From Nitrospira sp. (GTDB lineage Bacteria > Nitrospirota > Nitrospiria > Nitrospirales > Nitrospiraceae): a stretch of DNA of 64,000 nt. The stretch is taken from positions 1,054,001 through 1,118,000 of the forward strand of contig CP126123.1 in the NCBI GenBank assembly GCA_030123605.1, read 5' to 3'. The notes below the pieces were generated by a model. That model ran no database searches. It was not told the origin of the DNA and saw only the letters and a program-made list of their open reading frames with translations. Below, in pieces: positions 1-64,000 of the stretch (positions within the stretch are counted from its first letter, which is position 1; every line of letters starts with the position of its first letter). Both the position numbers and the translations under genes were made by a program.

Positions 1-1
1 C

Positions 2-730
2 TCCCCGCACCCGAAAGACTTTCCCTCCGCGTTGCTGGACGCGGTGGCAGGTCACCCGAATATCTGTAAGCACATCCACCTGCCTGTGCAATCCGGTAAC
101 GACCGTATCCTCGCACTGATGAACCGAACCTATGGCAGGAAGGACTACCTTGACCTGGCCGCAACCATCCGTCGCCGCCATCCTGGGATCGCCCTCACCA
201 CCGATATCATTTGCGGTTTTTGCTCGGAAACCGAAGAGGAGTTCCTCGATACCTATCGACTGGTTCAAGCAGTGAACTATCACTCCGCCTATATCTTCAA
301 ATATTCAGAACGGAAAAATACGATCGCGGCGCGCAAGTTCCGAGACGATATCCCGGAAGAGGTAAAGGGCGAACGGGTCAGCCGGCTGGTAGACCTGCAG
401 CGACCGATCACGGCCCGCCTCAACAGGGAATCGATCGGCAAGACGGTTCCGGTCATGGTCGAGGGTGACTCGAAACGGTCCGCCGACCAGTGGATGGGAC
501 GGACCGATACCAATATCACGGTCATCTGGAACAAGAGCGACGCTCCTGTCTCACCCGGCACCATTCAACCCATTACCATCCTCGACGCCAACGCCGCCGT
601 GCTCATGGGACGACTGGATTCAGGCTCCGCTCAGAAGGAGGACAGGAACCATCGCAGGTCGAATGAGACACCGTTGCTCACTCCTGAACAACCCTTGCCA
701 ATTTTTCGACGGCCACCCTTGTCAGACTGA
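2..730 (+). CDS. miaB: tRNA-2-methylthio-N6-dimethylallyladenosine synthase MiaB, C-terminal part
   Basis: This is the 3' part of a gene that begins before the window; the reading frame is open from base 2. The product is a methylthiotransferase radical SAM enzyme that adds a methylthio group to i6A37 of tRNAs. Visible are the second half of the radical SAM barrel, with the HLPVQSGND and TTDIICGF segments typical of MiaB, then the YSERKNT-type linker and a C-terminal TRAM-like RNA-binding domain from about residue 140 of the visible part. The Fe-S cysteines lie upstream and cannot be checked. The last 30 or so residues after the TRAM domain look like an unstructured tail. No clear terminator follows. 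Confidence 0.9.
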   Translation, partial: SPHPKDFPSALLDAVAGHPNICKHIHLPVQSGNDRILALMNRTYGRKDYLDLAATIRRRHPGIALTTDIICGFCSETEEEFLDTYRLVQAVNYHSAYIFKYSERKNTIAARKFRDDIPEEVKGERVSRLVDLQRPITARLNRESIGKTVPVMVEGDSKRSADQWMGRTDTNITVIWNKSDAPVSPGTIQPITILDANAAVLMGRLDSGSAQKEDRNHRRSNETPLLTPEQPLPIFRRPPLSD

Positions 731-1041
731 CGGGGCATCCCGCAAAACGCAGTGTACTATGACGCTCTCGATCGCCGTTTCCCACGGCCTTTCACCGCGC
801 CGTACCTTCCAACGGAGCAACAGCGCTGTCTTGAAACATCAATAGCTTAGACAGCGGGTCCGCCACGAGCATCTATAAGTCATTCACGACAGCCACCATG
901 TCTTTTGCTGCCCCGGCGATGAGAACTATTGCTCCATAAGCCCATGGATAAAGGGCATAGCCCTTGCTAAACCCAAATCTCGGCAACCGCATAGCATCAG
1001 GCTATCAACCACCGAGACCGCGCATCCAGAGGACCTGCCGC
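731..1041. other. Intergenic stretch without a supported gene
   Basis: About 310 bases between miaB and a small membrane protein gene. Overlapping reading frames are short and lack ribosome-binding sites. The only structure noted is a small hairpin at 951-965 (AAGGGC, 3-base loop, GCCCTT). No convincing promoter was found. Confidence 0.4.
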
Positions 1042-1173
1042 ATGAAGAACGATAACGAGAAGAGTCGCGCAGAAGAGGCCCAGACAGGGATAAGCCTCGA
1101 AACCATCATCGCCGTCGGCGTCTTCGGATGGATGGCGCTCGGAGTGGTGATGATGGGCTTGGGGATCTGGTAA
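1042..1173 (+). CDS. Small single-pass membrane protein (43 aa)
   Basis: A 43-residue protein with a charged N-terminus rich in Lys, Glu and Arg, followed by one hydrophobic segment at about residues 20-42 (IIAVGVFGWMALGVVMMGLG) ending almost at the C-terminus. The ATG was chosen over one further upstream because GAGG lies 8 bases before it and the extra upstream residues look unlike protein. No family recognised. It precedes a lipoprotein gene by 85 bases and may be co-transcribed with it. Confidence 0.5.
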   Translation: MKNDNEKSRAEEAQTGISLETIIAVGVFGWMALGVVMMGLGIW

Positions 1174-1258
1174 TCCGTTTCTGCGTCGCCACGCGCTTTC
1201 GCCATGAAGCCGCGGTACCCGCTTCTGGTCCAGAAGATCAGTCGAGAAGGAAGACATC

Positions 1259-2311
1259 ATGCGCATTCACGGCTCTTCCGATTCCTCCATCAAGCCCCTG
1301 ACCTCCGGCCTCCTCGGATTAACCCTGGTGGGTGTCATGGCCGTAGGTTGTTCAGGAACCTCCGCCGTCGTTCAGCAGCAGACCGCCGCACAACCGCATG
1401 GTTCCGTCCGACTCGAAGAAGTCGCCGATTGGGAATTTGAGGCAGCGCATCCCAGCACCATCGATGCCGCGACCCTCGAGGCCCTGTTGTGCGGCGTCAT
1501 GATTTCCGACGCACAGACCGATCTGTCGAATCTGCCCGTGGATGGCAGCAAGCCGATGAGAGTATTCAGCGATGAGGACGTGCACTATCTCGCTCCCCTG
1601 CTGGCCCAAGCGTTGTCTCAAGCGCAACCCGAATACGTGGTCGCTTTCCGTCTGTCCTCATCGGCAGGGTCAGGCTCTGAACCCACCGCGGGCACCCTTT
1701 ACGTCCGGAACGACCGGCTCCATCTCATCCTGACCGAACATCAAGGCTCCCTGGCGCGGATCGAATCGTCGTTGTTCAGCAGTGGACGACCGGCGCGCAT
1801 CGTGACCATGGCGCCGGAATCGGCAGGCCGTATCGAGCAGGCGTTGCCGGCGATCGTCCAGGGCAAGCCACAGGTCAAATCGCTCTCGATCGACTATGCA
1901 GTCTTCGCCAAAAACCAGGAACCGGCCCGAATCTTGACAGCAAACAAGGTCGCGCCGGAGCTTCGAACCGCCAAACCCGCATCGGCTACGACGGTGATTG
2001 CCTTGGTCGCGTCGGGGACGGAAGGGGAGTCCGCCAAGAGCGCCCAGCCGACGCAACCGACAGCCCCGGAAAATCCTGTGATGGAAACCGCTTCCCTTCA
2101 GAACGAACAGTTGAACGAGACCTTGCAAGAATTACAAGACGCGCGCCAGGCGATGGCCCGCAAGGATGCCAAGATCAATGCGCTGCGGAGGGATTTGGAG
2201 TCGATGCGCACGCAGTTGGAAACGAAGGACAAGGAACTCCGGGCCGTGAAGACCAGACAGGCCCAACCGAAACACGACTCACGTAACCGCGCGGAACTCA
2301 CCGTTCGCTGA
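1259..2311 (+). CDS. Putative lipoprotein with C-terminal coiled coil
   Basis: A 350-residue protein of unknown function. The N-terminus has a long signal sequence with a lipobox-like AVGC at about residues 28-31, so export and lipidation are likely. Residues about 50-215 form a globular part with no recognised family. Residues about 275-335 are a predicted coiled coil rich in Glu, Gln, Lys and Arg with heptad spacing. The start is supported by GAGAAGGAAG before the ATG. It converges on the exonuclease gene with only 16 bases between the stops. Confidence 0.75.
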   Translation: MRIHGSSDSSIKPLTSGLLGLTLVGVMAVGCSGTSAVVQQQTAAQPHGSVRLEEVADWEFEAAHPSTIDAATLEALLCGVMISDAQTDLSNLPVDGSKPMRVFSDEDVHYLAPLLAQALSQAQPEYVVAFRLSSSAGSGSEPTAGTLYVRNDRLHLILTEHQGSLARIESSLFSSGRPARIVTMAPESAGRIEQALPAIVQGKPQVKSLSIDYAVFAKNQEPARILTANKVAPELRTAKPASATTVIALVASGTEGESAKSAQPTQPTAPENPVMETASLQNEQLNETLQELQDARQAMARKDAKINALRRDLESMRTQLETKDKELRAVKTRQAQPKHDSRNRAELTVR

Positions 2312-2327
2312 CCGCCCGCCGTTCCCC

Positions 2328-3044
2328 TCAGCCCACATCGATCAATTCCGGCTTCAACAGCACCACGTCTTTCGAGATCGGTTGCCGGAAATTCATGCGG
2401 CAATAGCAGCCGTAGGTCACATAGGTATCTTGCAAGCAATAGAGGGCGATCTCTTTCCCCTGCCCCTCGGCCCACATCTGCGCCACCTGGGATCCGCTCC
2501 CTGATTTGGTCTCAACGTTCAACGCCCGCGCCAGGACATCCAGCTTCACCCACCCGCGATTGTCCCAATTGCTCCAAATCGCCATCGTGTCGTAGACCGG
2601 TTCCGCCCGGAACCTGGCCAGACTGATCTCCATGGTCGGCTTCACCTGATGGATGATCGAACGTTTCTTGATGAAGGGCAGGTCGAAATTGAGTCCGTTG
2701 TGGGTGATGAACAGCGAGGGGCGGAGCTGCCCGAGGTGGCTCCAGAACCCGCGCAACAGTTCGCGCTCATTGCCACCGTACCAGGACATGGCGCCGCGCG
2801 GTTCGAGGTTGTCCGTAAACTCCAGTAGACCGATGCAGACGATCCGGCTGAAGGTCCCGTCGAAGGAGGATTTCTCGTACAGCTCCTCGTCGAGCCGCTG
2901 CCGCTCCTCCGCTGCTCCGACCGCAAACAGATCTCCGCCGCTCTCGTCGAATACCCGGTCGCCCGACAGAAGCTCACGCCCGGCCAAACGCGCCCACTCC
3001 TCTCTGGGGGCCTGCACGGTTTCGATGTCGAGCACCACCTTCAT
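2328..3044 (-). CDS. Predicted 3'-5' exonuclease of the PolB-like DEDD family
   Basis: A 238-residue protein with the layout of the PolB-associated exonuclease family (COG3298 type). ExoI is visible as LDIET with D6 and E8. ExoII is THNGLNFD near residue 130. ExoIII is ALYCLQD near residue 205. These acidic residues bind the two metal ions that hydrolyse single-stranded DNA or RNA 3' ends. No polymerase domain is attached. It lies directly downstream of the Nudix hydrolase gene (6-base gap) and of mutY on the same strand, consistent with a DNA-repair operon, though its substrate is not shown by sequence. Confidence 0.8.
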   Translation of the reverse strand: MKVVLDIETVQAPREEWARLAGRELLSGDRVFDESGGDLFAVGAAEERQRLDEELYEKSSFDGTFSRIVCIGLLEFTDNLEPRGAMSWYGGNERELLRGFWSHLGQLRPSLFITHNGLNFDLPFIKKRSIIHQVKPTMEISLARFRAEPVYDTMAIWSNWDNRGWVKLDVLARALNVETKSGSGSQVAQMWAEGQGKEIALYCLQDTYVTYGCYCRMNFRQPISKDVVLLKPELIDVG

Positions 3045-3050
3045 AAGCCC

Positions 3051-3452
3051 CTATGCGCCGCCCTGTTGAAGTGCCGCAATGACCGTCCGGTCGGCTGAAG
3101 GGAACTCGAACGAGTCCATCTCATGCGGATAGACCCATCGAAGCTCCGCGCAGTCCAACGCGATCGCCTCACCCGCCTCGATCCGACATCGAAAAAAATG
3201 CAACTCCACGGTCTTCTCGGGGTAATCATGCCGTACGATCCGGAAGGGAACCGGCACGTCGATACGGATATTCAGCTCCTCCCACAACTCTCGATGCAGA
3301 CAATCCTCCAACGATTCGCCCGCCTCCCGCTTCCCTCCCGGAAATTCCCACAACCCGCCGAGATGCACCCCTGCCTTACGGCGTGTGATGAGATACCGCC
3401 CCTCCCGTACGATCAAACCAGCCGCAACCTCGATGAGCTTCATCTCAACCAT
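3051..3452 (-). CDS. mutT: MutT-like Nudix hydrolase (probable 8-oxo-dGTP diphosphatase)
   Basis: A 133-residue single-domain Nudix protein. The Nudix box begins at GGKREAGE near residue 40 and continues to RELWEEL, matching G-x5-E-x7-R-E-x2-E-E. The preceding WEFPGGK and the N-terminal LITRRK are typical of MutT, which removes 8-oxo-dGTP from the nucleotide pool. It lies downstream of a MutY lacking its own Nudix-like domain and upstream of an exonuclease, so a shared role in handling oxidised guanine is likely. An in-frame ATG three codons downstream (3443) is an equally good start. Confidence 0.85.
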   Translation of the reverse strand: MVEMKLIEVAAGLIVREGRYLITRRKAGVHLGGLWEFPGGKREAGESLEDCLHRELWEELNIRIDVPVPFRIVRHDYPEKTVELHFFRCRIEAGEAIALDCAELRWVYPHEMDSFEFPSADRTVIAALQQGGA

Positions 3453-3559
3453 TCGACCATCCCAATCATCGGAAAAGCGAACCGCTGCCCCATCGGATCA
3501 GGACATCATCGGGCATCCGATCAACGGTGCGATGGTCCCATCGTCGATTCTCAGCAAGG

Positions 3560-4282
3560 TCATTTAGCGCCGCCGAACGGGTAGGTCTTGCAGAAGGTCT
3601 TCATCGGGCACAACAGGCAATAGGGATCGCGGGCCGTGCAGACCGTGGCGCCGAAATCCATGATGGCCTGGTTGAAATCGTACCCCTTGCCGCGCGGAAT
3701 CAAGGCCTCGGACAGTTCCCACAATCCGGCCTTCTGAGCCTTCGGATCGCCCTCGGCAATGAAGACGCGATGCAGCACGCGAATCACGTTGGTGTCCAGA
3801 ATGGGAGCGTCCTCATTGAACGCGAACGAGCGAATCGCTCCCGCGGTGTAACGACCGATGCCCTTGAAGGACAACAATTCATCCGGATCGCTCGGCAACT
3901 GTCCCCCGTACCGAGTCACCGTTTCACAGGCGATGCTGTGCAGCCGTTCGGGACGGATGTTGTATCCCAACGGATACCAGGTTTGCTTCACTTCCGCGAC
4001 CGGCGCATCGGCCAGTTCTTCGAACGACGGATACCGTTCCAGGAACTCATGGTACTTAGGAATCACACGATCGACCTGCGTCTGTTGCAGCATCACTTCC
4101 GACACCAGGATGTGGTAGGGATCGGAGGTCTTGCGCCAGGGCAGGTCGCGCCCATGCTCCTTGTACCACTTCAACAGTCGTTGCTGAAACCGCTGTTTCT
4201 GGCCGCGCGCAAGCGAGACGGAAGGTTTCGACGACTTTTTCGCACGGCGTGAAGATTTCTGAACGCGAGACTTCGTAGGCAT
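3560..4282 (-). CDS. mutY: A/G-specific adenine glycosylase MutY, short form
   Basis: A 240-residue DNA glycosylase that removes adenine mispaired with 8-oxoguanine. Visible are the HhH-GPD core with SEVMLQQTQV (catalytic Glu62), the helix-hairpin-helix FKGIGRYTAGAI at about 139-150, catalytic Asp163 in ILDTNVIR, and the 4Fe-4S loop C215-x6-C222-x2-C225-x5-C231. The protein ends nine residues after the last cysteine, so it lacks the C-terminal Nudix-like domain that recognises 8-oxoG in typical MutY (about 350 aa). The N-terminal 25 residues are rich in Lys, Arg and Ser. A related short-form glycosylase with a different mismatch preference is possible. The next gene downstream encodes a stand-alone MutT. 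Confidence 0.85.
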   Translation of the reverse strand: MPTKSRVQKSSRRAKKSSKPSVSLARGQKQRFQQRLLKWYKEHGRDLPWRKTSDPYHILVSEVMLQQTQVDRVIPKYHEFLERYPSFEELADAPVAEVKQTWYPLGYNIRPERLHSIACETVTRYGGQLPSDPDELLSFKGIGRYTAGAIRSFAFNEDAPILDTNVIRVLHRVFIAEGDPKAQKAGLWELSEALIPRGKGYDFNQAIMDFGATVCTARDPYCLLCPMKTFCKTYPFGGAK

Positions 4283-4422
4283 AACCGGTCGCGACGAGTG
4301 GCGGCATTCTAAAAGGCAGGGAGGTGAAAATCAAACCGTATGAGAAGAGCACAAGGCGGAGCCGCCGGAATCCGACCGATCAGCCCCGCCTGTGAACCCC
4401 CTCCACCCATCACCGAGAGCGA

Positions 4423-4788
4423 CTATTGAGGCGCGGCTTGCACCTTGGTCGCTTCCTTGACCGGCGGATCGATCAGAATGTTGGGACCCTGAACTTTCGG
4501 GAGGAGTCCGGCGCCGGGCTTCTCCAGAAGGCGCTGGTTCTGATCGTTGATCGACAACTTTTGCGACACATGGCCGTCATCGAAGGCGGCCGCCTTGTTA
4601 AGGGCGGAATCCCCCGTCCCATTGGCACGGCCCGGGTCGTTGGCGAGCGGCTGCCCCTTGACCGGATCGATCGCCTTCCCCATCGGGTAACCGGGATGTT
4701 CCGGCAGCATGGCGGGATTGCCGAACGCCACGGCGGCGACCAGCAGTCCGGATACAATGAACAGGCTTGCGAACAGTGAAGGTTTCAT
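4423..4788 (-). CDS. Secreted small protein of unknown function
   Basis: A 121-residue protein with a clear signal peptide: MKP, then a hydrophobic core over residues 4-20, with likely cleavage after AFG. The mature part is hydrophilic, rich in Pro, Lys, Asp and Gln, and probably mostly unstructured. The start at 4788 is fixed by a near-perfect ribosome-binding site, GAGAAGGAGG, 7 bases upstream; an earlier in-frame ATG lacks one. No family recognised. It stands alone between mutY and a 500-base intergenic stretch. Confidence 0.7.
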   Translation of the reverse strand: MKPSLFASLFIVSGLLVAAVAFGNPAMLPEHPGYPMGKAIDPVKGQPLANDPGRANGTGDSALNKAAAFDDGHVSQKLSINDQNQRLLEKPGAGLLPKVQGPNILIDPPVKEATKVQAAPQ

Positions 4789-5315
4789 GGCGAGACCTCC
4801 TTCTCGTGGTGAAACAACGACGTCCTTCGGCATCACAACCGAGAGGGCGCAGGAGAGGCGCGTATGGAAGAGGAAGAGTCAAGAGGAAACGTAGATGGGC
4901 GAAGAGGCATTACCCCGGTTTCATACAAGCCTCCAGGACTTCCTTCCAGCTTGCCTTCCGGTGAACGGGACAGTCAAGCCCACGTGACTCGGCACTGAGC
5001 GCCGGTTGACAGACACTCGGACGGACCCATCGACTGAATGAATGCCGCAATGAGGCCGGGTCAGTGCCCTAGGAATCCTCCCAATTCCAAATGGCCGGAG
5101 ACGTTATCCTGATCGCACCCGGTTCCACGATATGGTATGTCCTTTTCCCGGCAGGCTGCGTTCGCACTTGTCGCTTGTCGTTGGTCAGGCACCTCGTGAG
5201 GCAACTTCCGGGACCTCGACGGCGCCCTTTGAGATTCGGCCCATGAATCACCCGCACCACAAGAGTTCCACCGCATCGAATCACGACTCCCGTCTGCAGA
5301 GGATACAGAACCGCA
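4789..5315. other. Long intergenic stretch without a supported gene
   Basis: About 530 bases between a secreted-protein gene on the minus strand and a PilZ gene on the plus strand. Several reading frames cross it, including one of nearly 200 codons on the minus strand, but they overlap the PilZ gene, are Arg-rich and have no ribosome-binding sites. No RNA family or strong hairpin was recognised. Confidence 0.4.
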
Positions 5316-5627
5316 ATGCGCATGAAGGTTCATTATCGGGTATCGCTCTCGAACACCTCCGCCACCGCCGGCGAAGGGCTGTTGTTGGACCTTTCGGCGG
5401 ATGGCTGCCGGATGGAATGCACAGACCCTCCGCCGGTCAACACCTACCTCTCGTTGAGAATTGTAGTGTCGCCCGCCGACACACCGATCCTCGTGGACCT
5501 TGCCGCAGTACGGTGGTCCGTTGAAAAGGCATGCGGTATTCACTTTCTCTCCGTCCGGCCGCCGCAAGCCGAGCGTCTGAATAAATTTCTCGCCTCGCAG
5601 AGATCGCCCGCCTCGGACAAGCGCTGA
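5316..5627 (+). CDS. PilZ-like domain protein
   Basis: A 103-residue protein resembling a minimal PilZ domain, the beta-barrel that binds cyclic di-GMP. Seen are an N-terminal Arg-containing stretch (RMKVHYR) and the second signature DLSADGC at about residues 25-31, matching (D/N)-x-S-x-x-G. The first signature is not a clean RxxxR, since the two arginines are six apart, so c-di-GMP binding is uncertain. The C-terminus has the hydrophobic and Arg pattern of the last PilZ strands and helix. The window also holds two HD-GYP proteins of the same signalling network. Confidence 0.6.
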   Translation: MRMKVHYRVSLSNTSATAGEGLLLDLSADGCRMECTDPPPVNTYLSLRIVVSPADTPILVDLAAVRWSVEKACGIHFLSVRPPQAERLNKFLASQRSPASDKR

Positions 5628-5709
5628 ACGGGTAAGCGGAGCACCGGATGGCCGGTCCACACTCGCTCGGCCTCGCCGGCAACGTCATTTGCCGTCGATG
5701 ATTTCCGAG

Positions 5710-5738
5710 TTGACCGTGTCGAAGAGGCTCTGTAGGAT
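5710..5738 (+). promoter_or_regulatory. Putative sigma-70 promoter for the DUF2235 gene
   Basis: TTGACC at 5710-5715, a 17-base spacer and TAGGAT at 5733-5738. Transcription would start near 5745, giving a leader of about 45 bases to the ATG at 5791. Confidence 0.5.
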
Positions 5739-5790
5739 TTCGTCATCCGGACTGCCTGCTCCGACGGCATTTTCAGGAAAGGAGCGACCC

Positions 5791-6843
5791 ATGTCCAAAA
5801 ACATCATCGTCTGCACCGACGGCACCTGGGACCATCCCGATTCTAAGAACCCCGACGCAGGCACGACAGCGGATGAGACGAATGTCTTCAAGTTCTTCGC
5901 CCTTCTGCCGGGTGAAGCCCAAATCCGCCCCGCCGGCGCGCGTATCAAATCGATCGAGGGGCAAACCGTTTTTTACGACGACGGTGTGGGGGCCGATGGG
6001 ATATGGGCGGTGCGAGTCGTCGAAGGGGCGACCGGAACCGGTTTGGAGCTCAAGCTGCAAGCCGGATATCGATTCGTGAGTGAACAATACGAAGAGGGCG
6101 ATCGGATCTACCTGTTCGGATTCAGCAGAGGCGCCTACACCGCCCGCAGCATCGGAGGAATGTTGACCAGGTGCGGCGTGCCGGCGCGGCAGTTACTGAA
6201 CGATACCTTCGCGAGCCACGCCTTCGACGTCTACCGCCGCGACAACGACGCCGTGACGGCTCAATTCCGCAAGGATTATCAATGCCGGGACGTGTCGATC
6301 GAAGTCATCGGCGTGTGGGACACGGTGGGTGCGCTCGGTATCCCCCTCATTCTCTTTAGCGGCCTCGACCACCTGCTGTTCAGTTTCCACGACACTTCGT
6401 TACACCCGAACGTCCGCTTCGGCTACCATGCCGTCGCGATCGATGAGAAGCGGGAAAGTTTTCAGCCCACCCTCTGGGCTCCGCGTGAAGGCGTCGAGCA
6501 GGTGTGGTTCGCCGGAGTCCATGGCGACATCGGCGGCGGCTATAAGGAACCGGGGCTGTCCAACGTGACACTCCGATGGATGCTCGATAGGGTGCAACCC
6601 CATGGTCTGTTGTTCAAGAACGGCACCTTTACCAAGGATGGAACCGCCACGATCACGGGCGATCCCCTCATGGAGCCGATGCACGATTCCTATAAGCCGC
6701 CGTTCATCACCCTTCACCCCTCGGTGCGCACGATCCCTCCCTCCGCGCCGTTGCATGTCAGCGTGCAACAACGGTTGGAGAAGGCGAATCCCGAATACCG
6801 GCCGACAAACCTGCCGCCGGAACCACGCACATACGTTGAGTAA
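5791..6843 (+). CDS. DUF2235 family alpha/beta hydrolase (Tle1-like phospholipase fold)
   Basis: A 350-residue protein of the DUF2235 family, which includes type VI secretion lipase effectors (Tle1) and many uncharacterised hydrolases. It begins with the family hallmark VCTDGTWD at residues 7-14 and has the nucleophile elbow GFSRG at 110-114, with Ser112 the likely nucleophile. Further Asp and His residues (VWDTVGA; FAGVHGDIGGGY) fit the family triad. The start at 5791 follows GGAAAGGAG. There is no signal peptide and no VgrG, PAAR or immunity-type neighbour, so a housekeeping hydrolase role is as likely as an effector role. Confidence 0.8.
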   Translation: MSKNIIVCTDGTWDHPDSKNPDAGTTADETNVFKFFALLPGEAQIRPAGARIKSIEGQTVFYDDGVGADGIWAVRVVEGATGTGLELKLQAGYRFVSEQYEEGDRIYLFGFSRGAYTARSIGGMLTRCGVPARQLLNDTFASHAFDVYRRDNDAVTAQFRKDYQCRDVSIEVIGVWDTVGALGIPLILFSGLDHLLFSFHDTSLHPNVRFGYHAVAIDEKRESFQPTLWAPREGVEQVWFAGVHGDIGGGYKEPGLSNVTLRWMLDRVQPHGLLFKNGTFTKDGTATITGDPLMEPMHDSYKPPFITLHPSVRTIPPSAPLHVSVQQRLEKANPEYRPTNLPPEPRTYVE

Positions 6844-6994
6844 TAGGACTCGATAGCCCCAGTTCGGCGGTTTTTTCCCTTGCCTTTTCCGCGTCGCTCT
6901 TGCATGCTGGCCCCCGCCCGTGTCCCGGACGGAGCGGGCGAATCCCAGGTCGGCTCAGGAGAAATCCCGAAGCTCCTCTGTGAGGAAAACCCCG

Positions 6995-7612
6995 GTGACC
7001 GAAGACAATCAGTCTCGACGGATCGACGTGCTGGCAATCGGCCTCTTCGGCCTGGCGGTGGGTGCCTTGACCTTGGGGGTCGGTCAACTGGGTTGGATTC
7101 CACACAAGAACCTGGTCGGAGCGCTGGTGATCGCACTGATCTTCGGCGGGGTCGTGCAGCTTCTGGCCGGGATCACCGACATTCGCTACAATGAACAGCT
7201 GGGCGGCACGGCCCTGACGATGTACGGATTCCTCTGGCTCACCCTCTGCACCGTCAAACTCGTGAGCGCCAGCACCACCTTTCGATTCGACAATGTCCTC
7301 TACGCCCCGATCGATTTGGTCTATACCGTCTTCTCGGCCGTCATGGTCTATCTCACGGCCTATCGGACCCTCACCCTCAGCGCCCTCCACGTCATCATCA
7401 CCCTGACGTTGCTGACGACCACGTTCGCCCGTTTGGATTTCATCGGCGAACTGTTGCCCGGGATCGGGCACATCATCGTGGGATTGATGGCCTTCTACCA
7501 TGCGGTCGGCAGCTTGACCCAGGCCTTTACCGGCAACGCTCTCCTTCCGCTCGGCCCACCCCTGTTGCACCACCAGGCAAAACCGCTGCATTCGATCGCC
7601 AAAGTGGTGTAG
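6995..7612 (+). CDS. Acetate uptake transporter family protein (YaaH/SatP, GPR1/FUN34)
   Basis: A roughly 205-residue membrane protein with about six hydrophobic helices. The segment AGITDIRYNEQLGGTALTMY at about 60-80 corresponds to the family block around AGMWE...FGATAFSSYG. The N-terminal NPAPLGL-like signature of succinate-acetate channels is replaced by VLAIGLFGLAVGA, so substrate specificity is uncertain. A GTG start at 6995 is preferred because GAGG lies 8 bases upstream; an ATG at 6920 would add a hydrophilic Ser/Arg-rich extension. It converges on the SDR gene with a 20-base gap. Confidence 0.75.
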   Translation: MTEDNQSRRIDVLAIGLFGLAVGALTLGVGQLGWIPHKNLVGALVIALIFGGVVQLLAGITDIRYNEQLGGTALTMYGFLWLTLCTVKLVSASTTFRFDNVLYAPIDLVYTVFSAVMVYLTAYRTLTLSALHVIITLTLLTTTFARLDFIGELLPGIGHIIVGLMAFYHAVGSLTQAFTGNALLPLGPPLLHHQAKPLHSIAKVV

Positions 7613-7619
7613 CAGGTCG

Positions 7620-7644
7620 GCCGACTACGCCGTTACCAGTCGGC
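7620..7644. terminator. Possible bidirectional terminator hairpin between convergent genes
   Basis: GCCGACT at 7620-7626 pairs with AGTCGGC at 7638-7644 around an 11-base loop. It lies between, and slightly into, the ends of convergent genes. There is no U-tract, so it is a weak candidate. Confidence 0.25.
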
Positions 7645-8352
7645 GCCGATCCTGTCCACCACGATCTGATGTACCGTCGCCTGCGGTCCGAGGCAGGCCA
7701 GGTACAATGCGGTCTCAGCGATGTCGAAGGGATCGATCTTTTCACTGCGCGCCCGTTCGCCTGCCGTTGCATCCGTCAACTCATCCGCCACGCCTCCGGG
7801 ACAAATCGCACTCACCTTGATGTGGTAGGCACGGCCCTCGTCCGCGAGCGATTTGCTCATGGCCATGATCGCATGTTTCGAGGCGCTGTAGGTCCCGGTC
7901 CCGCTCCAGGCCTGCACCCCCGCCACACTCGACATGTTGATGATCGTCCCGCCTCCCTGTTTCTTCATCTGCGTGAATCCTGCCCGGCAGCAGAAAAACG
8001 TCCCGCGCACATTGATGTTCATCACCTCGTCGAAGGCCTCGGTGCCGGTCTCGGCCATCCGGCGGCCGCCGAAGATTCCGGCGTTGTTCACAAGGATGTC
8101 GAGGCGCTGAAACCGCCGGACAGTTTCGGTGATGAGCCGTTCCACCTGCGACTCATCCGCGATGTCCGTCTGAATCGGCAAGGCGATCCCCCCGGCAGCC
8201 TGAATCTGGGCGACCGTTTCCTCGCATTTGTAAAACCGTCGGGCCGCCACCACCACCGTCGCCCCTTCGCGGGCGAACCGCAGCGCGATGGCCTTGCCGA
8301 TCCCGCTGCTGCTGCCGGTGACGACCGCAATTTTACCCTTCAGCCGCTCCAT
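7633..8352 (-). CDS. Short-chain dehydrogenase/reductase (SDR)
   Basis: A 239-residue classical SDR. The NAD(P) site is TGSSSGIG at 12-19 and NNAG at 89-92. The catalytic set is Ser141/142, Tyr155 in TYSASKH and Lys159. Arg38-Arg39 after the second strand favours NADPH. The C-terminal VDRIGADW differs from the acyl-carrier reductase FabG ending, so the substrate cannot be assigned. The ribosome-binding site GAGAGGTGAGTC supports the ATG at 8352. It lies downstream of a hybrid kinase gene on the same strand, separated by 34 bases. Confidence 0.85.
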   Translation of the reverse strand: MERLKGKIAVVTGSSSGIGKAIALRFAREGATVVVAARRFYKCEETVAQIQAAGGIALPIQTDIADESQVERLITETVRRFQRLDILVNNAGIFGGRRMAETGTEAFDEVMNINVRGTFFCCRAGFTQMKKQGGGTIINMSSVAGVQAWSGTGTYSASKHAIMAMSKSLADEGRAYHIKVSAICPGGVADELTDATAGERARSEKIDPFDIAETALYLACLGPQATVHQIVVDRIGADW

Positions 8353-8386
8353 GACTCACCTCTCGTCACACGGAAGTTTTCCGCCG

Positions 8387-11300
8387 TCATCGACCGCCGC
8401 CGAGCCCCCTCTTGATCCATCGCCGCAACATCGCCTCCAACTGAGTAAATTGCAAAGGTTTGGCGAGGGAATCATCCATCCCGTCGGCGAGACATCGCTC
8501 CCGATCATCCGGTCGTGCCTCTGTATTAAACGCCACGATCGGCACTCGTCGCCCACTCCCCTCCTGCCGGCGAATCATGGCGGCGCTCGCATTGCCGTCC
8601 GACTGGGACATTCGACAATCCATGAGTACCAAATCATAGGAGGTCGCCATCACGGACTCGGCTGCCGCTTGTCCGCTTCCTGCCACATCGACCAGACACC
8701 CCAACCGTTCCAACATAGACACCGCCACAACCTGATTGACCTCCTGATCGTCCACCACCAGCACGCGGGGGCGTTCGCGACCGGTCTGTTCCTGGAGACT
8801 GTGACGGGTAATGAGCGGGTGCGCAGGACGGTCCCCTGCATTGGGCTGATCCGAATCAGTTCGGAGCAGCGTCGCCAGACAGCGTCCGAGGGCAGCCTGA
8901 TGGATCGGTCTGGTCAGGTACGCAGCCACACCGGCCTCGCGGGCCGCTTGTGCATCGCCCCGCTGCCCGAACGAGGTTACCACGATCACCGGAATGCTCC
9001 TCAGCGCAGGATCGGCCTTCATGGCTTGAGCGAAGGCAGTCCCTTCGCGACCAGGCTGCCGCTCTTCGATGATGGCCAGGTCGAAGGGCCGACCATCGGT
9101 TGCCGCCTTGCGCATCAGGACCAAGGCCTCGGTCCCATCATTCACCGTGGCACCCTGCATCGCGCGATCGGCGATGGAACGTTCCAACAAAGTCCGGCTC
9201 GCTCCCGGCTTCCCCACCAGACAGACCTTCCGGCCGTCGAGCGTCGGGAGCCCAGACGTCTCTTTCGTTTCCTCCGCAGGCCCCTTCGCCAAACGAACCG
9301 TGAACCAGAATCGACTCCCCTTGCCGAGGATACTCTCCACACCGATCTCCCCCTGCATGAGCGCCGTCAGGCGTTTGCAGATCGCCAGCCCCAAGCCGGT
9401 TCCACCATGTCGTCGCGTATTCGAGCCATCCACCTGGCTGAAGGTCTGGAACAGTCTGGCCTGGCCTTCCGGACTGATCCCGATCCCCGTATCCGTGACT
9501 TCTCCACGCAACACCACATAGTCGATTTCATTCTGGACCACGGTCAACCGCAGGACGACTTCACCCTGATCCGTGAACTTGATCGCGTTGCCGAGCAGAT
9601 TGGTCAGCACCTGGCGCAAGCGGCCAGGATCGCCGCGCAAAGCCGAGGGCACCGCCGCGTCGATGAGTCCCACCAAGTCGAGGCCTTTGCGTTGGGCCTG
9701 CGCCGCAAGCAGGTCCAGCGTATCCTCGACCAGGCTCCTGAGATCGAAGTCGAGTTGCTCCAAGGTCAGGCGGCCTGCCTCGATCTTTGAAAAGTCGAGA
9801 ATGTCGTTGATGATCGTGAGCAGGTGGTCGCCGGAATTCCGGACGGTCTCCGCATATTCCCGCTGCTCCGGCGTCAAGTCCGTGTCGAGCAACAACGACG
9901 TCATTCCGATCACCCCGTTCATCGGGGTCCGGATTTCATGACTCATCGTCGCAAGGAACTCCGACTTGAGTCGCGCCGCTTCCATCGCCTGGTCCCGCGC
10001 CTGAGCCAAGGCTTCTTCGGTCCGTTTCCGGTCGGTGATGTCGGTGGCGACCCCGCCGAGCGCGTAGGGAACGCGGTCACGGGTCAGGAGGGGAAACTTG
10101 AAGACGATGCTCGTATGGAAACCGTCCTCGTGGACGGCCGTTTCCTCGAAACGCAGCGGCCGTTTGGTCTCGAGCACCAGACGGTCGTTCGCCCGAAAAG
10201 CCGCGGCCTGTTCCGCCGAAAACAACTCGCCATCGGTTTTCCCAAGAATCCTGTCTCGGGACAGGTTGAACGTCCGTTCGAACTGCCGATTGACGTCGAG
10301 ATACCGCCCGTCTTGGTCCTTGAGAAAGATCAAGGCGGGGCTGTGATCGAGAATGGCCCGCAGTTGCGCTTCGCTTTCCGCCAGCCTCACTTCCATCTCC
10401 ATGCGGGCCGTCACATCCATGACGGTGCCCAGCATGCGCACCGGCGTCCCGTCGGCGTCGCGCAACACATCACCCCGGCAGGCCACCCGGCACACTGTCC
10501 CGTCCCGCCGGAGAATCCGATGTTCGACCCGGTAGTCCGCGCCGGCCTGAATGGATCGGCTGATGGCCTGGAGCAGATGGTCCAGGTCCTGAGGATGGAC
10601 CAAACTCAAATACGCATCAAAGGTCCCCGTAAACTCTCCGCGCGGCAGGCCGAAGACGGCAGGCACATTGTCAGACCACTGCACGGCATTCGTGCGGATA
10701 TCCCAATCCCAGGTGCCGAGTTGCGCCGCCTCCAGCGCAAGGCGCAGCCGTTCTTCACTCACGCGCAAGGCCGCTTCGGTTCGTTTGCGGTCCGTCACAT
10801 CGATCGCAACCCCACCGACGTACCGCTTCCCGGCACAGTCTTGAAACGGAAATTTGAACGACCACCAATCGCGTAGGATCCCGTCCGGGTCCGGCGCGGT
10901 CTCTTGAAATTCCTGCGGAAGCTCCTGCGCCAAGACCAGTTGGTCGTGCTCCCGAAACTTCCGAGCCACCTCCTCGGGAAAGACCTCGAAGTCCGTTCGC
11001 CCCAACCACTGTTCCGGCGTGATCCGGAAACGACGAGCGAACACCCGATTGACATAGACATGCCGGCCTGCGTCATCCTTCATCCAGGCAATGGCGGGAC
11101 TATGGTCCATGAATCCCCTGAACCGCTCTTCGCTCAGGCGCAAGGCCGCTTCGGCCTGGGTCCGCGCCGCGAGGTCCTGCGCATGGTCACGTTTCGTATC
11201 CGCCAACTCCCGCTCCAGCACCTGCATGCGCTGGATGAGCGTGACGGCTATCGACGACACGATGAGTGAAATGACACCGGCCGAAAAGGGATAGTCCCAG

Positions 11301-11419
11301 GTGATGTGTCCGTGAATGAGACGACTGAAGAGGAGACTCAAGAGACAGGAGAGGACGACGGCCCCCCAGGCGACATACCAGAGACGGCCCTGCGCGAACC
11401 AGGCCGGCAGTGACCCCAT
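8387..11419 (-). CDS. Hybrid sensor histidine kinase: 2 TM, 3 PAS, HisKA, HATPase, 2 receivers
   Basis: A 1010-residue membrane sensor kinase. Two hydrophobic helices (about 13-33 and 46-64) are followed by a short coiled coil and three PAS domains (about 95-215, 222-340, 348-465). The HisKA domain has SHEIRTP with His494. The ATPase has NAIKF (611), DTGIGI (643) and GGTGLGL (672). The first receiver (about 730-850) is degenerate: the phosphoacceptor is Glu785, the acidic pair is missing and the conserved Lys is Arg837. The second receiver (about 884-1003) keeps Asp889-Asp890 and Asp934. An upstream in-frame start would add 26 residues and run into an inverted repeat; AGGT before 11419 supports the shorter form. 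Confidence 0.9.
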   Translation of the reverse strand: MGSLPAWFAQGRLWYVAWGAVVLSCLLSLLFSRLIHGHITWDYPFSAGVISLIVSSIAVTLIQRMQVLERELADTKRDHAQDLAARTQAEAALRLSEERFRGFMDHSPAIAWMKDDAGRHVYVNRVFARRFRITPEQWLGRTDFEVFPEEVARKFREHDQLVLAQELPQEFQETAPDPDGILRDWWSFKFPFQDCAGKRYVGGVAIDVTDRKRTEAALRVSEERLRLALEAAQLGTWDWDIRTNAVQWSDNVPAVFGLPRGEFTGTFDAYLSLVHPQDLDHLLQAISRSIQAGADYRVEHRILRRDGTVCRVACRGDVLRDADGTPVRMLGTVMDVTARMEMEVRLAESEAQLRAILDHSPALIFLKDQDGRYLDVNRQFERTFNLSRDRILGKTDGELFSAEQAAAFRANDRLVLETKRPLRFEETAVHEDGFHTSIVFKFPLLTRDRVPYALGGVATDITDRKRTEEALAQARDQAMEAARLKSEFLATMSHEIRTPMNGVIGMTSLLLDTDLTPEQREYAETVRNSGDHLLTIINDILDFSKIEAGRLTLEQLDFDLRSLVEDTLDLLAAQAQRKGLDLVGLIDAAVPSALRGDPGRLRQVLTNLLGNAIKFTDQGEVVLRLTVVQNEIDYVVLRGEVTDTGIGISPEGQARLFQTFSQVDGSNTRRHGGTGLGLAICKRLTALMQGEIGVESILGKGSRFWFTVRLAKGPAEETKETSGLPTLDGRKVCLVGKPGASRTLLERSIADRAMQGATVNDGTEALVLMRKAATDGRPFDLAIIEERQPGREGTAFAQAMKADPALRSIPVIVVTSFGQRGDAQAAREAGVAAYLTRPIHQAALGRCLATLLRTDSDQPNAGDRPAHPLITRHSLQEQTGRERPRVLVVDDQEVNQVVAVSMLERLGCLVDVAGSGQAAAESVMATSYDLVLMDCRMSQSDGNASAAMIRRQEGSGRRVPIVAFNTEARPDDRERCLADGMDDSLAKPLQFTQLEAMLRRWIKRGLGGGR

Positions 11420-11486
11420 AGAGCTACCTGCGACCTTTCGTGAGCGAATGTCCTTCGTTCGATGCGGGAGGATAGCAGTCCGACCC

Positions 11487-11516
11487 ATACATTTCAAATT
11501 CCCGTTCGGAATGTAT
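11487..11516. promoter_or_regulatory. Nested inverted repeat between res and the hybrid kinase gene
   Basis: ATACATT at 11487-11493 pairs with AATGTAT at 11510-11516. Inside it ATTCC at 11498-11502 pairs with GGAAT at 11508-11512. It could be the end of the restriction operon transcript or an operator for the kinase gene, whose start is 68 bases further on. Confidence 0.35.
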
Positions 11517-11545
11517 TCGGAGAATCTGCGTGCTCCGGCTCGTGA

Positions 11546-14500
11546 TCATATTGTCGTCAATGTCTCGATGATCGACGGTATGTCCGACACCTGTTTCACC
11601 ACACGATAGACCCAGGTCCCATAGGTCCCCTCGGCATTCACCGCCGCCACCCACCGTTCAGCCGCAGCCCGTTTGACCTCTTCGAGCGGATCATACCCCT
11701 TGGTTTCCAAGATCAGATGGCTCGCCGGTTCGGCCTTCAATCGAACGAGAAAGTCCGGGACGTAGTCGTGCATCTTCCCATTGTCGAAATAAGAAATCGC
11801 GAATCCGAGGCCGGCATTCTTGACGAACGCCTGAACCTCGTTGCTCTTGTCCAGGTAATAGGCGGCTGACTGTTCCCATTGTCTTGTGTCGGCGACCACA
11901 TAGTTGAGGTGGCTTTTCACAACTTCCCGCACCTCGCGACTCGTCCAGAAATCCACCTCGGCCGTCGAACCTGAGCCACGAGTTGCTTCGTAGCGCGGTA
12001 CTTCGGGCGCTTCGCCTTGAGACGTGTCGGGACGGATCGCCTCCAACAACCGCTCCACGACCCAGCCGTAATAGGGCGCGAGGAAGAGGTCCTTGAGATC
12101 TGCCGGCGGCCTGACCTCGACCTTCCGTTCGAGATACGGCCGAGTCAGGGCAAGCAGTTGAGGAAACAGGACATGCGGCGGGATAGTGCAATGCTTCTGA
12201 GCGACGTACTCACGAGTCAAGGTGTGAGCCAGATCGAACACCAATTCTTGAATGCGTCGTTTCGCTCGAAACTCCTTGAGGCTCACCTCGTCGATCCGGC
12301 CAGGTCCTGAGAGGGACAGCCTCCCGCTGTTGGTCCCGTGCAATCCCTTGACCTCGACCTCCGGCGGGATGCGAGCCGGTTCCAAGACCAGCGAGGGCAC
12401 GCTTTTCCAGTCTACTGTCACCTTATTGCGGAGGGCTTGGGTGTAGCCTTCGACGCGAGGAAATCTGATCTCGAATTCCGATTTCGCCGGAATCGCATGG
12501 ACATGGTGCCGCTTCACGCGAGGCTGCGGCTGCCCCTGAGGATTCGCCTTGAACGGGATGACTTCAAACGGCACGCCGAACACCTTGGCCACTTCTTCCG
12601 TCAATTTGCCGTCCGGTCCCAACTCATAACTCGCTCGGCGCAAGCCACGCCCCACCACCTGCTCGCAGAGCAACTGTGACATGAACGGCCGAAGCCCGAT
12701 GATATGCGTCACCGTGTTGCAGTCCCAGCCTTCGGTCAGCATGCCCACACTCACGATGCACCGGACATCTCGGCCAGGCGGATGGTCCGGACGTTGAAGT
12801 TTATCGGCCAATTCCTTGAAGCCCTCCGGATAGAGCGGCCTGCCGACCCGATCGGTCGGCCAGGCGACCTTCCCAACCGTATCGAGCGTGAAGCGCATCC
12901 AGCGGACTTCGTCGTGCTTCGCTTCGCCGGAATCCGACTCATGGACCACCTTGGAATCCACTCGGATCGTGTTCTGCCGGCCATTGTTCTTGAACCCTTC
13001 GATCTTCACAGGCGGAATCCCGGTCGGCGCCTTGTCTTCCGCCAGCCACTCGTAGAGCACCTTGGCAATCTGCGTATTCTTGCAGACGAGAATAAATACC
13101 GGCGGCCGTGGATCGTCGCGATGAGTCGCCCATTCTTCCCGATCCTTCTCCCAGAGACCGCCCAGCATCGCGATCGGATGATGGGCATACTTCAAAATAG
13201 CCTCGGGCTTAGGGTTCGCTTTCTTAGCACCTCGCTCAGTCGGAGTGAGTTGGGGCAGAATCCAGTGCCAGATGTTGAAGTAGCCGGGAATCTCCTTCCC
13301 CGTCGTATCACGAATGGCGAGCTGGGGGATCTTGACCAGGCCAGACTCAATCGCGTCAATAAGGCCGAAGTCGCTCACCACCCAGGGAAAGGGCCGGTTC
13401 GTGTCCTGACCGACCCGACCGAGAAAATACGGAGTCGCGGACAGATCGAGGCAGAGGTTGATACCGCGTTGTTTCTGAATACGATCCAGGCCATCGATCC
13501 AGACAGTCGCTTCTTTGAAGAAGTCCTCGGCCTCAGCAGCTTCTCCGAAGAGATCTTCCTCCTGCTCATCGCGTTCTTCGCGGACGATCCGGTAGGCATG
13601 GTGCGCTTCGTCGTTCATGACGAGGATGTTCTGTTTGCCTCCCACTTCTCGGCCAAGAATACGGTTGACGAGAGCCGTGTCGCTTTCGACATAGCGTCGC
13701 GATTCGACGCTCGCCTTCTTCAGCGTACCGTCCTTCTCTCGTTCTTCTCCGAGCACCGTCAGCATCCCAGCCGCCACCTGCCGCTTAAAATCTTCCAGGG
13801 TCAGATAGCGGGTCCCGCGGGCCGTGGTGGTTTTCGAGCCGATCGTGATGGTCTCTTTCGTGCGGACTTCGACTCCGGCCTTATTCACTTTCGCGCCGAC
13901 CCCGCCGGTCTGCATGGCTTGCGGCTCGAAGACGTGCCAATTCGTCACCAGCACTCGGCCTTGCGTCAACGACGGCATCAAGTGAGAGGGAACGAGATCT
14001 CGCGTTCTGTACAGACTCGCTTCTCCAGCTTCAGGGGCCAGCTCACGGAGCCGGTTCTTGATCGTCACGTTGGGGCAGACGATCAGCACCACATCGGAAA
14101 ATCTGGCGTCGCTGCGGTCGTTCACTTTGTTCAGAATGCTCCATGCGGCCAGCATCCCCATCACCGTTGTCTTGCCGGAACCGGTCGCCATCTTGCTCGC
14201 ATACCGCCGAAATCCGGCACAGCCGTCCTTTCGTTTCTCGTCGCTGATTTCTTCCTGCGGCACGTCGATCCCCTGTCGATAGTCGGCTCTGGCTTCCGTG
14301 AGGAAGATAATCGTCTCCGCCGCATCGAGCTGCGCAAAGAAGAGCCGCTGCGACCGCCCATCACGCCGCCACCAGTGCAACAGTTCCAGCGTCGTTCTCG
14401 TCACGCCGGGATAGCCTTCCAGCCGCCACTTCTTCACCTGCGCGCGAATGCGGTTGACCAGTTTCAATTCGGTGGCGGTGCCGACGACCAGACCGGCCTC

Positions 14501-14656
14501 TGTGTCGGGCTTGGCTTTCGGATCGCGATAGAAATACATCGCCGGGCGCCGACCAGCCCGCCGCTCCGGCTGTTCGCCTTCCACGATATGCCAATGTGCT
14601 TGAGGCTCGTCGAACGGAGAATTCAGGATGGGTTCGGGGACTTCGTAGCCGCTCAT
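11546..14656 (-). CDS. res: Type III restriction endonuclease-like subunit (Res), DEAD/DEAH helicase-nuclease
   Basis: A 1036-residue protein that couples ATP-driven movement on DNA to cleavage, expected to work with the Mod subunit encoded three genes upstream. Walker A is ATGSGKT at 157-163, the DEAH box is at 349-352 in VMNDEAHHAYR, and helicase motif VI is QVVGRGLRRA in the second RecA domain. A C-terminal PD-(D/E)xK nuclease is visible as VPDFLV (P967-D968) and ILETKG (E984-x-K986). The family has the composite layout of the BPTD_3080 type of restriction enzymes. The start overlaps the HEPN gene end by 4 bases (ATGA), showing translational coupling. Confidence 0.88.
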   Translation of the reverse strand: MSGYEVPEPILNSPFDEPQAHWHIVEGEQPERRAGRRPAMYFYRDPKAKPDTEAGLVVGTATELKLVNRIRAQVKKWRLEGYPGVTRTTLELLHWWRRDGRSQRLFFAQLDAAETIIFLTEARADYRQGIDVPQEEISDEKRKDGCAGFRRYASKMATGSGKTTVMGMLAAWSILNKVNDRSDARFSDVVLIVCPNVTIKNRLRELAPEAGEASLYRTRDLVPSHLMPSLTQGRVLVTNWHVFEPQAMQTGGVGAKVNKAGVEVRTKETITIGSKTTTARGTRYLTLEDFKRQVAAGMLTVLGEEREKDGTLKKASVESRRYVESDTALVNRILGREVGGKQNILVMNDEAHHAYRIVREERDEQEEDLFGEAAEAEDFFKEATVWIDGLDRIQKQRGINLCLDLSATPYFLGRVGQDTNRPFPWVVSDFGLIDAIESGLVKIPQLAIRDTTGKEIPGYFNIWHWILPQLTPTERGAKKANPKPEAILKYAHHPIAMLGGLWEKDREEWATHRDDPRPPVFILVCKNTQIAKVLYEWLAEDKAPTGIPPVKIEGFKNNGRQNTIRVDSKVVHESDSGEAKHDEVRWMRFTLDTVGKVAWPTDRVGRPLYPEGFKELADKLQRPDHPPGRDVRCIVSVGMLTEGWDCNTVTHIIGLRPFMSQLLCEQVVGRGLRRASYELGPDGKLTEEVAKVFGVPFEVIPFKANPQGQPQPRVKRHHVHAIPAKSEFEIRFPRVEGYTQALRNKVTVDWKSVPSLVLEPARIPPEVEVKGLHGTNSGRLSLSGPGRIDEVSLKEFRAKRRIQELVFDLAHTLTREYVAQKHCTIPPHVLFPQLLALTRPYLERKVEVRPPADLKDLFLAPYYGWVVERLLEAIRPDTSQGEAPEVPRYEATRGSGSTAEVDFWTSREVREVVKSHLNYVVADTRQWEQSAAYYLDKSNEVQAFVKNAGLGFAISYFDNGKMHDYVPDFLVRLKAEPASHLILETKGYDPLEEVKRAAAERWVAAVNAEGTYGTWVYRVVKQVSDIPSIIETLTTI

Positions 14657-15051
14657 CGGTTCTTCGGGAGAAGCGAGAGGATCTTCGTGCGAATGCGATA
14701 GGCAGCGGCCACTACATCGCGGCCATCCGACTCGCCAGGTTCAAAGAGGTCGTCAGGATATCGAGCAGACACACCGTAAGACGTCAGCTTCCGACAATCC
14801 GATTCCAAGCCGGCAAGCCCGGCATCGCACTCGACACATTGAGCAAGCAAGGCCACCAGATCATGCGTCTTCGACAGGTCCCGTCCGCGAGAGACCAGGA
14901 AGGCCTTCAGGACCTTCTCGGCAGCCTGTTGCGCATGGAAACAGACCGTATCCCAGGGAATCTCGTTGGCGGCGAGGTTATTCTGGATGTTCAGCAGATC
15001 GTGGTCGGCCTTACGCAGCCAGGACGAGAAGTTGGACTTAGGGCTGCTCAT
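14653..15051 (-). CDS. HEPN domain protein
   Basis: A 132-residue all-alpha HEPN protein of the PF05168 type. Typical blocks are WLRKADHDLLN near the N-terminus, FHAQQAAEKVLKAFL at about 38-52, KTHDLVALL at 61-69, and a C-terminal helix with DVVAAAYRIR. HEPN proteins paired with minimal nucleotidyltransferases often act as RNase toxins controlled by the partner; here the R-x5-H spacing (Arg57-His63) is compatible with that but not diagnostic. It overlaps the MNT gene by 14 bases and the res gene by 4 bases, so all are read from one transcript with the methyltransferase. Confidence 0.82.
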   Translation of the reverse strand: MSSPKSNFSSWLRKADHDLLNIQNNLAANEIPWDTVCFHAQQAAEKVLKAFLVSRGRDLSKTHDLVALLAQCVECDAGLAGLESDCRKLTSYGVSARYPDDLFEPGESDGRDVVAAAYRIRTKILSLLPKNR

Positions 15052-15355
15052 ACAGCACCTTGCCCTCCTTCTCGATCACTGAGAGGAGCGTGCCGTTGAT
15101 GTGGCGCAAGCGGCGAACTTCCTCCGGCGTGTAGACCACGATATCCATCGGCCAAGGGCGCAACCCAAAGACTTCACTCACTTCGATGGCCCGATCCGGC
15201 GGACGGCGTGGTGTCTCCATCTCGATGAACAGATCCAAATCGCTGTCCGGCCTGGCATCGCCCCGCGCATGGCTACCAAAGACCACGATGCGTTTGGGAT
15301 GAAACCGCTCAACGATCGTTTTCGTAACATGGTCCAGCAAGGCTGCCTGTGTCAT
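15038..15355 (-). CDS. Minimal nucleotidyltransferase (MNT), HEPN partner
   Basis: A 105-residue DNA polymerase beta-fold nucleotidyltransferase. The signature GSHARGDARPDSDLD is present, giving G27-S28 with metal ligands Asp39 and Asp41, and a third Asp71 in PMDIVV. All catalytic residues are intact. In known HEPN-MNT modules (MntA-HepT type) the transferase modifies and silences the HEPN RNase, so this is the likely antitoxin. It follows the mod gene by 27 bases and overlaps the HEPN gene. Its position inside a restriction-modification operon suggests a fail-safe or second layer of defence. Confidence 0.85.
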   Translation of the reverse strand: MTQAALLDHVTKTIVERFHPKRIVVFGSHARGDARPDSDLDLFIEMETPRRPPDRAIEVSEVFGLRPWPMDIVVYTPEEVRRLRHINGTLLSVIEKEGKVLYEQP

Positions 15356-15382
15356 GAGCGATGTCTCCTTCCACCAATCAGT

Positions 15383-18130
15383 TTACGGGAGCTTCTTCAC
15401 CACCAACAACTCGTTCCCCCGGTCGTCGATCACCTTCACGGCAATCTGCTTATGCTCGCCCGCCTCGAACGGCGCGCTGGTCGTGCCGGAGAGATGATTC
15501 CAGACACTTTCTTCGTACTCGCCCTTGAGCGCTTTCTTCAGATTGTCCCACGCGCTGGTGCGGGGGAAGAAGGCTTGCGAGACATGGAAACAGAGATCGT
15601 TGTAGTCCGTGTCCAAGAACCAGGCCGGCACATCGGCTCCACTGCGATGCGTCACGTCCATCGTGATCGGATCGAACACGTCCAGACCGAGTAACTCGAC
15701 TTGGTACTGCCTGTTCTTGCCCTTGGTGATTTTTATCTCCGGCTGGCCACACACGCTGAAGATCTGGCTCGACCGCATGTTCTTGAGCAGATCGCCCATT
15801 AGTAAATCCGGCGTGGCTTGCACATAGGTGGCGGGCACGCCCATCACGTCAGAACATTTCTCGACCAAGGTTCGAGCGTTGGGTTGAATGGCAAAGCCGA
15901 CCACATAGAGATGAGTGTAGCTCTTGGCATGGGCTTCTCGCGCCGCTTCATAGACCAGCTTTTCGCTCACCGCGCCGTTCTCCGGACCAAAGACGAGGGC
16001 AACCGGTTTACCCGACAAAGCAAGTCGTCGCCCGCTTTTCTCTTCCGCCTCGTCAATGGCTTCCGCAAGAGTCGGTGTTTGCCCTGGCGCTGTCGCATCC
16101 ACAAGTGCTTCGGCGGAGAGCGAGAGCGTCTTGGCCGGTGGACGAATGTTTTTCAACGTAACCGTCTTGTTGCCTTCCAGCCGCAGCACTGGACTCTTCC
16201 GCAGCACTTCCAGCATGCGATCGACAAACGAACCGTAGGATTCAGCGGCGCCGGAGTCCTCGACGCCGTCACCCTCCCAATCGACCGGGGTGGGGATCGT
16301 GGCTTCCACGCAGAAGGGACCGCTCACGCGGGTGATGCCGTTCTCGACTTCCGGCCGATCCACCAATACTTCTTCAGCCGGTGGTTCGTTGTTGGCGATG
16401 GACTTGAGCGTGATGTGCGGGACGATCCCGCCGACTTCTTCGCCTTTCTTATTCTGCTTGCGGACGTAAGTAAAGCCGCCGGCTGGTCCGCGATGCTGGT
16501 CTTTCAATTCGTACCAAGGAAATGTGGCGGTCAGCAGTCGTTGGCGGGCCAAGGCGAGCGGAACTCGGCTCGTATCACAAGTAATCCACCGCCTTCCCCA
16601 TTGCTCGGCGACGTAGGCTGTTGTGCCGCTGCCACATGTCGGATCGAGCACCAGATCGCCGGGATCGGTGGTCATGAGAAGACAGCGTTGGACAGCCTTC
16701 CAAGCGGTCTGAACTACATAGCTTGGGTTTTCCTCTCCTTTTAGATCATTCCAGATATTTGATATAGCCACATACGGCCAGTCGTCCCAAAAAACTATTC
16801 CGCCAAGCGATTCACCTCCACCATCGAAGAGCCTTGCAGCCGTAGCAAGACGGTCAAGTCCTTCTGGCACTTCAAAGCGCCACTGTGCATCTCGGCCACA
16901 CGACTTACTCTTACCCTTGAAAACGTAATCTCTGCTTCGAGTCTCGTGGAAATGCTGACTAACGATCGGATAATTTACCCTGGCCCATCGCCACCCAGTT
17001 CGCAAACGTTCCTCTAACTCATCTGCGAGAAGATCTTTTGCACGAACCATCTCACCATTGATGGAGATTAGCGTATTGAACTTTGGATCATCTTCAGGGT
17101 CGCGGCGCTTGTCAAAGATTTGGGTGAAGCGAGACCTTGCTCGCTCCTTGTCCTTGGCATACCAGAGAATAAAGTCGTTGACTGGATCAGTCGGCGTAGT
17201 CGCACCCTTCTTTTTCAGTACAATCGTTACAACCGCGTTCTCCGCCCCGAACACCTCATCCATCACTTCCCGCACATGGTGCAGATTCTCGTCGCTGATC
17301 TGGACGAAGATGCTGCCGCTCGGTGTGAGCAGATCGCGGGCGAGGAGGAGCCGGTCCCGCAAATAGGTCAGATACGAATGCAGGCCAAGTTCCCAGGTAT
17401 CCCGATAGGCCTGGACCATTTCGGGCTCACGGGTCATATCCTCGTCGTCGTTGTGGCTGACATCGCGCTTCCTGACGAAGGGCTGGAAGTTGCTGCCGAA
17501 TTTCACGCCGTAGGGTGGGTCCATGTAGATCATCTGCACCTGGCCGCCCAGGCCTTCGTAGTGCAGCAGCGAGTTCATCACCACCAGCGAATCGCCCAGG
17601 ACCATCCGGTTCGTCCAGTTATCCTGATACTCGTAGGCCTTGAGCACCTGATCGGTGATCGAATGTTGCGGATCGCCGAACAGCGCGAACATATCCTCTT
17701 GCTTGTCGGTCTTGTGCCCGGCCAGCGTTTCGATAATCGCTTTCGTGGAGAGCCGCTCGTGGATGAAGAGCGGCAGGGTCGGGACGTCGAACGACAGCCG
17801 CTCGGCCTTGCCCGCCCAATTCAGAAACGGCTTGCTGAGACTCTTGAGTTTCGAGGCAGCGGCCTTGGCTTCGTCTAAACTCTTCGCGTCAAGGACTTGC
17901 TTGAGGAGAGCTTCGCCCTGTTCACGAGCCGGATTCTTCGCATCCCAGTCCAGTGCCGGTGAGAGCGATGAATCATAGCGGTAGGTCTTCGGCGGTTTCT
18001 TCTTCTTGAACTGCGCCTGCGTACCGACTTCCGGCCGCATGAGGCTCTTGGCTTCGGGATGTTGATAGGGCACCGCCGTTTTGTTCGTTCCGGCAGTCTG
18101 GTTTGGCCTCTTCCTGGTGCCGCGCGGCAT
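15383..18130 (-). CDS. mod: Type III-like DNA adenine methyltransferase (Mod)
   Basis: A 915-residue site-specific DNA methyltransferase. Motif IV is DPPYG at 204-208 and motif I is LDPTCGSGTT at 495-504. This order, catalytic before AdoMet-binding, defines the beta class typical of type III Mod N6-adenine methyltransferases. The region between them (about 300-470) should hold the target-recognition domain. It is larger than usual Mod proteins (about 650 aa), with a 400-residue C-terminal part found in restriction systems that use a Res of the type encoded downstream. The start at 18130 follows AGGAGAGGAAAC; a longer reading frame upstream runs antisense through a toxin-antitoxin pair and is rejected. 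A strong promoter lies at 18167-18195. Confidence 0.9.
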   Translation of the reverse strand: MPRGTRKRPNQTAGTNKTAVPYQHPEAKSLMRPEVGTQAQFKKKKPPKTYRYDSSLSPALDWDAKNPAREQGEALLKQVLDAKSLDEAKAAASKLKSLSKPFLNWAGKAERLSFDVPTLPLFIHERLSTKAIIETLAGHKTDKQEDMFALFGDPQHSITDQVLKAYEYQDNWTNRMVLGDSLVVMNSLLHYEGLGGQVQMIYMDPPYGVKFGSNFQPFVRKRDVSHNDDEDMTREPEMVQAYRDTWELGLHSYLTYLRDRLLLARDLLTPSGSIFVQISDENLHHVREVMDEVFGAENAVVTIVLKKKGATTPTDPVNDFILWYAKDKERARSRFTQIFDKRRDPEDDPKFNTLISINGEMVRAKDLLADELEERLRTGWRWARVNYPIVSQHFHETRSRDYVFKGKSKSCGRDAQWRFEVPEGLDRLATAARLFDGGGESLGGIVFWDDWPYVAISNIWNDLKGEENPSYVVQTAWKAVQRCLLMTTDPGDLVLDPTCGSGTTAYVAEQWGRRWITCDTSRVPLALARQRLLTATFPWYELKDQHRGPAGGFTYVRKQNKKGEEVGGIVPHITLKSIANNEPPAEEVLVDRPEVENGITRVSGPFCVEATIPTPVDWEGDGVEDSGAAESYGSFVDRMLEVLRKSPVLRLEGNKTVTLKNIRPPAKTLSLSAEALVDATAPGQTPTLAEAIDEAEEKSGRRLALSGKPVALVFGPENGAVSEKLVYEAAREAHAKSYTHLYVVGFAIQPNARTLVEKCSDVMGVPATYVQATPDLLMGDLLKNMRSSQIFSVCGQPEIKITKGKNRQYQVELLGLDVFDPITMDVTHRSGADVPAWFLDTDYNDLCFHVSQAFFPRTSAWDNLKKALKGEYEESVWNHLSGTTSAPFEAGEHKQIAVKVIDDRGNELLVVKKLP

Positions 18131-18166
18131 GGCGTTTCCTCTCCTGTGGTCTACGGAGGCGACGGA

Positions 18167-18195
18167 AGAATACCCGTTCGGTCCAACGAACTCAA
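18167..18195 (-). promoter_or_regulatory. Putative sigma-70 promoter of the mod-MNT-HEPN-res operon
   Basis: Read on the minus strand: TTGAGT (18195-18190), a 17-base spacer and TATTCT (18172-18167). It lies 37 bases before the mod start and is divergent from the toxin-antitoxin promoter. Confidence 0.55.
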
Positions 18196-18210
18196 TGTCG
18201 CCCCGACGTC

Positions 18211-18260
18211 TTGCAATTGCCGCGACCAGCCCCGTATGCTCCAAACAGCAACCGGAGCAT
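18211..18260 (+). promoter_or_regulatory. Toxin-antitoxin promoter with operator-like inverted repeat
   Basis: TTGCAA at 18211-18216 and TATGCT at 18235-18240 are separated by 18 bases. An inverted repeat, ATGCTCC (18236-18242) and GGAGCAT (18254-18260), overlaps the -10 box and precedes the antitoxin ATG by 3 bases. This is the usual layout for autoregulation by an antitoxin or antitoxin-toxin complex. Confidence 0.5.
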
Positions 18261-18263
18261 GCG

Positions 18264-18479
18264 ATGACCGAGCCCAATACCATCTCGAATCTCAGCCTGA
18301 CCGACCTGAAGGCGCTCGTGGAAGGACTAGTCGACGACCGATTGCGCACGTTACTCGGTGACCCCGATCTGGGCGCGCCGCTGGGTGAATCGGTCCGTGA
18401 ACGGCTCAAACAGTCGCTGGCTTCAACTGAACGCATCACGGGTGACGAGGTGGCCGAGAAGCTCGGCTTACGCTGGTGA
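18264..18479 (+). CDS. Putative antitoxin of a RelE-type toxin-antitoxin pair
   Basis: A 71-residue acidic, helix-rich protein. It has a leucine- and aspartate-rich N-terminal half (LSLTDLKALVEGLVDDRL) and a C-terminal stretch, ERITGDEVAEKLGLRW, that looks like the end of an antitoxin helix pair. No DNA-binding fold is certain. The identification rests on size, on the toxin gene starting 3 bases after its stop, and on the inverted repeat over its promoter. Gene order antitoxin then toxin is standard. Confidence 0.65.
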   Translation: MTEPNTISNLSLTDLKALVEGLVDDRLRTLLGDPDLGAPLGESVRERLKQSLASTERITGDEVAEKLGLRW

Positions 18480-18482
18480 CCC

Positions 18483-18764
18483 ATGCCTTGGTTTCGCCTG
18501 GCATTCCGCCCACAGGTGATCACCGATCTGCGCGCCGCCGATCCGACCATGGCGCAACGGCTGTTCGACAAAACGAAATGGCTCGCCTCCAACGTGGAGA
18601 ACCTACGCCATGAACCGGTCGCCGCCGACCTGCCCGGCATCCACAAGTATGCTGTCGGCGCCTGGCGGATCTTCTATTCGATCGACCGGACGGAACAGCT
18701 CGTGGACATCCACTGTATCCACCACGCGCCGCCGCTCACGCCCGTTCAGGCCCGGCCATGTTGA
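18483..18764 (+). CDS. RelE/ParE-family toxin
   Basis: A 93-residue protein with the RelE/ParE layout: two N-terminal helices (residues 8-45, AFRPQVITDLRAADPTMAQRLFDKTKW in part) followed by a beta-sheet with the family pattern GIHKYAVGAWRIFYSID and LVDIHCIHHA. Toxins of this fold are ribosome-dependent mRNA interferases or gyrase inhibitors; the sequence does not decide which. It is 3 bases downstream of its antitoxin and its last 7 bases overlap the next gene. Confidence 0.8.
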   Translation: MPWFRLAFRPQVITDLRAADPTMAQRLFDKTKWLASNVENLRHEPVAADLPGIHKYAVGAWRIFYSIDRTEQLVDIHCIHHAPPLTPVQARPC

Positions 18765-19066
18765 ACCTCACCTGGACCGCCATCGAACGGTTGCGCACGC
18801 TGGTCGAGGAACATCCGGACGATCCGGTCGTGCGGATCGAGCTGCGCGATCTCGATGACAAGCGCCTGTCCCTCTCGATCACCTTGAACGCGGCGGCCCA
18901 GGAAGAAGATGAGGTGCAGCACATCGACGGGTTGACGATCGCGGTGGAACGGCGAAGCGTGTCTCGCACGAGCGGAATGACGGTGGATTATCGGGAAGCC
19001 GAGGGATTTTCCTTCGTGCACCCGCCGGCGAATGATCTGGGGCTGATCATGCCGAGCAACAATTGA
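18758..19066 (+). CDS. HesB/IscA-fold protein without cysteine ligands
   Basis: A 102-residue protein with the pattern of A-type Fe-S carriers: an N-terminal helix (TAIERLRTLVEE), beta strands, a D(G)LTIAVER strand pair, and the C-terminal SGMTVDYREAEGFSFVHPPAND corresponding to L-x-G-x-x-(I/V)-D(Y/F)...GF-x-F-x-(N/H)P. The three cysteines that bind the cluster in IscA, SufA and ErpA are all absent; the protein has no cysteine at all. It therefore cannot be a classical carrier. It overlaps the toxin gene by 7 bases. Function unknown. Confidence 0.6.
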   Translation: MLNLTWTAIERLRTLVEEHPDDPVVRIELRDLDDKRLSLSITLNAAAQEEDEVQHIDGLTIAVERRSVSRTSGMTVDYREAEGFSFVHPPANDLGLIMPSNN

Positions 19067-19128
19067 CGGTAGCAGGATGGTGAACAAGACCGTCGGCTTT
19101 GTTCTCGCATCGCTTCACGTGTCGCCGG

Positions 19129-19671
19129 TTACGATTTCATCGGGGGGAAGACGCTGCTCACATGGACGGAAAATGTGCCGCGCGTCACGTCTTCGACGTA
19201 CCGTTGCAACGCTTCACGCACCACCGGAAAGGCCAGGTCCTCCCAGGGAATATCGCCGAGGGCGAACAGTTGCACGTCCAGGCTCTCCATGCCGGGCTTG
19301 AACTCCGCGCTGCGCATGGTTCCGCGAAACACCATGTGCACCTGGCTGATCCGGGGCAGGCTCAACACCGCATACAACGACGTGATCTCCACGTCGGCAT
19401 GGGCTTCCTCCAGCGTTTCGCGGATCGCCGCCTGCTCGATGCTCTCTCCGATTTCCATGAAACCGGCCGGAAAGGTCCAATGGCCGGTGCGGGGCTCGAT
19501 CGCCCGCCGGCAGAGCAGGATCTTGTCTTCCCATTCGGGAATGCAGCCCGCGACGATTTTGGGATTTTGGTAATGGATGGCCCGGCAAGTGTCGCACACG
19601 AACCGGGGCAGGTTGTCGCCGGGAGGGATTTTCTTCGAGAGCCCGGCCCCACATTCACAGCAGAATTTCAT
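19129..19671 (-). CDS. Nudix hydrolase with N-terminal zinc ribbon
   Basis: A 180-residue protein. A zinc ribbon is formed by C4/C5-x-C7 and C26-x2-C29. The Nudix fold follows, with box GFMEIGESIEQAAIRETLEE at about 70-89 fitting G-x5-E-x7-R-E-x2-E-E. The ribbon-plus-Nudix layout resembles NudC-like NADH or RNA-decapping pyrophosphatases and the COG1051 ADP-ribose group, but the SQPWPFPxS motif of NudC is absent, so the substrate is open. The ATG at 19671 is the first that starts directly at the ribbon. It is divergent from the methyltransferase gene with about 30 bases between. Confidence 0.8.
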   Translation of the reverse strand: MKFCCECGAGLSKKIPPGDNLPRFVCDTCRAIHYQNPKIVAGCIPEWEDKILLCRRAIEPRTGHWTFPAGFMEIGESIEQAAIRETLEEAHADVEITSLYAVLSLPRISQVHMVFRGTMRSAEFKPGMESLDVQLFALGDIPWEDLAFPVVREALQRYVEDVTRGTFSVHVSSVFPPMKS

Positions 19672-19700
19672 CGTGGCCCCCGCTGACGACGGCATAGAGA

Positions 19701-20867
19701 ATGGATAGCACAAACCACGCCTTCTTTGCACCTTGCCCCCGCGGGCTTGAAGCGGTCCTGGCCGACGAACTCAAAGACCTAGGCGCCTCCGCCGTTCAAC
19801 CGACGGCCGGAGGGGTACACTTTCACGGCCCGCTCTCGCTGTGTTACCTGGTGAACCTTCGGAGCCGCATCGCCAGCCGCATCCTCTGGCGCATCGCGGA
19901 GGCCCCCTATCGCGACGAGCAGGATGTCTATGATGCGGCCATGGCGGTCCGCTGGCAGGATTGGTTCACCCCGCAGCAGCGCATCAAGGTGAAGGTGAGC
20001 GCACAGCACTGTCCCTTGAAGAGTTTGGACTTCGTCACCCTGCGCGTGAAGGACGCCGTCTGCGATCGATTCCAGCATGCCAGGGGAAAGCGCCCGACGG
20101 TGGATACCCATGCGCCGGATATGTTGATCGCCGTGTTTCTGGACCGCACGACTTGCACCCTGTACCTGGACACGTCCGGCGATCCCCTGTTCAAGCGCGG
20201 CTGGCGGAAGTCGGCCGGTGACGCGCCGATCAGGGAAAACCTCGCGGCGGGTCTGTTGCGTCTGGCCAAGTGGACGCCCGATACGGTGCTGTTCGATCCC
20301 ATGTGCGGCAGCGGCACCTTCGTCATTGAGGCAGCCTCGATGGCCCGTCGGGTGGCGCCGGGACTCGGCCGGCGGTTTGCGTTCGAAAAACTCCTCTCGT
20401 TCGACCCAGGCGGGCTGAGCGACGTGCGCGATCGACTCAAGGCTGTGGAAATCCCTGCCGAACCGGGATTGATCCATGCCGCCGATTACAGTGCACAGGC
20501 GATCGCCTCGATCAGGGCCAACCTCGCCGTCGCGGGATGCGGCGAAGCCGTCGCACTCCGACAGGGGGATGTGCTGGACCTTTCCGCCCCGGCCGATGCC
20601 GGCCTGCTCGTCACGAATCCTCCCTACGGCCGCCGCATGGGAGAGGCCGAGGCCCTGCGGACCTTCTATCCCCGCTTCGGCGATCACCTGAAGAAGCACT
20701 TCTGCGGCTGGACGGCCCAGATCTTTACGGCCGACCTGAACCTTCCCGGTCTGCTGAGGCTCGCCCCTTCCCGCCGCATTCCATTGTTCAACGGCGCGAT
20801 CGAATGCCGTCTCTTCGAATTCCGCATGGTGGCGGGAAGCCTTCGGAAGAAAAGAACCGACGGCTGA
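19701..20867 (+). CDS. THUMP-domain class I RNA methyltransferase (RlmL N-terminal type)
   Basis: A 388-residue protein with an N-terminal ferredoxin-like and THUMP RNA-binding part (residues 1-165) and a Rossmann methyltransferase domain. AdoMet motif I is FDPMCGSGTF at 198-207 and the catalytic motif is NPPYG at 306-310, both typical of N2-guanine methylation as in the 23S rRNA m2G2445 enzyme RlmL (YcbY N-half). E. coli RlmL is fused to a second methyltransferase, RlmK; that half is missing here, as in many bacteria. Acts on rRNA in the cytoplasm. Confidence 0.85.
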   Translation: MDSTNHAFFAPCPRGLEAVLADELKDLGASAVQPTAGGVHFHGPLSLCYLVNLRSRIASRILWRIAEAPYRDEQDVYDAAMAVRWQDWFTPQQRIKVKVSAQHCPLKSLDFVTLRVKDAVCDRFQHARGKRPTVDTHAPDMLIAVFLDRTTCTLYLDTSGDPLFKRGWRKSAGDAPIRENLAAGLLRLAKWTPDTVLFDPMCGSGTFVIEAASMARRVAPGLGRRFAFEKLLSFDPGGLSDVRDRLKAVEIPAEPGLIHAADYSAQAIASIRANLAVAGCGEAVALRQGDVLDLSAPADAGLLVTNPPYGRRMGEAEALRTFYPRFGDHLKKHFCGWTAQIFTADLNLPGLLRLAPSRRIPLFNGAIECRLFEFRMVAGSLRKKRTDG

Positions 20868-20900
20868 TACGTATTCCGACGCAGATCCAGGTATCCGGCC

Positions 20901-20929
20901 TTGACAGCAGGTCAAAAGGCTCTTATTTT
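20901..20929 (+). promoter_or_regulatory. Putative sigma-70 promoter of otsA
   Basis: TTGACA at 20901-20906, a 17-base spacer and TATTTT at 20924-20929. The start would lie near 20936, 47 bases before the otsA ATG. Confidence 0.6.
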
Positions 20930-20982
20930 CAATCCGGAGACATGGCGGGCTATTCATCCACCCATCCACGCTCCGGAGGCGC

Positions 20983-22509
20983 ATGAACCTGTCCCATGCT
21001 CCGCTCGAGCAATTACAGCCGCAGAACGACGTGACGCCCTTCCGCCTCATCCTCGTCTCGAATCGCGAACCCTACGAACACCGGCACGTCAAGAACCACC
21101 TGATCTGGGAAAAGACCTCCGGCGGCCTGACTTCGGCGCTCGATCAGGTCATGCGTCGCCTCGGCGGCACCTGGATCGCCTGGGGCAGCGGCAAAGCCGA
21201 CCGCGACGTGGTGGATCATGACATGACGGTCGAGGTGCCGCCCGACGCTCCGACCTACCGATTGCGCCGGGTGTGGCTGGATGCCAACGAGGTCAAAAGC
21301 GGCTACCAAGGATACGCCAATCAGGTGCTCTGGCCCCTCTGCCACATCACGCTGGACCGCGTGGCCTATCGAAAACTCTTCTGGCATGCCTACCAGGCCC
21401 TGAATGCGCGGTTCGCGGAAACCGTGCTCGAAGAACTGCACGAGAAACCCGGCTTCGTCTGGATTCACGATTTTCACCTGGCCCTCTTGCCGGGACTCAT
21501 CAAGGCATCGCTCCCGGCGCAGCCGGTCGCCTCTTTCTGGCATACGCCCTGGCCCGGTCCCGATGTCTTCCGCATCCTGCCCGAACGCCGCGAGCTGATC
21601 GAATCGCTGCTGGCCGGCGATGTCGTGATGTTCCAGACCCGGAACTTTCTCCATTGTTTCGTGGAATGCGCGAAGGAATTTCTGGGATCCGACGTCCGAC
21701 TCGGCCCCGACCACATCGAACACAAGGGTCACGTCACGCGGCTCGTGTCCCGACCGATCAGCGTCAATTTCAACGAGCTCTCCGACCTGGCGCGATCCCC
21801 GCAAGTCGCACGGGCCATGGGGGTCCTGCGCGACCTCCATGTGTTTCAGCCCGGGATACGCATCGGGCTCGGCGTGGACCGCCTCGACTACACCAAGGGA
21901 CTCCTCAAACGATTCTGGGCCATCGATACCTTCTTTCAACTGTATCCCCATTATCGCGGCGCCTTCACCTTCATCCAGATCGCCGTGCCGACGCGTGGCG
22001 AGGTTGAAACCTACCGGCGGTATCGGGAACTCATTCGTGAAACCGTCAACGACATCAATACCCGCTACGGACGCATTACCCAACCGGGCAGCGCACAAGC
22101 TGCGCGCTGGCGACCGATCGAGTTTCGCGAAGGACGCATCGGGCTCGCGACCCTCGCCGCCTATTACAGGATGGCCGATCTGGCGCTGGTGAGTTCCGTG
22201 TACGACGGGATGAATCTGGTCGCGAAGGAATATGTCGCCTGCCAGGTCGAAGAACAGGGTACGTTGCTCGTCAGCCAGATGGCCGGCGCGGCGGATGAGT
22301 TGAGCGACGCCCTGGTCATCAATCCTTACGATCCCGAAGGCGTCGCCGATGCGATCCGCGAAGCGCTCGAAATGCCTCAAGAGGGGCGGCGAAACCGGAT
22401 GCGCCGCATGCGCGCCTACCTGGCCTTACACGACATACGGGCCTGGGCCGACGATTGCCTGCGGGACGCCGGGCCCTTGCCGCAGGATGACGTTCCCTCC
22501 ATGTTGTAG
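20983..22509 (+). CDS. otsA: Alpha,alpha-trehalose-phosphate synthase (GT20 family)
   Basis: A 508-residue GT-B glycosyltransferase that joins a nucleotide-activated glucose to glucose-6-phosphate. Family marks are SNREP near residue 26, GG(L)TSALD at 47-53, WIHDFHLALLP, the HTPWPGPDVFRILP block, VDRLDYTKG at 298-306 and DGMNLVAKEYVACQ. Trehalose-6-phosphate is an osmolyte precursor and metabolic signal. No otsB phosphatase is adjacent; the next gene is a lipoprotein. The related enzyme glucosylglycerol-phosphate synthase shares most motifs, so the acceptor is likely but not certain. A clear promoter precedes it. Confidence 0.85.
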   Translation: MNLSHAPLEQLQPQNDVTPFRLILVSNREPYEHRHVKNHLIWEKTSGGLTSALDQVMRRLGGTWIAWGSGKADRDVVDHDMTVEVPPDAPTYRLRRVWLDANEVKSGYQGYANQVLWPLCHITLDRVAYRKLFWHAYQALNARFAETVLEELHEKPGFVWIHDFHLALLPGLIKASLPAQPVASFWHTPWPGPDVFRILPERRELIESLLAGDVVMFQTRNFLHCFVECAKEFLGSDVRLGPDHIEHKGHVTRLVSRPISVNFNELSDLARSPQVARAMGVLRDLHVFQPGIRIGLGVDRLDYTKGLLKRFWAIDTFFQLYPHYRGAFTFIQIAVPTRGEVETYRRYRELIRETVNDINTRYGRITQPGSAQAARWRPIEFREGRIGLATLAAYYRMADLALVSSVYDGMNLVAKEYVACQVEEQGTLLVSQMAGAADELSDALVINPYDPEGVADAIREALEMPQEGRRNRMRRMRAYLALHDIRAWADDCLRDAGPLPQDDVPSML

Positions 22510-22562
22510 CCGATGGGGCGACCGGAACATCGGGTGACATGCTCTACGATCGTAAGCTCCCC

Positions 22563-24602
22563 ATGAAGCGGTTCTTTCGCTGCGACCAGGACCGGCGGCC
22601 CTCTTGTGTCGTCGTGACGATGGGGCTCTGGCTCATGCTCGGCGGCTGCGCGAACATCTCTTCGTGGTTTGCCGCAACCCAGCCGCAAGAGCGGCCGGTG
22701 GATCGCCAACAACAGACCGTCATTCCTCGGTTGCAGCCCCTGGTCGGGGCGGACCTGCGCGACAATCTCAACACCAGCCTTCCCGCCTTGCTGGCCGGCC
22801 TCAAGGACCAAACCGGCAAGACCGCAAAATTCAAGCGCAGTCTGGTGCTGCGCACGCTCGCCGACCCCTGGGACGGACTCACGGCGATCGAGGAAGCCGG
22901 GTTACTGGCCGCAGGGGCGGCGGAGTCGGGCGTCGAGGGACTGCCGGCCATGATCGACATTCTGGAAGGCAAGATGGATCGCATCGGCACACCCTTTTTG
23001 CCGCTCGCGTTTCCTGCTACCTTCGCGAGCGAAGACCTCCTGGCCTTTCTCATGAACGTCCTCCAAGATGCTTATCAAGACCGCGAACAGGCGCTGCGTC
23101 GGCTGTCTCCGCAGGAGGGGGAATTTTTGTTCGTACAGGCCCGCCCCCTCGTCGAACAGTTCAGTCCTCAAATCACCCCGCCGGCCCATCTCGAGGACGC
23201 CGAAGCCGCCGCCAAGTTCGCCACGCTCCTGGTACAACAGGTCGACTATGCCTCCTTGATCACCGCCGCCCAGCGCCTGGCAAGACTCGGTAACCGGGAA
23301 TTTTTGCGGCAGTTGGAAATTGCCGTCCACAATAGAAAGCCGATCAACCATTCGGTTCCCGGCATCACCGGAGACCTGCTGCTCGCCCAGCAGACCTCGT
23401 ACGGATTGGTGGTGATCGGAGGGCACGGTTCGAACAGTTACGATCTCGACAAGGGCGCCGCGCTCATCATCGACCTGGGCGGCAACGACCGTTACCGTGG
23501 ATTCATCGGCGCGAGTCCGAACAGCGACCTAGGCAACAGCGTCGTCATCGACCTAGGCGGCAACGATACCTATCAGCCCGCTCCCCTCGGCCTTGCCACG
23601 GGGCGAGTCGGTATCGGTCTCGTGATCGATCACGGCGGCGACGACACCTATCACCTGGCGCCCGGCTCAGGCGGCGTCGGCCTGGCAGGCCTCGGGATCC
23701 TGTATGATGGAGAGGGGCAGGACATCTACGAGGGGAGCCGCTTCACCCAAGGCGCGGCCGTCGGCGGATTCGGCTTGCTGGTGGATCGCGCCGGTGACGA
23801 TCGGTACAGGAGCTTCGGCTATGCGCTGGGATTCGGCGCGCCGTTGGGAGTCGGGGCCGTCGTCGATGTGGCAGGGAACGATTCCTACGAATGCGGCGGA
23901 CGTTATCCCAGCGCCTACAATGGAACCGACGCGCCGAATGCGCAGCCGCAGGACCCCGCCTTTCAATACGATTGTTTCGGACTGGGGACCGGGTCGGGAC
24001 TCCGCCTCTTCAGCAAAAATCCAGTGCATCGTGCCCAGAGTCTGGCGGGCGGCTGGGGGTTGCTCATCGACTTGGACGGCAACGATCTGTATCGCAGCGC
24101 GAATTTTTCCCAAGGGCACGGGTACTATTTCGGCCTCGGCATGAAGCTGGATCTCAACGGCGACGACGAGCATCAGGCGGCCCGCTACGGCCACGGCACG
24201 GCCGCGCACTTCGGCGTGGGTTTGGTCGTAGATTATCAGGGCAAGGATCGGTACGGATCGAAGGGCCCGTTTTACAACGGCGGTGCCGCTTGGGACGGCA
24301 GCGTCGCCTTGGCAATCGACGGCGGCCCAGCCAGCGACTTTTACGACCTGCCTGCTTCGACCGGGTTGGGCATGGCGAACCTCGGGGGCTGGGGGCTCTT
24401 CATTGAAGAAGGAGGCGCCGATCAATATGCGGTCAGCCGTGGGCTCGGACTCGGCGCGGACACCAGCATCGGCGCATTTTTCGACCTTGAGGGCAGGGAC
24501 GACTACTCCTCCGTTCCGCCGCCGACTCCGGGCGCACGCCCAGAACGACTCAATCGCAAGACGTACCTGGAAAACACCGGCAGCCTCTTCACCGACCGGT
24601 AG
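22563..24602 (+). CDS. Lipoprotein with about twelve D-x-G-G-N-D-x-Y repeats
   Basis: A 679-residue exported protein. The signal sequence ends in a lipobox LGGC with Cys29. Residues about 45-290 are an alpha-rich domain with no recognised family. From about 295 to 650 the protein is a chain of Gly/Asp-rich units of about 25-45 residues built on (I/V)(I/V/L)D-x-(G)GxD-x-Y, for example DLGGNDRY, DLGGNDTY, DHGGDDTY, DRAGDDRY, DVAGNDSY, DLDGNDLY, DYQGKDRY. The spacing of Asp, Gly and Asn suggests a calcium-binding beta-solenoid, though not RTX. It follows otsA by 53 bases. Function unknown; probably cell-surface or periplasmic. Confidence 0.8.
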   Translation: MKRFFRCDQDRRPSCVVVTMGLWLMLGGCANISSWFAATQPQERPVDRQQQTVIPRLQPLVGADLRDNLNTSLPALLAGLKDQTGKTAKFKRSLVLRTLADPWDGLTAIEEAGLLAAGAAESGVEGLPAMIDILEGKMDRIGTPFLPLAFPATFASEDLLAFLMNVLQDAYQDREQALRRLSPQEGEFLFVQARPLVEQFSPQITPPAHLEDAEAAAKFATLLVQQVDYASLITAAQRLARLGNREFLRQLEIAVHNRKPINHSVPGITGDLLLAQQTSYGLVVIGGHGSNSYDLDKGAALIIDLGGNDRYRGFIGASPNSDLGNSVVIDLGGNDTYQPAPLGLATGRVGIGLVIDHGGDDTYHLAPGSGGVGLAGLGILYDGEGQDIYEGSRFTQGAAVGGFGLLVDRAGDDRYRSFGYALGFGAPLGVGAVVDVAGNDSYECGGRYPSAYNGTDAPNAQPQDPAFQYDCFGLGTGSGLRLFSKNPVHRAQSLAGGWGLLIDLDGNDLYRSANFSQGHGYYFGLGMKLDLNGDDEHQAARYGHGTAAHFGVGLVVDYQGKDRYGSKGPFYNGGAAWDGSVALAIDGGPASDFYDLPASTGLGMANLGGWGLFIEEGGADQYAVSRGLGLGADTSIGAFFDLEGRDDYSSVPPPTPGARPERLNRKTYLENTGSLFTDR

Positions 24603-24631
24603 CCGTTCGCGCTCATCCCCAAGGTCGAAGC

Positions 24632-24659
24632 TTGACTCACCATTCTCCATGGCTATCTT
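24632..24659 (+). promoter_or_regulatory. Possible promoter of lon
   Basis: TTGACT at 24632-24637, a 16-base spacer and TATCTT at 24654-24659, with the lon ATG 88 bases downstream. No CIRCE-type heat-shock operator was seen. Confidence 0.4.
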
Positions 24660-24746
24660 ACCCTACGGTGAGCGGCATGAGAGGGTTTGTCGTTGCCTCC
24701 CTTTCATCGTTCTCGCGATGACCATCCAAGAACCTTGGAGGACGAC

Positions 24747-27146
24747 ATGAACGATTCGAACAGTCCCATACTCACGAACCTGCCCATACTTCCGCTGAAA
24801 CGGACGGTCTTGTTCCCCGGCACGATGATGCCCTTGACCGTCGGACGGGACCGCTCCATCGCGGCGGTCGAAGCGGCGTTGAAGACCGAAGACAAAACGT
24901 TGCTCGTGGTGGCGCAGCGGGATGCGCAAACCGACCAGCCGACGTTGCAGGATCTCTACACCATCGGCACCAAGGCCGTCATCAAACAGACGGCGAGGAC
25001 GTCCGAAGGCCATTACAATATCTTGATCCAAGGATTGGAGCGGTTCGTGCTCCTCAAGCTCGACCAGACCGACCCCTATCTGCAGGCGCGCGTCAAACAA
25101 CTGCCGCCGCCGAGTGAACGGAGCACGGAAGTCGAAGCACTGCATCGGGCGATCCTGGACATCATCACCGAACTGCCGAAGCTCATCCAAACCCCCGGCG
25201 TCCATGAAGCGGTAACGGCGCTCGGCACGGAAGAGGACCCCGTCGTGCTGGCCTATCGCATCGCTTCGCTGTTGAATCTCACACTGGACGGTGAACAGCA
25301 GTTGCTGGAAGCCTCCACTCGCGCGGACCTGTTGCGCGGGCTCTATGCCGCCCTGTCGCGCGAGGTGCAAATTCTCCAATTGCGGGACAAGATCGCGAGC
25401 GAAGCCAGGGAGAAGCTGGGTAAGACGCAGCGGGAGTACCTCCTACGCGAACAGTTGAAGGCCATTCAACAGGAGCTGGGTGAGGCCGAGAGCGAGGAAA
25501 GCGAGATCGGATCGCTCGGCAAGAAGATCCGTGAAGCCGATCTGCCCGAGCATGTCCGGAAGGAAACGGACCGTGAACTCACGCGCCTTGCCAAGACCCC
25601 GAGCGGCTCGCCCGAGCACCAGGTGATCCGGAGCTATCTGGAGTTGGTGCTCGAGCTGCCCTGGAACAGGGCCTCGGAGGAGCACCTGGACCTTGCGCAT
25701 GTCAGAAACGTGTTGAACGAGGACCATTACGGCATCAAGGAAGTGAAAGAACGCATCGTGGAACACTTGGCGGTACTGAAACTGAATCCAGCCGCCAAAG
25801 CGCCGATCCTCTGCTTGGTCGGCCCTCCGGGCGTGGGCAAAACCAGTCTGGGCCAGTCCATCGCCAAGGCCATGGGGCGCACGTTCGAGCGTTTCAGCCT
25901 CGGCGGACTCCACGACGAGGGCGAGTTGCGCGGGCACCGCCGCACCTATGTCGGCGCCCTTCCAGGCCGCATCATCCAAGCGGTACGGCGCGCCGGGGTC
26001 AACAATCCGGTCATCATGCTGGATGAAGTGGATAAGCTCGGGCGCGATTTCCGCGGCGATCCTGCGGCGGCGTTGCTGGAGATTCTGGATCCTGCGCAGA
26101 ACCATACGTTCCGCGACCACTATCTCGACTTGCCGTTCGACCTGTCCAAGGTGTTTTTCATCACGACCGCCAACACGTTGGAGACGCTGTCGCAGCCGTT
26201 GCTGGATCGGATGGAGATCATTCGGCTGAACGGCTACAGCGAACGAGAGAAACGCGAGATCGCCTTGCGCTATCTCTGGCCGAGACGGTTGAAGGAAGCA
26301 GGGCTGCGGGCCGAAGACATCGATCTGCCGGAGACGGTGCTCGACCACATCATCGGCCGCTACACCAGGGAATCCGGTGTGCGGCAGTTGGAGCAGATGT
26401 TGGGCCGGCTCACGAGAAAGATCGCCGTGACCTTGGCGGACCGGCCTTCCGATGTCTCGGCGACCAGAGTCGAGATCACCCAGCCCCTGTTGGACGAGTG
26501 GCTCGGCCAGGAACGGTTCCAACCGGAAGAGGCACGGAAAGACCTGCCGCCCGGTGTGGCAACCGGACTCGCCTGGACTCCGACCGGCGGCGACGTGCTC
26601 TATATCGAAACGAGCCTGCTTCCGGGCAGCCATGAACTGACCTTGACCGGCCAGTTGGGCGACGTGATGCAGGAATCGGCACGGGCCGCCCGCAGCTACC
26701 TCTGGAGCCATGCCGAGGCGATGGGCCTCGACATCTCCCGATTCAAACGGAACGGTCTGCACATCCACGTGCCTTCCGGCGCCATTCCCAAGGACGGTCC
26801 CTCGGCCGGCATCACGATGGCGACCGCGCTGGCATCCATTTATGTCGGTAAACCGGTGCGCAGCGACACGGCGATGACCGGCGAGATCAGCCTGACCGGA
26901 TTAGTGTTGCCGGTGGGCGGCATCAAGGAAAAAGTGCTGGCTGCGCATCGAGCCGGCCTGCGGCGGATCATCCTGCCGAAGGCGAACGAAAAGGATCTCA
27001 AGGAGATCCCTGAAGAAGTGTGCCAGGATCTCCAGCTCTTCCTCGTCCAACGGTTGGACGAAGTGTTGCAGGCCGCGTTCCACGAGGAACCGACTCAGGG
27101 GCCTCAATCGGAAGTCTCGGCCGGCGCCTCCGTGACCGGAGCCTGA
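24747..27146 (+). CDS. lon: ATP-dependent protease Lon
   Basis: A 799-residue cytoplasmic AAA+ protease that degrades misfolded and regulatory proteins. The N-terminal LonN substrate domain starts at [14 protein letters not shown] (residues 13-26), followed by a coiled region and the ATPase with Walker A GPPGVGKT at 359-366 and LDEVDK in Walker B. The C-terminal protease has the Ser-Lys dyad: Ser686 in [10 protein letters not shown] and Lys729 in [14 protein letters not shown]. All key residues are present and the length is normal. GGAGGACGAC before 24747 fixes the start; a longer frame upstream is not supported. Confidence 0.95.
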
Positions 27147-27192
27147 CAATCCCTCCCGTCGGCGCCCGGGCCTGTAAGAAGCGGTTGGTCGG

Positions 27193-27236
27193 TGAGACAC
27201 AGGCATGGTAACGTATCAGCAGAAACCTGTGTCTCA
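27193..27236 (+). promoter_or_regulatory. Inverted repeat in the msrB upstream region
   Basis: TGAGACACAGG at 27193-27203 pairs perfectly with CCTGTGTCTCA at 27226-27236 across a 22-base loop. The 11-bp arms end 24 bases before the msrB ATG. No U-tract follows, so it is either an operator or a leader hairpin that could also end lon transcription. Confidence 0.5.
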
Positions 27237-27260
27237 TCACTTAGGGAGCGAGGGGGACTT

Positions 27261-27686
27261 ATGGGCGACCATCTCAACATCGACTCGATTGTGAAGGTGA
27301 ACAAGAGCGACAGCGAGTGGCAGAAGCAACTCACACCCGAACAATATCAGGTGTTGCGGCATGAGGGGACCGAAGCGCCGTTCAAGAACGCGCTGCACGA
27401 CAACAAGAAGCCCGGCCTCTATCAATGCGCCGGCTGCGATCTGCCGCTCTTCTCGTCCGAACATAAATTCGACAGCGGAACCGGCTGGCCGAGCTTCTGG
27501 CAACCGGTGAAACCGGAGGTCGTCGGCACGAAGACGGACTTCAAACTCATTTTTCCCCGTACCGAAGTCCATTGTGCCCGCTGCGACGGCCACCAAGGTC
27601 ACATCTTCAAGGACGGCCCGCCCCCCACCGGGCTGCGTTACTGCATCAATTCTGCGGCGCTGAAGTTCATTCCGGCGCAGGTGTGA
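27261..27686 (+). CDS. msrB: Peptide-methionine (R)-S-oxide reductase MsrB
   Basis: A 141-residue repair enzyme that reduces methionine-R-sulfoxide in proteins. Zinc is held by CAGC (about 57-60) and CARC (about 106-109). The active site is RYCINSAALKF with the catalytic Cys near residue 130, and the conserved FDSGTGWPSFW block is intact. The start is supported by GCGAGGGGG upstream. It lies 114 bases after lon and behind an inverted repeat, so it may be independently controlled. Confidence 0.95.
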   Translation: MGDHLNIDSIVKVNKSDSEWQKQLTPEQYQVLRHEGTEAPFKNALHDNKKPGLYQCAGCDLPLFSSEHKFDSGTGWPSFWQPVKPEVVGTKTDFKLIFPRTEVHCARCDGHQGHIFKDGPPPTGLRYCINSAALKFIPAQV

Positions 27687-27765
27687 TCGCCGCGCGATCC
27701 TGCCGGCAGCCCGTTCACTGACGGAAGGCTCACAGACACCCCCGCTTCGGACAGAGGTGGAACGC

Positions 27766-27794
27766 TTGCTATTTGACCTCGTCCCTCCTAGACT
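27766..27794 (+). promoter_or_regulatory. Putative promoter close to the start of a lipoprotein gene
   Basis: TTGCTA at 27766-27771, a 17-base spacer and TAGACT at 27789-27794. Transcription would begin only a few bases before the ATG at 27805, implying a very short leader. Confidence 0.4.
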
Positions 27795-27804
27795 ACCTCC
27801 GCGA

Positions 27805-28971
27805 ATGGCTTTCTTCTCCTCGATACGACCGGCCCTCTGCCTGTTGCTTGCCTGGACTGCGGTCCTCGGTTGTTCCAAGTCCTCCGAGGTGCTTTCGGCG
27901 AAGCTTAATGCCTGTTTGATCGTGACGGAGGCTGATGTCGAATTGGCGATCGGCACCCCTGTAACGGCTGCTCAGCAACAGAACGACCGGCAGTGCCTCT
28001 ATCAGGCGAAACGCAATCCTCAGGAAACCGTCACGGTGGAACTCGACCCCGGCGCGGAGGGGGAAAATAGAAGTCTGTTCCACGACCAGCGAACGAAAAC
28101 CGGCCATCAACCGGTCCCAGGGATCGGCGACGGAGCCTTCACCCTCCGCTCTCCCATCGGCGCGGTTCAACTGACGTTCCTGAAAGACGATGCGTTGGTG
28201 ACCCTGTCACTCTCCCCCTCGAAGCAAAGCAATCCACAGGCTGCCGTGACGAGTCTCGCCAAGGTCGCCGCGACCAGGCTCGCCAACCAGCCCTCCGTTG
28301 CCGTCGCAGCCCGGACTGAGTCAGGCCTGACGGGAATGCAGTCACAGTGGGCCGGTGATTGGTACGGATGCATGCCGGTGGGGTTGATGTTCGGCAAGGG
28401 CCACCTTACCCTAAACGAACCAGGCGACTGGACATTGACGACCGCTATGGTCATGCCTGGAACGGTGACGGCAGACCGAGGCAGGTGGCAGGCCGAATCC
28501 TACCAGGAAATCCTTCACGGAACCTATCAGGTGGCGGGCAACGACCGCTTCTCGACGACCGGCATCCTGAGCGTCGCCTGGAACAGGCTTGGGAAGGACC
28601 AGGGTCCGAACAAATTCGACCCGTTACTCTGGCAATCCTTCCCGGCCATCCCTCACAAGGTCGCCGTCACACGGCTACCGCCGGTCGACCCTGCTCTCGT
28701 CGGCACCTGGGAAGGTTCGGCCAAGTTTGTCGATCGCCAAGAGGAATTCGTGTGGAGGATCACCTCGGCCAACGTATCGGAGTTTTACAAGGCGACGTCG
28801 CAGAGGGGCCGGATCGAGCGGGAACAGGATCGGCTCCGATTGGCCGTGCCTCAAGGCAAAACACCTCCGCTTTCGGTTCGCTTCTCGGCTTCAGGCCACA
28901 TGGAGGTGCTCGACAACAGCGGCACGGTCTCGCAATGGGGCCGGAGCGAACAACAATTGACTCGTTGTTAA
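27805..28971 (+). CDS. Putative lipoprotein of unknown function
   Basis: A 388-residue exported protein. The hydrophobic signal ends in lipobox VLGC with Cys23, followed by SKSS. Residues about 35-160 resemble a small sensor-like or DUF3558-type lipoprotein module (CLIVTEADVELAIGTPV, then RQCLYQ), with two cysteines that could form a disulfide. Residues about 180-388 contain two similar stretches around GDWYGCMP and VGTWEGSAKF, typical of lipocalin-like strands. No firm family assignment. No Shine-Dalgarno sequence precedes the ATG, which fits a near-leaderless transcript. Confidence 0.7.
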   Translation: MAFFSSIRPALCLLLAWTAVLGCSKSSEVLSAKLNACLIVTEADVELAIGTPVTAAQQQNDRQCLYQAKRNPQETVTVELDPGAEGENRSLFHDQRTKTGHQPVPGIGDGAFTLRSPIGAVQLTFLKDDALVTLSLSPSKQSNPQAAVTSLAKVAATRLANQPSVAVAARTESGLTGMQSQWAGDWYGCMPVGLMFGKGHLTLNEPGDWTLTTAMVMPGTVTADRGRWQAESYQEILHGTYQVAGNDRFSTTGILSVAWNRLGKDQGPNKFDPLLWQSFPAIPHKVAVTRLPPVDPALVGTWEGSAKFVDRQEEFVWRITSANVSEFYKATSQRGRIEREQDRLRLAVPQGKTPPLSVRFSASGHMEVLDNSGTVSQWGRSEQQLTRC

Positions 28972-29022
28972 CCCGCCCGTTTCATCACCATTTTCCGCCC
29001 AGACCGAGAGGCCCCTCGCAGC

Positions 29023-29051
29023 TTGACTGCCCTGTCGCCCGTCGATAGACT
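29023..29051 (+). promoter_or_regulatory. Putative promoter giving a leaderless transcript
   Basis: TTGACT at 29023-29028, a 17-base spacer and TAGACT at 29046-29051. The ATG of the following gene is at 29058, where transcription itself should begin. Confidence 0.5.
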
Positions 29052-29057
29052 CTGTTC

Positions 29058-29468
29058 ATGTTCGGTCCCTTGCTCATGGCCTTGATGCTTTTCATCGCAA
29101 CGCCGACGGCGGCGGGGGATGTCCATGCGGCGACGCTTGAGGACTTCCGCAGCCCAGACTTGAACGGGTCCTTCGACCACACCACCCCGAGGGATGTTCT
29201 GCGCGGACTCTTCACGCAGGCCCTCGCAACCTTGCAGGAATATATCGAGGTCGAAACGACCCTGCCCGCGGAGGGACCGTCACAACCACAGACCGGAGAA
29301 TTTCGGCTGAAACTCTTCCCACAGGGCAAGTCGCACTCCCAGGACCACCTGACCGCAGAAGGAATCTACCGTCGCTCCCCCGATGCCGGGCAAGAATTCA
29401 CCCTGCGTTTCAAATCCTCCAGGAATCCGCCATCCACACTTCCTCCGCTCAGCGACGACGTGCTCTAA
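29058..29468 (+). CDS. Secreted protein of unknown function
   Basis: A 136-residue protein with an N-terminal signal peptide (hydrophobic residues 3-17, likely cleavage near TAAGDVHA). The mature part is hydrophilic with one amphipathic helix (DVLRGLFTQALATLQEYIE) and a C-terminal strand segment. No family recognised. No ribosome-binding site precedes it, and a good promoter ends 6 bases upstream of the ATG, so translation from a leaderless mRNA is likely. Confidence 0.6.
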   Translation: MFGPLLMALMLFIATPTAAGDVHAATLEDFRSPDLNGSFDHTTPRDVLRGLFTQALATLQEYIEVETTLPAEGPSQPQTGEFRLKLFPQGKSHSQDHLTAEGIYRRSPDAGQEFTLRFKSSRNPPSTLPPLSDDVL

Positions 29469-29526
29469 GAACCTCTCGATCCTTCTCCCCTATCGAGTTC
29501 CTCAAACGTCTTGCTCTTTCTCGCTC

Positions 29527-29555
29527 TTGACCGCCGTATTGCCGAAGCATAGAAT
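29527..29555 (+). promoter_or_regulatory. Strong sigma-70-like promoter upstream of small genes
   Basis: TTGACC at 29527-29532, a 17-base spacer and TAGAAT at 29550-29555. It lies 41 bases before the ATG at 29597. Confidence 0.6.
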
Positions 29556-29596
29556 AAGTTCTTCTGCACGATCCGCCTCATTCTGGAGGTGGTGCC

Positions 29597-29959
29597 ATGA
29601 TCTTCCGTGGAACAAGAATCCGACGGGACGAACATGGCAGGTGTGGTCTCCTCTCCAAACGAATTTTTTCCAACAAAAAAGCCGAGTCGCTTGCCTCTGA
29701 CACCGGTGCGACCATCGGATGGGCCACCTATACCTTCCGGCTTCGCACGGTCACCTCAACAAAGATATTGTCGATGGCCGACGGCATGGATCGACATCAG
29801 TTCCATATGACACAAGCAAGGTACCGGGAGAAGGAGCTTCAGCAGAACCGAGTCGGAAAGACGATCGCATGGTGGTTTGAAGGCGCATGGGAAGAAGGAC
29901 TCGCGCAATTCGCGCGAGAACGTGGCTTATGTCAGGAGTCTATTGGGGAATCGTCGTAG
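29597..29959 (+). CDS. Small basic protein of unknown function
   Basis: A 120-residue basic protein, rich in Arg and Lys at the N-terminus, with no signal peptide or membrane helix and no recognised family. Support comes from a strong promoter and a good ribosome-binding site (TGGAGGTGG, 5 bases before the ATG). The last 31 bases overlap the next small gene. Local base composition is lower in GC than neighbouring genes. Confidence 0.5.
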   Translation: MIFRGTRIRRDEHGRCGLLSKRIFSNKKAESLASDTGATIGWATYTFRLRTVTSTKILSMADGMDRHQFHMTQARYREKELQQNRVGKTIAWWFEGAWEEGLAQFARERGLCQESIGESS

Positions 29960-30108
29960 GTCTCTTGGCGATGGTGGGAACGTTGCTCGTCTGTATAGAC
30001 ATCACCTACTCACAGTCGAAGAAGTCCCCGCAGGCACCAGGCGGAAACGTCGGAGAATCGGGCGCGGCCATCTCGCAAGCGCCCGCCGGCTCCCGTGAAG
30101 CAGCATAG
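29929..30108 (+). CDS. Small membrane-anchored protein (59 aa)
   Basis: One N-terminal transmembrane helix (residues 4-23, VYWGIVVGLLAMVGTLLVCI) followed by a hydrophilic Ser/Pro/Gly/Ala-rich tail, with no recognised domain. It overlaps the preceding gene in another frame; GAGAA lies upstream of the ATG. Its layout matches the next small gene at 30161 (one helix, then a short Ser/Arg/Ala-rich tail), suggesting related roles. Confidence 0.45.
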   Translation: MSGVYWGIVVGLLAMVGTLLVCIDITYSQSKKSPQAPGGNVGESGAAISQAPAGSREAA

Positions 30109-30160
30109 GTGCCTGTACCAGGCCAAGACGAATTTGCGGTTCGGTCAACGGAGGTGGCGT

Positions 30161-30331
30161 ATGGCCGTCGAGGTCATCGGTCTCGGAACGATGGTTGCGC
30201 TTGTGTGGCTGATCGCCTGGTCGATGGCGGGCGAGAGTGAATCTGAGAAGAGACGGCTCGCTTCGTCTCCCGACGGCAGCCGCGCCTTCGAAACCACTGC
30301 AGGCGGCACCAGAGCCAGGCACGCAGCGTAA
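30161..30331 (+). CDS. Small membrane-anchored protein (56 aa)
   Basis: A 56-residue protein with one transmembrane helix (residues 4-22, EVIGLGTMVALVWLIAWSM) and a charged Ser/Arg/Ala-rich tail. The start is well supported by GGAGGTGGC immediately upstream. No family recognised. It is followed by a perfect-stem hairpin before the convergent clpX gene. Confidence 0.55.
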   Translation: MAVEVIGLGTMVALVWLIAWSMAGESESEKRRLASSPDGSRAFETTAGGTRARHAA

Positions 30332-30365
30332 TCGTCGGTTTCCGTCCGTACGATGCAGGCCAGCG

Positions 30366-30395
30366 TCCCTTTCCATGGTTCCCCATGGAGAGGGA
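30366..30395. terminator. Hairpin between convergent small-protein gene and clpX
   Basis: A 13-bp stem with one G-T pair: TCCCTTTCCATGG (30366-30378), loop TTCC, CCATGGAGAGGGA (30383-30395). No U-tract follows on either strand. A second short hairpin, CGCTAC and GTAGCG, lies at 30455-30471, next to the clpX stop. Together they probably end transcription from both sides. Confidence 0.45.
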
Positions 30396-30476
30396 AGGAG
30401 TGTCGTGTGCTCGATCGTTCTGATGTGTTCGGCGGAAGGTTCCAGATGAGGACACGCTACTCGTTGTAGCGGGATT

Positions 30477-31760
30477 TCAAGTGAGGATCTGAGGCTGCCC
30501 GATCCCTGCAATGACTTCTTCCGTGATCACCACGGATTTCACCCCGCCCAATGCCGGCACATCGTACATGAGGTCCAACATCACTTCTTCCAGAATCGTG
30601 CGCAGGGCCCGCGCCCCGGTTTTCATCACGGCAGCCCGGCGGGCGGCGGCTTTGATCGCGGAATCGGTGAACTGGAGATCGACCCCCTCGATCTCGAAGA
30701 GGGCCTGATACTGCTTCACCAGCGCATTACGCGGTTCGGTGAGGACTCGAATGAGGGCCGGTACATCCAGGTCCGATAGGGTGGTGAGGACCGGGAATCG
30801 ACCCACGAATTCGGGAATGAGCCCGAATTTCAGCAGGTCCTCTGATTGGACCTGCCGGAGCAGGTCTGTATGGCCGTCGATCCCGGCTGCGGGACTCATC
30901 GCACCAAACCCCAGCCGCTTCGGCATCGTGCGCTGGGCGATGAGCTGGTCCAACCCGACGAACGCTCCGCCGGCGATGAACAGAATGTTCGTCGTGTCCA
31001 CCCGAATGTACTCTTGATCGGGATGTTTTCGCCCGCCTTTCGGCGGCACATTACAAATCGTCCCTTCGACCAGCTTGAGGAGGGCCTGCTGCACCCCCTC
31101 GCCCGACACATCCCGGGTCAGTGAGGGATTCTCCGATTTGCGGCTGATCTTGTCGATCTCATCGATGTAGATGATGCCGGTCTCGGCGCGCGCGACGTCG
31201 TACTCGCAGCTCTGCAGCAACTTGAGCACGACGTTCTCGACATCCTCGCCCACGTACCCGGCCTCCGTCAGAGCCGTGGCATCGGCGATGGTGAAGGGCA
31301 CATGAAGGATGCGGGCCAGTGTCTGAGACAGGAGGGTCTTCCCGGTTCCGGTCGATCCGATCATCAGGATGTTGCCCTTTTGAAGATCGACGTGTTTGAG
31401 CCGTTCCCGGTTCAGAATACGTTTGTAGTGGTTGTGGACCGCGACGGAAAGGACTTTCTTGGCCCGATCCTGCCCGACCACGTAGTCATCGAGCGTCGCC
31501 TTGATGTCGGTCGGCTTGGGGATCGCGAGCGGCAGGGAGGAAGATGAATTCTTCGCGCCGCCGTTCTTGTCCTTGGCGAGGGACAAGGAACAATGCTGAA
31601 TACATTCCTCACAGATCAGGAGCGGAGCAGATGTACGGCAAGAAGGACAGTTGTACGGCTCGGGGCCGGTCACGAGGGGCTGAACGTCGCCCTGACGCTT
31701 GCCGCAGAATGAACAGAGACGGCTCGCTTTCTGCGAAGGGTCCCGCTTGTCCCAGAACAC
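30477..31760 (-). CDS. clpX: ClpX ATP-dependent unfoldase with expanded zinc-binding domain
   Basis: A 427-residue AAA+ unfoldase that feeds substrates to ClpP. Walker A is GSTGTGKT at 135-142, Walker B IIYIDE at 196-201, the pore loop GYVGED at 168-173, the RKH loop at 244-246, sensor region [11 protein letters not shown] at 315-325. The ClpP-binding loop reads LGF (283-285) in place of IGF. The N-terminal domain has three CxxC pairs (16/19, 38/41, 50/53) instead of two. No clpP is adjacent, and a second, canonical ClpX may exist elsewhere. The start is GTG at 31760 with AGGAGGAAGG upstream. Confidence 0.92.
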
Positions 31761-31805
31761 GGTTCCTTCCTCCTGGTGCCGGATCGACAGGCTGCGCGGT
31801 GCTGT

Positions 31806-31835
31806 ATCTTATGCCTCATCCACCTCGGCCTGCAA
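31806..31835 (-). promoter_or_regulatory. Possible clpX promoter
   Basis: On the minus strand TTGCAG (31835-31830), an 18-base spacer and TAAGAT (31811-31806), about 45 bases before the clpX GTG. The rest of the 248-base gap to the barrel gene shows nothing else. Confidence 0.35.
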
Positions 31836-32008
31836 GCGGGTGCCGATCTGAATTCGTTCCCGGCTAAGAGTTCCCTGCATCGACCGGTGCCGAAACACAG
31901 AGCTGAAAGAAAATGCCGGAGGACGCCGGGATGTCGGCCGCAGCAGATGGAAGGCTGTGTGAGGAATTCTTCGTGAGCGGTGCGGAAACGATGCGACTCG
32001 ATGGATGA

Positions 32009-32758
32009 TCAGAAGCGGAAGCCGAGCCCGCCGGAAATGACGTGCGCGCGATAGTTCAGCGTGAACGAGGGGCCATGCGCCCCGCTTACAAGCTCGCTCT
32101 CCCATTGATAGTTCGCCACGAAGTACTTGTACTCCGTGAACAGGAACACATGGTCGCTCACGTTCGCGCGAACCCCGCCCAGGACCTGATAGGCAAACGC
32201 GCCGTCGGCTGCATTCTCATGAATCACCCCGATCGTGCTCTGCCGAAGATTCAGGTTCCGTGCAAACCCGCCTGACACTCCCGCCCCGACACCAAGATAG
32301 GGCTGGATGACTTCGCCGGGATAACGCAGCAGGAGATTGGCCATAGCATTGATGGAGTTGAGGCGGAAATTCGCGCTTTTCGTCACCCCTCCGGTCGTAC
32401 TGGTCGGGGCATCGACCTTTCCGTTGAGTCCTGACACTTCGGCCTCCAGTCCCACGAACCGCCCGGCGAACGCCGGAAAGATCCCGACTTTCAAACCGCC
32501 GCCCAATCCCCCTTGAACATCGGTGTTCATGAAGGGGTCGTCCTGTAGTCGAACCGGACGATTCAGGGGATGACTGCCCTGCACGAAGAGGCTCACATAG
32601 ACCTCGTTCTGTTCCTCCGGCTGTGTGGCCTCCGCCGTCGCTGCGGAAGCCTTGTCGGTCTTCGAAGCAGCGTCAGCTGCGAGGGCCACAGCAGGATCGG
32701 TCGCGAGGAGAACACCCCCGAACAGGAACAACGCCATCGACACGTTGACTGATACCAT
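32009..32758 (-). CDS. Outer-membrane beta-barrel protein
   Basis: A 249-residue protein with a signal peptide (hydrophobic residues 8-22, cleavage near ALAADA). The mature part has alternating hydrophobic strands and ends in a strand with terminal phenylalanine (GGLGFRF), the usual signal for outer-membrane insertion. The pattern fits an 8-stranded OmpA/OmpW-like barrel of the porin-family, outer-membrane beta-barrel domain type. The ATG at 32758 has AAAGGAGCGACC upstream. Ligand and role are unknown. Confidence 0.8.
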   Translation of the reverse strand: MVSVNVSMALFLFGGVLLATDPAVALAADAASKTDKASAATAEATQPEEQNEVYVSLFVQGSHPLNRPVRLQDDPFMNTDVQGGLGGGLKVGIFPAFAGRFVGLEAEVSGLNGKVDAPTSTTGGVTKSANFRLNSINAMANLLLRYPGEVIQPYLGVGAGVSGGFARNLNLRQSTIGVIHENAADGAFAYQVLGGVRANVSDHVFLFTEYKYFVANYQWESELVSGAHGPSFTLNYRAHVISGGLGFRF

Positions 32759-32806
32759 GGGTCGCTCCTTTGGAGAAATGTAGAGTGGCCGGACCGAACC
32801 GACCCC

Positions 32807-32825
32807 TGTTATGCCAGTCATAACA
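32807..32825. promoter_or_regulatory. Palindrome upstream of the barrel gene
   Basis: TGTTATG (32807-32813), 5 bases, CATAACA (32819-32825). It lies about 50 bases before the barrel ATG and overlaps a possible minus-strand -10 region, so it may be an operator. Confidence 0.4.
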
Positions 32826-32913
32826 CGGTGACGATGGGGAACAAACCGATTAAGAAGTTTTTACAACCCCGCTGGTACTCCACACAGTCTTCTGGAGACG
32901 GGCGGATCAGACC

Positions 32914-33492
32914 CTATAGGCCGGCAAGAAAGCTCCGAAGGGAATCGGCAGGCATCAGCCCGACAAGCACACTATGATCCGGCCGTTCAAGAAGTGGGAC
33001 CCCATACTGTTCTGTTCCTCTCCATTGCTCTTCCCATGACCGTAGCAGACGATCGACCGGAATGGCGGACGCCCCGGAGACCTGTGCCGGAGCGAACCCA
33101 TGACGTTCGGCCTCCTGCTGCAGGACGGTCTCATCGGAAAGGTCCAGACCCTCCAACCAAAACAAGTGGTACAGGGATCTCGTCAAGGCCTGGGCTCGCA
33201 GGGGATCGATCTGCAGGGCACGGGCCGCCGTCGCAATGGCCGGTCCCGTATTTGGTTTCCCCCGCGGCACCGTGATCGCGAGGTCGGGCGCGAGTCGGCG
33301 CACCATCTCGACCTCCTGTCTCAATTCGGCCCCCAGATGCCCGGACCATGTCGCCATCGGCCTGCGAAGATGCGGTGCATGCTGGACACCCTGCCAAGAC
33401 AGTTGCTCCATCACGCCGAGACCATGGAGACGCTCGTGCAACGCATAACAGAAGGGACAGTTGAAATCGCTGTACAACCGAATGCGGTTCAT
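32914..33492 (-). CDS. DsbA-family thioredoxin-fold protein (FrnE-like)
   Basis: A 192-residue DsbA-like protein without a signal peptide. The active site CPFC is at residues 12-15, right after the first strand (IRLYSDFN). An inserted helical domain follows and the cis-Pro region is GVPLLE near residue 170. Proteins of this layout include FrnE disulfide isomerases and 2-hydroxychromene-2-carboxylate isomerases; the two Cys favour a redox role. It is cytoplasmic by sequence. It follows the cyclase gene on the same strand but a terminator separates the two. Confidence 0.8.
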   Translation of the reverse strand: MNRIRLYSDFNCPFCYALHERLHGLGVMEQLSWQGVQHAPHLRRPMATWSGHLGAELRQEVEMVRRLAPDLAITVPRGKPNTGPAIATAARALQIDPLRAQALTRSLYHLFWLEGLDLSDETVLQQEAERHGFAPAQVSGASAIPVDRLLRSWEEQWRGTEQYGVPLLERPDHSVLVGLMPADSLRSFLAGL

Positions 33493-33512
33493 TTCATCGA
33501 CTATCTGACCGC

Positions 33513-33550
33513 AAAAAAACCATTGTGGCGCTTCAGAAAACCGAAAGCGC
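33513..33550 (-). terminator. Intrinsic terminator of the cyclase-family gene
   Basis: On the minus strand GCGCTT and AAGCGC (33550-33545 and 33533-33528) form a 6-bp stem around an 11-base loop, followed eight bases later by a run of seven T (33519-33513). Confidence 0.45.
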
Positions 33551-33552
33551 TG

Positions 33553-34359
33553 TTATGGAAGAATCGCAATGATCCGGACAGGCGCGCCGGTACCGCCTGC
33601 GATTTTCATCGGCAGGGCCACAAGGATGGCGCCGGACGGAGGGAGCTGATCGAGTCGCGCGACATTTTCAAGGCCGTACAGACCGGCTCCACCCAGGATT
33701 CGATGGACCGGAAAATCCTGGGAGGGACCATAATCGATGCTGGGCGTATCGATCCCGACTCCGTGAATGTGTCGTTCGATGACCAGAAACTCGGCGGCCT
33801 CCTTCGAAAATCCCGGAAAATGAAGCGTGGTCGAAACATCCGGCGTGGCACTGCCGAAATACCGCTCACGATCCTTCCAGTCGGCGCCCATGCCCGTCAG
33901 TATCATGACGATGGCTCCCGCCGGTATGGTTCCATGGTCGGCCTCCCAACGATGAAGATCTGCCGCGGATAGGCGGTAGTCGCGATCGCCTGTTACGGCC
34001 GCCCGCACATCGATCACCACGGCCGGTCCCATCAAACGCTCGACCGGAATCGCATCGATGGCGGCTTGTCCCTGCGCGAAGTGAATAGGAGCATCCATAT
34101 GGGTTCCGGCATGTTCGGAGAGAGCCACTTCTCCTGTAGCATACCAGTCTTGGGTCTTTGTCCCGCCCTGCACCATGGAGTCCCGGTGGAAGGGGCGATT
34201 GTTCGGCCACACCTGCGTGGTCTCATCGAAGGTATGGGTGAGGTCGACAAGCCGCTGCCCGGCCGTCGCATCACCCCAGCCATTTACTCCGGTCAGCAGG
34301 ACGAAGAGGATCACCGGCAGAGAACCGGTCGCATGGTGAGCGTTGTATCGTCGTTCCAT
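33553..34359 (-). CDS. Cyclase-family metal-dependent hydrolase, exported
   Basis: A 268-residue member of the cyclase family (PF04199), which includes kynurenine formamidase KynB. The metal-binding motif is H83-x-GTH87-x-D89-APxH93-F. An N-terminal signal (residues 11-25 hydrophobic, likely cleavage after ATA) predicts periplasmic location, unlike cytoplasmic KynB. No tryptophan-catabolic genes are nearby, so the substrate (amide or lactone) is open. The ATG at 34359 has AAGGAGAAAC upstream. Confidence 0.82.
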   Translation of the reverse strand: MERRYNAHHATGSLPVILFVLLTGVNGWGDATAGQRLVDLTHTFDETTQVWPNNRPFHRDSMVQGGTKTQDWYATGEVALSEHAGTHMDAPIHFAQGQAAIDAIPVERLMGPAVVIDVRAAVTGDRDYRLSAADLHRWEADHGTIPAGAIVMILTGMGADWKDRERYFGSATPDVSTTLHFPGFSKEAAEFLVIERHIHGVGIDTPSIDYGPSQDFPVHRILGGAGLYGLENVARLDQLPPSGAILVALPMKIAGGTGAPVRIIAILP

Positions 34360-34480
34360 GGCTCTGTTTCTCCTTGCGGCCAAGCCGCGCCTGTCTGCAA
34401 TGTAGGCCGCCGGAGACTACCGGCCTGGACGCGAATACGGTACGCTTACTCGCTTTGCGACTGCAACCTCGGAGCACGCC

Positions 34481-35662
34481 ATGTCTTCTCGTACAAGTCA
34501 GGAATGCGAGCTTCAATTCTCAGGACAGCGTTTTTCGGTGGAGTACCTCATTCGCGGGTCGGCGACGGACGCACGTGAGCGTGCCAAACTGCTCTGCATC
34601 GAGCAGACCCTCGAGGCGGCCGACCATGTCATTCCTCCCGGAGCGATCAGAGACCATCTCCTCGGCCAGGTGACGAAACTGGAGTCCGCGAGCGCCGAGC
34701 AGCACCAAGCCGTGATCAGTTTTCCGATCGAGCTCCTGGATGGTTCCTTGAGCACCCTCCTCCACATGACCTTCGGTATGGCAAGCTTGCAGGGGCAGGT
34801 CCGCGTCGCGAACCTCTCGCTGCCGGACGAAGTCGTCGCTCGGATGGCAGGTCCCCGCTTCGGGGTACAGGGGCTTCGTGCTCTCCTGCAAGTCCCCCGA
34901 CGCCCGTTGGTCTGTGCCGTGTTGAAGCCGCTCGGGTTTTCCCCGCGGCAACTGGCGACGCTGGCCCGGGACTTCGCACTCGGTGAGGTCGATCTGATCA
35001 AGGACGACCAAGCCCTCGGCGACCATGCCTTTTGCCGGTTCGAGGAACGGGTCGCACGATGCGTGGAAGCCGTCGCCGAAGCCTCACGTCGCACCGGAAA
35101 ACGTTGTCTGTACGCGCCGCACATTTCCAGTCCCTGGCCGACCATGGTCGAACGGGCCATCCTGGCGCAGAAGGCCGGTGCCGGCGCCCTGCTCGTCTGT
35201 CCGGGCCTCGTGGGTTTTGACGCCATGGCTTCCCTGGCAGACCTCCCGCCGCTCGCCCTTCCCCTTCTTTCACATCCGGACTTTCTCGGGAGTCACTATG
35301 TGTCTCCGGACAGCGGGATCGCCCCTTCGGTCCTGTTCGGCCTCCTTCCCAGGCTGACCGGCGCCGACATCTCCATCTATCCCACCTTCGGCTTGAACTA
35401 TCCCATCTCACGGGAAGACTGCCGGCAGATTGCCGTCTCCTGCCGTCGACTGCTCGGCCCATGCCGGCCCATCTATCCGACGGCCGCCGGGAGAATGGCC
35501 CAGGCCCGTATTCACGAGATGGCAACCTTCTATGGCCAGGACCTGGTCTACATTCTAGGCAGCGACCTGCGACGGGATCCGCCCGGTATCCGCTCCGCTT
35601 GCTTGAAGTTCCTCCGTCTGGTCGAGGAAGAAAGCCGTTCGTCCCGACAAAGTGAGCGATAA
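34481..35662 (+). CDS. RuBisCO-like protein (form IV RuBisCO large-chain homologue)
   Basis: A 393-residue protein with the RuBisCO large-chain fold. GPRFGVQGLRALL (124-136), then CAVLKPLGFS (145-154) with Lys149 in place of active-site Lys175, and VDLIKDDQ (170-177) with Lys174 matching the carbamylated Lys201. The second active-site Lys177 is Leu151, Glu204 is Gln177, and the loop-6 GKLEGE block is replaced by PTFGLNYPIS. It therefore cannot carboxylate RuBP. Known form IV proteins act as enolases or isomerases in methionine salvage or related sulfur pathways; none of those genes is adjacent. GGAGC precedes the ATG. Confidence 0.88.
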   Translation: MSSRTSQECELQFSGQRFSVEYLIRGSATDARERAKLLCIEQTLEAADHVIPPGAIRDHLLGQVTKLESASAEQHQAVISFPIELLDGSLSTLLHMTFGMASLQGQVRVANLSLPDEVVARMAGPRFGVQGLRALLQVPRRPLVCAVLKPLGFSPRQLATLARDFALGEVDLIKDDQALGDHAFCRFEERVARCVEAVAEASRRTGKRCLYAPHISSPWPTMVERAILAQKAGAGALLVCPGLVGFDAMASLADLPPLALPLLSHPDFLGSHYVSPDSGIAPSVLFGLLPRLTGADISIYPTFGLNYPISREDCRQIAVSCRRLLGPCRPIYPTAAGRMAQARIHEMATFYGQDLVYILGSDLRRDPPGIRSACLKFLRLVEEESRSSRQSER

Positions 35663-35675
35663 CGATCAAGTTCCA

Positions 35676-35703
35676 TTGTTCCACTTCCGATACAGTTCAT
35701 AAT
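35676..35703 (+). promoter_or_regulatory. Putative promoter for the HD-GYP-like gene
   Basis: TTGTTC at 35676-35681, a 16-base spacer and CATAAT at 35698-35703. Confidence 0.4.
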
Positions 35704-35757
35704 CTGTTGTCCTGACGACAGGTCCGAGACTTCGCATGTACGAGAGAGGTGACTGCT

Positions 35758-37110
35758 TTGTCTCACAGGTCAGACGATCCGTCCAAGATCGAGACAGCCG
35801 GGGCCCTTACCGTCCGTCCGGAGTCTCTTCGTGTCGGCATGTATGTCGACCTGAATTGTTCCTGGTTCAAACATCCCTTTCCGCGACGATCGTTCAAAAT
35901 CACCTCGCAGAATCAGATCAATACGATCCGTGGTCTCGGGCTGACGACGGTGCTGGTCTACCCACGGGAGTCGGATCCGGAAACGAATGATGAGGCGCCC
36001 GCCTCCTCCCCTTCAACGGCAGAATCGACCTCCGACACGATCCCGAAAACGGGATTGGGCGACCCATCGATCGACCAGGCATCATCGTCGACAGACGTGC
36101 CCCTCCCGACTCACGGTGATTACCAACAGGCGGTCGAACTGGCATCCGAAGCCTATCGGCAGGTGATCCATCACAGCACGCAGATGATGCAAGACCTCTG
36201 CAACGGCTCACAGGAGGGATTGCGCAGCGCGAAGGTGATGATCGGCGGGATCAACAGCCTGTTGACCCATACCGAAGCGGCAGGGACGGTCGCCAGCGCT
36301 TTCAACCCCGAAGACATCGACAATGTCGCCGTGCTCCATGCCCTCAACGTCGCGACCCTTTCGATGATGGTCGCCCAACATTTCGACATCACACGCGACA
36401 GGATACAGCTGATCGGCATGGCAGGGCTCTTACTCGATATCGGCGAGCGGCACCTCCCCCGCCGCATCCTCCGAAACCGATCCCATCTCTCCCAACTGGA
36501 AATCATGGAATACCAGCACCATCCCTACCTTTCGGTGGACATACTCAGACAATATCCAGGATTCCCCGAAGAAGTCCTGGACATCATCCGCAGCCACCAC
36601 GAACGGCTGGACGGGTCCGGGTATCCGGAGAAACTCAAGGGCGACCAGATCTCGCTTCCGGCCAGAATCGTCGGCGCCGTCGGGCACTACGACGCGCTCA
36701 TCAACCACATCGATCCGGAGCAGGCCGTCTCACCAGCAGAGGCCCTGGCCAGGATGTACAAACATCAGAAGCACCTGTTTGCGTCGGACGTCGTCGTGGC
36801 CATGATTCAGAACTTCGGTGTGTATCCCCCGGGAACCGTGGTCGTCCTTTCCGAGGGCTCTCTCGGACTCGTACTCAATATCAACTTCGAAGCCAGACTC
36901 AAGCCCCTCGTTCTGATCTACGATCCGGACGCATCGAGAGACCATCCTCCCACGGTCGACCTCTCGTCGGACTCCAAGCCCACCATCGTCCGCGCCATGC
37001 CTCGCGCCGAGTTGCCCCGCCACGTGATCGATTATTTCCATCTCAAACGTTGGACCGGCTACTTCATCCAATCCTCAATGCAGACCGTTCGGGACGAAAC
37101 GGCTGCCTGA
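35758..37110 (+). CDS. HD-GYP-like protein with degenerate HD motif
   Basis: A roughly 450-residue protein. The N-terminal part (RVGMYVDLNCSWFKHPF...ITS) matches the DUF3391 domain common in front of HD-GYP phosphodiesterases. The HD-GYP domain covers about 190-340 and keeps an early His (VLHAL), HHERLDGSGYP and other features, but the HD pair is LD (LLLDIGE) and the usual Lys after DIG is Glu. Loss of a metal ligand predicts weak or no c-di-GMP hydrolysis. A TTG start at 35758 is preferred because GAGAGGTGA lies 5 bases upstream; a GTG three codons earlier overlaps that site. A 100-residue C-terminal extension follows. Confidence 0.82.
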   Translation: MSHRSDDPSKIETAGALTVRPESLRVGMYVDLNCSWFKHPFPRRSFKITSQNQINTIRGLGLTTVLVYPRESDPETNDEAPASSPSTAESTSDTIPKTGLGDPSIDQASSSTDVPLPTHGDYQQAVELASEAYRQVIHHSTQMMQDLCNGSQEGLRSAKVMIGGINSLLTHTEAAGTVASAFNPEDIDNVAVLHALNVATLSMMVAQHFDITRDRIQLIGMAGLLLDIGERHLPRRILRNRSHLSQLEIMEYQHHPYLSVDILRQYPGFPEEVLDIIRSHHERLDGSGYPEKLKGDQISLPARIVGAVGHYDALINHIDPEQAVSPAEALARMYKHQKHLFASDVVVAMIQNFGVYPPGTVVVLSEGSLGLVLNINFEARLKPLVLIYDPDASRDHPPTVDLSSDSKPTIVRAMPRAELPRHVIDYFHLKRWTGYFIQSSMQTVRDETAA

Positions 37111-37134
37111 GGTGAGGCGGCCGTCTGGCAGCCG
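37100..37134 (+). terminator. Possible hairpin over the HD-GYP gene stop
   Basis: CGGCTGCC (37100-37107) and GGCAGCCG (37127-37134) can pair across 19 bases that include the stop codon. No U-tract follows, so attenuation or mRNA 3'-end protection is as likely as termination. Confidence 0.3.
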
Positions 37135-37161
37135 CATTGCGCAGTATGGTATGTCCCTCGC

Positions 37162-39354
37162 ATGGCCGAACCACGCATCCTCCTCGTCATTCCGCCGTTG
37201 ACCCAGCTGAATACGCCCTATCCTTCGACCGCCTATCTCACCGGATTCTTACGTTCCCGCGGCTACGATGCCGCGCAGGCGGACCTCGGCATCGAGATGG
37301 TGCTGCGTCTCTTCTCACGGCCGGGACTGGAACAGGCGTTTCAGCGTATCAGAGGAGCGGGTACGCCGTGGCGCGGAGAGGTCCGACAATTTCTTGCGCT
37401 TGAAGAGACCTATCTCGCAACCATCGATCCGGTGATCGCGTTTCTTCAGGGGCGAGATCCGATGCTGGCACCGCACCTCGCCCGCCCTGGCTTTCTTCCG
37501 GAGGGACCACGTTTTGCCGTTCACGGCAGGCCTGAACCTGGACCGTTCCCTTGGTCGACCTCCGACGCAGCCCGGCACCGCGCCACCCTCTACATTGAGG
37601 ACCTCACCGACCTGCTCCACGAAACCGTGGCGCCCCACCTGTCTTTGAACCGGTATGCCGAACAGATCATGCAGTCCACATCGTCGTTCGACCGGATCGA
37701 GCAGGCGCTCGACCAACCATTGACCCTCACCGATGAGCTGCTGCTGGATATGCTCTGGTCCCATATCGAACGTACCGCACCGAACCTGGTCGGACTGACC
37801 GTCCCGTTTCCCGGCAATCTCTTCGGCGCATTGCGCATTGCGCAGGCGCTGAAAACCGCGCGACCGGATATCACCCTGGTCCTCGGCGGCGGTTACGTGA
37901 ATACGGAATTGCGGCGGGTGAAAGATCCGCGGCTGTTCGACTATGTGGACTACGTCACGCTCGACGACGGCGAGCGACCGCTGCTCTGTCTCCTCGACCA
38001 CCTGAGGGGCGGACGTCCGGATGCATTGCTCTGCAGAACCTTTCTCCGCGCGAACGGCACAGTGATATTTCGAGACGGCAATACCGAGCCGGACCCGCCC
38101 ATGCAGGACCTCGGCACGCCGACCTATGTCGGATTGCCGCTCCAACGTTATCTCTCTATTCTCGACAGTCTCAACCCGATGCATCGGCTCTGGTCGGAAG
38201 GCCATTGGAACAAGTTGACGGTCGCCCACGGCTGTTATTGGAAACAATGCACCTTTTGCGACGTGGGGCTGAATTACATCGCCCGGTATGAGGCGACCCC
38301 GACCGATGTGCTGGTGAAGCAAATCGAGGCCCTCATTCAAGAAACCGGACAGAGGGGTTTTCATTTCGTCGACGAGGCCGCACCGCCCGCCGGGCTGAAG
38401 GCCCTCGCGCTTCGCCTGCTCGAACAGGGGCTGACCATTTCCTGGTGGGGCAATATCCGGTTCGAAGAAGCCTTTTCTTCCGACCTCGCCAGGCTGTTGG
38501 CGGCGTCCGGTTGCATCGCCCTCACCGCCGGACTCGAAGCGGCATCGGATCGATTGCTCGAACGGATGAAGAAGGGCATCACGGTAGATCAGACGGCACG
38601 GGTGGCGGCAGCCTTTCGCCAAGCCGGCATTCTGGTCCATGCCTATTTGATGTACGGCTGCCCCGGCGAGACGATTGCCGATACGGTGGATTCGTTGGAA
38701 CGGGTCCGGCAACTGTTTGCGAACGGATTGCTGCAATCCGCCTTCTGGCACAAGTTCACCGCCACGGCACACAGTCCCATCGGGCTCAATCCTGCAGCGG
38801 AGGGGATCACCATCCTCGGACCGACCTTCGGAGGGTTTGCCGAAAACGATCTCCGCCACGCCGATTCCACCGCCACCTGCCCTGCTTGGCTTGGCGAAGG
38901 GCTGCGTGCGGCATTGCTCAATTACATCGAACAGGCAGGACTGGACCTCCCGGTGCAACGCTGGTTCTCGCAGGCGGTGAAACCGCCCAAGGTGCCGAGA
39001 ACCTGGCTGAAGAAGGCGCTGACCTCTTCCTCATCTCCACCTCTCACAGCCGAACGGCGCTGTGTCTGGATCGGCGGCACCCCCCTGCTGATGACATCCG
39101 GAACAGCACGAGCCAGAGTCATTCTGCCGACCAGGGTAGAGGATTTCTCGCTCAGCCTCGCGCCACATCACGCCGCTTGGCTGATCACGCTGCTTCGGGA
39201 ATCGACCCCCGGCCCCCACCGGACCACCGGTGAGTATCCGCGCTTGGCCGCAACGCGCAACAACTTTCCCGCCACCGGCGCTCGGGGCTTCGATCGGTTC
39301 AGCACCAGCCGGGCCTGGTCCACTATCCGCCGGGCAGGCCTGCTGTTGGTATGA
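37162..39354 (+). CDS. B12-binding-domain radical SAM protein with C-x4-C-x2-C motif
   Basis: A 730-residue protein. The N-terminus (ILLVIPPLTQLNTPYPSTAYLTGFLRSRG in part) and the segment NLVGLTVPFPGNLFGALRIA...VLGGGYV resemble the cobalamin-binding half of COG1032 proteins. The radical SAM core starts at HGCYWKQCTFC with Cys358, Cys363 and Cys366, giving x4 instead of x3 between the first two cysteines. Downstream GFHFVDEAAPP and YLMYGCPGET fit the SAM-binding barrel. No DxHxxG cobalamin motif was seen, so B12 may not be bound. The C-terminal 150 residues are unique. The substrate is unknown; such proteins often act in methylation or methylthiolation. Confidence 0.75.
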   Translation: MAEPRILLVIPPLTQLNTPYPSTAYLTGFLRSRGYDAAQADLGIEMVLRLFSRPGLEQAFQRIRGAGTPWRGEVRQFLALEETYLATIDPVIAFLQGRDPMLAPHLARPGFLPEGPRFAVHGRPEPGPFPWSTSDAARHRATLYIEDLTDLLHETVAPHLSLNRYAEQIMQSTSSFDRIEQALDQPLTLTDELLLDMLWSHIERTAPNLVGLTVPFPGNLFGALRIAQALKTARPDITLVLGGGYVNTELRRVKDPRLFDYVDYVTLDDGERPLLCLLDHLRGGRPDALLCRTFLRANGTVIFRDGNTEPDPPMQDLGTPTYVGLPLQRYLSILDSLNPMHRLWSEGHWNKLTVAHGCYWKQCTFCDVGLNYIARYEATPTDVLVKQIEALIQETGQRGFHFVDEAAPPAGLKALALRLLEQGLTISWWGNIRFEEAFSSDLARLLAASGCIALTAGLEAASDRLLERMKKGITVDQTARVAAAFRQAGILVHAYLMYGCPGETIADTVDSLERVRQLFANGLLQSAFWHKFTATAHSPIGLNPAAEGITILGPTFGGFAENDLRHADSTATCPAWLGEGLRAALLNYIEQAGLDLPVQRWFSQAVKPPKVPRTWLKKALTSSSSPPLTAERRCVWIGGTPLLMTSGTARARVILPTRVEDFSLSLAPHHAAWLITLLRESTPGPHRTTGEYPRLAATRNNFPATGARGFDRFSTSRAWSTIRRAGLLLV

Positions 39355-39401
39355 GTTGTCGGGAGCGGATGCTCAGTACGACCAGGGCGGCAAGGCTCCT
39401 G

Positions 39402-39443
39402 CTTCAAAGCAAACGGGGAGCCGACCATCTGGTCGGCTCCCCG
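39402..39443 (-). terminator. Strong intrinsic terminator of the peroxiredoxin gene
   Basis: A perfect 13-bp stem with tetraloop: CGGGGAGCCGACC (39414-39426), ATCT, GGTCGGCTCCCCG (39431-39443). On the minus strand it is followed by TTTGCTTTG, so it terminates the gene to its right. It also faces the radical SAM gene and may serve both. Confidence 0.8.
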
Positions 39444-39472
39444 TCCCGGTCTTCAGCTCAGTGAAGACGCCG

Positions 39473-40108
39473 TTACTTGTTGGGCTGAGGCGTGATCCGC
39501 AGATAGGGTTTCACGGTCTTGAACCCTTTCGGGAACAGGGTCTTGGCTTCCTCATCGCTCACCGCCGGGGTGATGATGCAATCCTGCCCCTCCCTCCAAT
39601 TCACCGGTGTCGCCACCTTGTATTTCGCCGTCAATTGCAAGGAATCCACCACCCGCAGCAACTCATCGAAATTCCTGCCGCAGGAAGCGGGGTAGGTGAG
39701 CATCAACTTGATCTTCTTATCCGGCCCGATCACGAACACCGACCGCACCGTCATGTTGTCCAGCGCATTCGGGTGGATCATGTCATAGAGCATGGCCACT
39801 TTCTTCTCCGGGTCCGCGATCAAGGGATAACTCACCGTGCAGTTCTGGGTTTCATTGATGTCCTTGGTCCAGCCGCGATGCGAATCCAGCGGATCCACAC
39901 TGATGGCCAGGATCTTCACTCCGCGCTTTTCGAACTCACCCTTGATTTTCGCCATGTAACCCAACTCCGTCGTGCAGACCGGCGTAAAATCCTTGGGGTG
40001 AGAGAACAGAATGCCCCACCCGCTTCCCAACCACTGGTGGAAATTGATCGTCCCTTCCGTCGTCTCCGCCGTAAAGTTCGGAGCGTCGTCGCCAAGTCGT
40101 AATCCCAT
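39473..40108 (-). CDS. 1-Cys peroxiredoxin (Prx6 type)
   Basis: A 211-residue peroxidase that reduces hydrogen peroxide and organic peroxides. The active site is HPKDFTPVCTTELG with peroxidatic Cys45, and Arg in the CGRNFDEL segment is conserved in Prx6-type enzymes. The C-terminal dimerisation part includes VATPVNWREGQDCII. There is no resolving Cys in the 2-Cys position, so an external reductant is needed. The ATG at 40108 is fixed by GAAGGAGGACACC; the longer upstream frame is unsupported. A strong terminator follows. Confidence 0.92.
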   Translation of the reverse strand: MGLRLGDDAPNFTAETTEGTINFHQWLGSGWGILFSHPKDFTPVCTTELGYMAKIKGEFEKRGVKILAISVDPLDSHRGWTKDINETQNCTVSYPLIADPEKKVAMLYDMIHPNALDNMTVRSVFVIGPDKKIKLMLTYPASCGRNFDELLRVVDSLQLTAKYKVATPVNWREGQDCIITPAVSDEEAKTLFPKGFKTVKPYLRITPQPNK

Positions 40109-40317
40109 GGTGTCCTCCTTCTGTATCCGGTCGGATAAGGGTGCAATGTACTGCGCGATAAGGTTGAATGAGGAAGTAAGAGTACCGTTTCTCAGGAGTC
40201 CGGCGCAAGCGGAAGATGTCCGCGCCGGACCTCGCGCGGTCACAGGCGCATCCTCGAGGGTCAGCTCAAGTTTTCTCTCAACCTCCCGATAAGGAATGCG
40301 ACAGCGGAGGAGGCCCC

Positions 40318-40683
40318 ATGGAGAACTCGAAACCGACCACCAACGGGCTGCGGATCTCCAACGATCCGATGTACCGCTTGCTCCGCGAAGGCTGTATCAA
40401 GGAGTTCAACGTCAAACGGGCGGCGGGCGAACCGGTGGACCTGACGCGTTGCGACCTGCGGGGCCTCGATCTGCGGGGGTTGGAAGCCGATGGGCTGGAT
40501 TTCAGCGAATGCTATTTTCGACAGGCCGACCTGCGTGGAATCGATTTCCGTAAGGCACGACTCGAAGGGGCCAGCATCAATGCGGCCAAAATTTCAGGGG
40601 CGTATTTTCCCGTGGAATTGCACCCCAGCGAAATCGAATTGTCGTTGCTGCACGGAACCCGCATGCGGTACCTCTCTACATGA
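40318..40683 (+). CDS. Pentapeptide-repeat protein
   Basis: A 121-residue protein with about eight pentapeptide units from residue 40 to 100, with central Leu or Phe (LTRCDLRGLDLRGLEADGLD, then FRQADLRGIDFRKARLEGAS). This gives a short right-handed quadrilateral beta-helix. The N-terminal 40 residues are helical. Start supported by GGAGGAGG. Some such proteins mimic DNA and protect gyrase, but this one is short and function is unknown. It converges on the DUF748 gene with 11 bases between. Confidence 0.8.
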   Translation: MENSKPTTNGLRISNDPMYRLLREGCIKEFNVKRAAGEPVDLTRCDLRGLDLRGLEADGLDFSECYFRQADLRGIDFRKARLEGASINAAKISGAYFPVELHPSEIELSLLHGTRMRYLST

Positions 40684-40694
40684 TGACGTCTCGG

Positions 40695-43652
40695 TCATCC
40701 ACCCGTCAGATTCAAATGTGTCCGCACCGGTTTCCCTTCTGAAGCGGTCAGCTCGACTTCGACGAGAAAGACGTTCTCCTCCGGCAACCGGCCCTGGACG
40801 ATCAATTCTTCCCTGATCGCCTTGGCACGGCTTTGCGCCAATGACCGCAGCTCCGACTCTTCGACGGTCATCGTCGACAGCAATTGTGCCCGCAATTCAT
40901 CGACGGTCAGCACCCGCTCGACGACTTTTCCGCCCGGTGCTTCTTCACGCTTCGTCGGTTGTTTCCCCAACTTCTCGGCATAGAGATCGCTCAAGAGCTC
41001 GAACTCGCGTTCCTGGGACAGGGGCGCCTGGGTGTTTTTCGTCCCCCCATTGGTGAAACGCCGTTGCACCTCGGCGTTCATCTTCTGCAGAGCCAGAGCC
41101 TCGCGATCGTGGGTGGAATCGGCCGCCCCGATGATCTCCACTCGTAACGCCGGCCTCTCCTCGAGTGCCTTGGCGATCGACTTGAGCTTCTGCTGCTCCG
41201 TTGCCTCAAGCTCTCCGCTGCCGGCCTTGAACTCGATGAATTGCAGGTCTTCTCCTCCCCCTCCGACAAGCCCTCCCAGAGCCGAGAAGGGCGAAGTCGC
41301 CACCTTGGTGATCAGATTGACCAGCGAATTGAGCACCACCTTGCCGTACCGGAAGTCCGGCTCACTCAAGTCCCCTCGCACCGGCATGTCGATATCGATC
41401 CGGCCGCGGCGATCTTTCAACAAGGCCACCGCCAGACGGACAGGCAGACTCGTCGCATCCGGGCTCTCGGTCTTCTCTCCGAACGTAAACTGATCGATGA
41501 CCACCTTGTTTTCACCGACCAGTTGTTGCTTCGACACCTGATAGGTGAGATCGAGCGAGAGTTTCCCCTTCGTGATCGGATATCCCACATACTTTCCGGC
41601 ATAGGGCGAGGCGGCGGTCAAATCCACGCCCTGGAAGATGAACTTGAGATCCGTGAAGGCATCTCCGCTGAGCGGGTTGATCCGACCCTGCACCTTGAGC
41701 GGCGCCATGTTATCGACCTTCCCGGCCAGCGACACCTCCGCCTTGGCCACCTGTTTGGAAGACAGGCCCTTGATCGTGCCGCTGAAGTCCTGAATGCCGG
41801 TCGTGACGGTCGGTTCGATGGATTCGTCCACGAACGTGGCTGACAATTTCGACAGCTTGACGACGTCGATCGCGATCGGGGTGGGGGCGTTCGTGTTCTT
41901 GGATGCCGATCCCGCATGCGGTTTCGGCTCGCTTGGTGGCGCAGCCCCCTGTTCCGGTTTCTGCATCGCGTGCGAGAGGTTCGTCGTGCCGTCCTTGGCG
42001 ATCACGAACCGCAGCGCCGGATCACGCCAGGTGATTTCACCGATCTTCACCTTGGTGGGCTCTACCTCCAACGCGACCTTGTTCACTCCCAGCGCCGTCC
42101 ACCCGAGCAACTCTTTGTGCGACACCGCATCGGCGACGTGCAGATTGTGCAGGCCGATCCGCCCGGCATACCGCAACAGGGGCTCGGATTCATGGCGACT
42201 CCGATAATGCACCTCCCCGGCCAGCTCGAACTCCCCGTCTCTCAGCTCGATCTGCATCATACGATCGAGATAGGGTTGGAAGGGGCGGAGGCCGATGTGC
42301 GCCAAGGTCAGGGTCAGGTCCGCCTGCAGCGGATCGACTTGCACCGTTCCCTTGCTCTCGATCGTGCCCGCTCCGTTGAGCCTCAGGCCGGCGGAAACCG
42401 GCAACGTGCCCTTCAGCGGGACATGGATATCGTTGACCGTCACCTGCAACTCATCAATCGTCAATTCCACGGGCTGCTTCACACTGCGATCTTCGAACCC
42501 GATCCGCATCTTCGCGACCTCGGCCTTCTGCACTTCGACCGTCCAAGGTTTCGCCGGCTCCTGGGGGGTCTCCTTGGGAGGATTCTCATGGCTTCCTTCC
42601 TCCGCCGAAGCGAACAGCGTTTTCAAATTCGGGACGCCGTCTTCGGCCAGCCAGGCGCGGATTTCGGCGCCGGTCAGACGAACGGCCTTCACCCCCATCG
42701 CTTGCTTGGGCAAATCTAAGTGAATCGCCTCAAATTCCAAGGACGGCACGGTGATGACCGGATCACGGTCCCCCAGGGCCGCCAACCGGAAGTCCGACAG
42801 GACGACCTTTCCATCGGATACCTGCAGGTTGACCGGGGCCGTCGCCATATCGAAGTGATACCGTGCATCGACCGTGACAGCCCCGCTCAGGATATCGAAT
42901 CGAAATCGATCGCGGATGCTCGGCCAAAAGGTCTTGAGTTTCACATTGGAGAGCGACAGGCGTCCCGTGGACTCCAACGGATCCAGGTGAAACTCTCCCT
43001 CCCAATCCAGGATTTCTCCCTGCCCGAATTCAGCCGTGAAGGCATAGGCGGTTTCGTCCCCTTGCCGCGTGCTGAAGTTCCGGAGCGTGATTTCAATAGG
43101 CACCACATCGATTGTGACCGGCTTCCGTTTGGATTCGTCCCGGAATTCGATCACTCCCTGCCGGATGCTCAAGAGGCCGATTTCCAACGGCGGCAAGGGT
43201 TTCTTTTCCGCATTCTTGCTCGCCGGCGGGGGTTCCGCCGGTGGTTCATTCTGCTCAGCGGCAGGGGGGACAAGTCCGAAGAGATTCAGTTTGCCGTCCG
43301 GGTGAATGTGCAGGGCACCGAAGGGAAGGGTGAGTCGGATTTCGTCAAAGATGTAGGCGGAGCGAACGACCGAGGTCCCCTCGAAATTCACGAACAGTTC
43401 CTTGAAGCCGAGCATCGGCGTCTGGTTCGGTTCCTGAATTTCAAATTCCGAGAGGGTCAGCGCGAAGGTAAAGGGATTGAGCGACATGTCGCCCAACAGG
43501 ACGGGGTGCCGCAAGCGCTCGGACAAGGCGGGAATCGCGTAGGCCTTGACGGCGTAGGGTATGACGACAAAACCCAACAGTGCATAGAGTGCGACGGCAC
43601 CGCACAAGACGATTAGGGCCGTTCGAAATCGCGTGACCAGCGCCATGGGCAA
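40695..43652 (-). CDS. DUF748 / AsmA-like envelope protein
   Basis: A 985-residue protein anchored by one N-terminal helix (residues 12-32) and otherwise periplasmic. The sequence shows the DUF748 pattern: LRHPVLLGDMSLNPFTFALTLSEFEI near residue 48, many beta-strand repeats, and a C-terminal part with RVEIIGAADSTHDREALALQK that resembles an OmpA-like or Bon-like fold. Pro/Glu-rich linkers occur at about 130-150 and 350-370. AsmA/TamB-related proteins bridge inner and outer membranes and move lipids. It starts 15 bases after tRNA-Arg on the same strand, so they may share a transcript. Confidence 0.85.
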   Translation of the reverse strand: MPMALVTRFRTALIVLCGAVALYALLGFVVIPYAVKAYAIPALSERLRHPVLLGDMSLNPFTFALTLSEFEIQEPNQTPMLGFKELFVNFEGTSVVRSAYIFDEIRLTLPFGALHIHPDGKLNLFGLVPPAAEQNEPPAEPPPASKNAEKKPLPPLEIGLLSIRQGVIEFRDESKRKPVTIDVVPIEITLRNFSTRQGDETAYAFTAEFGQGEILDWEGEFHLDPLESTGRLSLSNVKLKTFWPSIRDRFRFDILSGAVTVDARYHFDMATAPVNLQVSDGKVVLSDFRLAALGDRDPVITVPSLEFEAIHLDLPKQAMGVKAVRLTGAEIRAWLAEDGVPNLKTLFASAEEGSHENPPKETPQEPAKPWTVEVQKAEVAKMRIGFEDRSVKQPVELTIDELQVTVNDIHVPLKGTLPVSAGLRLNGAGTIESKGTVQVDPLQADLTLTLAHIGLRPFQPYLDRMMQIELRDGEFELAGEVHYRSRHESEPLLRYAGRIGLHNLHVADAVSHKELLGWTALGVNKVALEVEPTKVKIGEITWRDPALRFVIAKDGTTNLSHAMQKPEQGAAPPSEPKPHAGSASKNTNAPTPIAIDVVKLSKLSATFVDESIEPTVTTGIQDFSGTIKGLSSKQVAKAEVSLAGKVDNMAPLKVQGRINPLSGDAFTDLKFIFQGVDLTAASPYAGKYVGYPITKGKLSLDLTYQVSKQQLVGENKVVIDQFTFGEKTESPDATSLPVRLAVALLKDRRGRIDIDMPVRGDLSEPDFRYGKVVLNSLVNLITKVATSPFSALGGLVGGGGEDLQFIEFKAGSGELEATEQQKLKSIAKALEERPALRVEIIGAADSTHDREALALQKMNAEVQRRFTNGGTKNTQAPLSQEREFELLSDLYAEKLGKQPTKREEAPGGKVVERVLTVDELRAQLLSTMTVEESELRSLAQSRAKAIREELIVQGRLPEENVFLVEVELTASEGKPVRTHLNLTGG

Positions 43653-43667
43653 ATGACAAGACGCTCG

Positions 43668-43744
<77 letters not shown>

Positions 43745-44112
43745 ACTTTGTTTTTCAATGATGTCGCCTGACCTCCTTCACCGTCACATTGGTCAGGTGT
43801 TATTACGGTGTCAGGTTTGAGGTAACTGTTAAGCTTTTGCACGGTCTGCGTCAAGTCCTGTTCCTCGAGAGAGTTCTATTACTTCCACATCTTTTTGGAC
43901 TCATGATCAACCGGGTTCATGGTCGTCGTTGTCACGTACTTGAGAACGACAGGGTTATGGTTGTGGTCCTGACGTTCGGTGGCGCGTTCTATGCCGTTCT
44001 TCTAAAAAGGAAAAATCCCAACGACAACGTACCGAATCCGGAAGACAACCGACTGTTTCATCTGCCCAATCAGGAAGCTATGTTTTCATAAGACATTTAA
44101 ACAGTTATGTTA
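43745..44112. other. AT-richer intergenic stretch after tRNA-Arg
   Basis: About 370 bases with visibly lower GC than neighbours. A 100-codon frame at 43789-44091 opens with TTG, lacks a ribosome-binding site and is not convincing. CCTGACC (43767-43773) and GGTCAGG (43791-43797) form an inverted repeat. It may be a remnant of the insertion that brought the toxin-antitoxin pair. Confidence 0.4.
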
Positions 44113-44158
44113 AGATGTCACGACATTGTCTTGACATCAAATGATTATTGAGCTATCT
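44113..44158 (+). promoter_or_regulatory. Promoter and operator of the DUF1778-GNAT toxin-antitoxin pair
   Basis: TTGACA at 44130-44135, 17 bases and TATCTT at 44153-44158 form a near-consensus promoter. An inverted repeat, GATGTC (44113-44118) and GACATC (44132-44137), overlaps the -35 box, fitting repression by the antitoxin. Confidence 0.6.
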
Positions 44159-44182
44159 TCGGCGGCAACGAGAGGTGACGAG

Positions 44183-44491
44183 ATGCCTGCACGTGCGGTT
44201 CGTACCGAGAAACTGGATCTTCGGCTGAGTGCCTCCGATAAGCGGATACTGGAAGCTGCCGCCTCCGCTTCCAGTCGATCGGTGAGTGACTTTGTCCGTG
44301 AAAGTGCTCTGGCCCGTGCCGATGAGACTCTGGCAGATCGCCGCACCTTCCTCCTGAACAAAACGAAATGGTCTGAGTTTCAGGCTGCCCTCGACGCTCC
44401 GGTCCGCTCCCTCCCTCGCATGAAGAACCTAGTGACTGAGCCAGGATTCTTTGACGCCGCCCCTACTCCCGGCACGATTAAAAAGCGTTGA
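44183..44491 (+). CDS. DUF1778 antitoxin (TacA-like)
   Basis: A 102-residue protein with an N-terminal ribbon-helix-helix: KLDLRLSASDKRILEAAAS and RSVSDFVRESAL are the DUF1778 hallmarks. The C-terminal half wraps the toxin in known TacAT structures. The start at 44183 follows AGAGGTGACGAG. The toxin gene overlaps its stop by 4 bases. It represses its own promoter in characterised systems, consistent with the inverted repeat upstream. Confidence 0.85.
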   Translation: MPARAVRTEKLDLRLSASDKRILEAAASASSRSVSDFVRESALARADETLADRRTFLLNKTKWSEFQAALDAPVRSLPRMKNLVTEPGFFDAAPTPGTIKKR

Positions 44492-44982
44492 CTCGTACGA
44501 TCGAAAAACTTCAACCGCATCACGCCGTTGAAGCATTCGACTGTGGGCAGGACGCACTTAACCGCTTTCTCCTGAAGCACGCGCTGCAGAATCAACACAG
44601 CGGAGGATCGCAGACTTACGTGGGGTTGGCCGATGGAACCGTAATCGGCTACTACACGCTTGTGGTGGGCTCAGTCGAGCAAGATCATGCCCCAGAGCGA
44701 ATAAAGAAGGGGCTGGCCAAACATTCCATTCCCATCATGCTGCTGGCCAGGTTAGCCGTCGATCTCCGCTGGCAGAAACAGAGGGTCGGCGCCGCGCTAT
44801 TGAAAGACGCGATGCTCCGTACTTTGCAGGCTGCCGATATTGCAGGAATTCGTGCCTTGGTGGTGCATGCCAAAGATGAGGATGCCAGAAACTTTTATGA
44901 GCGCTTCGATTTCCTCCCTTCACCCAGCGATCCGTTACACCTCTTCATTCTTCTCAAAGATGTTCGGAAAATCGTCTCCTAA
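44488..44982 (+). CDS. GNAT-family acetyltransferase toxin (TacT-like)
   Basis: A 164-residue GNAT protein of the type paired with DUF1778 antitoxins, which acetylate aminoacyl-tRNA and stop translation. Visible are FDCGQDALNRFLLKHA at about 18-33, the acetyl-CoA loop RLAVDLRWQKQRVGAALL at about 89-106, and the C-terminal YERFDFLP with the conserved Tyr. The start is TTG overlapping the antitoxin stop (TTGA), so translation is coupled. Confidence 0.88.
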   Translation: MTRTIEKLQPHHAVEAFDCGQDALNRFLLKHALQNQHSGGSQTYVGLADGTVIGYYTLVVGSVEQDHAPERIKKGLAKHSIPIMLLARLAVDLRWQKQRVGAALLKDAMLRTLQAADIAGIRALVVHAKDEDARNFYERFDFLPSPSDPLHLFILLKDVRKIVS

Positions 44983-45104
44983 GCCTTCCATCATCAAAAC
45001 CGTCGGAGTCACGAGTAGGATGCCGATGTGTTTATGCATTTGACTCAAGCGCGAGGCTCCGGGTCGAGCAAACAAGAATCGTATTCGCGAAAGGCATTGA
45101 ATAT

Positions 45105-45129
45105 CCCCGCACACATTTGAAGTGCGGGG
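45105..45129 (+). terminator. Hairpin downstream of the GNAT toxin gene
   Basis: CCCCGCAC (45105-45112), a 9-base loop, GTGCGGGG (45122-45129). It lies 120 bases past the toxin stop with no U-tract. Likely a transcript end between the plus-strand toxin gene and tRNA-Pro on the other strand. Confidence 0.4.
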
Positions 45130-45214
45130 TCGCACGAACAGGATAGAGAGCGAAGTCACTTGAGGGTTTTATCCGGTCGCCTCACTTGACAGGCTCCCGG
45201 TCGAGAAAGCTTTG

Positions 45215-45283
<69 letters not shown>

Positions 45284-45293
<10 letters not shown>

Positions 45294-45898
45294 ACTGAGT
45301 TCTGTTCCGCCATCAGGTGTCGCAGAAGGTCCCTGGCCTGTGAAAAGGCGAGGGCGCGGTGGCTGATCCGGTTTTTCACCTCCGGTGACAGTTGAGCCAG
45401 GGTTTGATGGTACTCCGGCACGAGGAAGACCGGATCATACCCAAATCCATGGGAGCCCACGGCCTCTTCGGCAATCGATCCTTCCAACACTCCCTTCACC
45501 GACAGGGTCTTGCCGGTCGGCAAGGCAATGGCCGCCACCGTCACAAACCGAGCTCCACGTTTCTCCGAAGAGACAGCACGAAGCTCGTGCAGCAATTTCC
45601 GGCAATTGTCTTCGTAACTGGCATGTTCGCCTGCATAACGAGCCGCGAAGGCCCCGGGCCGTCCACCGAGCGCATCGACTTCCAGTCCTGTGTCGTCCGC
45701 CACCGCAGGCAGTCCGGTATAGCGCGCAGTTTCTACGGCCTTTTTCATGGCATTCGCTTCACAGGTCTCGCCGTCTTCGACGACCTCCGGTGCATCGGGA
45801 AAGTCATCCAGGGATAGAATGGCGATGTTCAGATCCTGCAACAAGGCGATCAACTCCTGCTTCTTATGTCGATTCCTGGTCGCCAGTACGAGCTGCAT
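45284..45898 (-). CDS. rdgB: XTP/dITP diphosphatase (RdgB/HAM1)
   Basis: A 204-residue house-cleaning enzyme that hydrolyses dITP and XTP. Family marks are LVLATRNRHKKQEL at the N-terminus, ADDTGLEVDAL with catalytic Asp at about 67-70, and GFGYDPVF at about 150. The ATG at 45898 is preferred to a TTG two codons upstream. It is downstream of rph, a common bacterial gene order, and its stop lies inside tRNA-Pro. Confidence 0.92.
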
Positions 45899-45900
45899 GG

Positions 45901-46644
45901 TCAACCGATCGCGCCGATCAGCGACTTCTGCATCTCCACCAGTTCACGAATCGCTCCCCATCCAAGATCGAGAAACTGATCCATGTCCTTTTTGTCGAAC
46001 GGGGTCCGCTCGGCAGTCCCTTGTACTTCAACGTACCGTCCCGCGCCCGTCATCACCAAGTTCAGGTCCACTTCCGCCTGGGAATCTTCCTCGTAGGCCA
46101 AATCTACCAACACCTCGCCGCCGACCTTTCCGACGCTGATCGCCGCGAGGTAGTCCGTCACAGGATTTTTCTTCACGAGTTCCTTCTGCTTCAGGACGGC
46201 CACCGCATCCGCCAAGGCGATAAAGGCGCCGGTAATCGAGGCCGTGCGGGTCCCGCCGTCGGCTTGAATGACGTCGCAATCGATCCAGATGGTCCGTTCG
46301 CCCAGGCGAGTCGTATCGATCACCGCGCGCAGAGCCCGTCCGACCAGACGTTGAATCTCCAGTGTGCGCCCACCCTGCTTGCCCTTGACCGATTCCCGCG
46401 GGGAACGATCATGAGTGGCTCGAGGGAGCATGGCATATTCCGCCGTCACCCATCCTCGTCCCTTATCCCTCAGGAACGGCGGGACCTTTTCCTCCACCGA
46501 CGCGGTGCAAATGACCTTGGTCTCTCCCATTTCGATCAAGACCGATCCTTCTGCATGTTTGATGAAATTTCGCGTCACCTTGACCGGTCGGATCTGATCC
46601 CGCTTCCGTCCATCGACCCGACTGAACCCTGCACCGTTCCCCAT
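45901..46644 (-). CDS. rph: Ribonuclease PH
   Basis: A 247-residue phosphorolytic 3'-5' exoribonuclease that trims tRNA 3' ends. Typical features are [13 protein letters not shown] at the N-terminus, [13 protein letters not shown] near residue 74 and [14 protein letters not shown] at about 126-139, with conserved Arg and Asp residues. Length is normal. It begins a unit with rdgB and tRNA-Pro, linking tRNA processing to the tRNA gene that follows. A strong promoter is at 46694-46722. Confidence 0.95.
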
Positions 46645-46693
46645 CGACCAGCACCCCTTCCTGCAAACCTACAACCAGAATCCAAGGCAGCGA

Positions 46694-46722
46694 ATTATAG
46701 TGAACAGGTCTTCAAAGAGCAA
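46694..46722 (-). promoter_or_regulatory. Strong promoter of rph-rdgB-tRNA-Pro
   Basis: On the minus strand TTGCTC (46722-46717), a 17-base spacer and the consensus TATAAT (46699-46694), 50 bases before the rph ATG. Confidence 0.65.
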
Positions 46723-46762
46723 ATCACTCGGCCCTGCCTACCGGCTCGCAAGTGCATTTCAA

Positions 46763-46791
46763 CTGGCATTCACGGCCGTGCCATGTATAAT
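46763..46791 (+). promoter_or_regulatory. Putative promoter far upstream of the response-regulator HD-GYP gene
   Basis: CTGGCA at 46763-46768, a 17-base spacer and TATAAT at 46786-46791. It is divergent from the rph promoter. The next well-supported gene starts at 47128, leaving a leader of about 330 bases that holds no convincing reading frame. Confidence 0.5.
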
Positions 46792-47127
46792 CCGATCTCA
46801 ACGGGCGCGATGGTCCTTCGAAGGGATCTCGTCCTGTGCAAAGCTCGACGGACCGGCGTCAGAGTTGACGACCCCGTCGAATGTCTTCTTCAACCACCGA
46901 CAACCGTTGCCCACAGAATCCTGCCGCATGATCAAGACCATCATCAGCATCCATGCGATCAAGGCACGCCAAGGCCGCAACGGCAATTCGCGCAACGACA
47001 CGATGGCACAAAAGGTGCACTTCCTCTATGAGTTCTTTGCGTGCTTCAGACTCACGGTCAGACAACCGATAATGATGATGCCTCTGTATCACCCCATGAC
47101 CGACTTAACCAGGCGAGAGCCAGCCGT

Positions 47128-48306
47128 ATGAGCATTCCGTCCGTTCCAGAACAGAAGCAGATCGCTCAACCGTCGCTCCTCGAAAACCGCAACATCCTCA
47201 TCGTCGACGATGAAGACCCCATCCGTCGGCTGTTGGGGTATCTCCTCGAACCCCATGGGTACCATGTAACCCTGGCCGGAGAGTCCCGTGAAGCCCGCCA
47301 GCAGTTGGAGAAAACGCCCTATGCCTTGGTGCTCTGCGATGTGAATATGCCGGGCGAGTCCGGCATGGACCTCGTGCGCCACATTCTGACTCACTATGCC
47401 GCCACGGCCGTCATCATGATCACGGGCCTCGACAGCCCCGTGCTCGCGAACGCGGCGCTGGACATGGGGGCCTTCGGATACATCATCAAGCCGTTCGAGG
47501 CCAACGAGGTGTTGATCAACGTGGCCAATGCGTTGCGACGCCGCAAGCTGGAAATCGAAAATGCCATGCACCGGGAGAATCTTGAAGAAGTCGTCCGGAC
47601 GCGGACGATCGCCTTGCAGCAGGCCCTCGAATGGCTGGAGCGCAGCGAGAAGGAACTGCGCCTCTCACGCGAAGAAACGATTCAGCGACTCGCCATCGCG
47701 GCGGAGTTTCGCGACAGTTCCACGGCGCAGCACATCCAACGAATGAGCCACTACTGTGAACTGTTGGCCCGCCGCTACGGATTGTCCCCAGACCGATGCG
47801 ACCTCATCCGCACCGCCAGCCCCATGCACGACATCGGCAAGATCGGCACCCCGGACCATGTGTTGCTCAAACCTGGCAAATTCACCCCGGAAGAGTTCAA
47901 GGTAATCACCCAACATACCGAAATCGGGTACAGAATTTTAGCCGGTTCCGATTCGGAACTGTTGAAAGTCGCTGCGCTCATCGCCTGGACTCACCATGAA
48001 CGGTACGACGGCACCGGTTATCCACGCGGGATCAAGGGAGAAGACATTCCCTTGGAGGGCAGAATTACCGCCATCGCAGACAACTTCGACGCCCTCACGA
48101 CTCAGCGGGTCTACAAACCGGCGTACGACTTCGACCATGCCAAGGAGATCATGCTGAAAGAACGCGGAAAGCATTTTGATCCCGATCTGCTCGATATTTT
48201 TTTCGCCTCGATGGACGACATCAAACGCATCTACGACCAATTTGCCGATCCCACCTGGCTCTCCACCTCTCGGTACAAGCCCGCCGATCAAGGCCGAGTC
48301 AACTGA
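47128..48306 (+). CDS. Response regulator with HD-GYP c-di-GMP phosphodiesterase output
   Basis: A 392-residue protein. The receiver domain (about 22-140) has the acidic pair Asp27-Asp28, phosphoacceptor Asp71 in LVLCDVNMPG and Lys121 in KPF. A coiled coil (about 140-190) leads to an intact HD-GYP domain with MHDIGKIG (His234-Asp235), HH at 289-290 and DGTGYP at 294-299, matching active phosphodiesterases that degrade cyclic di-GMP. No kinase is adjacent. The ATG at 47128 has only a weak ribosome-binding site. The next gene starts 3 bases after the stop. Confidence 0.92.
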   Translation: MSIPSVPEQKQIAQPSLLENRNILIVDDEDPIRRLLGYLLEPHGYHVTLAGESREARQQLEKTPYALVLCDVNMPGESGMDLVRHILTHYAATAVIMITGLDSPVLANAALDMGAFGYIIKPFEANEVLINVANALRRRKLEIENAMHRENLEEVVRTRTIALQQALEWLERSEKELRLSREETIQRLAIAAEFRDSSTAQHIQRMSHYCELLARRYGLSPDRCDLIRTASPMHDIGKIGTPDHVLLKPGKFTPEEFKVITQHTEIGYRILAGSDSELLKVAALIAWTHHERYDGTGYPRGIKGEDIPLEGRITAIADNFDALTTQRVYKPAYDFDHAKEIMLKERGKHFDPDLLDIFFASMDDIKRIYDQFADPTWLSTSRYKPADQGRVN

Positions 48307-48308
48307 CC

Positions 48309-48806
48309 ATGGCGAACGGGACCCGCAATTGGATCGCCTATCTCTGCGAAAGCCTGGCCTCGTCCGGCATGATGCCGACTTGGGAAGCCGCAACTTACCT
48401 GACCGACAATCTGTTCGGCGACAAGCCCAATCCCCGGTTGCTGAAGACCGCCAGCCCGTACGAAGACACCACCAACCTGCTGCACCGCCTATACCAGCCG
48501 CTCGTCGAGGCTGCCACACGAGATGTCCCGCTTCCCACGGCTGCCATGATCCACGTCTTTACCGATGTGAGCCTCACCGGCAAGTCCGCCGTACTCGTGG
48601 TGTATTTCCCCGGGCAGAACCGTCCGCATCAGCTCTTGTTGCTGGATGCGGCTAAGGCCTGGGAACTGGTGTTTGAAAACTCGGAGGCGTTCAATACCTG
48701 GGCAGATGAGCGGTATCGTTGGATCAAGTCTTCCCTCACGGCCGTGGTGTCCGGCCTCTCTGACTCCCCTGCCGTCTCCTCGCCCCTCGAAGCCGTCCGG
48801 AACTAG
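48309..48806 (+). CDS. Protein of unknown function coupled to the HD-GYP regulator
   Basis: A 165-residue soluble protein, no signal peptide or membrane helix. Residues 1-65 are helical, 80-115 contain strands (AAMIHVFTDVSLTGKSAVLVVYF), and the C-terminal 40 residues are Ser/Ala/Pro-rich. No family recognised. It begins 3 bases after the regulator stop without its own ribosome-binding site, so translation is probably coupled and a shared pathway is likely. Confidence 0.65.
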   Translation: MANGTRNWIAYLCESLASSGMMPTWEAATYLTDNLFGDKPNPRLLKTASPYEDTTNLLHRLYQPLVEAATRDVPLPTAAMIHVFTDVSLTGKSAVLVVYFPGQNRPHQLLLLDAAKAWELVFENSEAFNTWADERYRWIKSSLTAVVSGLSDSPAVSSPLEAVRN

Positions 48807-48866
48807 CCGCCCCAGAAATGCCCGTCACAGATGTCCGTAACCTATCCGGAACCTTCAGCCTGATGA

Positions 48867-51800
48867 CTACGTGTCGTAATTCAGATTAGGAGCGAGCCAC
48901 CGCTCCACTTCGCTCACGGGCAGTTTCTTGCGCGATGCGTAGTCCTCCACCTGGTCACGGTTGACCTTGCCCACGGCAAAGTACCTGGCCTGCGGATGCG
49001 CGAAATAGAACCCGCTCACCGAGGCCGCCGGCAACATGGCGAAGGACTCCGTGAGGGTCACACCGCCTCGGGCTTCGGCCCCCAGCAAGTCGAACAGTAT
49101 CCGCTTCTCTGTATGGTCCGGGCAGGCGGGATAGCCGGGAGCCGGACGGATGCCCCGATAGCGTTCGCGAATCAGGTCCTCGTTCGAGAGAGCTTCGCGC
49201 TTGCCATACCCCCATTCGATCCGTACTTGTTTGTGGAGCCATTCCGCAAAAGCTTCCGCCAGGCGATCCGCCAGCGCCTTGGCCATGATGGAGTTGTAAT
49301 CGTCATGGTCCTTCTCATACGTGGCGCAGAGCGCTTCGATCCCAATGCCGGCCGTCACCGCAAACGCCCCCAGGTAGTCGGCTCGTCCGGAACCCTTCGG
49401 AGCGATAAAGTCCGCCAAGGCCAGATTGAACTGGTCGGCCGGCTTCTCCATCTGCTGCCGAAGCGTATGGAAGGTGGCCAGGACATCGTTGCGGTTCCCG
49501 TCTCTATAGACCTGGATATCGTCGTCGAGGGTGTTGGCCGGAAAGAATCCATACACGGCGCGGGCGGTCAACAGACCACCCTGGATGATTTCCTCGAGCA
49601 ACGCCTGAGCATCCGACAGCAGTTCCTTGGCCTTCGGCCCGACCGTGGCATCGTTCAGAATGTCCGGGTAACGTCCCCGTAATTCCCAGGTGTGAAAGAA
49701 GGGCGACCAGTCGATGTAGGGCACCAGGTCTCGCAAGGGTTGCCGATCGATCGTACGGACGCCGGTAAAGGCAGGGGTCGGGATATCGACGGTACTCCAG
49801 TCGGTCGGCAACCGATGTGTCCTCGCCTCTTCAAAACTGCGTAAGACCTTGGGTCCACGATCCTGATGCGCCTGCCTGACCCGATCGTAATCTGCGCGAA
49901 CGGACTTGGAAAAACTCTCCCGTTGCTCCCGATTGATCAGGCTGCCCACCACCCCGACGGCACGTGAGGCATCCAACACATGCACGGTCGCATGGCGGTA
50001 GGCTGGGGCGATCTTCACGGCCGTGTGAGCCTTACTGGTCGTCGCGCCGCCGATGAGCAGGGGCAGCTCAAAACCCTGTCTCGTCATCTCCTTGGCCACA
50101 TGCACCATTTCATCCAACGAAGGGGTAATCAAGCCGCTGAGCCCCACCACATCGACCTGTCGCTCACGGGCGGTGGCCAGAATTTTCTCGCAAGACACCA
50201 TCACCCCGAGGTCGATCACCTCGTAGTTGTTGCAGCCCAACACGACCCCGACGATGTTTTTGCCGATGTCGTGCACATCGCCCTTGACGGTCGCGAGCAG
50301 GACCTTCCCGTTCGCACGGGAGGTGCCCAACCGTTGCTTTTCGGCTTCCATGAACGGCATGAGGTAGGCCACGGCCTTCTTCATCACCCTGGCGCTCTTT
50401 ACGACCTGCGGCAGGAACATCTTGCCTGAGCCGAACAGGTCGCCGACGATGTTCATGCCGGCCATCAAGGGTCCCTCGATCACGTCGAGCGGCTTGGCGG
50501 TCCTCTGCCTCGCCTCCTCCACGTCCAGATCGATATAGTCGGCCAAGCCCTTCACCAGGGCATGCGCCAACCGTTCCTCGACCGGCTGTGTGCGCCATTC
50601 GTCGTCCTTGACCGCCGTCTTCCCCTTCTGCTTGACCGTTTCGGCAAAGCCGACCAGCCGCTCCGTCGCATCCGGCCGTCGATTCAACAGCACGTCCTCC
50701 ACCAGCGCCAGCAGGTCCTTGGGAATTTCCTCGTACACCGCCAACTGCCCGGCATTGACGATTCCCATGTCGAGGCCCGCCTGAATCGCATGGTAGAGGA
50801 AGGCCGCATGCATCGCTTCGCGCACCACATTGTTCCCGCGGAACGAAAACGAAATGTTGCTCACGCCGCCGCTGACCTTGGCCAGAGGCAGGTGTCGCTT
50901 GATCCATCGTGTCGCTTCGATGAAATCGACGGCGTAGTTGTTATGCTCATCGAGGCCGGTTGCGACGGTCAGGATATTCGGATCGAAAATGATGTCCTGC
51001 GGTGGCACCTCGACCTGTTCCGTCAGTAATCGGTAAGATCGTTCGCAAATCTCGATGCGGCGCGGGAGCGAGTCGGCCTGACCACGTTCATCGAACGCCA
51101 TGACCACCATGGCCGCCCCATAACGACGAATGAGCCGGGCCTGTTCGAGAAACTTGGCCTCGCCTTCTTTCAAGCTGATGGAATTGACGATTCCCTTTCC
51201 CTGGATGTTCCTGAGGCCTTCTTCGATCACGTCCCACTTCGAGCTGTCCACCATGATCGGCACGCGGGCGACATCCGACTCCGCCGCCAACAGGCGCAGG
51301 AACTTCTGCATGGCCGCCTTGGAATCCAGCAACCCCTCATCCATGTTGATGTCGATGATCTGTGCGCCACCTTCAACCTGCTGACGCGCCACGGTGAGGG
51401 CCTTGTCGTAGTCGTCGGCCAGGATCAATTTCGAGAAGGCCGGTGACCCGGTAATGTTCGTCCGTTCGCCGACATTGACGAAGTTCGACTCGGGCCGCAC
51501 CGTCAGTGCTTCCAGGCCGCTCAAACGCAGAAACGGTTGAACCCTGGACGGCGTTCTGGGCGTCATTCCCTGCACGGCCCCGGCGATCGAACGAATATGG
51601 TCCGGTGTCGTCCCGCAACAGCCGCCCACGATGTTGAGCCAGCCGTTCTGCGCCCACTCGCGCAACTGCGGCGCCAGCGACTCGGGCGTTTCGGGGAAAC
51701 CGGTCGGCAGCAAGGGATTAGGCAGGCCGGCATTCGGATGGCTGCTCACGAAGATCGGCGCAATCTGCGCCAGCTCTTCGATCAGGGGACGCATTTCGTT

Positions 51801-52550
51801 CGGCCCCAACGCACAGTTCATCCCCACGCTGAGCAACGGTACGTGCGAGATGGAATTCCAGAATCCCTCGACCGTCTGCCCGGAAAAGCCACGGTTGCTG
51901 CCGGCCTGGATGAAGGTGACCGATGCCATGATCGGCACCTGCCGCGCCCCTGCGGCGAACAGTTGTTGGATCGCGAAAAACGCCGCCTTGGCGTTCAAGG
52001 TATCGAAAATGGTCTCGACCAGCAGGAGATCGGCACCGCCGTCCAACAGCCCTCGCACTTGATCGGCATAGGCCGCGACCAGTTCCTGGAAGGTGCAGCC
52101 GCGAGCCGCCGCATCATTCGAGTCCGTGGAGACCGACGACGTCTTGGTCGTCGGGCCGATCGCCCCCGCGATAAAACAACGTCGGGCCGGCTGCACCGCC
52201 GTCACCTGAGCCACGGCTCTGCGCGCGCATTCGGCACCGGCCTTGGACAACTCGTACCCGAGGTCGGCCATGTCGTAATCGGTCAGCGAGACGGCTTGCG
52301 AGTTGAAAGTATTGGTCTCGATGATATCCGCTCCCGCTTCGAGGTACTGCCGGTGGATCTCCTCGATGACGGCCGGTCTGGTGACGTTCAGGAGATCGTT
52401 GTGTCCTTTGAGGTCCTGCTTCCAGTTTTTGAAGCGCTCTCCACGAAACGCTGCTTCGTCCAGCCGATACCGCTGGATCATCGTGCCCATAGCCCCGTCC
52501 AGGACCAAGATGCGTTGCCGCAGGAGTTCGCCTATCTCATGTTCCGGCAT
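48867..52550 (-). CDS. metH: Cobalamin-dependent methionine synthase
   Basis: A 1227-residue full-length MetH that transfers a methyl group from methyl-tetrahydrofolate to homocysteine. Order: homocysteine domain with zinc ligands Cys246, Cys311 and Cys312 (GGCCGTT), pterin domain (about 355-615), cap and B12 domain with DVHDIG (His760 the lower cobalt ligand), and the AdoMet-binding reactivation domain (about 900-1227). All key residues align with the E. coli enzyme. The N-terminal segment starts directly at the Hcy domain. A promoter candidate and an 8-bp inverted repeat lie upstream. Confidence 0.97.
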
Positions 52551-52572
52551 GACGACCTATGACTTTCTGTCA

Positions 52573-52635
52573 CCCGATATCAGGTAGGAAGACTGCCTGA
52601 GCGGCGACGCGTAATGGAACGGCCATCATATCGGG
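52573..52635 (-). promoter_or_regulatory. Inverted repeat at the metH promoter
   Basis: CCCGATAT (52573-52580) and ATATCGGG (52628-52635) are perfect inverted copies 47 bases apart. The right copy overlaps the -10 box of the metH promoter candidate and the left copy lies 22 bases before the start codon. It could bind a dimeric repressor in a loop. Confidence 0.35.
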
Positions 52636-52654
52636 AACGGACTTTTTTCGGCAA
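52625..52654 (-). promoter_or_regulatory. Putative metH promoter
   Basis: On the minus strand TTGCCG (52654-52649), an 18-base spacer and TATGAT (52630-52625), about 75 bases before the metH ATG. No cobalamin or S-adenosyl riboswitch pattern was recognised in the leader. Confidence 0.45.
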
Positions 52655-52674
52655 GCCATTGCCGGTTCCTTGCC

Positions 52675-52703
52675 TTGACATTGACCATCCTGGCCGATAC
52701 GAT
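52675..52703 (+). promoter_or_regulatory. Strong sigma-70-like promoter
   Basis: Consensus TTGACA at 52675-52680, a 17-base spacer and TACGAT at 52698-52703, with the next ATG at 52740. It is divergent from metH. Confidence 0.6.
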
Positions 52704-52739
52704 GCCGATCATTGTCTGACTCGATTCTGAGTCTGCCCC

Positions 52740-53519
52740 ATGGCGCATCGGACAGTGACTCGCCGATCCATCCTGATTCTCGTTTGCCTGAGTATGTTCC
52801 TGCTCGGATGGGGTGCCGTCTGGGCCGGTCCCTATTTTGAAGACGGCTACCTCGGGCTCAAGCAGTCAGAACTGCATGAAAAACTCGGTCTGCCCCAGGC
52901 GGTGCGGGACCGCAAAGCCGCCCTGCGCGCCTTTACCTACTATCCGATCGGAGATTGGGATCAGTACTTCAAAAAGGTGGTGGCACCCGAGAACGGCGAG
53001 GACGTCTATACCTTCAAACGGGACGGTGTCGACGTGCGCTATTCATTCGGCTATACCTTCGACCCGAACGACCACAACGAGCAACGGCCCCTCTTCGTTC
53101 GCCTGGTGGACATTGAATTCTCCCCTCCGGTGCCGCTGAACAGGATTCCCGAGTTCGTGCCGGAGTTCAAACCGTCCGCTGATGCTGCCGCGCCGGTCTT
53201 CCGATCCAATATCATGCTGTTGTTTTTCAGCGGGGATCCTTCACCGGAAGCACGTTTTATCGTGAAGGAAAAGGGAAAGGACTCGCTCGATTGGTCCCTG
53301 ACCTTTCAAATGTTCGCCTTACAAGGTCTACCGGACCCGCTGACATCGAAGGCCCTAATCGACCGCGTGGAAATCGGCACCCAGAGCCTGTCTCTGGTCA
53401 AGATGCGGCAACGCAATACGCATGAACCGATCCTCAACCCTTTCTCCAGCGCTTTCGCGCAACAACCGCCACCCGCGCCGAAGGTCAAAAAAATCCCTGT
53501 TCCGAAATATGCGGATTGA
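52740..53519 (+). CDS. Secreted protein of unknown function
   Basis: A 259-residue protein with a clear signal peptide (hydrophobic residues 10-27, cleavage near AVWAGP). The mature part starts with YFEDGYLGLKQSELHEKLGLP, similar to the SmpA/BamE-type Mxx(Q/E)(V/L) turn found in several envelope proteins, and has a hydrophobic strand block (NIMLLFFSG) near residue 155. The C-terminal tail is Pro/Lys-rich. No firm family. A strong promoter lies just upstream and the gene is monocistronic, as the next gene is convergent. Confidence 0.7.
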   Translation: MAHRTVTRRSILILVCLSMFLLGWGAVWAGPYFEDGYLGLKQSELHEKLGLPQAVRDRKAALRAFTYYPIGDWDQYFKKVVAPENGEDVYTFKRDGVDVRYSFGYTFDPNDHNEQRPLFVRLVDIEFSPPVPLNRIPEFVPEFKPSADAAAPVFRSNIMLLFFSGDPSPEARFIVKEKGKDSLDWSLTFQMFALQGLPDPLTSKALIDRVEIGTQSLSLVKMRQRNTHEPILNPFSSAFAQQPPPAPKVKKIPVPKYAD

Positions 53520-53534
53520 CAGCCGACGGCTCGG

Positions 53535-53551
53535 CAGCCCTCACGGGGCTG
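53535..53551. terminator. Short hairpin between convergent genes
   Basis: CAGCCC (53535-53540), TCACG, GGGCTG (53546-53551). It lies just after the secreted-protein stop and at the end of the DUF4124 gene. Weak support. Confidence 0.3.
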
Positions 53552-54194
53552 TCTGTTCGTCCTGACTCAACTGGCGAGTCGTGCGTTCGTCCTGCAGGCG
53601 ATAGCTGTGCTCCGTCTTGGATTTCATCCGCTCCATGACGTTGTCCGTCGTCTGCTCCGACGCCTGCTGAGGGGAATCGGCGACGCCGGTCGGCATGATG
53701 TCGCCGATGGACAACCGGTAGACGGCGCTCACGCCGACCAACAGCATGAGAAATTTGGAGAGGAGCCTCACCGCAGGATTGGCGCTGAGACACAGTAGGC
53801 TCAACAACACGACCCAACAGCCGCCTGCTGCAATGACCACCGCCGTCTGATAGGGAGTGAGCCCCTTGATCGGATGTTTCGAGACCCTCTGGGCAAGGGT
53901 ACCGAGAATGGCATCCGTCACCCCCGAGGAAGCGGGCTCTTTGCGGACAGTGGTTTCCGTGCCTGGTGCTGTCACATCGGGCGTCACGGCTTCCTGGCCA
54001 CCCATCGTCCGGACGCGCCCGCGATACTCCGGCGGCACCTGTTGCAGGTTATCGGTGAGTACCGGTTGTCCCTGCGCATCGGTATAGACATAGAGACTGC
54101 CGGCCTCCAGGGAAGTCCCCCCTTGCCAACCTAGACAAAGCCACGCAAAAATCCACGCGATCCCTCGACGGTTGACGCGGCACGACGGTTCCAT
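53541..54194 (-). CDS. DUF4124-containing membrane protein
   Basis: A 217-residue protein. A signal-like hydrophobic stretch (12-25) is followed by a DUF4124 module, LYVYTDAQGQPVLTDNLQQVPPEYR at about 33-57 (shown in two pieces: LYVYTDAQGQ and PVLTDNLQQVPPEYR), a small extracytoplasmic domain of unknown role. Two membrane helices (about 115-135 and 142-160) and a hydrophilic tail rich in Glu, Gln and Arg follow. The ATG at 54194 is chosen because GGAGG lies 9 bases upstream. Confidence 0.7.
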   Translation of the reverse strand: MEPSCRVNRRGIAWIFAWLCLGWQGGTSLEAGSLYVYTDAQGQPVLTDNLQQVPPEYRGRVRTMGGQEAVTPDVTAPGTETTVRKEPASSGVTDAILGTLAQRVSKHPIKGLTPYQTAVVIAAGGCWVVLLSLLCLSANPAVRLLSKFLMLLVGVSAVYRLSIGDIMPTGVADSPQQASEQTTDNVMERMKSKTEHSYRLQDERTTRQLSQDEQTAP

Positions 54195-54288
54195 AGTCGG
54201 CATCCTCCGCTTCTTCCTGCCTCAAGGATAGCAGGTCGCAGTCGGGCATTGGGCTGAACGCGCTCCGACCATGACCCTTCACGCTCCC

Positions 54289-54318
54289 TTGACGGACCGA
54301 AAAACGATTGTTTAGCAT
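54289..54318 (+). promoter_or_regulatory. Putative promoter of the BamE-like gene
   Basis: TTGACG at 54289-54294, an 18-base spacer and TAGCAT at 54313-54318. With the GTG start at 54367 the leader would be about 40 bases. Confidence 0.45.
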
Positions 54319-54366
54319 GCAGACAAGCCTATGTTGTTGTCGAAGCTCGATGACGGAAGGATAGTT

Positions 54367-54819
54367 GTGACCGACCAGACGCCCCCGACCGCCCCCGTTT
54401 CATCCGTTCCCCCGCTACCGGAGCCCACACCCTTCATCCGCCAACGGCCGGTCCGAATCATCATCTACGGGTTTTTGGCCCTGTTTCTGATCAGCTTGAT
54501 CGCGTTTCGTTTCGTACCGGGCTGGCTGGACCCGGACTTTTCCAAACATATCGAAAGCCATCGCGTAATGGTGGGCATGGACCGCAAACAGGTCTTGGAG
54601 GCCTGGGGTTCACCGAATACGATGAACGTGACGCATACCAGCGACGGGCTGCGGCGCGAAGAATGGGTTTTTGAAGATTGGGAAAGTGCGGCGGTGGTCA
54701 AGCACCGCTACCTGTATTTTGAAGAAGGCAAGTTGGTCGGCGGGCACTTTTCAGGATCGGACGTTCGCCTCCCCCTCCCCACCGCGCCCGAGCCGGTCAA
54801 ACCCAAGGGTCACCCGTAA
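54367..54819 (+). CDS. Membrane-anchored protein with SmpA/BamE-like domain
   Basis: A 150-residue protein with a Pro-rich N-terminus, one transmembrane helix (about 33-53, IIIYGFLALFLISLIAF) and a C-terminal domain with the SmpA/BamE pattern VMVGMDRKQVLEAWGSPNTMN at about 70-90 (shown as VMVGMDRKQV and LEAWGSPNTMN). BamE proper is an outer-membrane lipoprotein; this one is inner-membrane anchored without a lipobox, so its role differs. A GTG start with GGAAGG upstream is preferred over an ATG at 54331 that has no ribosome-binding site. Confidence 0.65.
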   Translation: MTDQTPPTAPVSSVPPLPEPTPFIRQRPVRIIIYGFLALFLISLIAFRFVPGWLDPDFSKHIESHRVMVGMDRKQVLEAWGSPNTMNVTHTSDGLRREEWVFEDWESAAVVKHRYLYFEEGKLVGGHFSGSDVRLPLPTAPEPVKPKGHP

Positions 54820-54822
54820 TTC

Positions 54823-55089
54823 CTATTCCTTTTCCCTGGTGGCTTCCTTGATCTGAAGGGCGAGACGACTCAAGAGAATTTCGGCCCGCGGTTTCTCACG
54901 CTCCTCCACCATCACCCGGCTGCATAACAAAGACACGCCGGGATACAGCGCCCCGATGTGTTCATGATGTACGACATAGGTGATGCCGTTCCCATCGAGC
55001 AGGCTCTTGATGAGAGCCAGTTCGCCGACATCCCCCGGCTCACAGAGGGTAACCAGCTTCGCAGCACCCAGACGGTTGTTGTTCTGCAT
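54823..55089 (-). CDS. DUF2007-type putative signal-transducing protein
   Basis: An 88-residue single-domain protein. The pattern KLVTLCEPGDVGELALIKSL, then GITYVVHHEHIGALYPG, matches the DUF2007 fold, a small ferredoxin-like domain related to PII/CutA proteins. The ATG at 55089 has GGGAGGC 8 bases upstream. Ligand unknown. It converges on the BamE-like gene (3-base gap). Confidence 0.75.
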   Translation of the reverse strand: MQNNNRLGAAKLVTLCEPGDVGELALIKSLLDGNGITYVVHHEHIGALYPGVSLLCSRVMVEEREKPRAEILLSRLALQIKEATREKE

Positions 55090-55239
55090 CACTGTCTGCC
55101 TCCCGGTCGCCGGCTCATCCCCTCTGTCGGGCCAGGCTCGTCATACACCGGCATGACAGGCGGTGAACAGTGCGCGATTCGTTGCAATTCAGTCGTCCGC
55201 TCAATACACTGACCTGTGAGGGCACAGAGGGGCGGCGGA

Positions 55240-55524
55240 CTACGGGGTCTCGGTGATCTGAACGCGCCGTTCCTTCCCGGCCCCGCCGGATACGGTCAAG
55301 ACTCGCTTCCACTCGCGCACTTGATAGATCGCCCAGGCCTGAGGCTGGTTCTTGTAGAACGCATCCGGATCCTCGCCCGAGGCATTGAGATAAATCGGCT
55401 CCGTGAATCCTTCGTCCAATACGTAATCCAGGAGACAGTCGGTCGTAAATCCCTTGCCGCGCAATGCCACTTCGGCAAGGAAGGTGAGAATGTCGTCGGA
55501 ATTTTGAATGGTCACGGGTTTCAT
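55240..55524 (-). CDS. Small protein of unknown function
   Basis: A 94-residue soluble protein, acidic in the first half, with FLAEVALRGKGFTTDCLLDYVLDEG as a helical segment (two pieces: FLAEVALRGKG and FTTDCLLDYVLDEG) and a C-terminal strand pair (WKRVLTV, RRVQITET). No family recognised. The ATG at 55524 is chosen over an earlier frame extension that overlaps the divergent gene's start; the ribosome-binding site is weak. Confidence 0.55.
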   Translation of the reverse strand: MKPVTIQNSDDILTFLAEVALRGKGFTTDCLLDYVLDEGFTEPIYLNASGEDPDAFYKNQPQAWAIYQVREWKRVLTVSGGAGKERRVQITETP

Positions 55525-55571
55525 GGGATCGGCGGCTGATTGTAGCCAGTGACAAAGAGGGAAGGCAAGGC

Positions 55572-56320
55572 ATGACACAGAAGCGACTGACCAAGGTTCA
55601 ATTTCTGGAACGTCTGTTGGCCGTCATGGACCGCAAACACCACTGGGCCTGGCCGCTCATCATGGGGCCCGGGATTACGAAAGCGCAGTTGAAGCTGCAT
55701 TACCAGCAGGAATTTCTCGTCTATGTTCGTGACTTCCCGGTCCTGCTGGCCCGCGTCCATGGTCAGAACCCACCCCCGGATGTACGACGCATGCTGGCGG
55801 AGAATATTTATGAAGAAGATACCGGCGGCCTTTCCTTCGGTCGCTCTCATCCTGAGCTGTTCAACGAGATGATGCGCGGACTGGGATTCGACGGCGAAGA
55901 GTTTCAGAACGCCGTACTCTTGCCGGCCAGCGCCCGCTATCGGGCATGGCTGGAGAAGGTCACGGCCAGCCGCGACTGGGTCGTCGGCGCGGCGGCCCTG
56001 GCGGTCTTCGTCGAAGGCAGCGTAAAGGATCGGCAGGAGATCCAGGAACCCTCCAAACCGAAAACCGAGGCCGCCATCGAAGCCTATATCGACGCCCATC
56101 CCCTCATCCGTCACCATGACATCGACCGAAAACACATGGATTTGATTCGGGCGCACCAAAAGGTGGAGGCAGGGCACCGGCAGGACGCCTATACGATGGT
56201 CGTCACCTACGCCGAGACCAGGAGCCGTCAGGACGCCGTTCTAGCCTGCGCCACAAGAGGTCTCGATCTGTGGATGGCCTATCGCGACGGCGTTGCCAAA
56301 GCCTGTAGGTTGAACAGGCC

Positions 56321-56324
<4 letters not shown>
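55572..56324 (+). CDS. Heme-oxygenase-like di-metal oxidase (CADD/PqqC-like)
   Basis: A 250-residue all-helical protein of the iron-containing redox enzyme family (HDO, PF14518-type). Metal ligands fit Glu81/82, His93, Glu148, His181-x3-Asp185-x2-His188; the last triplet has the same spacing as H174, D178, H181 of Chlamydia CADD. CADD-like proteins make p-aminobenzoate by sacrificing their own Tyr27; here the aligned position is a Trp (HHWAWP). PqqC and UndA are other relatives, and no PQQ genes are nearby. GAGGGAAGG precedes the start. It overlaps the next gene by 4 bases. Confidence 0.75.
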
Positions 56325-57220
<896 letters not shown>

Positions 57221-57412
57221 AATCCGGCCTGTTCCTCCGGCACCGGAGCACACTCGCCACGACCGATTACAGTCCCCTCACTCGCTTGCACCGTTATTCA
57301 GCCTGCTGAATTTCAGGAGATGCTAGGTGTCCCGCCGACACCTCGCTATACTTCAAGTGAGATCCGCATCTTGTCCAAGTACCACTACGCAAGCACCTTC
57401 GATCGGTAGGTT

Positions 57413-58918
57413 ATGGAAAAACCGACTGCTCGCTCCACGACGACCGTTGTCCTCTTCATCCTGACGGGACTCATCTTCCTTGCAGATCTGCGATTTGCAT
57501 CAGGGCTCGCCACATGGCTGCCGTATTTCTTTCTCGCGGTGCCCGCGTCGCGGCTGTATTCCCGACGCGTCTTCTTGATCGCCGTCGGCGGATGGTCGCT
57601 GCTGATTCCGGCCAAACTCATGGTCCACATCCCGACCGACGATCTGACGACGGAGCTATTCAATCGCACCCTGGGTATCATCGGCTTGTGGATCACCGCC
57701 TACCTTCTCCATCAACACCGCCAGATGGGGCGGCTCCGAACCGAGGACGAAGAACGCATGCGCGCCATGTTCGAAAGCGCCTTGGATGCGGTCATCACGA
57801 TCGACGCCGACGGCATCGTGACGACCTGGAATCGCCAAGCTGAACACACCTTCGGCTTCAGCCGGAAGGAGGCGTTGGGCTCGTCGCTCTCCGATCTGAT
57901 CATCCCCCCGGCATTTCGCGAAGCCCATCTCAAGGGATTGCGGCGTGTTCTGACCAAGGGGGACGGGCCGATCCTCAGCCGCCGCATCGACGTCACCGCC
58001 TTGCATAAAAACGGGCGTGAATTTCCCATCGAACTGACGGTGATGCCGCTCCGAGTCGAACGATCCACGAGCTTCTGCGCCTTCGCCCGTGATATGACCG
58101 AACGTAAAGAACTGGAGACGACCCTCCGTCGGACTCGCGAAGCCGCGGAGAGCGACAGTCGGTCCTTGCACACAGTCGCGTCATTCGCATGTTCGATACC
58201 GGTGGCCCAGGGGCTACGCCTGTTGCTGGCCGAAGATTCGCCGGAGTCACAGGAGCTGATGCGGTGCTATTTCCGAGAAACCCCTCATCATGTCGCCATC
58301 GTCTCGGACGGAGAACAGGCGGTGGCGGCGTTCAAGGCAAGCCGGTTCGACCTTGTCCTCATCGACCTGCAGATGCCGGGGATGGACGGCTTCACCGCCA
58401 CCCGTATGATCCGCGCCTGGGAATCGACCCATCAACGATCCCCCACCCCGATTCTCGCCCTGACGGCCAATGCCCTCCAGGATGCGGAGGAGCAGAGCCT
58501 TGCGGCCGGCTGTTCGGGAATCCTGATCAAACCCATCTCCCGCCGACAATTGCTCGATGCCCTGATCCGTTATGGTTCCCCTGCCCCGGCACCGGATTCA
58601 CGATCTAAGGGAACCGGTACGGCGTCGGACCTGGCGACCCGTATCGATCAAAACATTCAGCGCCGTCGCCCCAAGTTCCTGGAGTATCGCCGCAAGGATC
58701 TCGGCGCGATGCAGGAGGCGGCCGCCCGGCAAGACTACGAGGCGATCAGGACCATGGGACACCGCATCAAGGGCCTGGCAGGGTCCTACGGATTTCAGGA
58801 CATCGGTGCGGTGGGGCAACGGCTTGAGCAGGCGGCCAGGGCTCGTGATCTCGCTGCTATTCACCAAGAGATCGGAACACTGGCGGCAATCCTCGGCCAA
58901 TCGGACCGCGCAGCCTGA
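57413..58918 (+). CDS. Membrane PAS-receiver-Hpt protein without a kinase domain
   Basis: A 501-residue signalling protein. About three hydrophobic segments (10-28, 33-50, 53-70, 85-100) form a membrane part, then a coiled coil and a PAS domain (about 115-235; FESALDAVITIDADGIV, ending FAFARDMTERK-like). No HisKA or ATPase domain follows; instead a short linker leads to a receiver (about 263-385, phosphoacceptor Asp in LVLIDLQMPGMDG and Lys in LIKPI) and an Hpt domain with HRIKGLAGSYG at about 449-459. It must take phosphate from another kinase or pass it backwards. The next gene is another receiver. Confidence 0.85.
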   Translation: MEKPTARSTTTVVLFILTGLIFLADLRFASGLATWLPYFFLAVPASRLYSRRVFLIAVGGWSLLIPAKLMVHIPTDDLTTELFNRTLGIIGLWITAYLLHQHRQMGRLRTEDEERMRAMFESALDAVITIDADGIVTTWNRQAEHTFGFSRKEALGSSLSDLIIPPAFREAHLKGLRRVLTKGDGPILSRRIDVTALHKNGREFPIELTVMPLRVERSTSFCAFARDMTERKELETTLRRTREAAESDSRSLHTVASFACSIPVAQGLRLLLAEDSPESQELMRCYFRETPHHVAIVSDGEQAVAAFKASRFDLVLIDLQMPGMDGFTATRMIRAWESTHQRSPTPILALTANALQDAEEQSLAAGCSGILIKPISRRQLLDALIRYGSPAPAPDSRSKGTGTASDLATRIDQNIQRRRPKFLEYRRKDLGAMQEAAARQDYEAIRTMGHRIKGLAGSYGFQDIGAVGQRLEQAARARDLAAIHQEIGTLAAILGQSDRAA

Positions 58919-58958
58919 GCCTGCCGATCGGGAGACACTTCAGAGGAGCACGACGGAC

Positions 58959-59603
58959 ATGAGCATCCTCATCATCGACGACTTCCAAGAAGAACGGGAC
59001 CTGTTGCAGGGCATCCTCCACAGCGCCGGCTTCGGTCCCCTGCTGCCGATCGCCACGGCAAGAGAAGGCCTTCAGCATTTGGGGGTGGGAAAAAAGGGAA
59101 AGGCGACGAGCGCCGTCGATCTGGTCTTGATGGACCTCGAAATGCCTGAGATCGACGGGTTGGAGGCCTGCCGGCAGATCAGAGCCGACGAGCGCCTCCA
59201 GAGCCTGCCCATCATCGTCATTACGGCGCACAGTGCCGCGGAAGACATCCAGGCCTCCTACACCGCCGGCGCGACGGACTACATCCGCAAGCCGGTGATT
59301 CCGGCCGAGTTGATTGCACGCACGGCGACCGCCCTGAGCCTGAAACAGGAAGTCGACGCCCGGAAGATCCGCGAACAGGAACTGCTGGAACGCACCAAGG
59401 AACTCGACCATGCCTTCGAGCAGATCACCACACTCCGCGGCACGCTTCACATCTGCGCCAAATGCAAACGAGTAAAAACCGACGGTGTCCATTGGCAACG
59501 CATCGAGGATTATCTGCGCCAACAGGCTCGTTCCAAAGTCACGGAAGCCGTGTGCGACTCCTGCCTGCATCAGGCCTATCCGCACCTGAAGCAAGCCCGG
59601 TAG
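58959..59603 (+). CDS. Response regulator with C-terminal zinc-ribbon motif
   Basis: A 214-residue protein: receiver domain (1-125) with Asp6-Asp7, phosphoacceptor in LVLMDLEMPEIDG and Lys in YIRKP; a coiled coil (about 125-165); and a C-terminal CAKCKRVKTDGVHWQRIEDY...CDSC motif, a short treble-clef-like element often found after PAS or receiver domains in proteins lacking other outputs. Start supported by AGAGGAGC. It follows the PAS-receiver-Hpt gene by 40 bases, so the two probably form a phosphorelay pair. Confidence 0.88.
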   Translation: MSILIIDDFQEERDLLQGILHSAGFGPLLPIATAREGLQHLGVGKKGKATSAVDLVLMDLEMPEIDGLEACRQIRADERLQSLPIIVITAHSAAEDIQASYTAGATDYIRKPVIPAELIARTATALSLKQEVDARKIREQELLERTKELDHAFEQITTLRGTLHICAKCKRVKTDGVHWQRIEDYLRQQARSKVTEAVCDSCLHQAYPHLKQAR

Positions 59604-59633
59604 CCGTCTCGATACCTGCTCCCATGACAGCGC

Positions 59634-60308
59634 TCACTCGCGCCTGCCCGCTTCACCGTTCAATACAAACTCCACCGCTTCGATGCGTACCACAGGCATG
59701 ACCAGTCCTCGTCCCTCTTCTTCGTGTGAAAAGTCGTAGACCAGGGACTCCTCCGGAATGAGCCGGCCGACCATGAGCACATCGACGGCAAGCCGTTCTC
59801 CCTGCTGAAGCCGGGTCTTGAGCCCGAGCGTTCGCTCTCCCGCCAAGGCGATAAGCGTCGTCGGCAGATCCTCATGTTTGAATCGCACCTCACCCCATCC
59901 GGTCCGGTTGAACCTCGGCCCCAAAGCCACACGGAACCCTCCCTCCTGTTCATCGAACCTCGACAATTCACCGGCCCACACAAACGCGATCAACCACTGC
60001 AACGGAGCCTTTCTCTCACGCCCGGCATCGCGTTCGCGATTCAGCGCGAACAGCCGTTCGTCGTGACCTGGGTCGTGGTGCCCGTGCCCGTAGACCTTGG
60101 CCCAATCCGGTGGCCGACCGTCCAGTTCCACCAGAAACTGCTCAATGGCCGATCGATCGATGAGAAGGTGGGTGTGGGGAGGAAGCGTGGTCAACGCGGC
60201 CTCCAGCCCCGTGTGAAGGGGGCGGACACCGAGCGGCTCACCGGCCGGCACCGTTGTCGGTACCGACCAGACCAACCATACAACCGCCACGATGCTTAGC
60301 AGTCGCAT
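59634..60308 (-). CDS. Secreted protein of unknown function
   Basis: A 224-residue protein with an N-terminal signal (hydrophobic 3-18, cleavage near VPAGEP). The mature part has a His-rich stretch (VYGHGHHDPGHDE) near residue 73-85 that could bind metal, and otherwise strand-rich segments. No family recognised. It is the last gene of a three-gene minus-strand unit with an FmdB protein (gap of 16 bases to the preceding gene). Confidence 0.65.
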   Translation of the reverse strand: MRLLSIVAVVWLVWSVPTTVPAGEPLGVRPLHTGLEAALTTLPPHTHLLIDRSAIEQFLVELDGRPPDWAKVYGHGHHDPGHDERLFALNRERDAGRERKAPLQWLIAFVWAGELSRFDEQEGGFRVALGPRFNRTGWGEVRFKHEDLPTTLIALAGERTLGLKTRLQQGERLAVDVLMVGRLIPEESLVYDFSHEEEGRGLVMPVVRIEAVEFVLNGEAGRRE

Positions 60309-60324
60309 GCCGAAGAATGCCCTG

Positions 60325-60645
60325 TTAACGCGCGCCGGGAACCATCAAGCGCTGGAACAGTTCGCGGAGATCTCTGGTTCCCGGATGGTCCCAAGACAAC
60401 AGGCCCGCCTCGACAAGAACTTCGAGACGGGGGATCGGGTCCAGCCGAGCGAGAGCCCTGGGAGGGAACGACTGGGATTTCAAACTCTGGGCATAGACCC
60501 CCAGCCACGACTCGGTGACGGCCCGCAATCCCGGGTCGTCGGGCTTCATCCGTCTCAACCGGACCTCTTGAAGCAATTTGATCAATGGATCGGACTGTGA
60601 AATGGTCCCGATCGCGCGGCGCAGGCGCTCTTCGTACTCGTCCAT
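60325..60645 (-). CDS. Small helical protein of unknown function
   Basis: A 106-residue soluble, mostly helical, charged protein (EEYERLRRAIGTISQ-like N-terminus, then LIKLLQEVRLRRM and ELFQRLMVPGAR). No family recognised. A TTG at 60666 overlapping the fmdB stop (TTGA) would add seven residues; the ATG at 60645 is taken here with low certainty. Both arrangements place it in the same operon as the FmdB gene. Confidence 0.55.
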   Translation of the reverse strand: MDEYEERLRRAIGTISQSDPLIKLLQEVRLRRMKPDDPGLRAVTESWLGVYAQSLKSQSFPPRALARLDPIPRLEVLVEAGLLSWDHPGTRDLRELFQRLMVPGAR

Positions 60646-60662
60646 CGTCGTCCCGTGCGAAG

Positions 60663-60890
60663 TCAATTCATCGAACAGGAACCGGGACCGCGCGGATCAC
60701 CACAAGAGCCGCAGGCACCGCCCGAGCCGGACGAACCGGCCCAACCGGCGGCTGCTCCCACACCGAAGGCGGAAAATTGCTTGTGCAACGCCGTGGCCTT
60801 GCAGGCCGGACAGGCCGGCACGACGGTCCCCTGCACCAAGAGTTCGAAACGATGGTTGCATTCCTGACAGACGTATTCGAAGATGGGCAT
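60663..60890 (-). CDS. FmdB-family zinc-ribbon protein
   Basis: A 75-residue protein beginning MPIFEYVCQECNHRFE, with Cys8-x2-Cys11 and Cys27-x2-Cys30, the FmdB putative regulatory zinc ribbon. The Gly/Ser/Ala-rich tail contains two more cysteine pairs (ACGSCGD, GSCSMN), common in this family. Function is not known; a regulatory role for formamidase is historical. Start fixed by CAAGGAGTCGAG. Confidence 0.85.
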   Translation of the reverse strand: MPIFEYVCQECNHRFELLVQGTVVPACPACKATALHKQFSAFGVGAAAGWAGSSGSGGACGSCGDPRGPGSCSMN

Positions 60891-60968
60891 GTCTCGACTC
60901 CTTGAAATTTGCAACATTATAAGTAAGGGTCGTTCCACTTCGCAATCATGACCGATGGGAGCCCGCAC

Positions 60969-61232
60969 ATGTGGTCGGAAGAGAAAACATTCGTCTTTCG
61001 CATCAGCCTCGAAGCCCGATTCCCCGAGGAGTATGAAGGGCCTCACGACGAACAGGCCTGGCTCCGAGAGTGGGAACTGTCCATGAAACCGGTAGTGATC
61101 AAGAACCTGTTCGAAACCCTGCGGCAATATCCGGCCTGGAACGCGCATGTCCGCAACCGCGGGAAGTCTCCGACAGACGAAATCGAAGTCGCCCTGATCC
61201 GCGACTTTTCACCCGAGCAACAGACGGACTGA
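60969..61232 (+). CDS. Small conserved-looking protein upstream of hemW
   Basis: An 87-residue soluble acidic protein, with KTFVFRISLEARFPEEYEG as a strand followed by helices (EQAWLREWEL, VIKNLFETLRQYPAWN). No family recognised. The ATG at 60969 has GGGAG 7 bases upstream; an ATG at 60948 has none. It precedes hemW by 6 bases and is likely co-transcribed. Confidence 0.6.
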   Translation: MWSEEKTFVFRISLEARFPEEYEGPHDEQAWLREWELSMKPVVIKNLFETLRQYPAWNAHVRNRGKSPTDEIEVALIRDFSPEQQTD

Positions 61233-61238
61233 CCGGCC

Positions 61239-62411
61239 ATGTCTGGACGCACTGGCCGCGGCCTCTATATCCACATCCCCTTCTGTCGCCGGCGCTGCAG
61301 CTTTTGCGCCTTCTACCTCGAAATCCATCAGGCGCGCGTCGCCGAGGAGTTCCTGTCTTCCTTACTGACGGAAATGCGTCTGTACGGTGACCTCCGTCTA
61401 TTTGGACCGGAACCGATGAACTCCATCTATTTCGGCGGCGGAACGCCGACCACCCTCTCTCCTCAGCAACTTACGACCATCCTGTCTGAGGCTAAGCATA
61501 GCTTCGTATTGGCTCATGATGCGGAAGTCACTCTCGAAGCCCATCCGGAGTCGGTCACCCTCGATGGGCTCAGGCACCTGCGCGACGGCGGGTTCACAAG
61601 AATCAGCTTTGGGGCGGAGTCCATGAACCAAGAAGAGTTGGATCTGGTCGGCCGCCCCGGCTCTGTCCTGAACAACACTCACGTCGTGATCGCCGCCCGC
61701 GAGGCAGGTTTTACCGATATCAATCTCGATCTGATGTATGGCCTGCCGGGACAAACCATCGAGAGTTGGATGGCCTCGCTGCAACGCACCATCGACCTCG
61801 CTCCGACCCACCTCTCCTGTTACGCCTTGACGGTCGAAGAGGGGACAGGTCTGCAGACCGCCATTCAACGGGGCACCGCCCCCGCCCCCGACGAGGCGCT
61901 GCAAAACGACATGGAAAGCCTGGCCGAATACCTGCTCGACCATGCGGGGTATACACGCTACGAGCTATCAAACTATTGCCGGTCCGGGTTTGCCAGCCGG
62001 CATAACAAGCTCCACTGGACCGGCGGCCAATACCTGGGCCTGGGACCCAGTGCGCAATCCTATGTCGGGAGCCGCCGCTTCGGAAATGTGAGCGATCTGA
62101 TCGCCTACAACAGATCCCTGCGGGACGGCACCCTTCCGGTGGCGGAATCCGAACAACTCACGAGGCTTGAGGACAGCTGCGAACGGCTGGTCTTCGGTCT
62201 GCGCATGACCGAAGGGATCTCACTTCAGGACAAGGAACTCTTGACACTCCCGCGGCTCAGCGACACGATCCATGAGTTGATCGTCGACGACCTCCTGGAA
62301 CGACAGGGTGAACGCATCCGTCTGACCACACGAGGCCGGCGATACGCGGACAGCGTCGCCGTCACCCTGCTGACAAGCCTGGACCAGCCTGATAGGGTGC
62401 CCTCCCCTTGA
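61239..62411 (+). CDS. hemW: HemW, heme chaperone (CPO-like radical SAM protein)
   Basis: A 390-residue radical SAM protein. The cluster motif is CRRRCSFC with Cys16, Cys20, Cys23, after LYIHIPF. The GGGTPT motif lies at about 67-72, and DLMYGLPGQT near 167. HemW proteins were once called oxygen-independent coproporphyrinogen oxidases, but they bind heme and lack the extra N-terminal residues needed by HemN; this one has the short HemW N-terminus. The C-terminal HemW-specific domain (ERLVFGLRMTEGI) is present. Confidence 0.9.
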   Translation: MSGRTGRGLYIHIPFCRRRCSFCAFYLEIHQARVAEEFLSSLLTEMRLYGDLRLFGPEPMNSIYFGGGTPTTLSPQQLTTILSEAKHSFVLAHDAEVTLEAHPESVTLDGLRHLRDGGFTRISFGAESMNQEELDLVGRPGSVLNNTHVVIAAREAGFTDINLDLMYGLPGQTIESWMASLQRTIDLAPTHLSCYALTVEEGTGLQTAIQRGTAPAPDEALQNDMESLAEYLLDHAGYTRYELSNYCRSGFASRHNKLHWTGGQYLGLGPSAQSYVGSRRFGNVSDLIAYNRSLRDGTLPVAESEQLTRLEDSCERLVFGLRMTEGISLQDKELLTLPRLSDTIHELIVDDLLERQGERIRLTTRGRRYADSVAVTLLTSLDQPDRVPSP

Positions 62412-62463
62412 CTTCCAAGTCCGGCACAGTGAAAAGTAAGAGAGCCGCAAGGAGGAATGCCCG

Positions 62464-62661
62464 ATGCCTGTCAACATGGACCCCAACAAACGTCGCCGAC
62501 GACAGCCGATCGAACAGGTCGCGGCGGCGGACGAACAAGAATCCGTTCAATCGAAACAATTCGGAGAAGACACCGACGCGGATCGCGAGAAGGCCATTGC
62601 GGACGCCGAATTGAAGAATCTTTGGGATGCGACCGAAGTCATCGACATGGACAACTGGTAG
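62464..62661 (+). CDS. Small charged protein (65 aa)
   Basis: A 65-residue hydrophilic protein with a run of four Arg near the N-terminus, then an acidic, helical second half (DADREKAIADAELKNLWDAT). No family recognised. A strong ribosome-binding site (AAGGAGGAATGCCCG) supports it. It lies 52 bases after hemW. Confidence 0.6.
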   Translation: MPVNMDPNKRRRRQPIEQVAAADEQESVQSKQFGEDTDADREKAIADAELKNLWDATEVIDMDNW

Positions 62662-62756
62662 GCAGAACCGTCAGGAACAGGATGCCGTCCTTTCTGTTTG
62701 AGTTCACCTTTACGGCGCGACAACCCGCTTCTGCCCCGTGACAATCACAACGATCG

Positions 62757-63467
62757 ATGGATGCCCCTCTCTCTCCTGGCGCCCTGTTTTACCCCTTTCA
62801 CCTCTGCACCCCCTCCACGCTGGAACTGTTGCTGGAACGTTATCGCACGATCCATTTTCGTGACTACATGGCGCTCCGCCTCACGTCATTGGCCGGAACC
62901 ACGGCCTATCAAGACCGCATGGGGGACGACCACCCGACCCTCGTGATGAGCGGTCGCCTCGTGCAAGGGTACAATGTCAGCGGTCCGCTGGACCCTGCCG
63001 CCGTCGTCGCAGTCGATCAGGACCTTGCCGATCCCCACTGGCGCGGCCTGTTTCATGAGGCCATCCGAAATGATCGGCGATTTCAACGCGGGCTCTTCGA
63101 TCTCACCCATGCCATGCGGATCGGGCCAGCTCTCGTGCCTGGCCCGGCCGCCTTGCTTCGTCTTGTAGAACCACAACGCGCCACCCTGCCCTATAACTTC
63201 ACCCTGGTGCAGAGCCTCTCCAAACCGACCCCCACGCTGGACGAAGCCTATCTGTTCGAATACGGTCTGGCGCTGGTAAAAACCGCCGCCGCGCAGGTGT
63301 ATACCATCCGTCTTGCCCAGGCAGGGCATCTCACGGCTGTGACCGACTCCTACCCCCACCATGCACTGTTGGGCCGTACCCTGGCGCGCGAAGGACTCGA
63401 CCTCGCCAACGAGTGGGTCGGCAATTCGACGGAGCGGCAGTCTCCGCACATCCAATTGTCGTCTTGA
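62757..63467 (+). CDS. Protein of unknown function
   Basis: A 236-residue soluble protein with helix-rich segments and one strand block (TLPYNFTLVQSL). It contains no recognised motif or signal peptide. No ribosome-binding site is evident at the ATG, so the start is uncertain. Base composition matches its neighbours. It stands between the small charged protein gene and a ClpS-like gene on the same strand. Confidence 0.6.
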   Translation: MDAPLSPGALFYPFHLCTPSTLELLLERYRTIHFRDYMALRLTSLAGTTAYQDRMGDDHPTLVMSGRLVQGYNVSGPLDPAAVVAVDQDLADPHWRGLFHEAIRNDRRFQRGLFDLTHAMRIGPALVPGPAALLRLVEPQRATLPYNFTLVQSLSKPTPTLDEAYLFEYGLALVKTAAAQVYTIRLAQAGHLTAVTDSYPHHALLGRTLAREGLDLANEWVGNSTERQSPHIQLSS

Positions 63468-63557
63468 AATCGAAGAGTACCCCTGCCGGCATTTCCGCCT
63501 CCGGTTGCGCAGGGCCCCATGACTCCTGTTACACTCTTTTCCTGACGAGATTACTCC

Positions 63558-63851
63558 ATGAGCACCGCCGTCCCTGTCATAACCCCGGAAGCCCTCGAAA
63601 CGAGCGATGTGGGGACAGGCGACGACCTGGAAGCGCGGGTTATCGTGTTCAATTGCGACTGCCATACGTACCAGCAGGTCATCGCCCTGTTCTGCAAATT
63701 CATTCCGGGGATGAACTCATCCCGCGCATTCGAACTGGCATGGCGCATCGACCATGAGGGACAGGCGACGGTCTATACGGGAGCCCGGAAGCTGGCGGAG
63801 GAGATCGGAAAGAAGCTGGCGGGAGGAGGCTTGCGCGTCGGCGTGCAGTAG
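63558..63851 (+). CDS. Divergent ClpS-like adaptor protein
   Basis: A 97-residue protein. Residues 27-90 follow the ClpS fold: VIVFNCDCHTYQQVIALFCK aligns with the VxLLNDDxT(T/P)MxFV block, and AWRIDHEGQATVYTGARKLAEE aligns with the VHxEGxGxVG block. In ClpS, Asn34, Asp35, Asp36 and His66 bind the N-degron; here Asn32 and Asp34 are kept, but Asp35 is Cys33 and the His66 position is Asp65. It may bind a different N-end residue, or another ligand. It is not next to clpA. Cys33 and Cys35 form a possible redox or metal pair. Confidence 0.6.
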   Translation: MSTAVPVITPEALETSDVGTGDDLEARVIVFNCDCHTYQQVIALFCKFIPGMNSSRAFELAWRIDHEGQATVYTGARKLAEEIGKKLAGGGLRVGVQ

Positions 63852-63869
63852 ACGCCCTACAGCAGGGAG

Positions 63870-63897
63870 GTCTGCGTCGAGCCTGGCCGGCGCAGAC
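63870..63897. terminator. Hairpin between convergent genes at the window end
   Basis: GTCTGCG (63870-63876) and CGCAGAC (63891-63897) pair around a 14-base loop, between the ClpS-like gene and a minus-strand gene ending at 63903. Confidence 0.35.
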
Positions 63898-63902
63898 GAA
63901 TC

Positions 63903-64000
63903 TTATTTCGTCCGTTTTTTCGGAGCCTTCGCTTTTGTGGAATTGGATTTAGCGGCCGACATGGCAGAAACAGCGGCAACTTTCTGGCTGCCTTTTCGGC
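63903..64000 (-). CDS. C-terminal end of a Lys/Ala-rich basic protein (partial)
   Basis: The frame from 64000 down to the TAA at 63905-63903 encodes a tail of about 31 residues rich in Lys, Ala and Ser, ending KAKAPKKRTK. The gene continues beyond the window. Such tails occur on histone H1-like or DNA-binding nucleoid proteins and on ribosome-associated proteins. Too little is visible to decide. Confidence 0.4.
   Translation of the reverse strand, partial: RKGSQKVAAVSAMSAAKSNSTKAKAPKKRTK

Follow-up and report, generated by a model that had tools for sequence, protein, structure and literature searches.

A RuBisCO-like protein (RLP) encoded in a 64,000-nucleotide stretch of a Nitrospira genome (the whole stretch is referred to here as the window) is best, if tentatively, read as a remodelled descendant of the 5-methylthioribulose-1-phosphate (MTRu-1-P) 1,3-isomerases and as an enolase or isomerase, altered from that ancestor, whose present substrate is a 5-substituted ribulose-1-phosphate. 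Its nearest relatives are encoded in mtnK-mtnA-transketolase-RLP operons or are linked to a cupin, so that ancestry points to MTRu-1-P. By alignment, the distinctive changes in the protein are the replacement of N123 by Met, Thr or Ile, of His204 by Gln, of N241 by His and of G381 by Arg, and these are fixed, or nearly so, in the clade of Nitrospiraceae RLPs. Positions such as K175 and K201 follow spinach RuBisCO numbering; residues of the window RLP carry its own numbers.

The gene is an open frame whose product matches the Pfam family RuBisCO_large at 72 bits against a cut-off of 30, and whose closest solved structure is 3qfw of R. palustris (E 2e-52). It is the sole match to the RuBisCO family in its own genome, a single contig of 4,316,411 bases. 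Comparison with other members of the genus gives dN/dS of about 0.13 (0.08-0.19 in most comparisons, and 0.27 with the nearest member), a sign of purifying selection, so the frame is neither a chance one nor decaying. An AlphaFold2 model built from five sequences had a mean pLDDT of 60 and fell below 50 over most of its C-terminal half; site geometry and fold searches were therefore not based on it. The gene and its key residues are as follows.

34481..35662, forward strand (+): RuBisCO-like protein, 393 aa, recognised from the open reading frame, Pfam, structure match, tree and alignments
34778..34780, forward strand (+): M100, equivalent of N123; Met, Thr or Ile in the Q204 clade and Asn in transketolase- or cupin-linked RLPs except L065 (alignments)
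34925..34927, forward strand (+): K149, equivalent of K175, invariant (alignments)
35000..35011, forward strand (+): K174-D175-D176-Q177, with the equivalents of K201 and D203 kept and E204 replaced by Gln (alignments)
35120..35122, forward strand (+): H214, equivalent of N241; Asn or Ser in relatives (alignments)
35492..35494, forward strand (+): R338, equivalent of G381 at the phosphate site; Gly in relatives, with Arg in all 36 members of the clade (alignments)

When the window RLP is aligned with form I enzymes, MtnW and other RLPs, K149 falls at K175, K174 at K201, D176 at D203 and H265 at H294. Missing from the RuBisCO set K175/K177/K201/D203/E204/K334 are K177, where a one-residue gap after P150 is followed by L151, E204, and K334, where loop 6 is replaced and approximately N306 is found; the Gly-Gly pair at 403-404 reads GS. 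RuBisCO forms I-III are homologous in the catalytic domain, but the window RLP also departs from them at N123 and G381, and, judged from its residues and known chemistry, it cannot fix CO2. An earlier reading of the sequence alone had matched K149 and K174 to the active-site lysines K175 and K201, had noted the loss of K177 (as L151), the change of E204 to Q177 and the replaced loop 6, and had denied the protein carboxylase activity; the alignment agrees on each point, residues essential for carboxylation being missing. The emphasis placed on these losses as distinctive did not hold up, because the same losses occur in known methylthioribulose isomerases; 3qfw likewise is without K177 and E204, and has His at 204.

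A maximum-likelihood tree of RLPs (LG+F+R4; supports are SH-aLRT/UFBoot) unites MtnW and an isomerase branch at 100/100, the two being sisters. The isomerase branch, which includes the window RLP and the R. palustris RLP1 type, is supported at 84.6/93, and its other members are cupin-linked Nitrospirota RLPs and a 3qfw group with the cupin-linked Terrarubrum. The RLP1 group joins a transketolase-linked branch at 97.8/90; this latter branch has moderate support (62.8/92) and takes in the RLPs of rhizobial plasmids and all those of Nitrospiraceae, its Nitrospirota part being recovered at 88/97 and its Nitrospiraceae part at 99.3/100. A FastTree run with fewer references again placed the window RLP by the isomerases. 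RLP1 of R. palustris has been shown to be an MTRu-1-P 1,3-isomerase, with a kcat of 1.3 per second (PMC5893883), and 3qfw is taken, from its length and branch, to be this protein. The window RLP resembles R. palustris RLP1 and R. rubrum RLP (form IV-DeepYkr) in branch, in K175/K201/D203/H294, in the one-residue gap at K177 and in length, and is about 36-45% identical to the transketolase-linked RLPs, its nearest branch. The sequence-only reading had suggested that the substrate may be new and had looked to a phylogeny of form IV proteins; the window RLP falls near a group of known reaction, the MTRu-1-P isomerases, whereas its genome is without a complete salvage pathway.

Where MTRu-1-P isomerases have N123, KDDH, N241 and Gly-Gly at 380-381, the window RLP has M, KDDQ, H and GR. 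The changed residues thus include ones that these isomerases keep, so that substrate and reaction both could have changed, and the present reaction has probably shifted from the ancestral one. The 36 clade members all share K149, K174, D175, D176, Q177, H265, G337 and R338, and 35 of them have H214, whereas 17 transketolase- or cupin-linked RLPs have invariant N123, His204 and Gly381, with N241 in 16. Intermediate states persist: L080 has T123 and S204; L083 has M123 and Q204, retains N241 and has His at 381; and L082 has M123, Q204 and R381, again with N241 retained. The other sampled clade members carry all four substitutions. As read from these sequences, the four substitutions were gained stepwise, alongside loss of the transketolase. 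An RLP that groups with R. palustris 3qfw (L065:677-1759) combines M123 and Q204 with retained N241 and Gly381. Because it lies outside the clade, the first two changes arose together twice, and this independent pair suggests that substitutions at 123 and 204 may be coupled.

The gene arrangements of the relatives are the basis for the proposed ancestry. In the Nitrospirota loci L081, L088, L089 and L090, the two halves of a split transketolase (TK_N and TK_C) and the RLP are encoded contiguously, in the order TK_N-TK_C-RLP, adjacent genes lying a few bases apart or overlapping by as little; L081, in which the arrangement is still present, comes from the same bacterial family as the window. 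On alphaproteobacterial plasmids, rhizobial and related (L183, at 2686-8110, L184, L185 and L188), the order is mtnK-mtnA-TK_N-TK_C-RLP, next to a sugar ABC transporter; this operon is a candidate for an undescribed route of methylthioribose salvage. The Vibrio locus L186 reads TK_N-TK_C-RLP-kinase, and L187 reads mtnA-oxidoreductase-TK_N-TK_C-RLP. The last, on a Ponticoccus plasmid (L187:1-8047), encodes in full a nucleoside phosphorylase, an amidohydrolase, mtnA, a molybdopterin oxidoreductase, TK_N, TK_C and the RLP, and looks like a nucleoside-derived route. A literature search, which is weak evidence because subscription papers were mostly beyond its reach, found no account of an RLP with a transketolase in methylthioribose salvage, or of the Nitrospira RLP.

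At a threshold of E 1e-60, 14 of the 375 phylum genomes have a TK_N match (G286, G279, five of family f15 and seven of f18), and 13 of these carry an RLP of the transketolase-linked branch, which, counted outside the Q204 clade, is present in 16 genomes (hypergeometric p about 2e-20, uncorrected for relatedness). TK_N proteins from across phyla share 49-62% identity with the TK_N of L081, and in f18 (L197, L200) TK_N and TK_C form a single fused protein of about 680-720 aa. Both TK_N and TK_C score below every cut-off of the NCBIfam equivalogs. The halves keep the TPP motif and the catalytic Glu, and the SGHPG and HDS histidines of canonical transketolase are replaced, which suggests that the donor of the split enzyme may differ from the canonical one. 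In the cupin-linked relatives, a 127-aa cupin adjoins the RLP (L091, L092 and L098) or is fused to its C-terminus (L094, L095, L096 and L106, of the Nitrospirota family f29), a pairing that fits the isomerase and methylsulfurylase of the MTA-isoprenoid shunt.

Within the window's own genome, mtnA (455.7 bits against a cut-off of 279) and mtnP (335.7 against 274.85) are both present, and MtnP and MtnA are predicted to supply the RLP's ancestral substrate. Since mtnA is present in 374 of 395 genomes of the phylum, with or without an RLP, it lends no specific support here, and its co-occurrence with the RLP is uninformative. The absence of sulfur-salvage context claimed by the sequence-only reading stands for the adjacent genes but not for the genome, which has mtnA and mtnP, nor for the nearest clades, with their operons and cupins. 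Searches of the genome found no acireductone dioxygenase (ARD). Unlike form IV-DeepYkr, the window RLP has no partner methylsulfurylase-like cupin, either beside the gene or detected elsewhere in the genome, where cupin hits were weak and generic; the better of these (L107) was rejected because its frame is without the metal-binding histidines. None of the 14 genomes with TK_N at E 1e-60 belongs to the genus, and the two transketolases of the window's genome are both full length. Searches of this genome gave no candidate for the step that would follow in any known salvage route; coverage of MtnB-like and Ald2-like enzymes was through the class II aldolase family, whose sole match is a 706-aa frame resembling a fusion of aldolase and dehydrogenase. 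A class II aldolase was rejected as a replacement for the RLP, for it is present in the RLP-less G115, G085 and G110 but also in the RLP-bearing G055 and G208, and is missing from the RLP-less G027.

In the ancestral route, MtnP or MtnK, together with MtnA, would yield MTRu-1-P, which the RLP would convert to 1-methylthioxylulose-5-phosphate. The split transketolase, a thiamine enzyme, would then cut this ketose between C2 and C3 to give glyceraldehyde-3-phosphate and a two-carbon methylthio unit, from which methanethiol is probably lost. In the Nitrospiraceae, the transketolase would have been lost and the active site of the RLP rebuilt. The window RLP most likely retains enolisation of a mono-phosphorylated ribulose of the Lys175/carbamyl-Lys201 type, with 5-methylthio- or 5-deoxyribulose-1-phosphate, formed by MtnP and MtnA, as candidate substrates. 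Given changed proton delivery (no N123, and neither Glu nor His at 204) and a changed phosphate grip (Arg338), the product may differ. All of the Nitrospira steps, and the transketolase chemistry, we infer. Against a remodelled isomerase, the RLP gene has no salvage gene beside it in the window's lineage.

Ranking close behind the altered isomerase or enolase is the possible, though on balance doubtful, reading that, once the transketolase was lost, the RLP took on as its substrate a sugar phosphate unconnected with MTA or 5'-deoxyadenosine metabolism, with Arg338 and Gln177 defining the site. The four substitutions lie at catalytic or phosphate-binding positions and are family-wide, the methylsulfurylase-like cupin, the split transketolase and ARD are all missing downstream of the isomerase, and the gene stands outside any salvage operon, all of which would suit a new substrate. 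Yet the makers of the ancestral substrate, MtnP and MtnA, are still encoded, and no sugar-catabolic neighbour hints at an alternative. The neighbours named by the sequence-only reading were confirmed, with a third gene following them.

33553..34383, reverse strand (-): Cyclase-family (PF04199) hydrolase, a divergently oriented neighbour; adjoins the RLP in this genus and in a single related one only, and is placed outside the system
35749..37110, forward strand (+): HD-GYP protein with DUF3391; lies between the RLP and the radical-SAM gene in the genus, and is kept in the RLP-less G115
37162..39354, forward strand (+): B12-binding radical-SAM protein; adjoins or lies near the RLP in several genera, and is a family core gene with or without the RLP

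The radical-SAM gene directly follows the RLP in L072, L074, L075, L077 and L085 and follows the HD-GYP gene in the genus, and almost all of the family has it regardless of the RLP. In the RLP-less G115 the order of HD-GYP and then radical-SAM is retained. The shared neighbourhood is thus inherited, and a functional tie between the RLP and the radical-SAM protein was ruled out as evidence. Further along, at 44141-44982 of the window, a small DUF1778-like protein and an overlapping GNAT acetyltransferase resemble, by eye, an ordinary toxin-antitoxin pair.

Members of Nitrospira are major nitrite oxidisers, and the RLP gene is found in 20 of the 21 other sampled members of the genus and is widespread in the family, with absences. 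It has been cleanly lost in G115, and decayed fragments remain in a related genus (G117:C16:284731-285274, G145:C1:1925153-1925578 and G097:C9:219379-219624), so its role is non-essential in those relatives. Such dispensability, the position of a lone gene beside an HD-GYP signalling protein, and the loss of N123, of an acidic or His residue at 204 and of Gly381 would all be compatible with a binding or regulatory protein that keeps the RLP fold and is no longer an enzyme. This is unlikely, however, as K149, K174, D175, D176, H265 and G337 do not vary among the 36 clade members, and such constancy would be difficult to account for if the protein neither catalysed a reaction nor bound a metal. 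Least probable by far is the DK-MTP-1-P enolase (MtnW) of classical methionine salvage, which, although the MtnW enolases are the nearest NCBIfam models and MtnW of B. subtilis and G. kaustophilus shares the RLP fold, K175, K201 and D203 on the sister branch, is rejected by score (192.2 against a cut-off of 409 and 142.7 against 513.6 bits), by a tree that places the window RLP outside the MtnW clade, whose Nitrospirota members occur with mtnX and mtnB, by Met and Gln where MtnW has Lys (N123) and Glu (204), and by a genome without the ARD that MtnW needs downstream. OiaX of apiose catabolism shares the RLP superfamily, but the window RLP scores 100.8 bits against its cut-off of 700.

RLPs are a main view onto the origin of RuBisCO chemistry, and for few of their clades is the reaction assigned. 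The present clade can be traced from an ancestor of known reaction, by way of an operon from which a new partner enzyme is predicted, to an active site rebuilt across a family, and the surviving intermediates L080, L083 and L082 make the functional change testable with present-day enzymes. It is possible, if rather less than probable, that an undescribed branch of MTA and methylthioribose salvage, with an RLP isomerase passing its product to a split, transketolase-like thiamine enzyme dedicated to it, exists in Alphaproteobacteria, Vibrio and Nitrospirota, and that the Nitrospiraceae RLP has outlived its partner and taken up a new reaction through four conserved changes. The wider lead is the transketolase-RLP operon: the transketolase link, if true, would add a further route of methionine salvage, with methanethiol and triose phosphate as predicted products.
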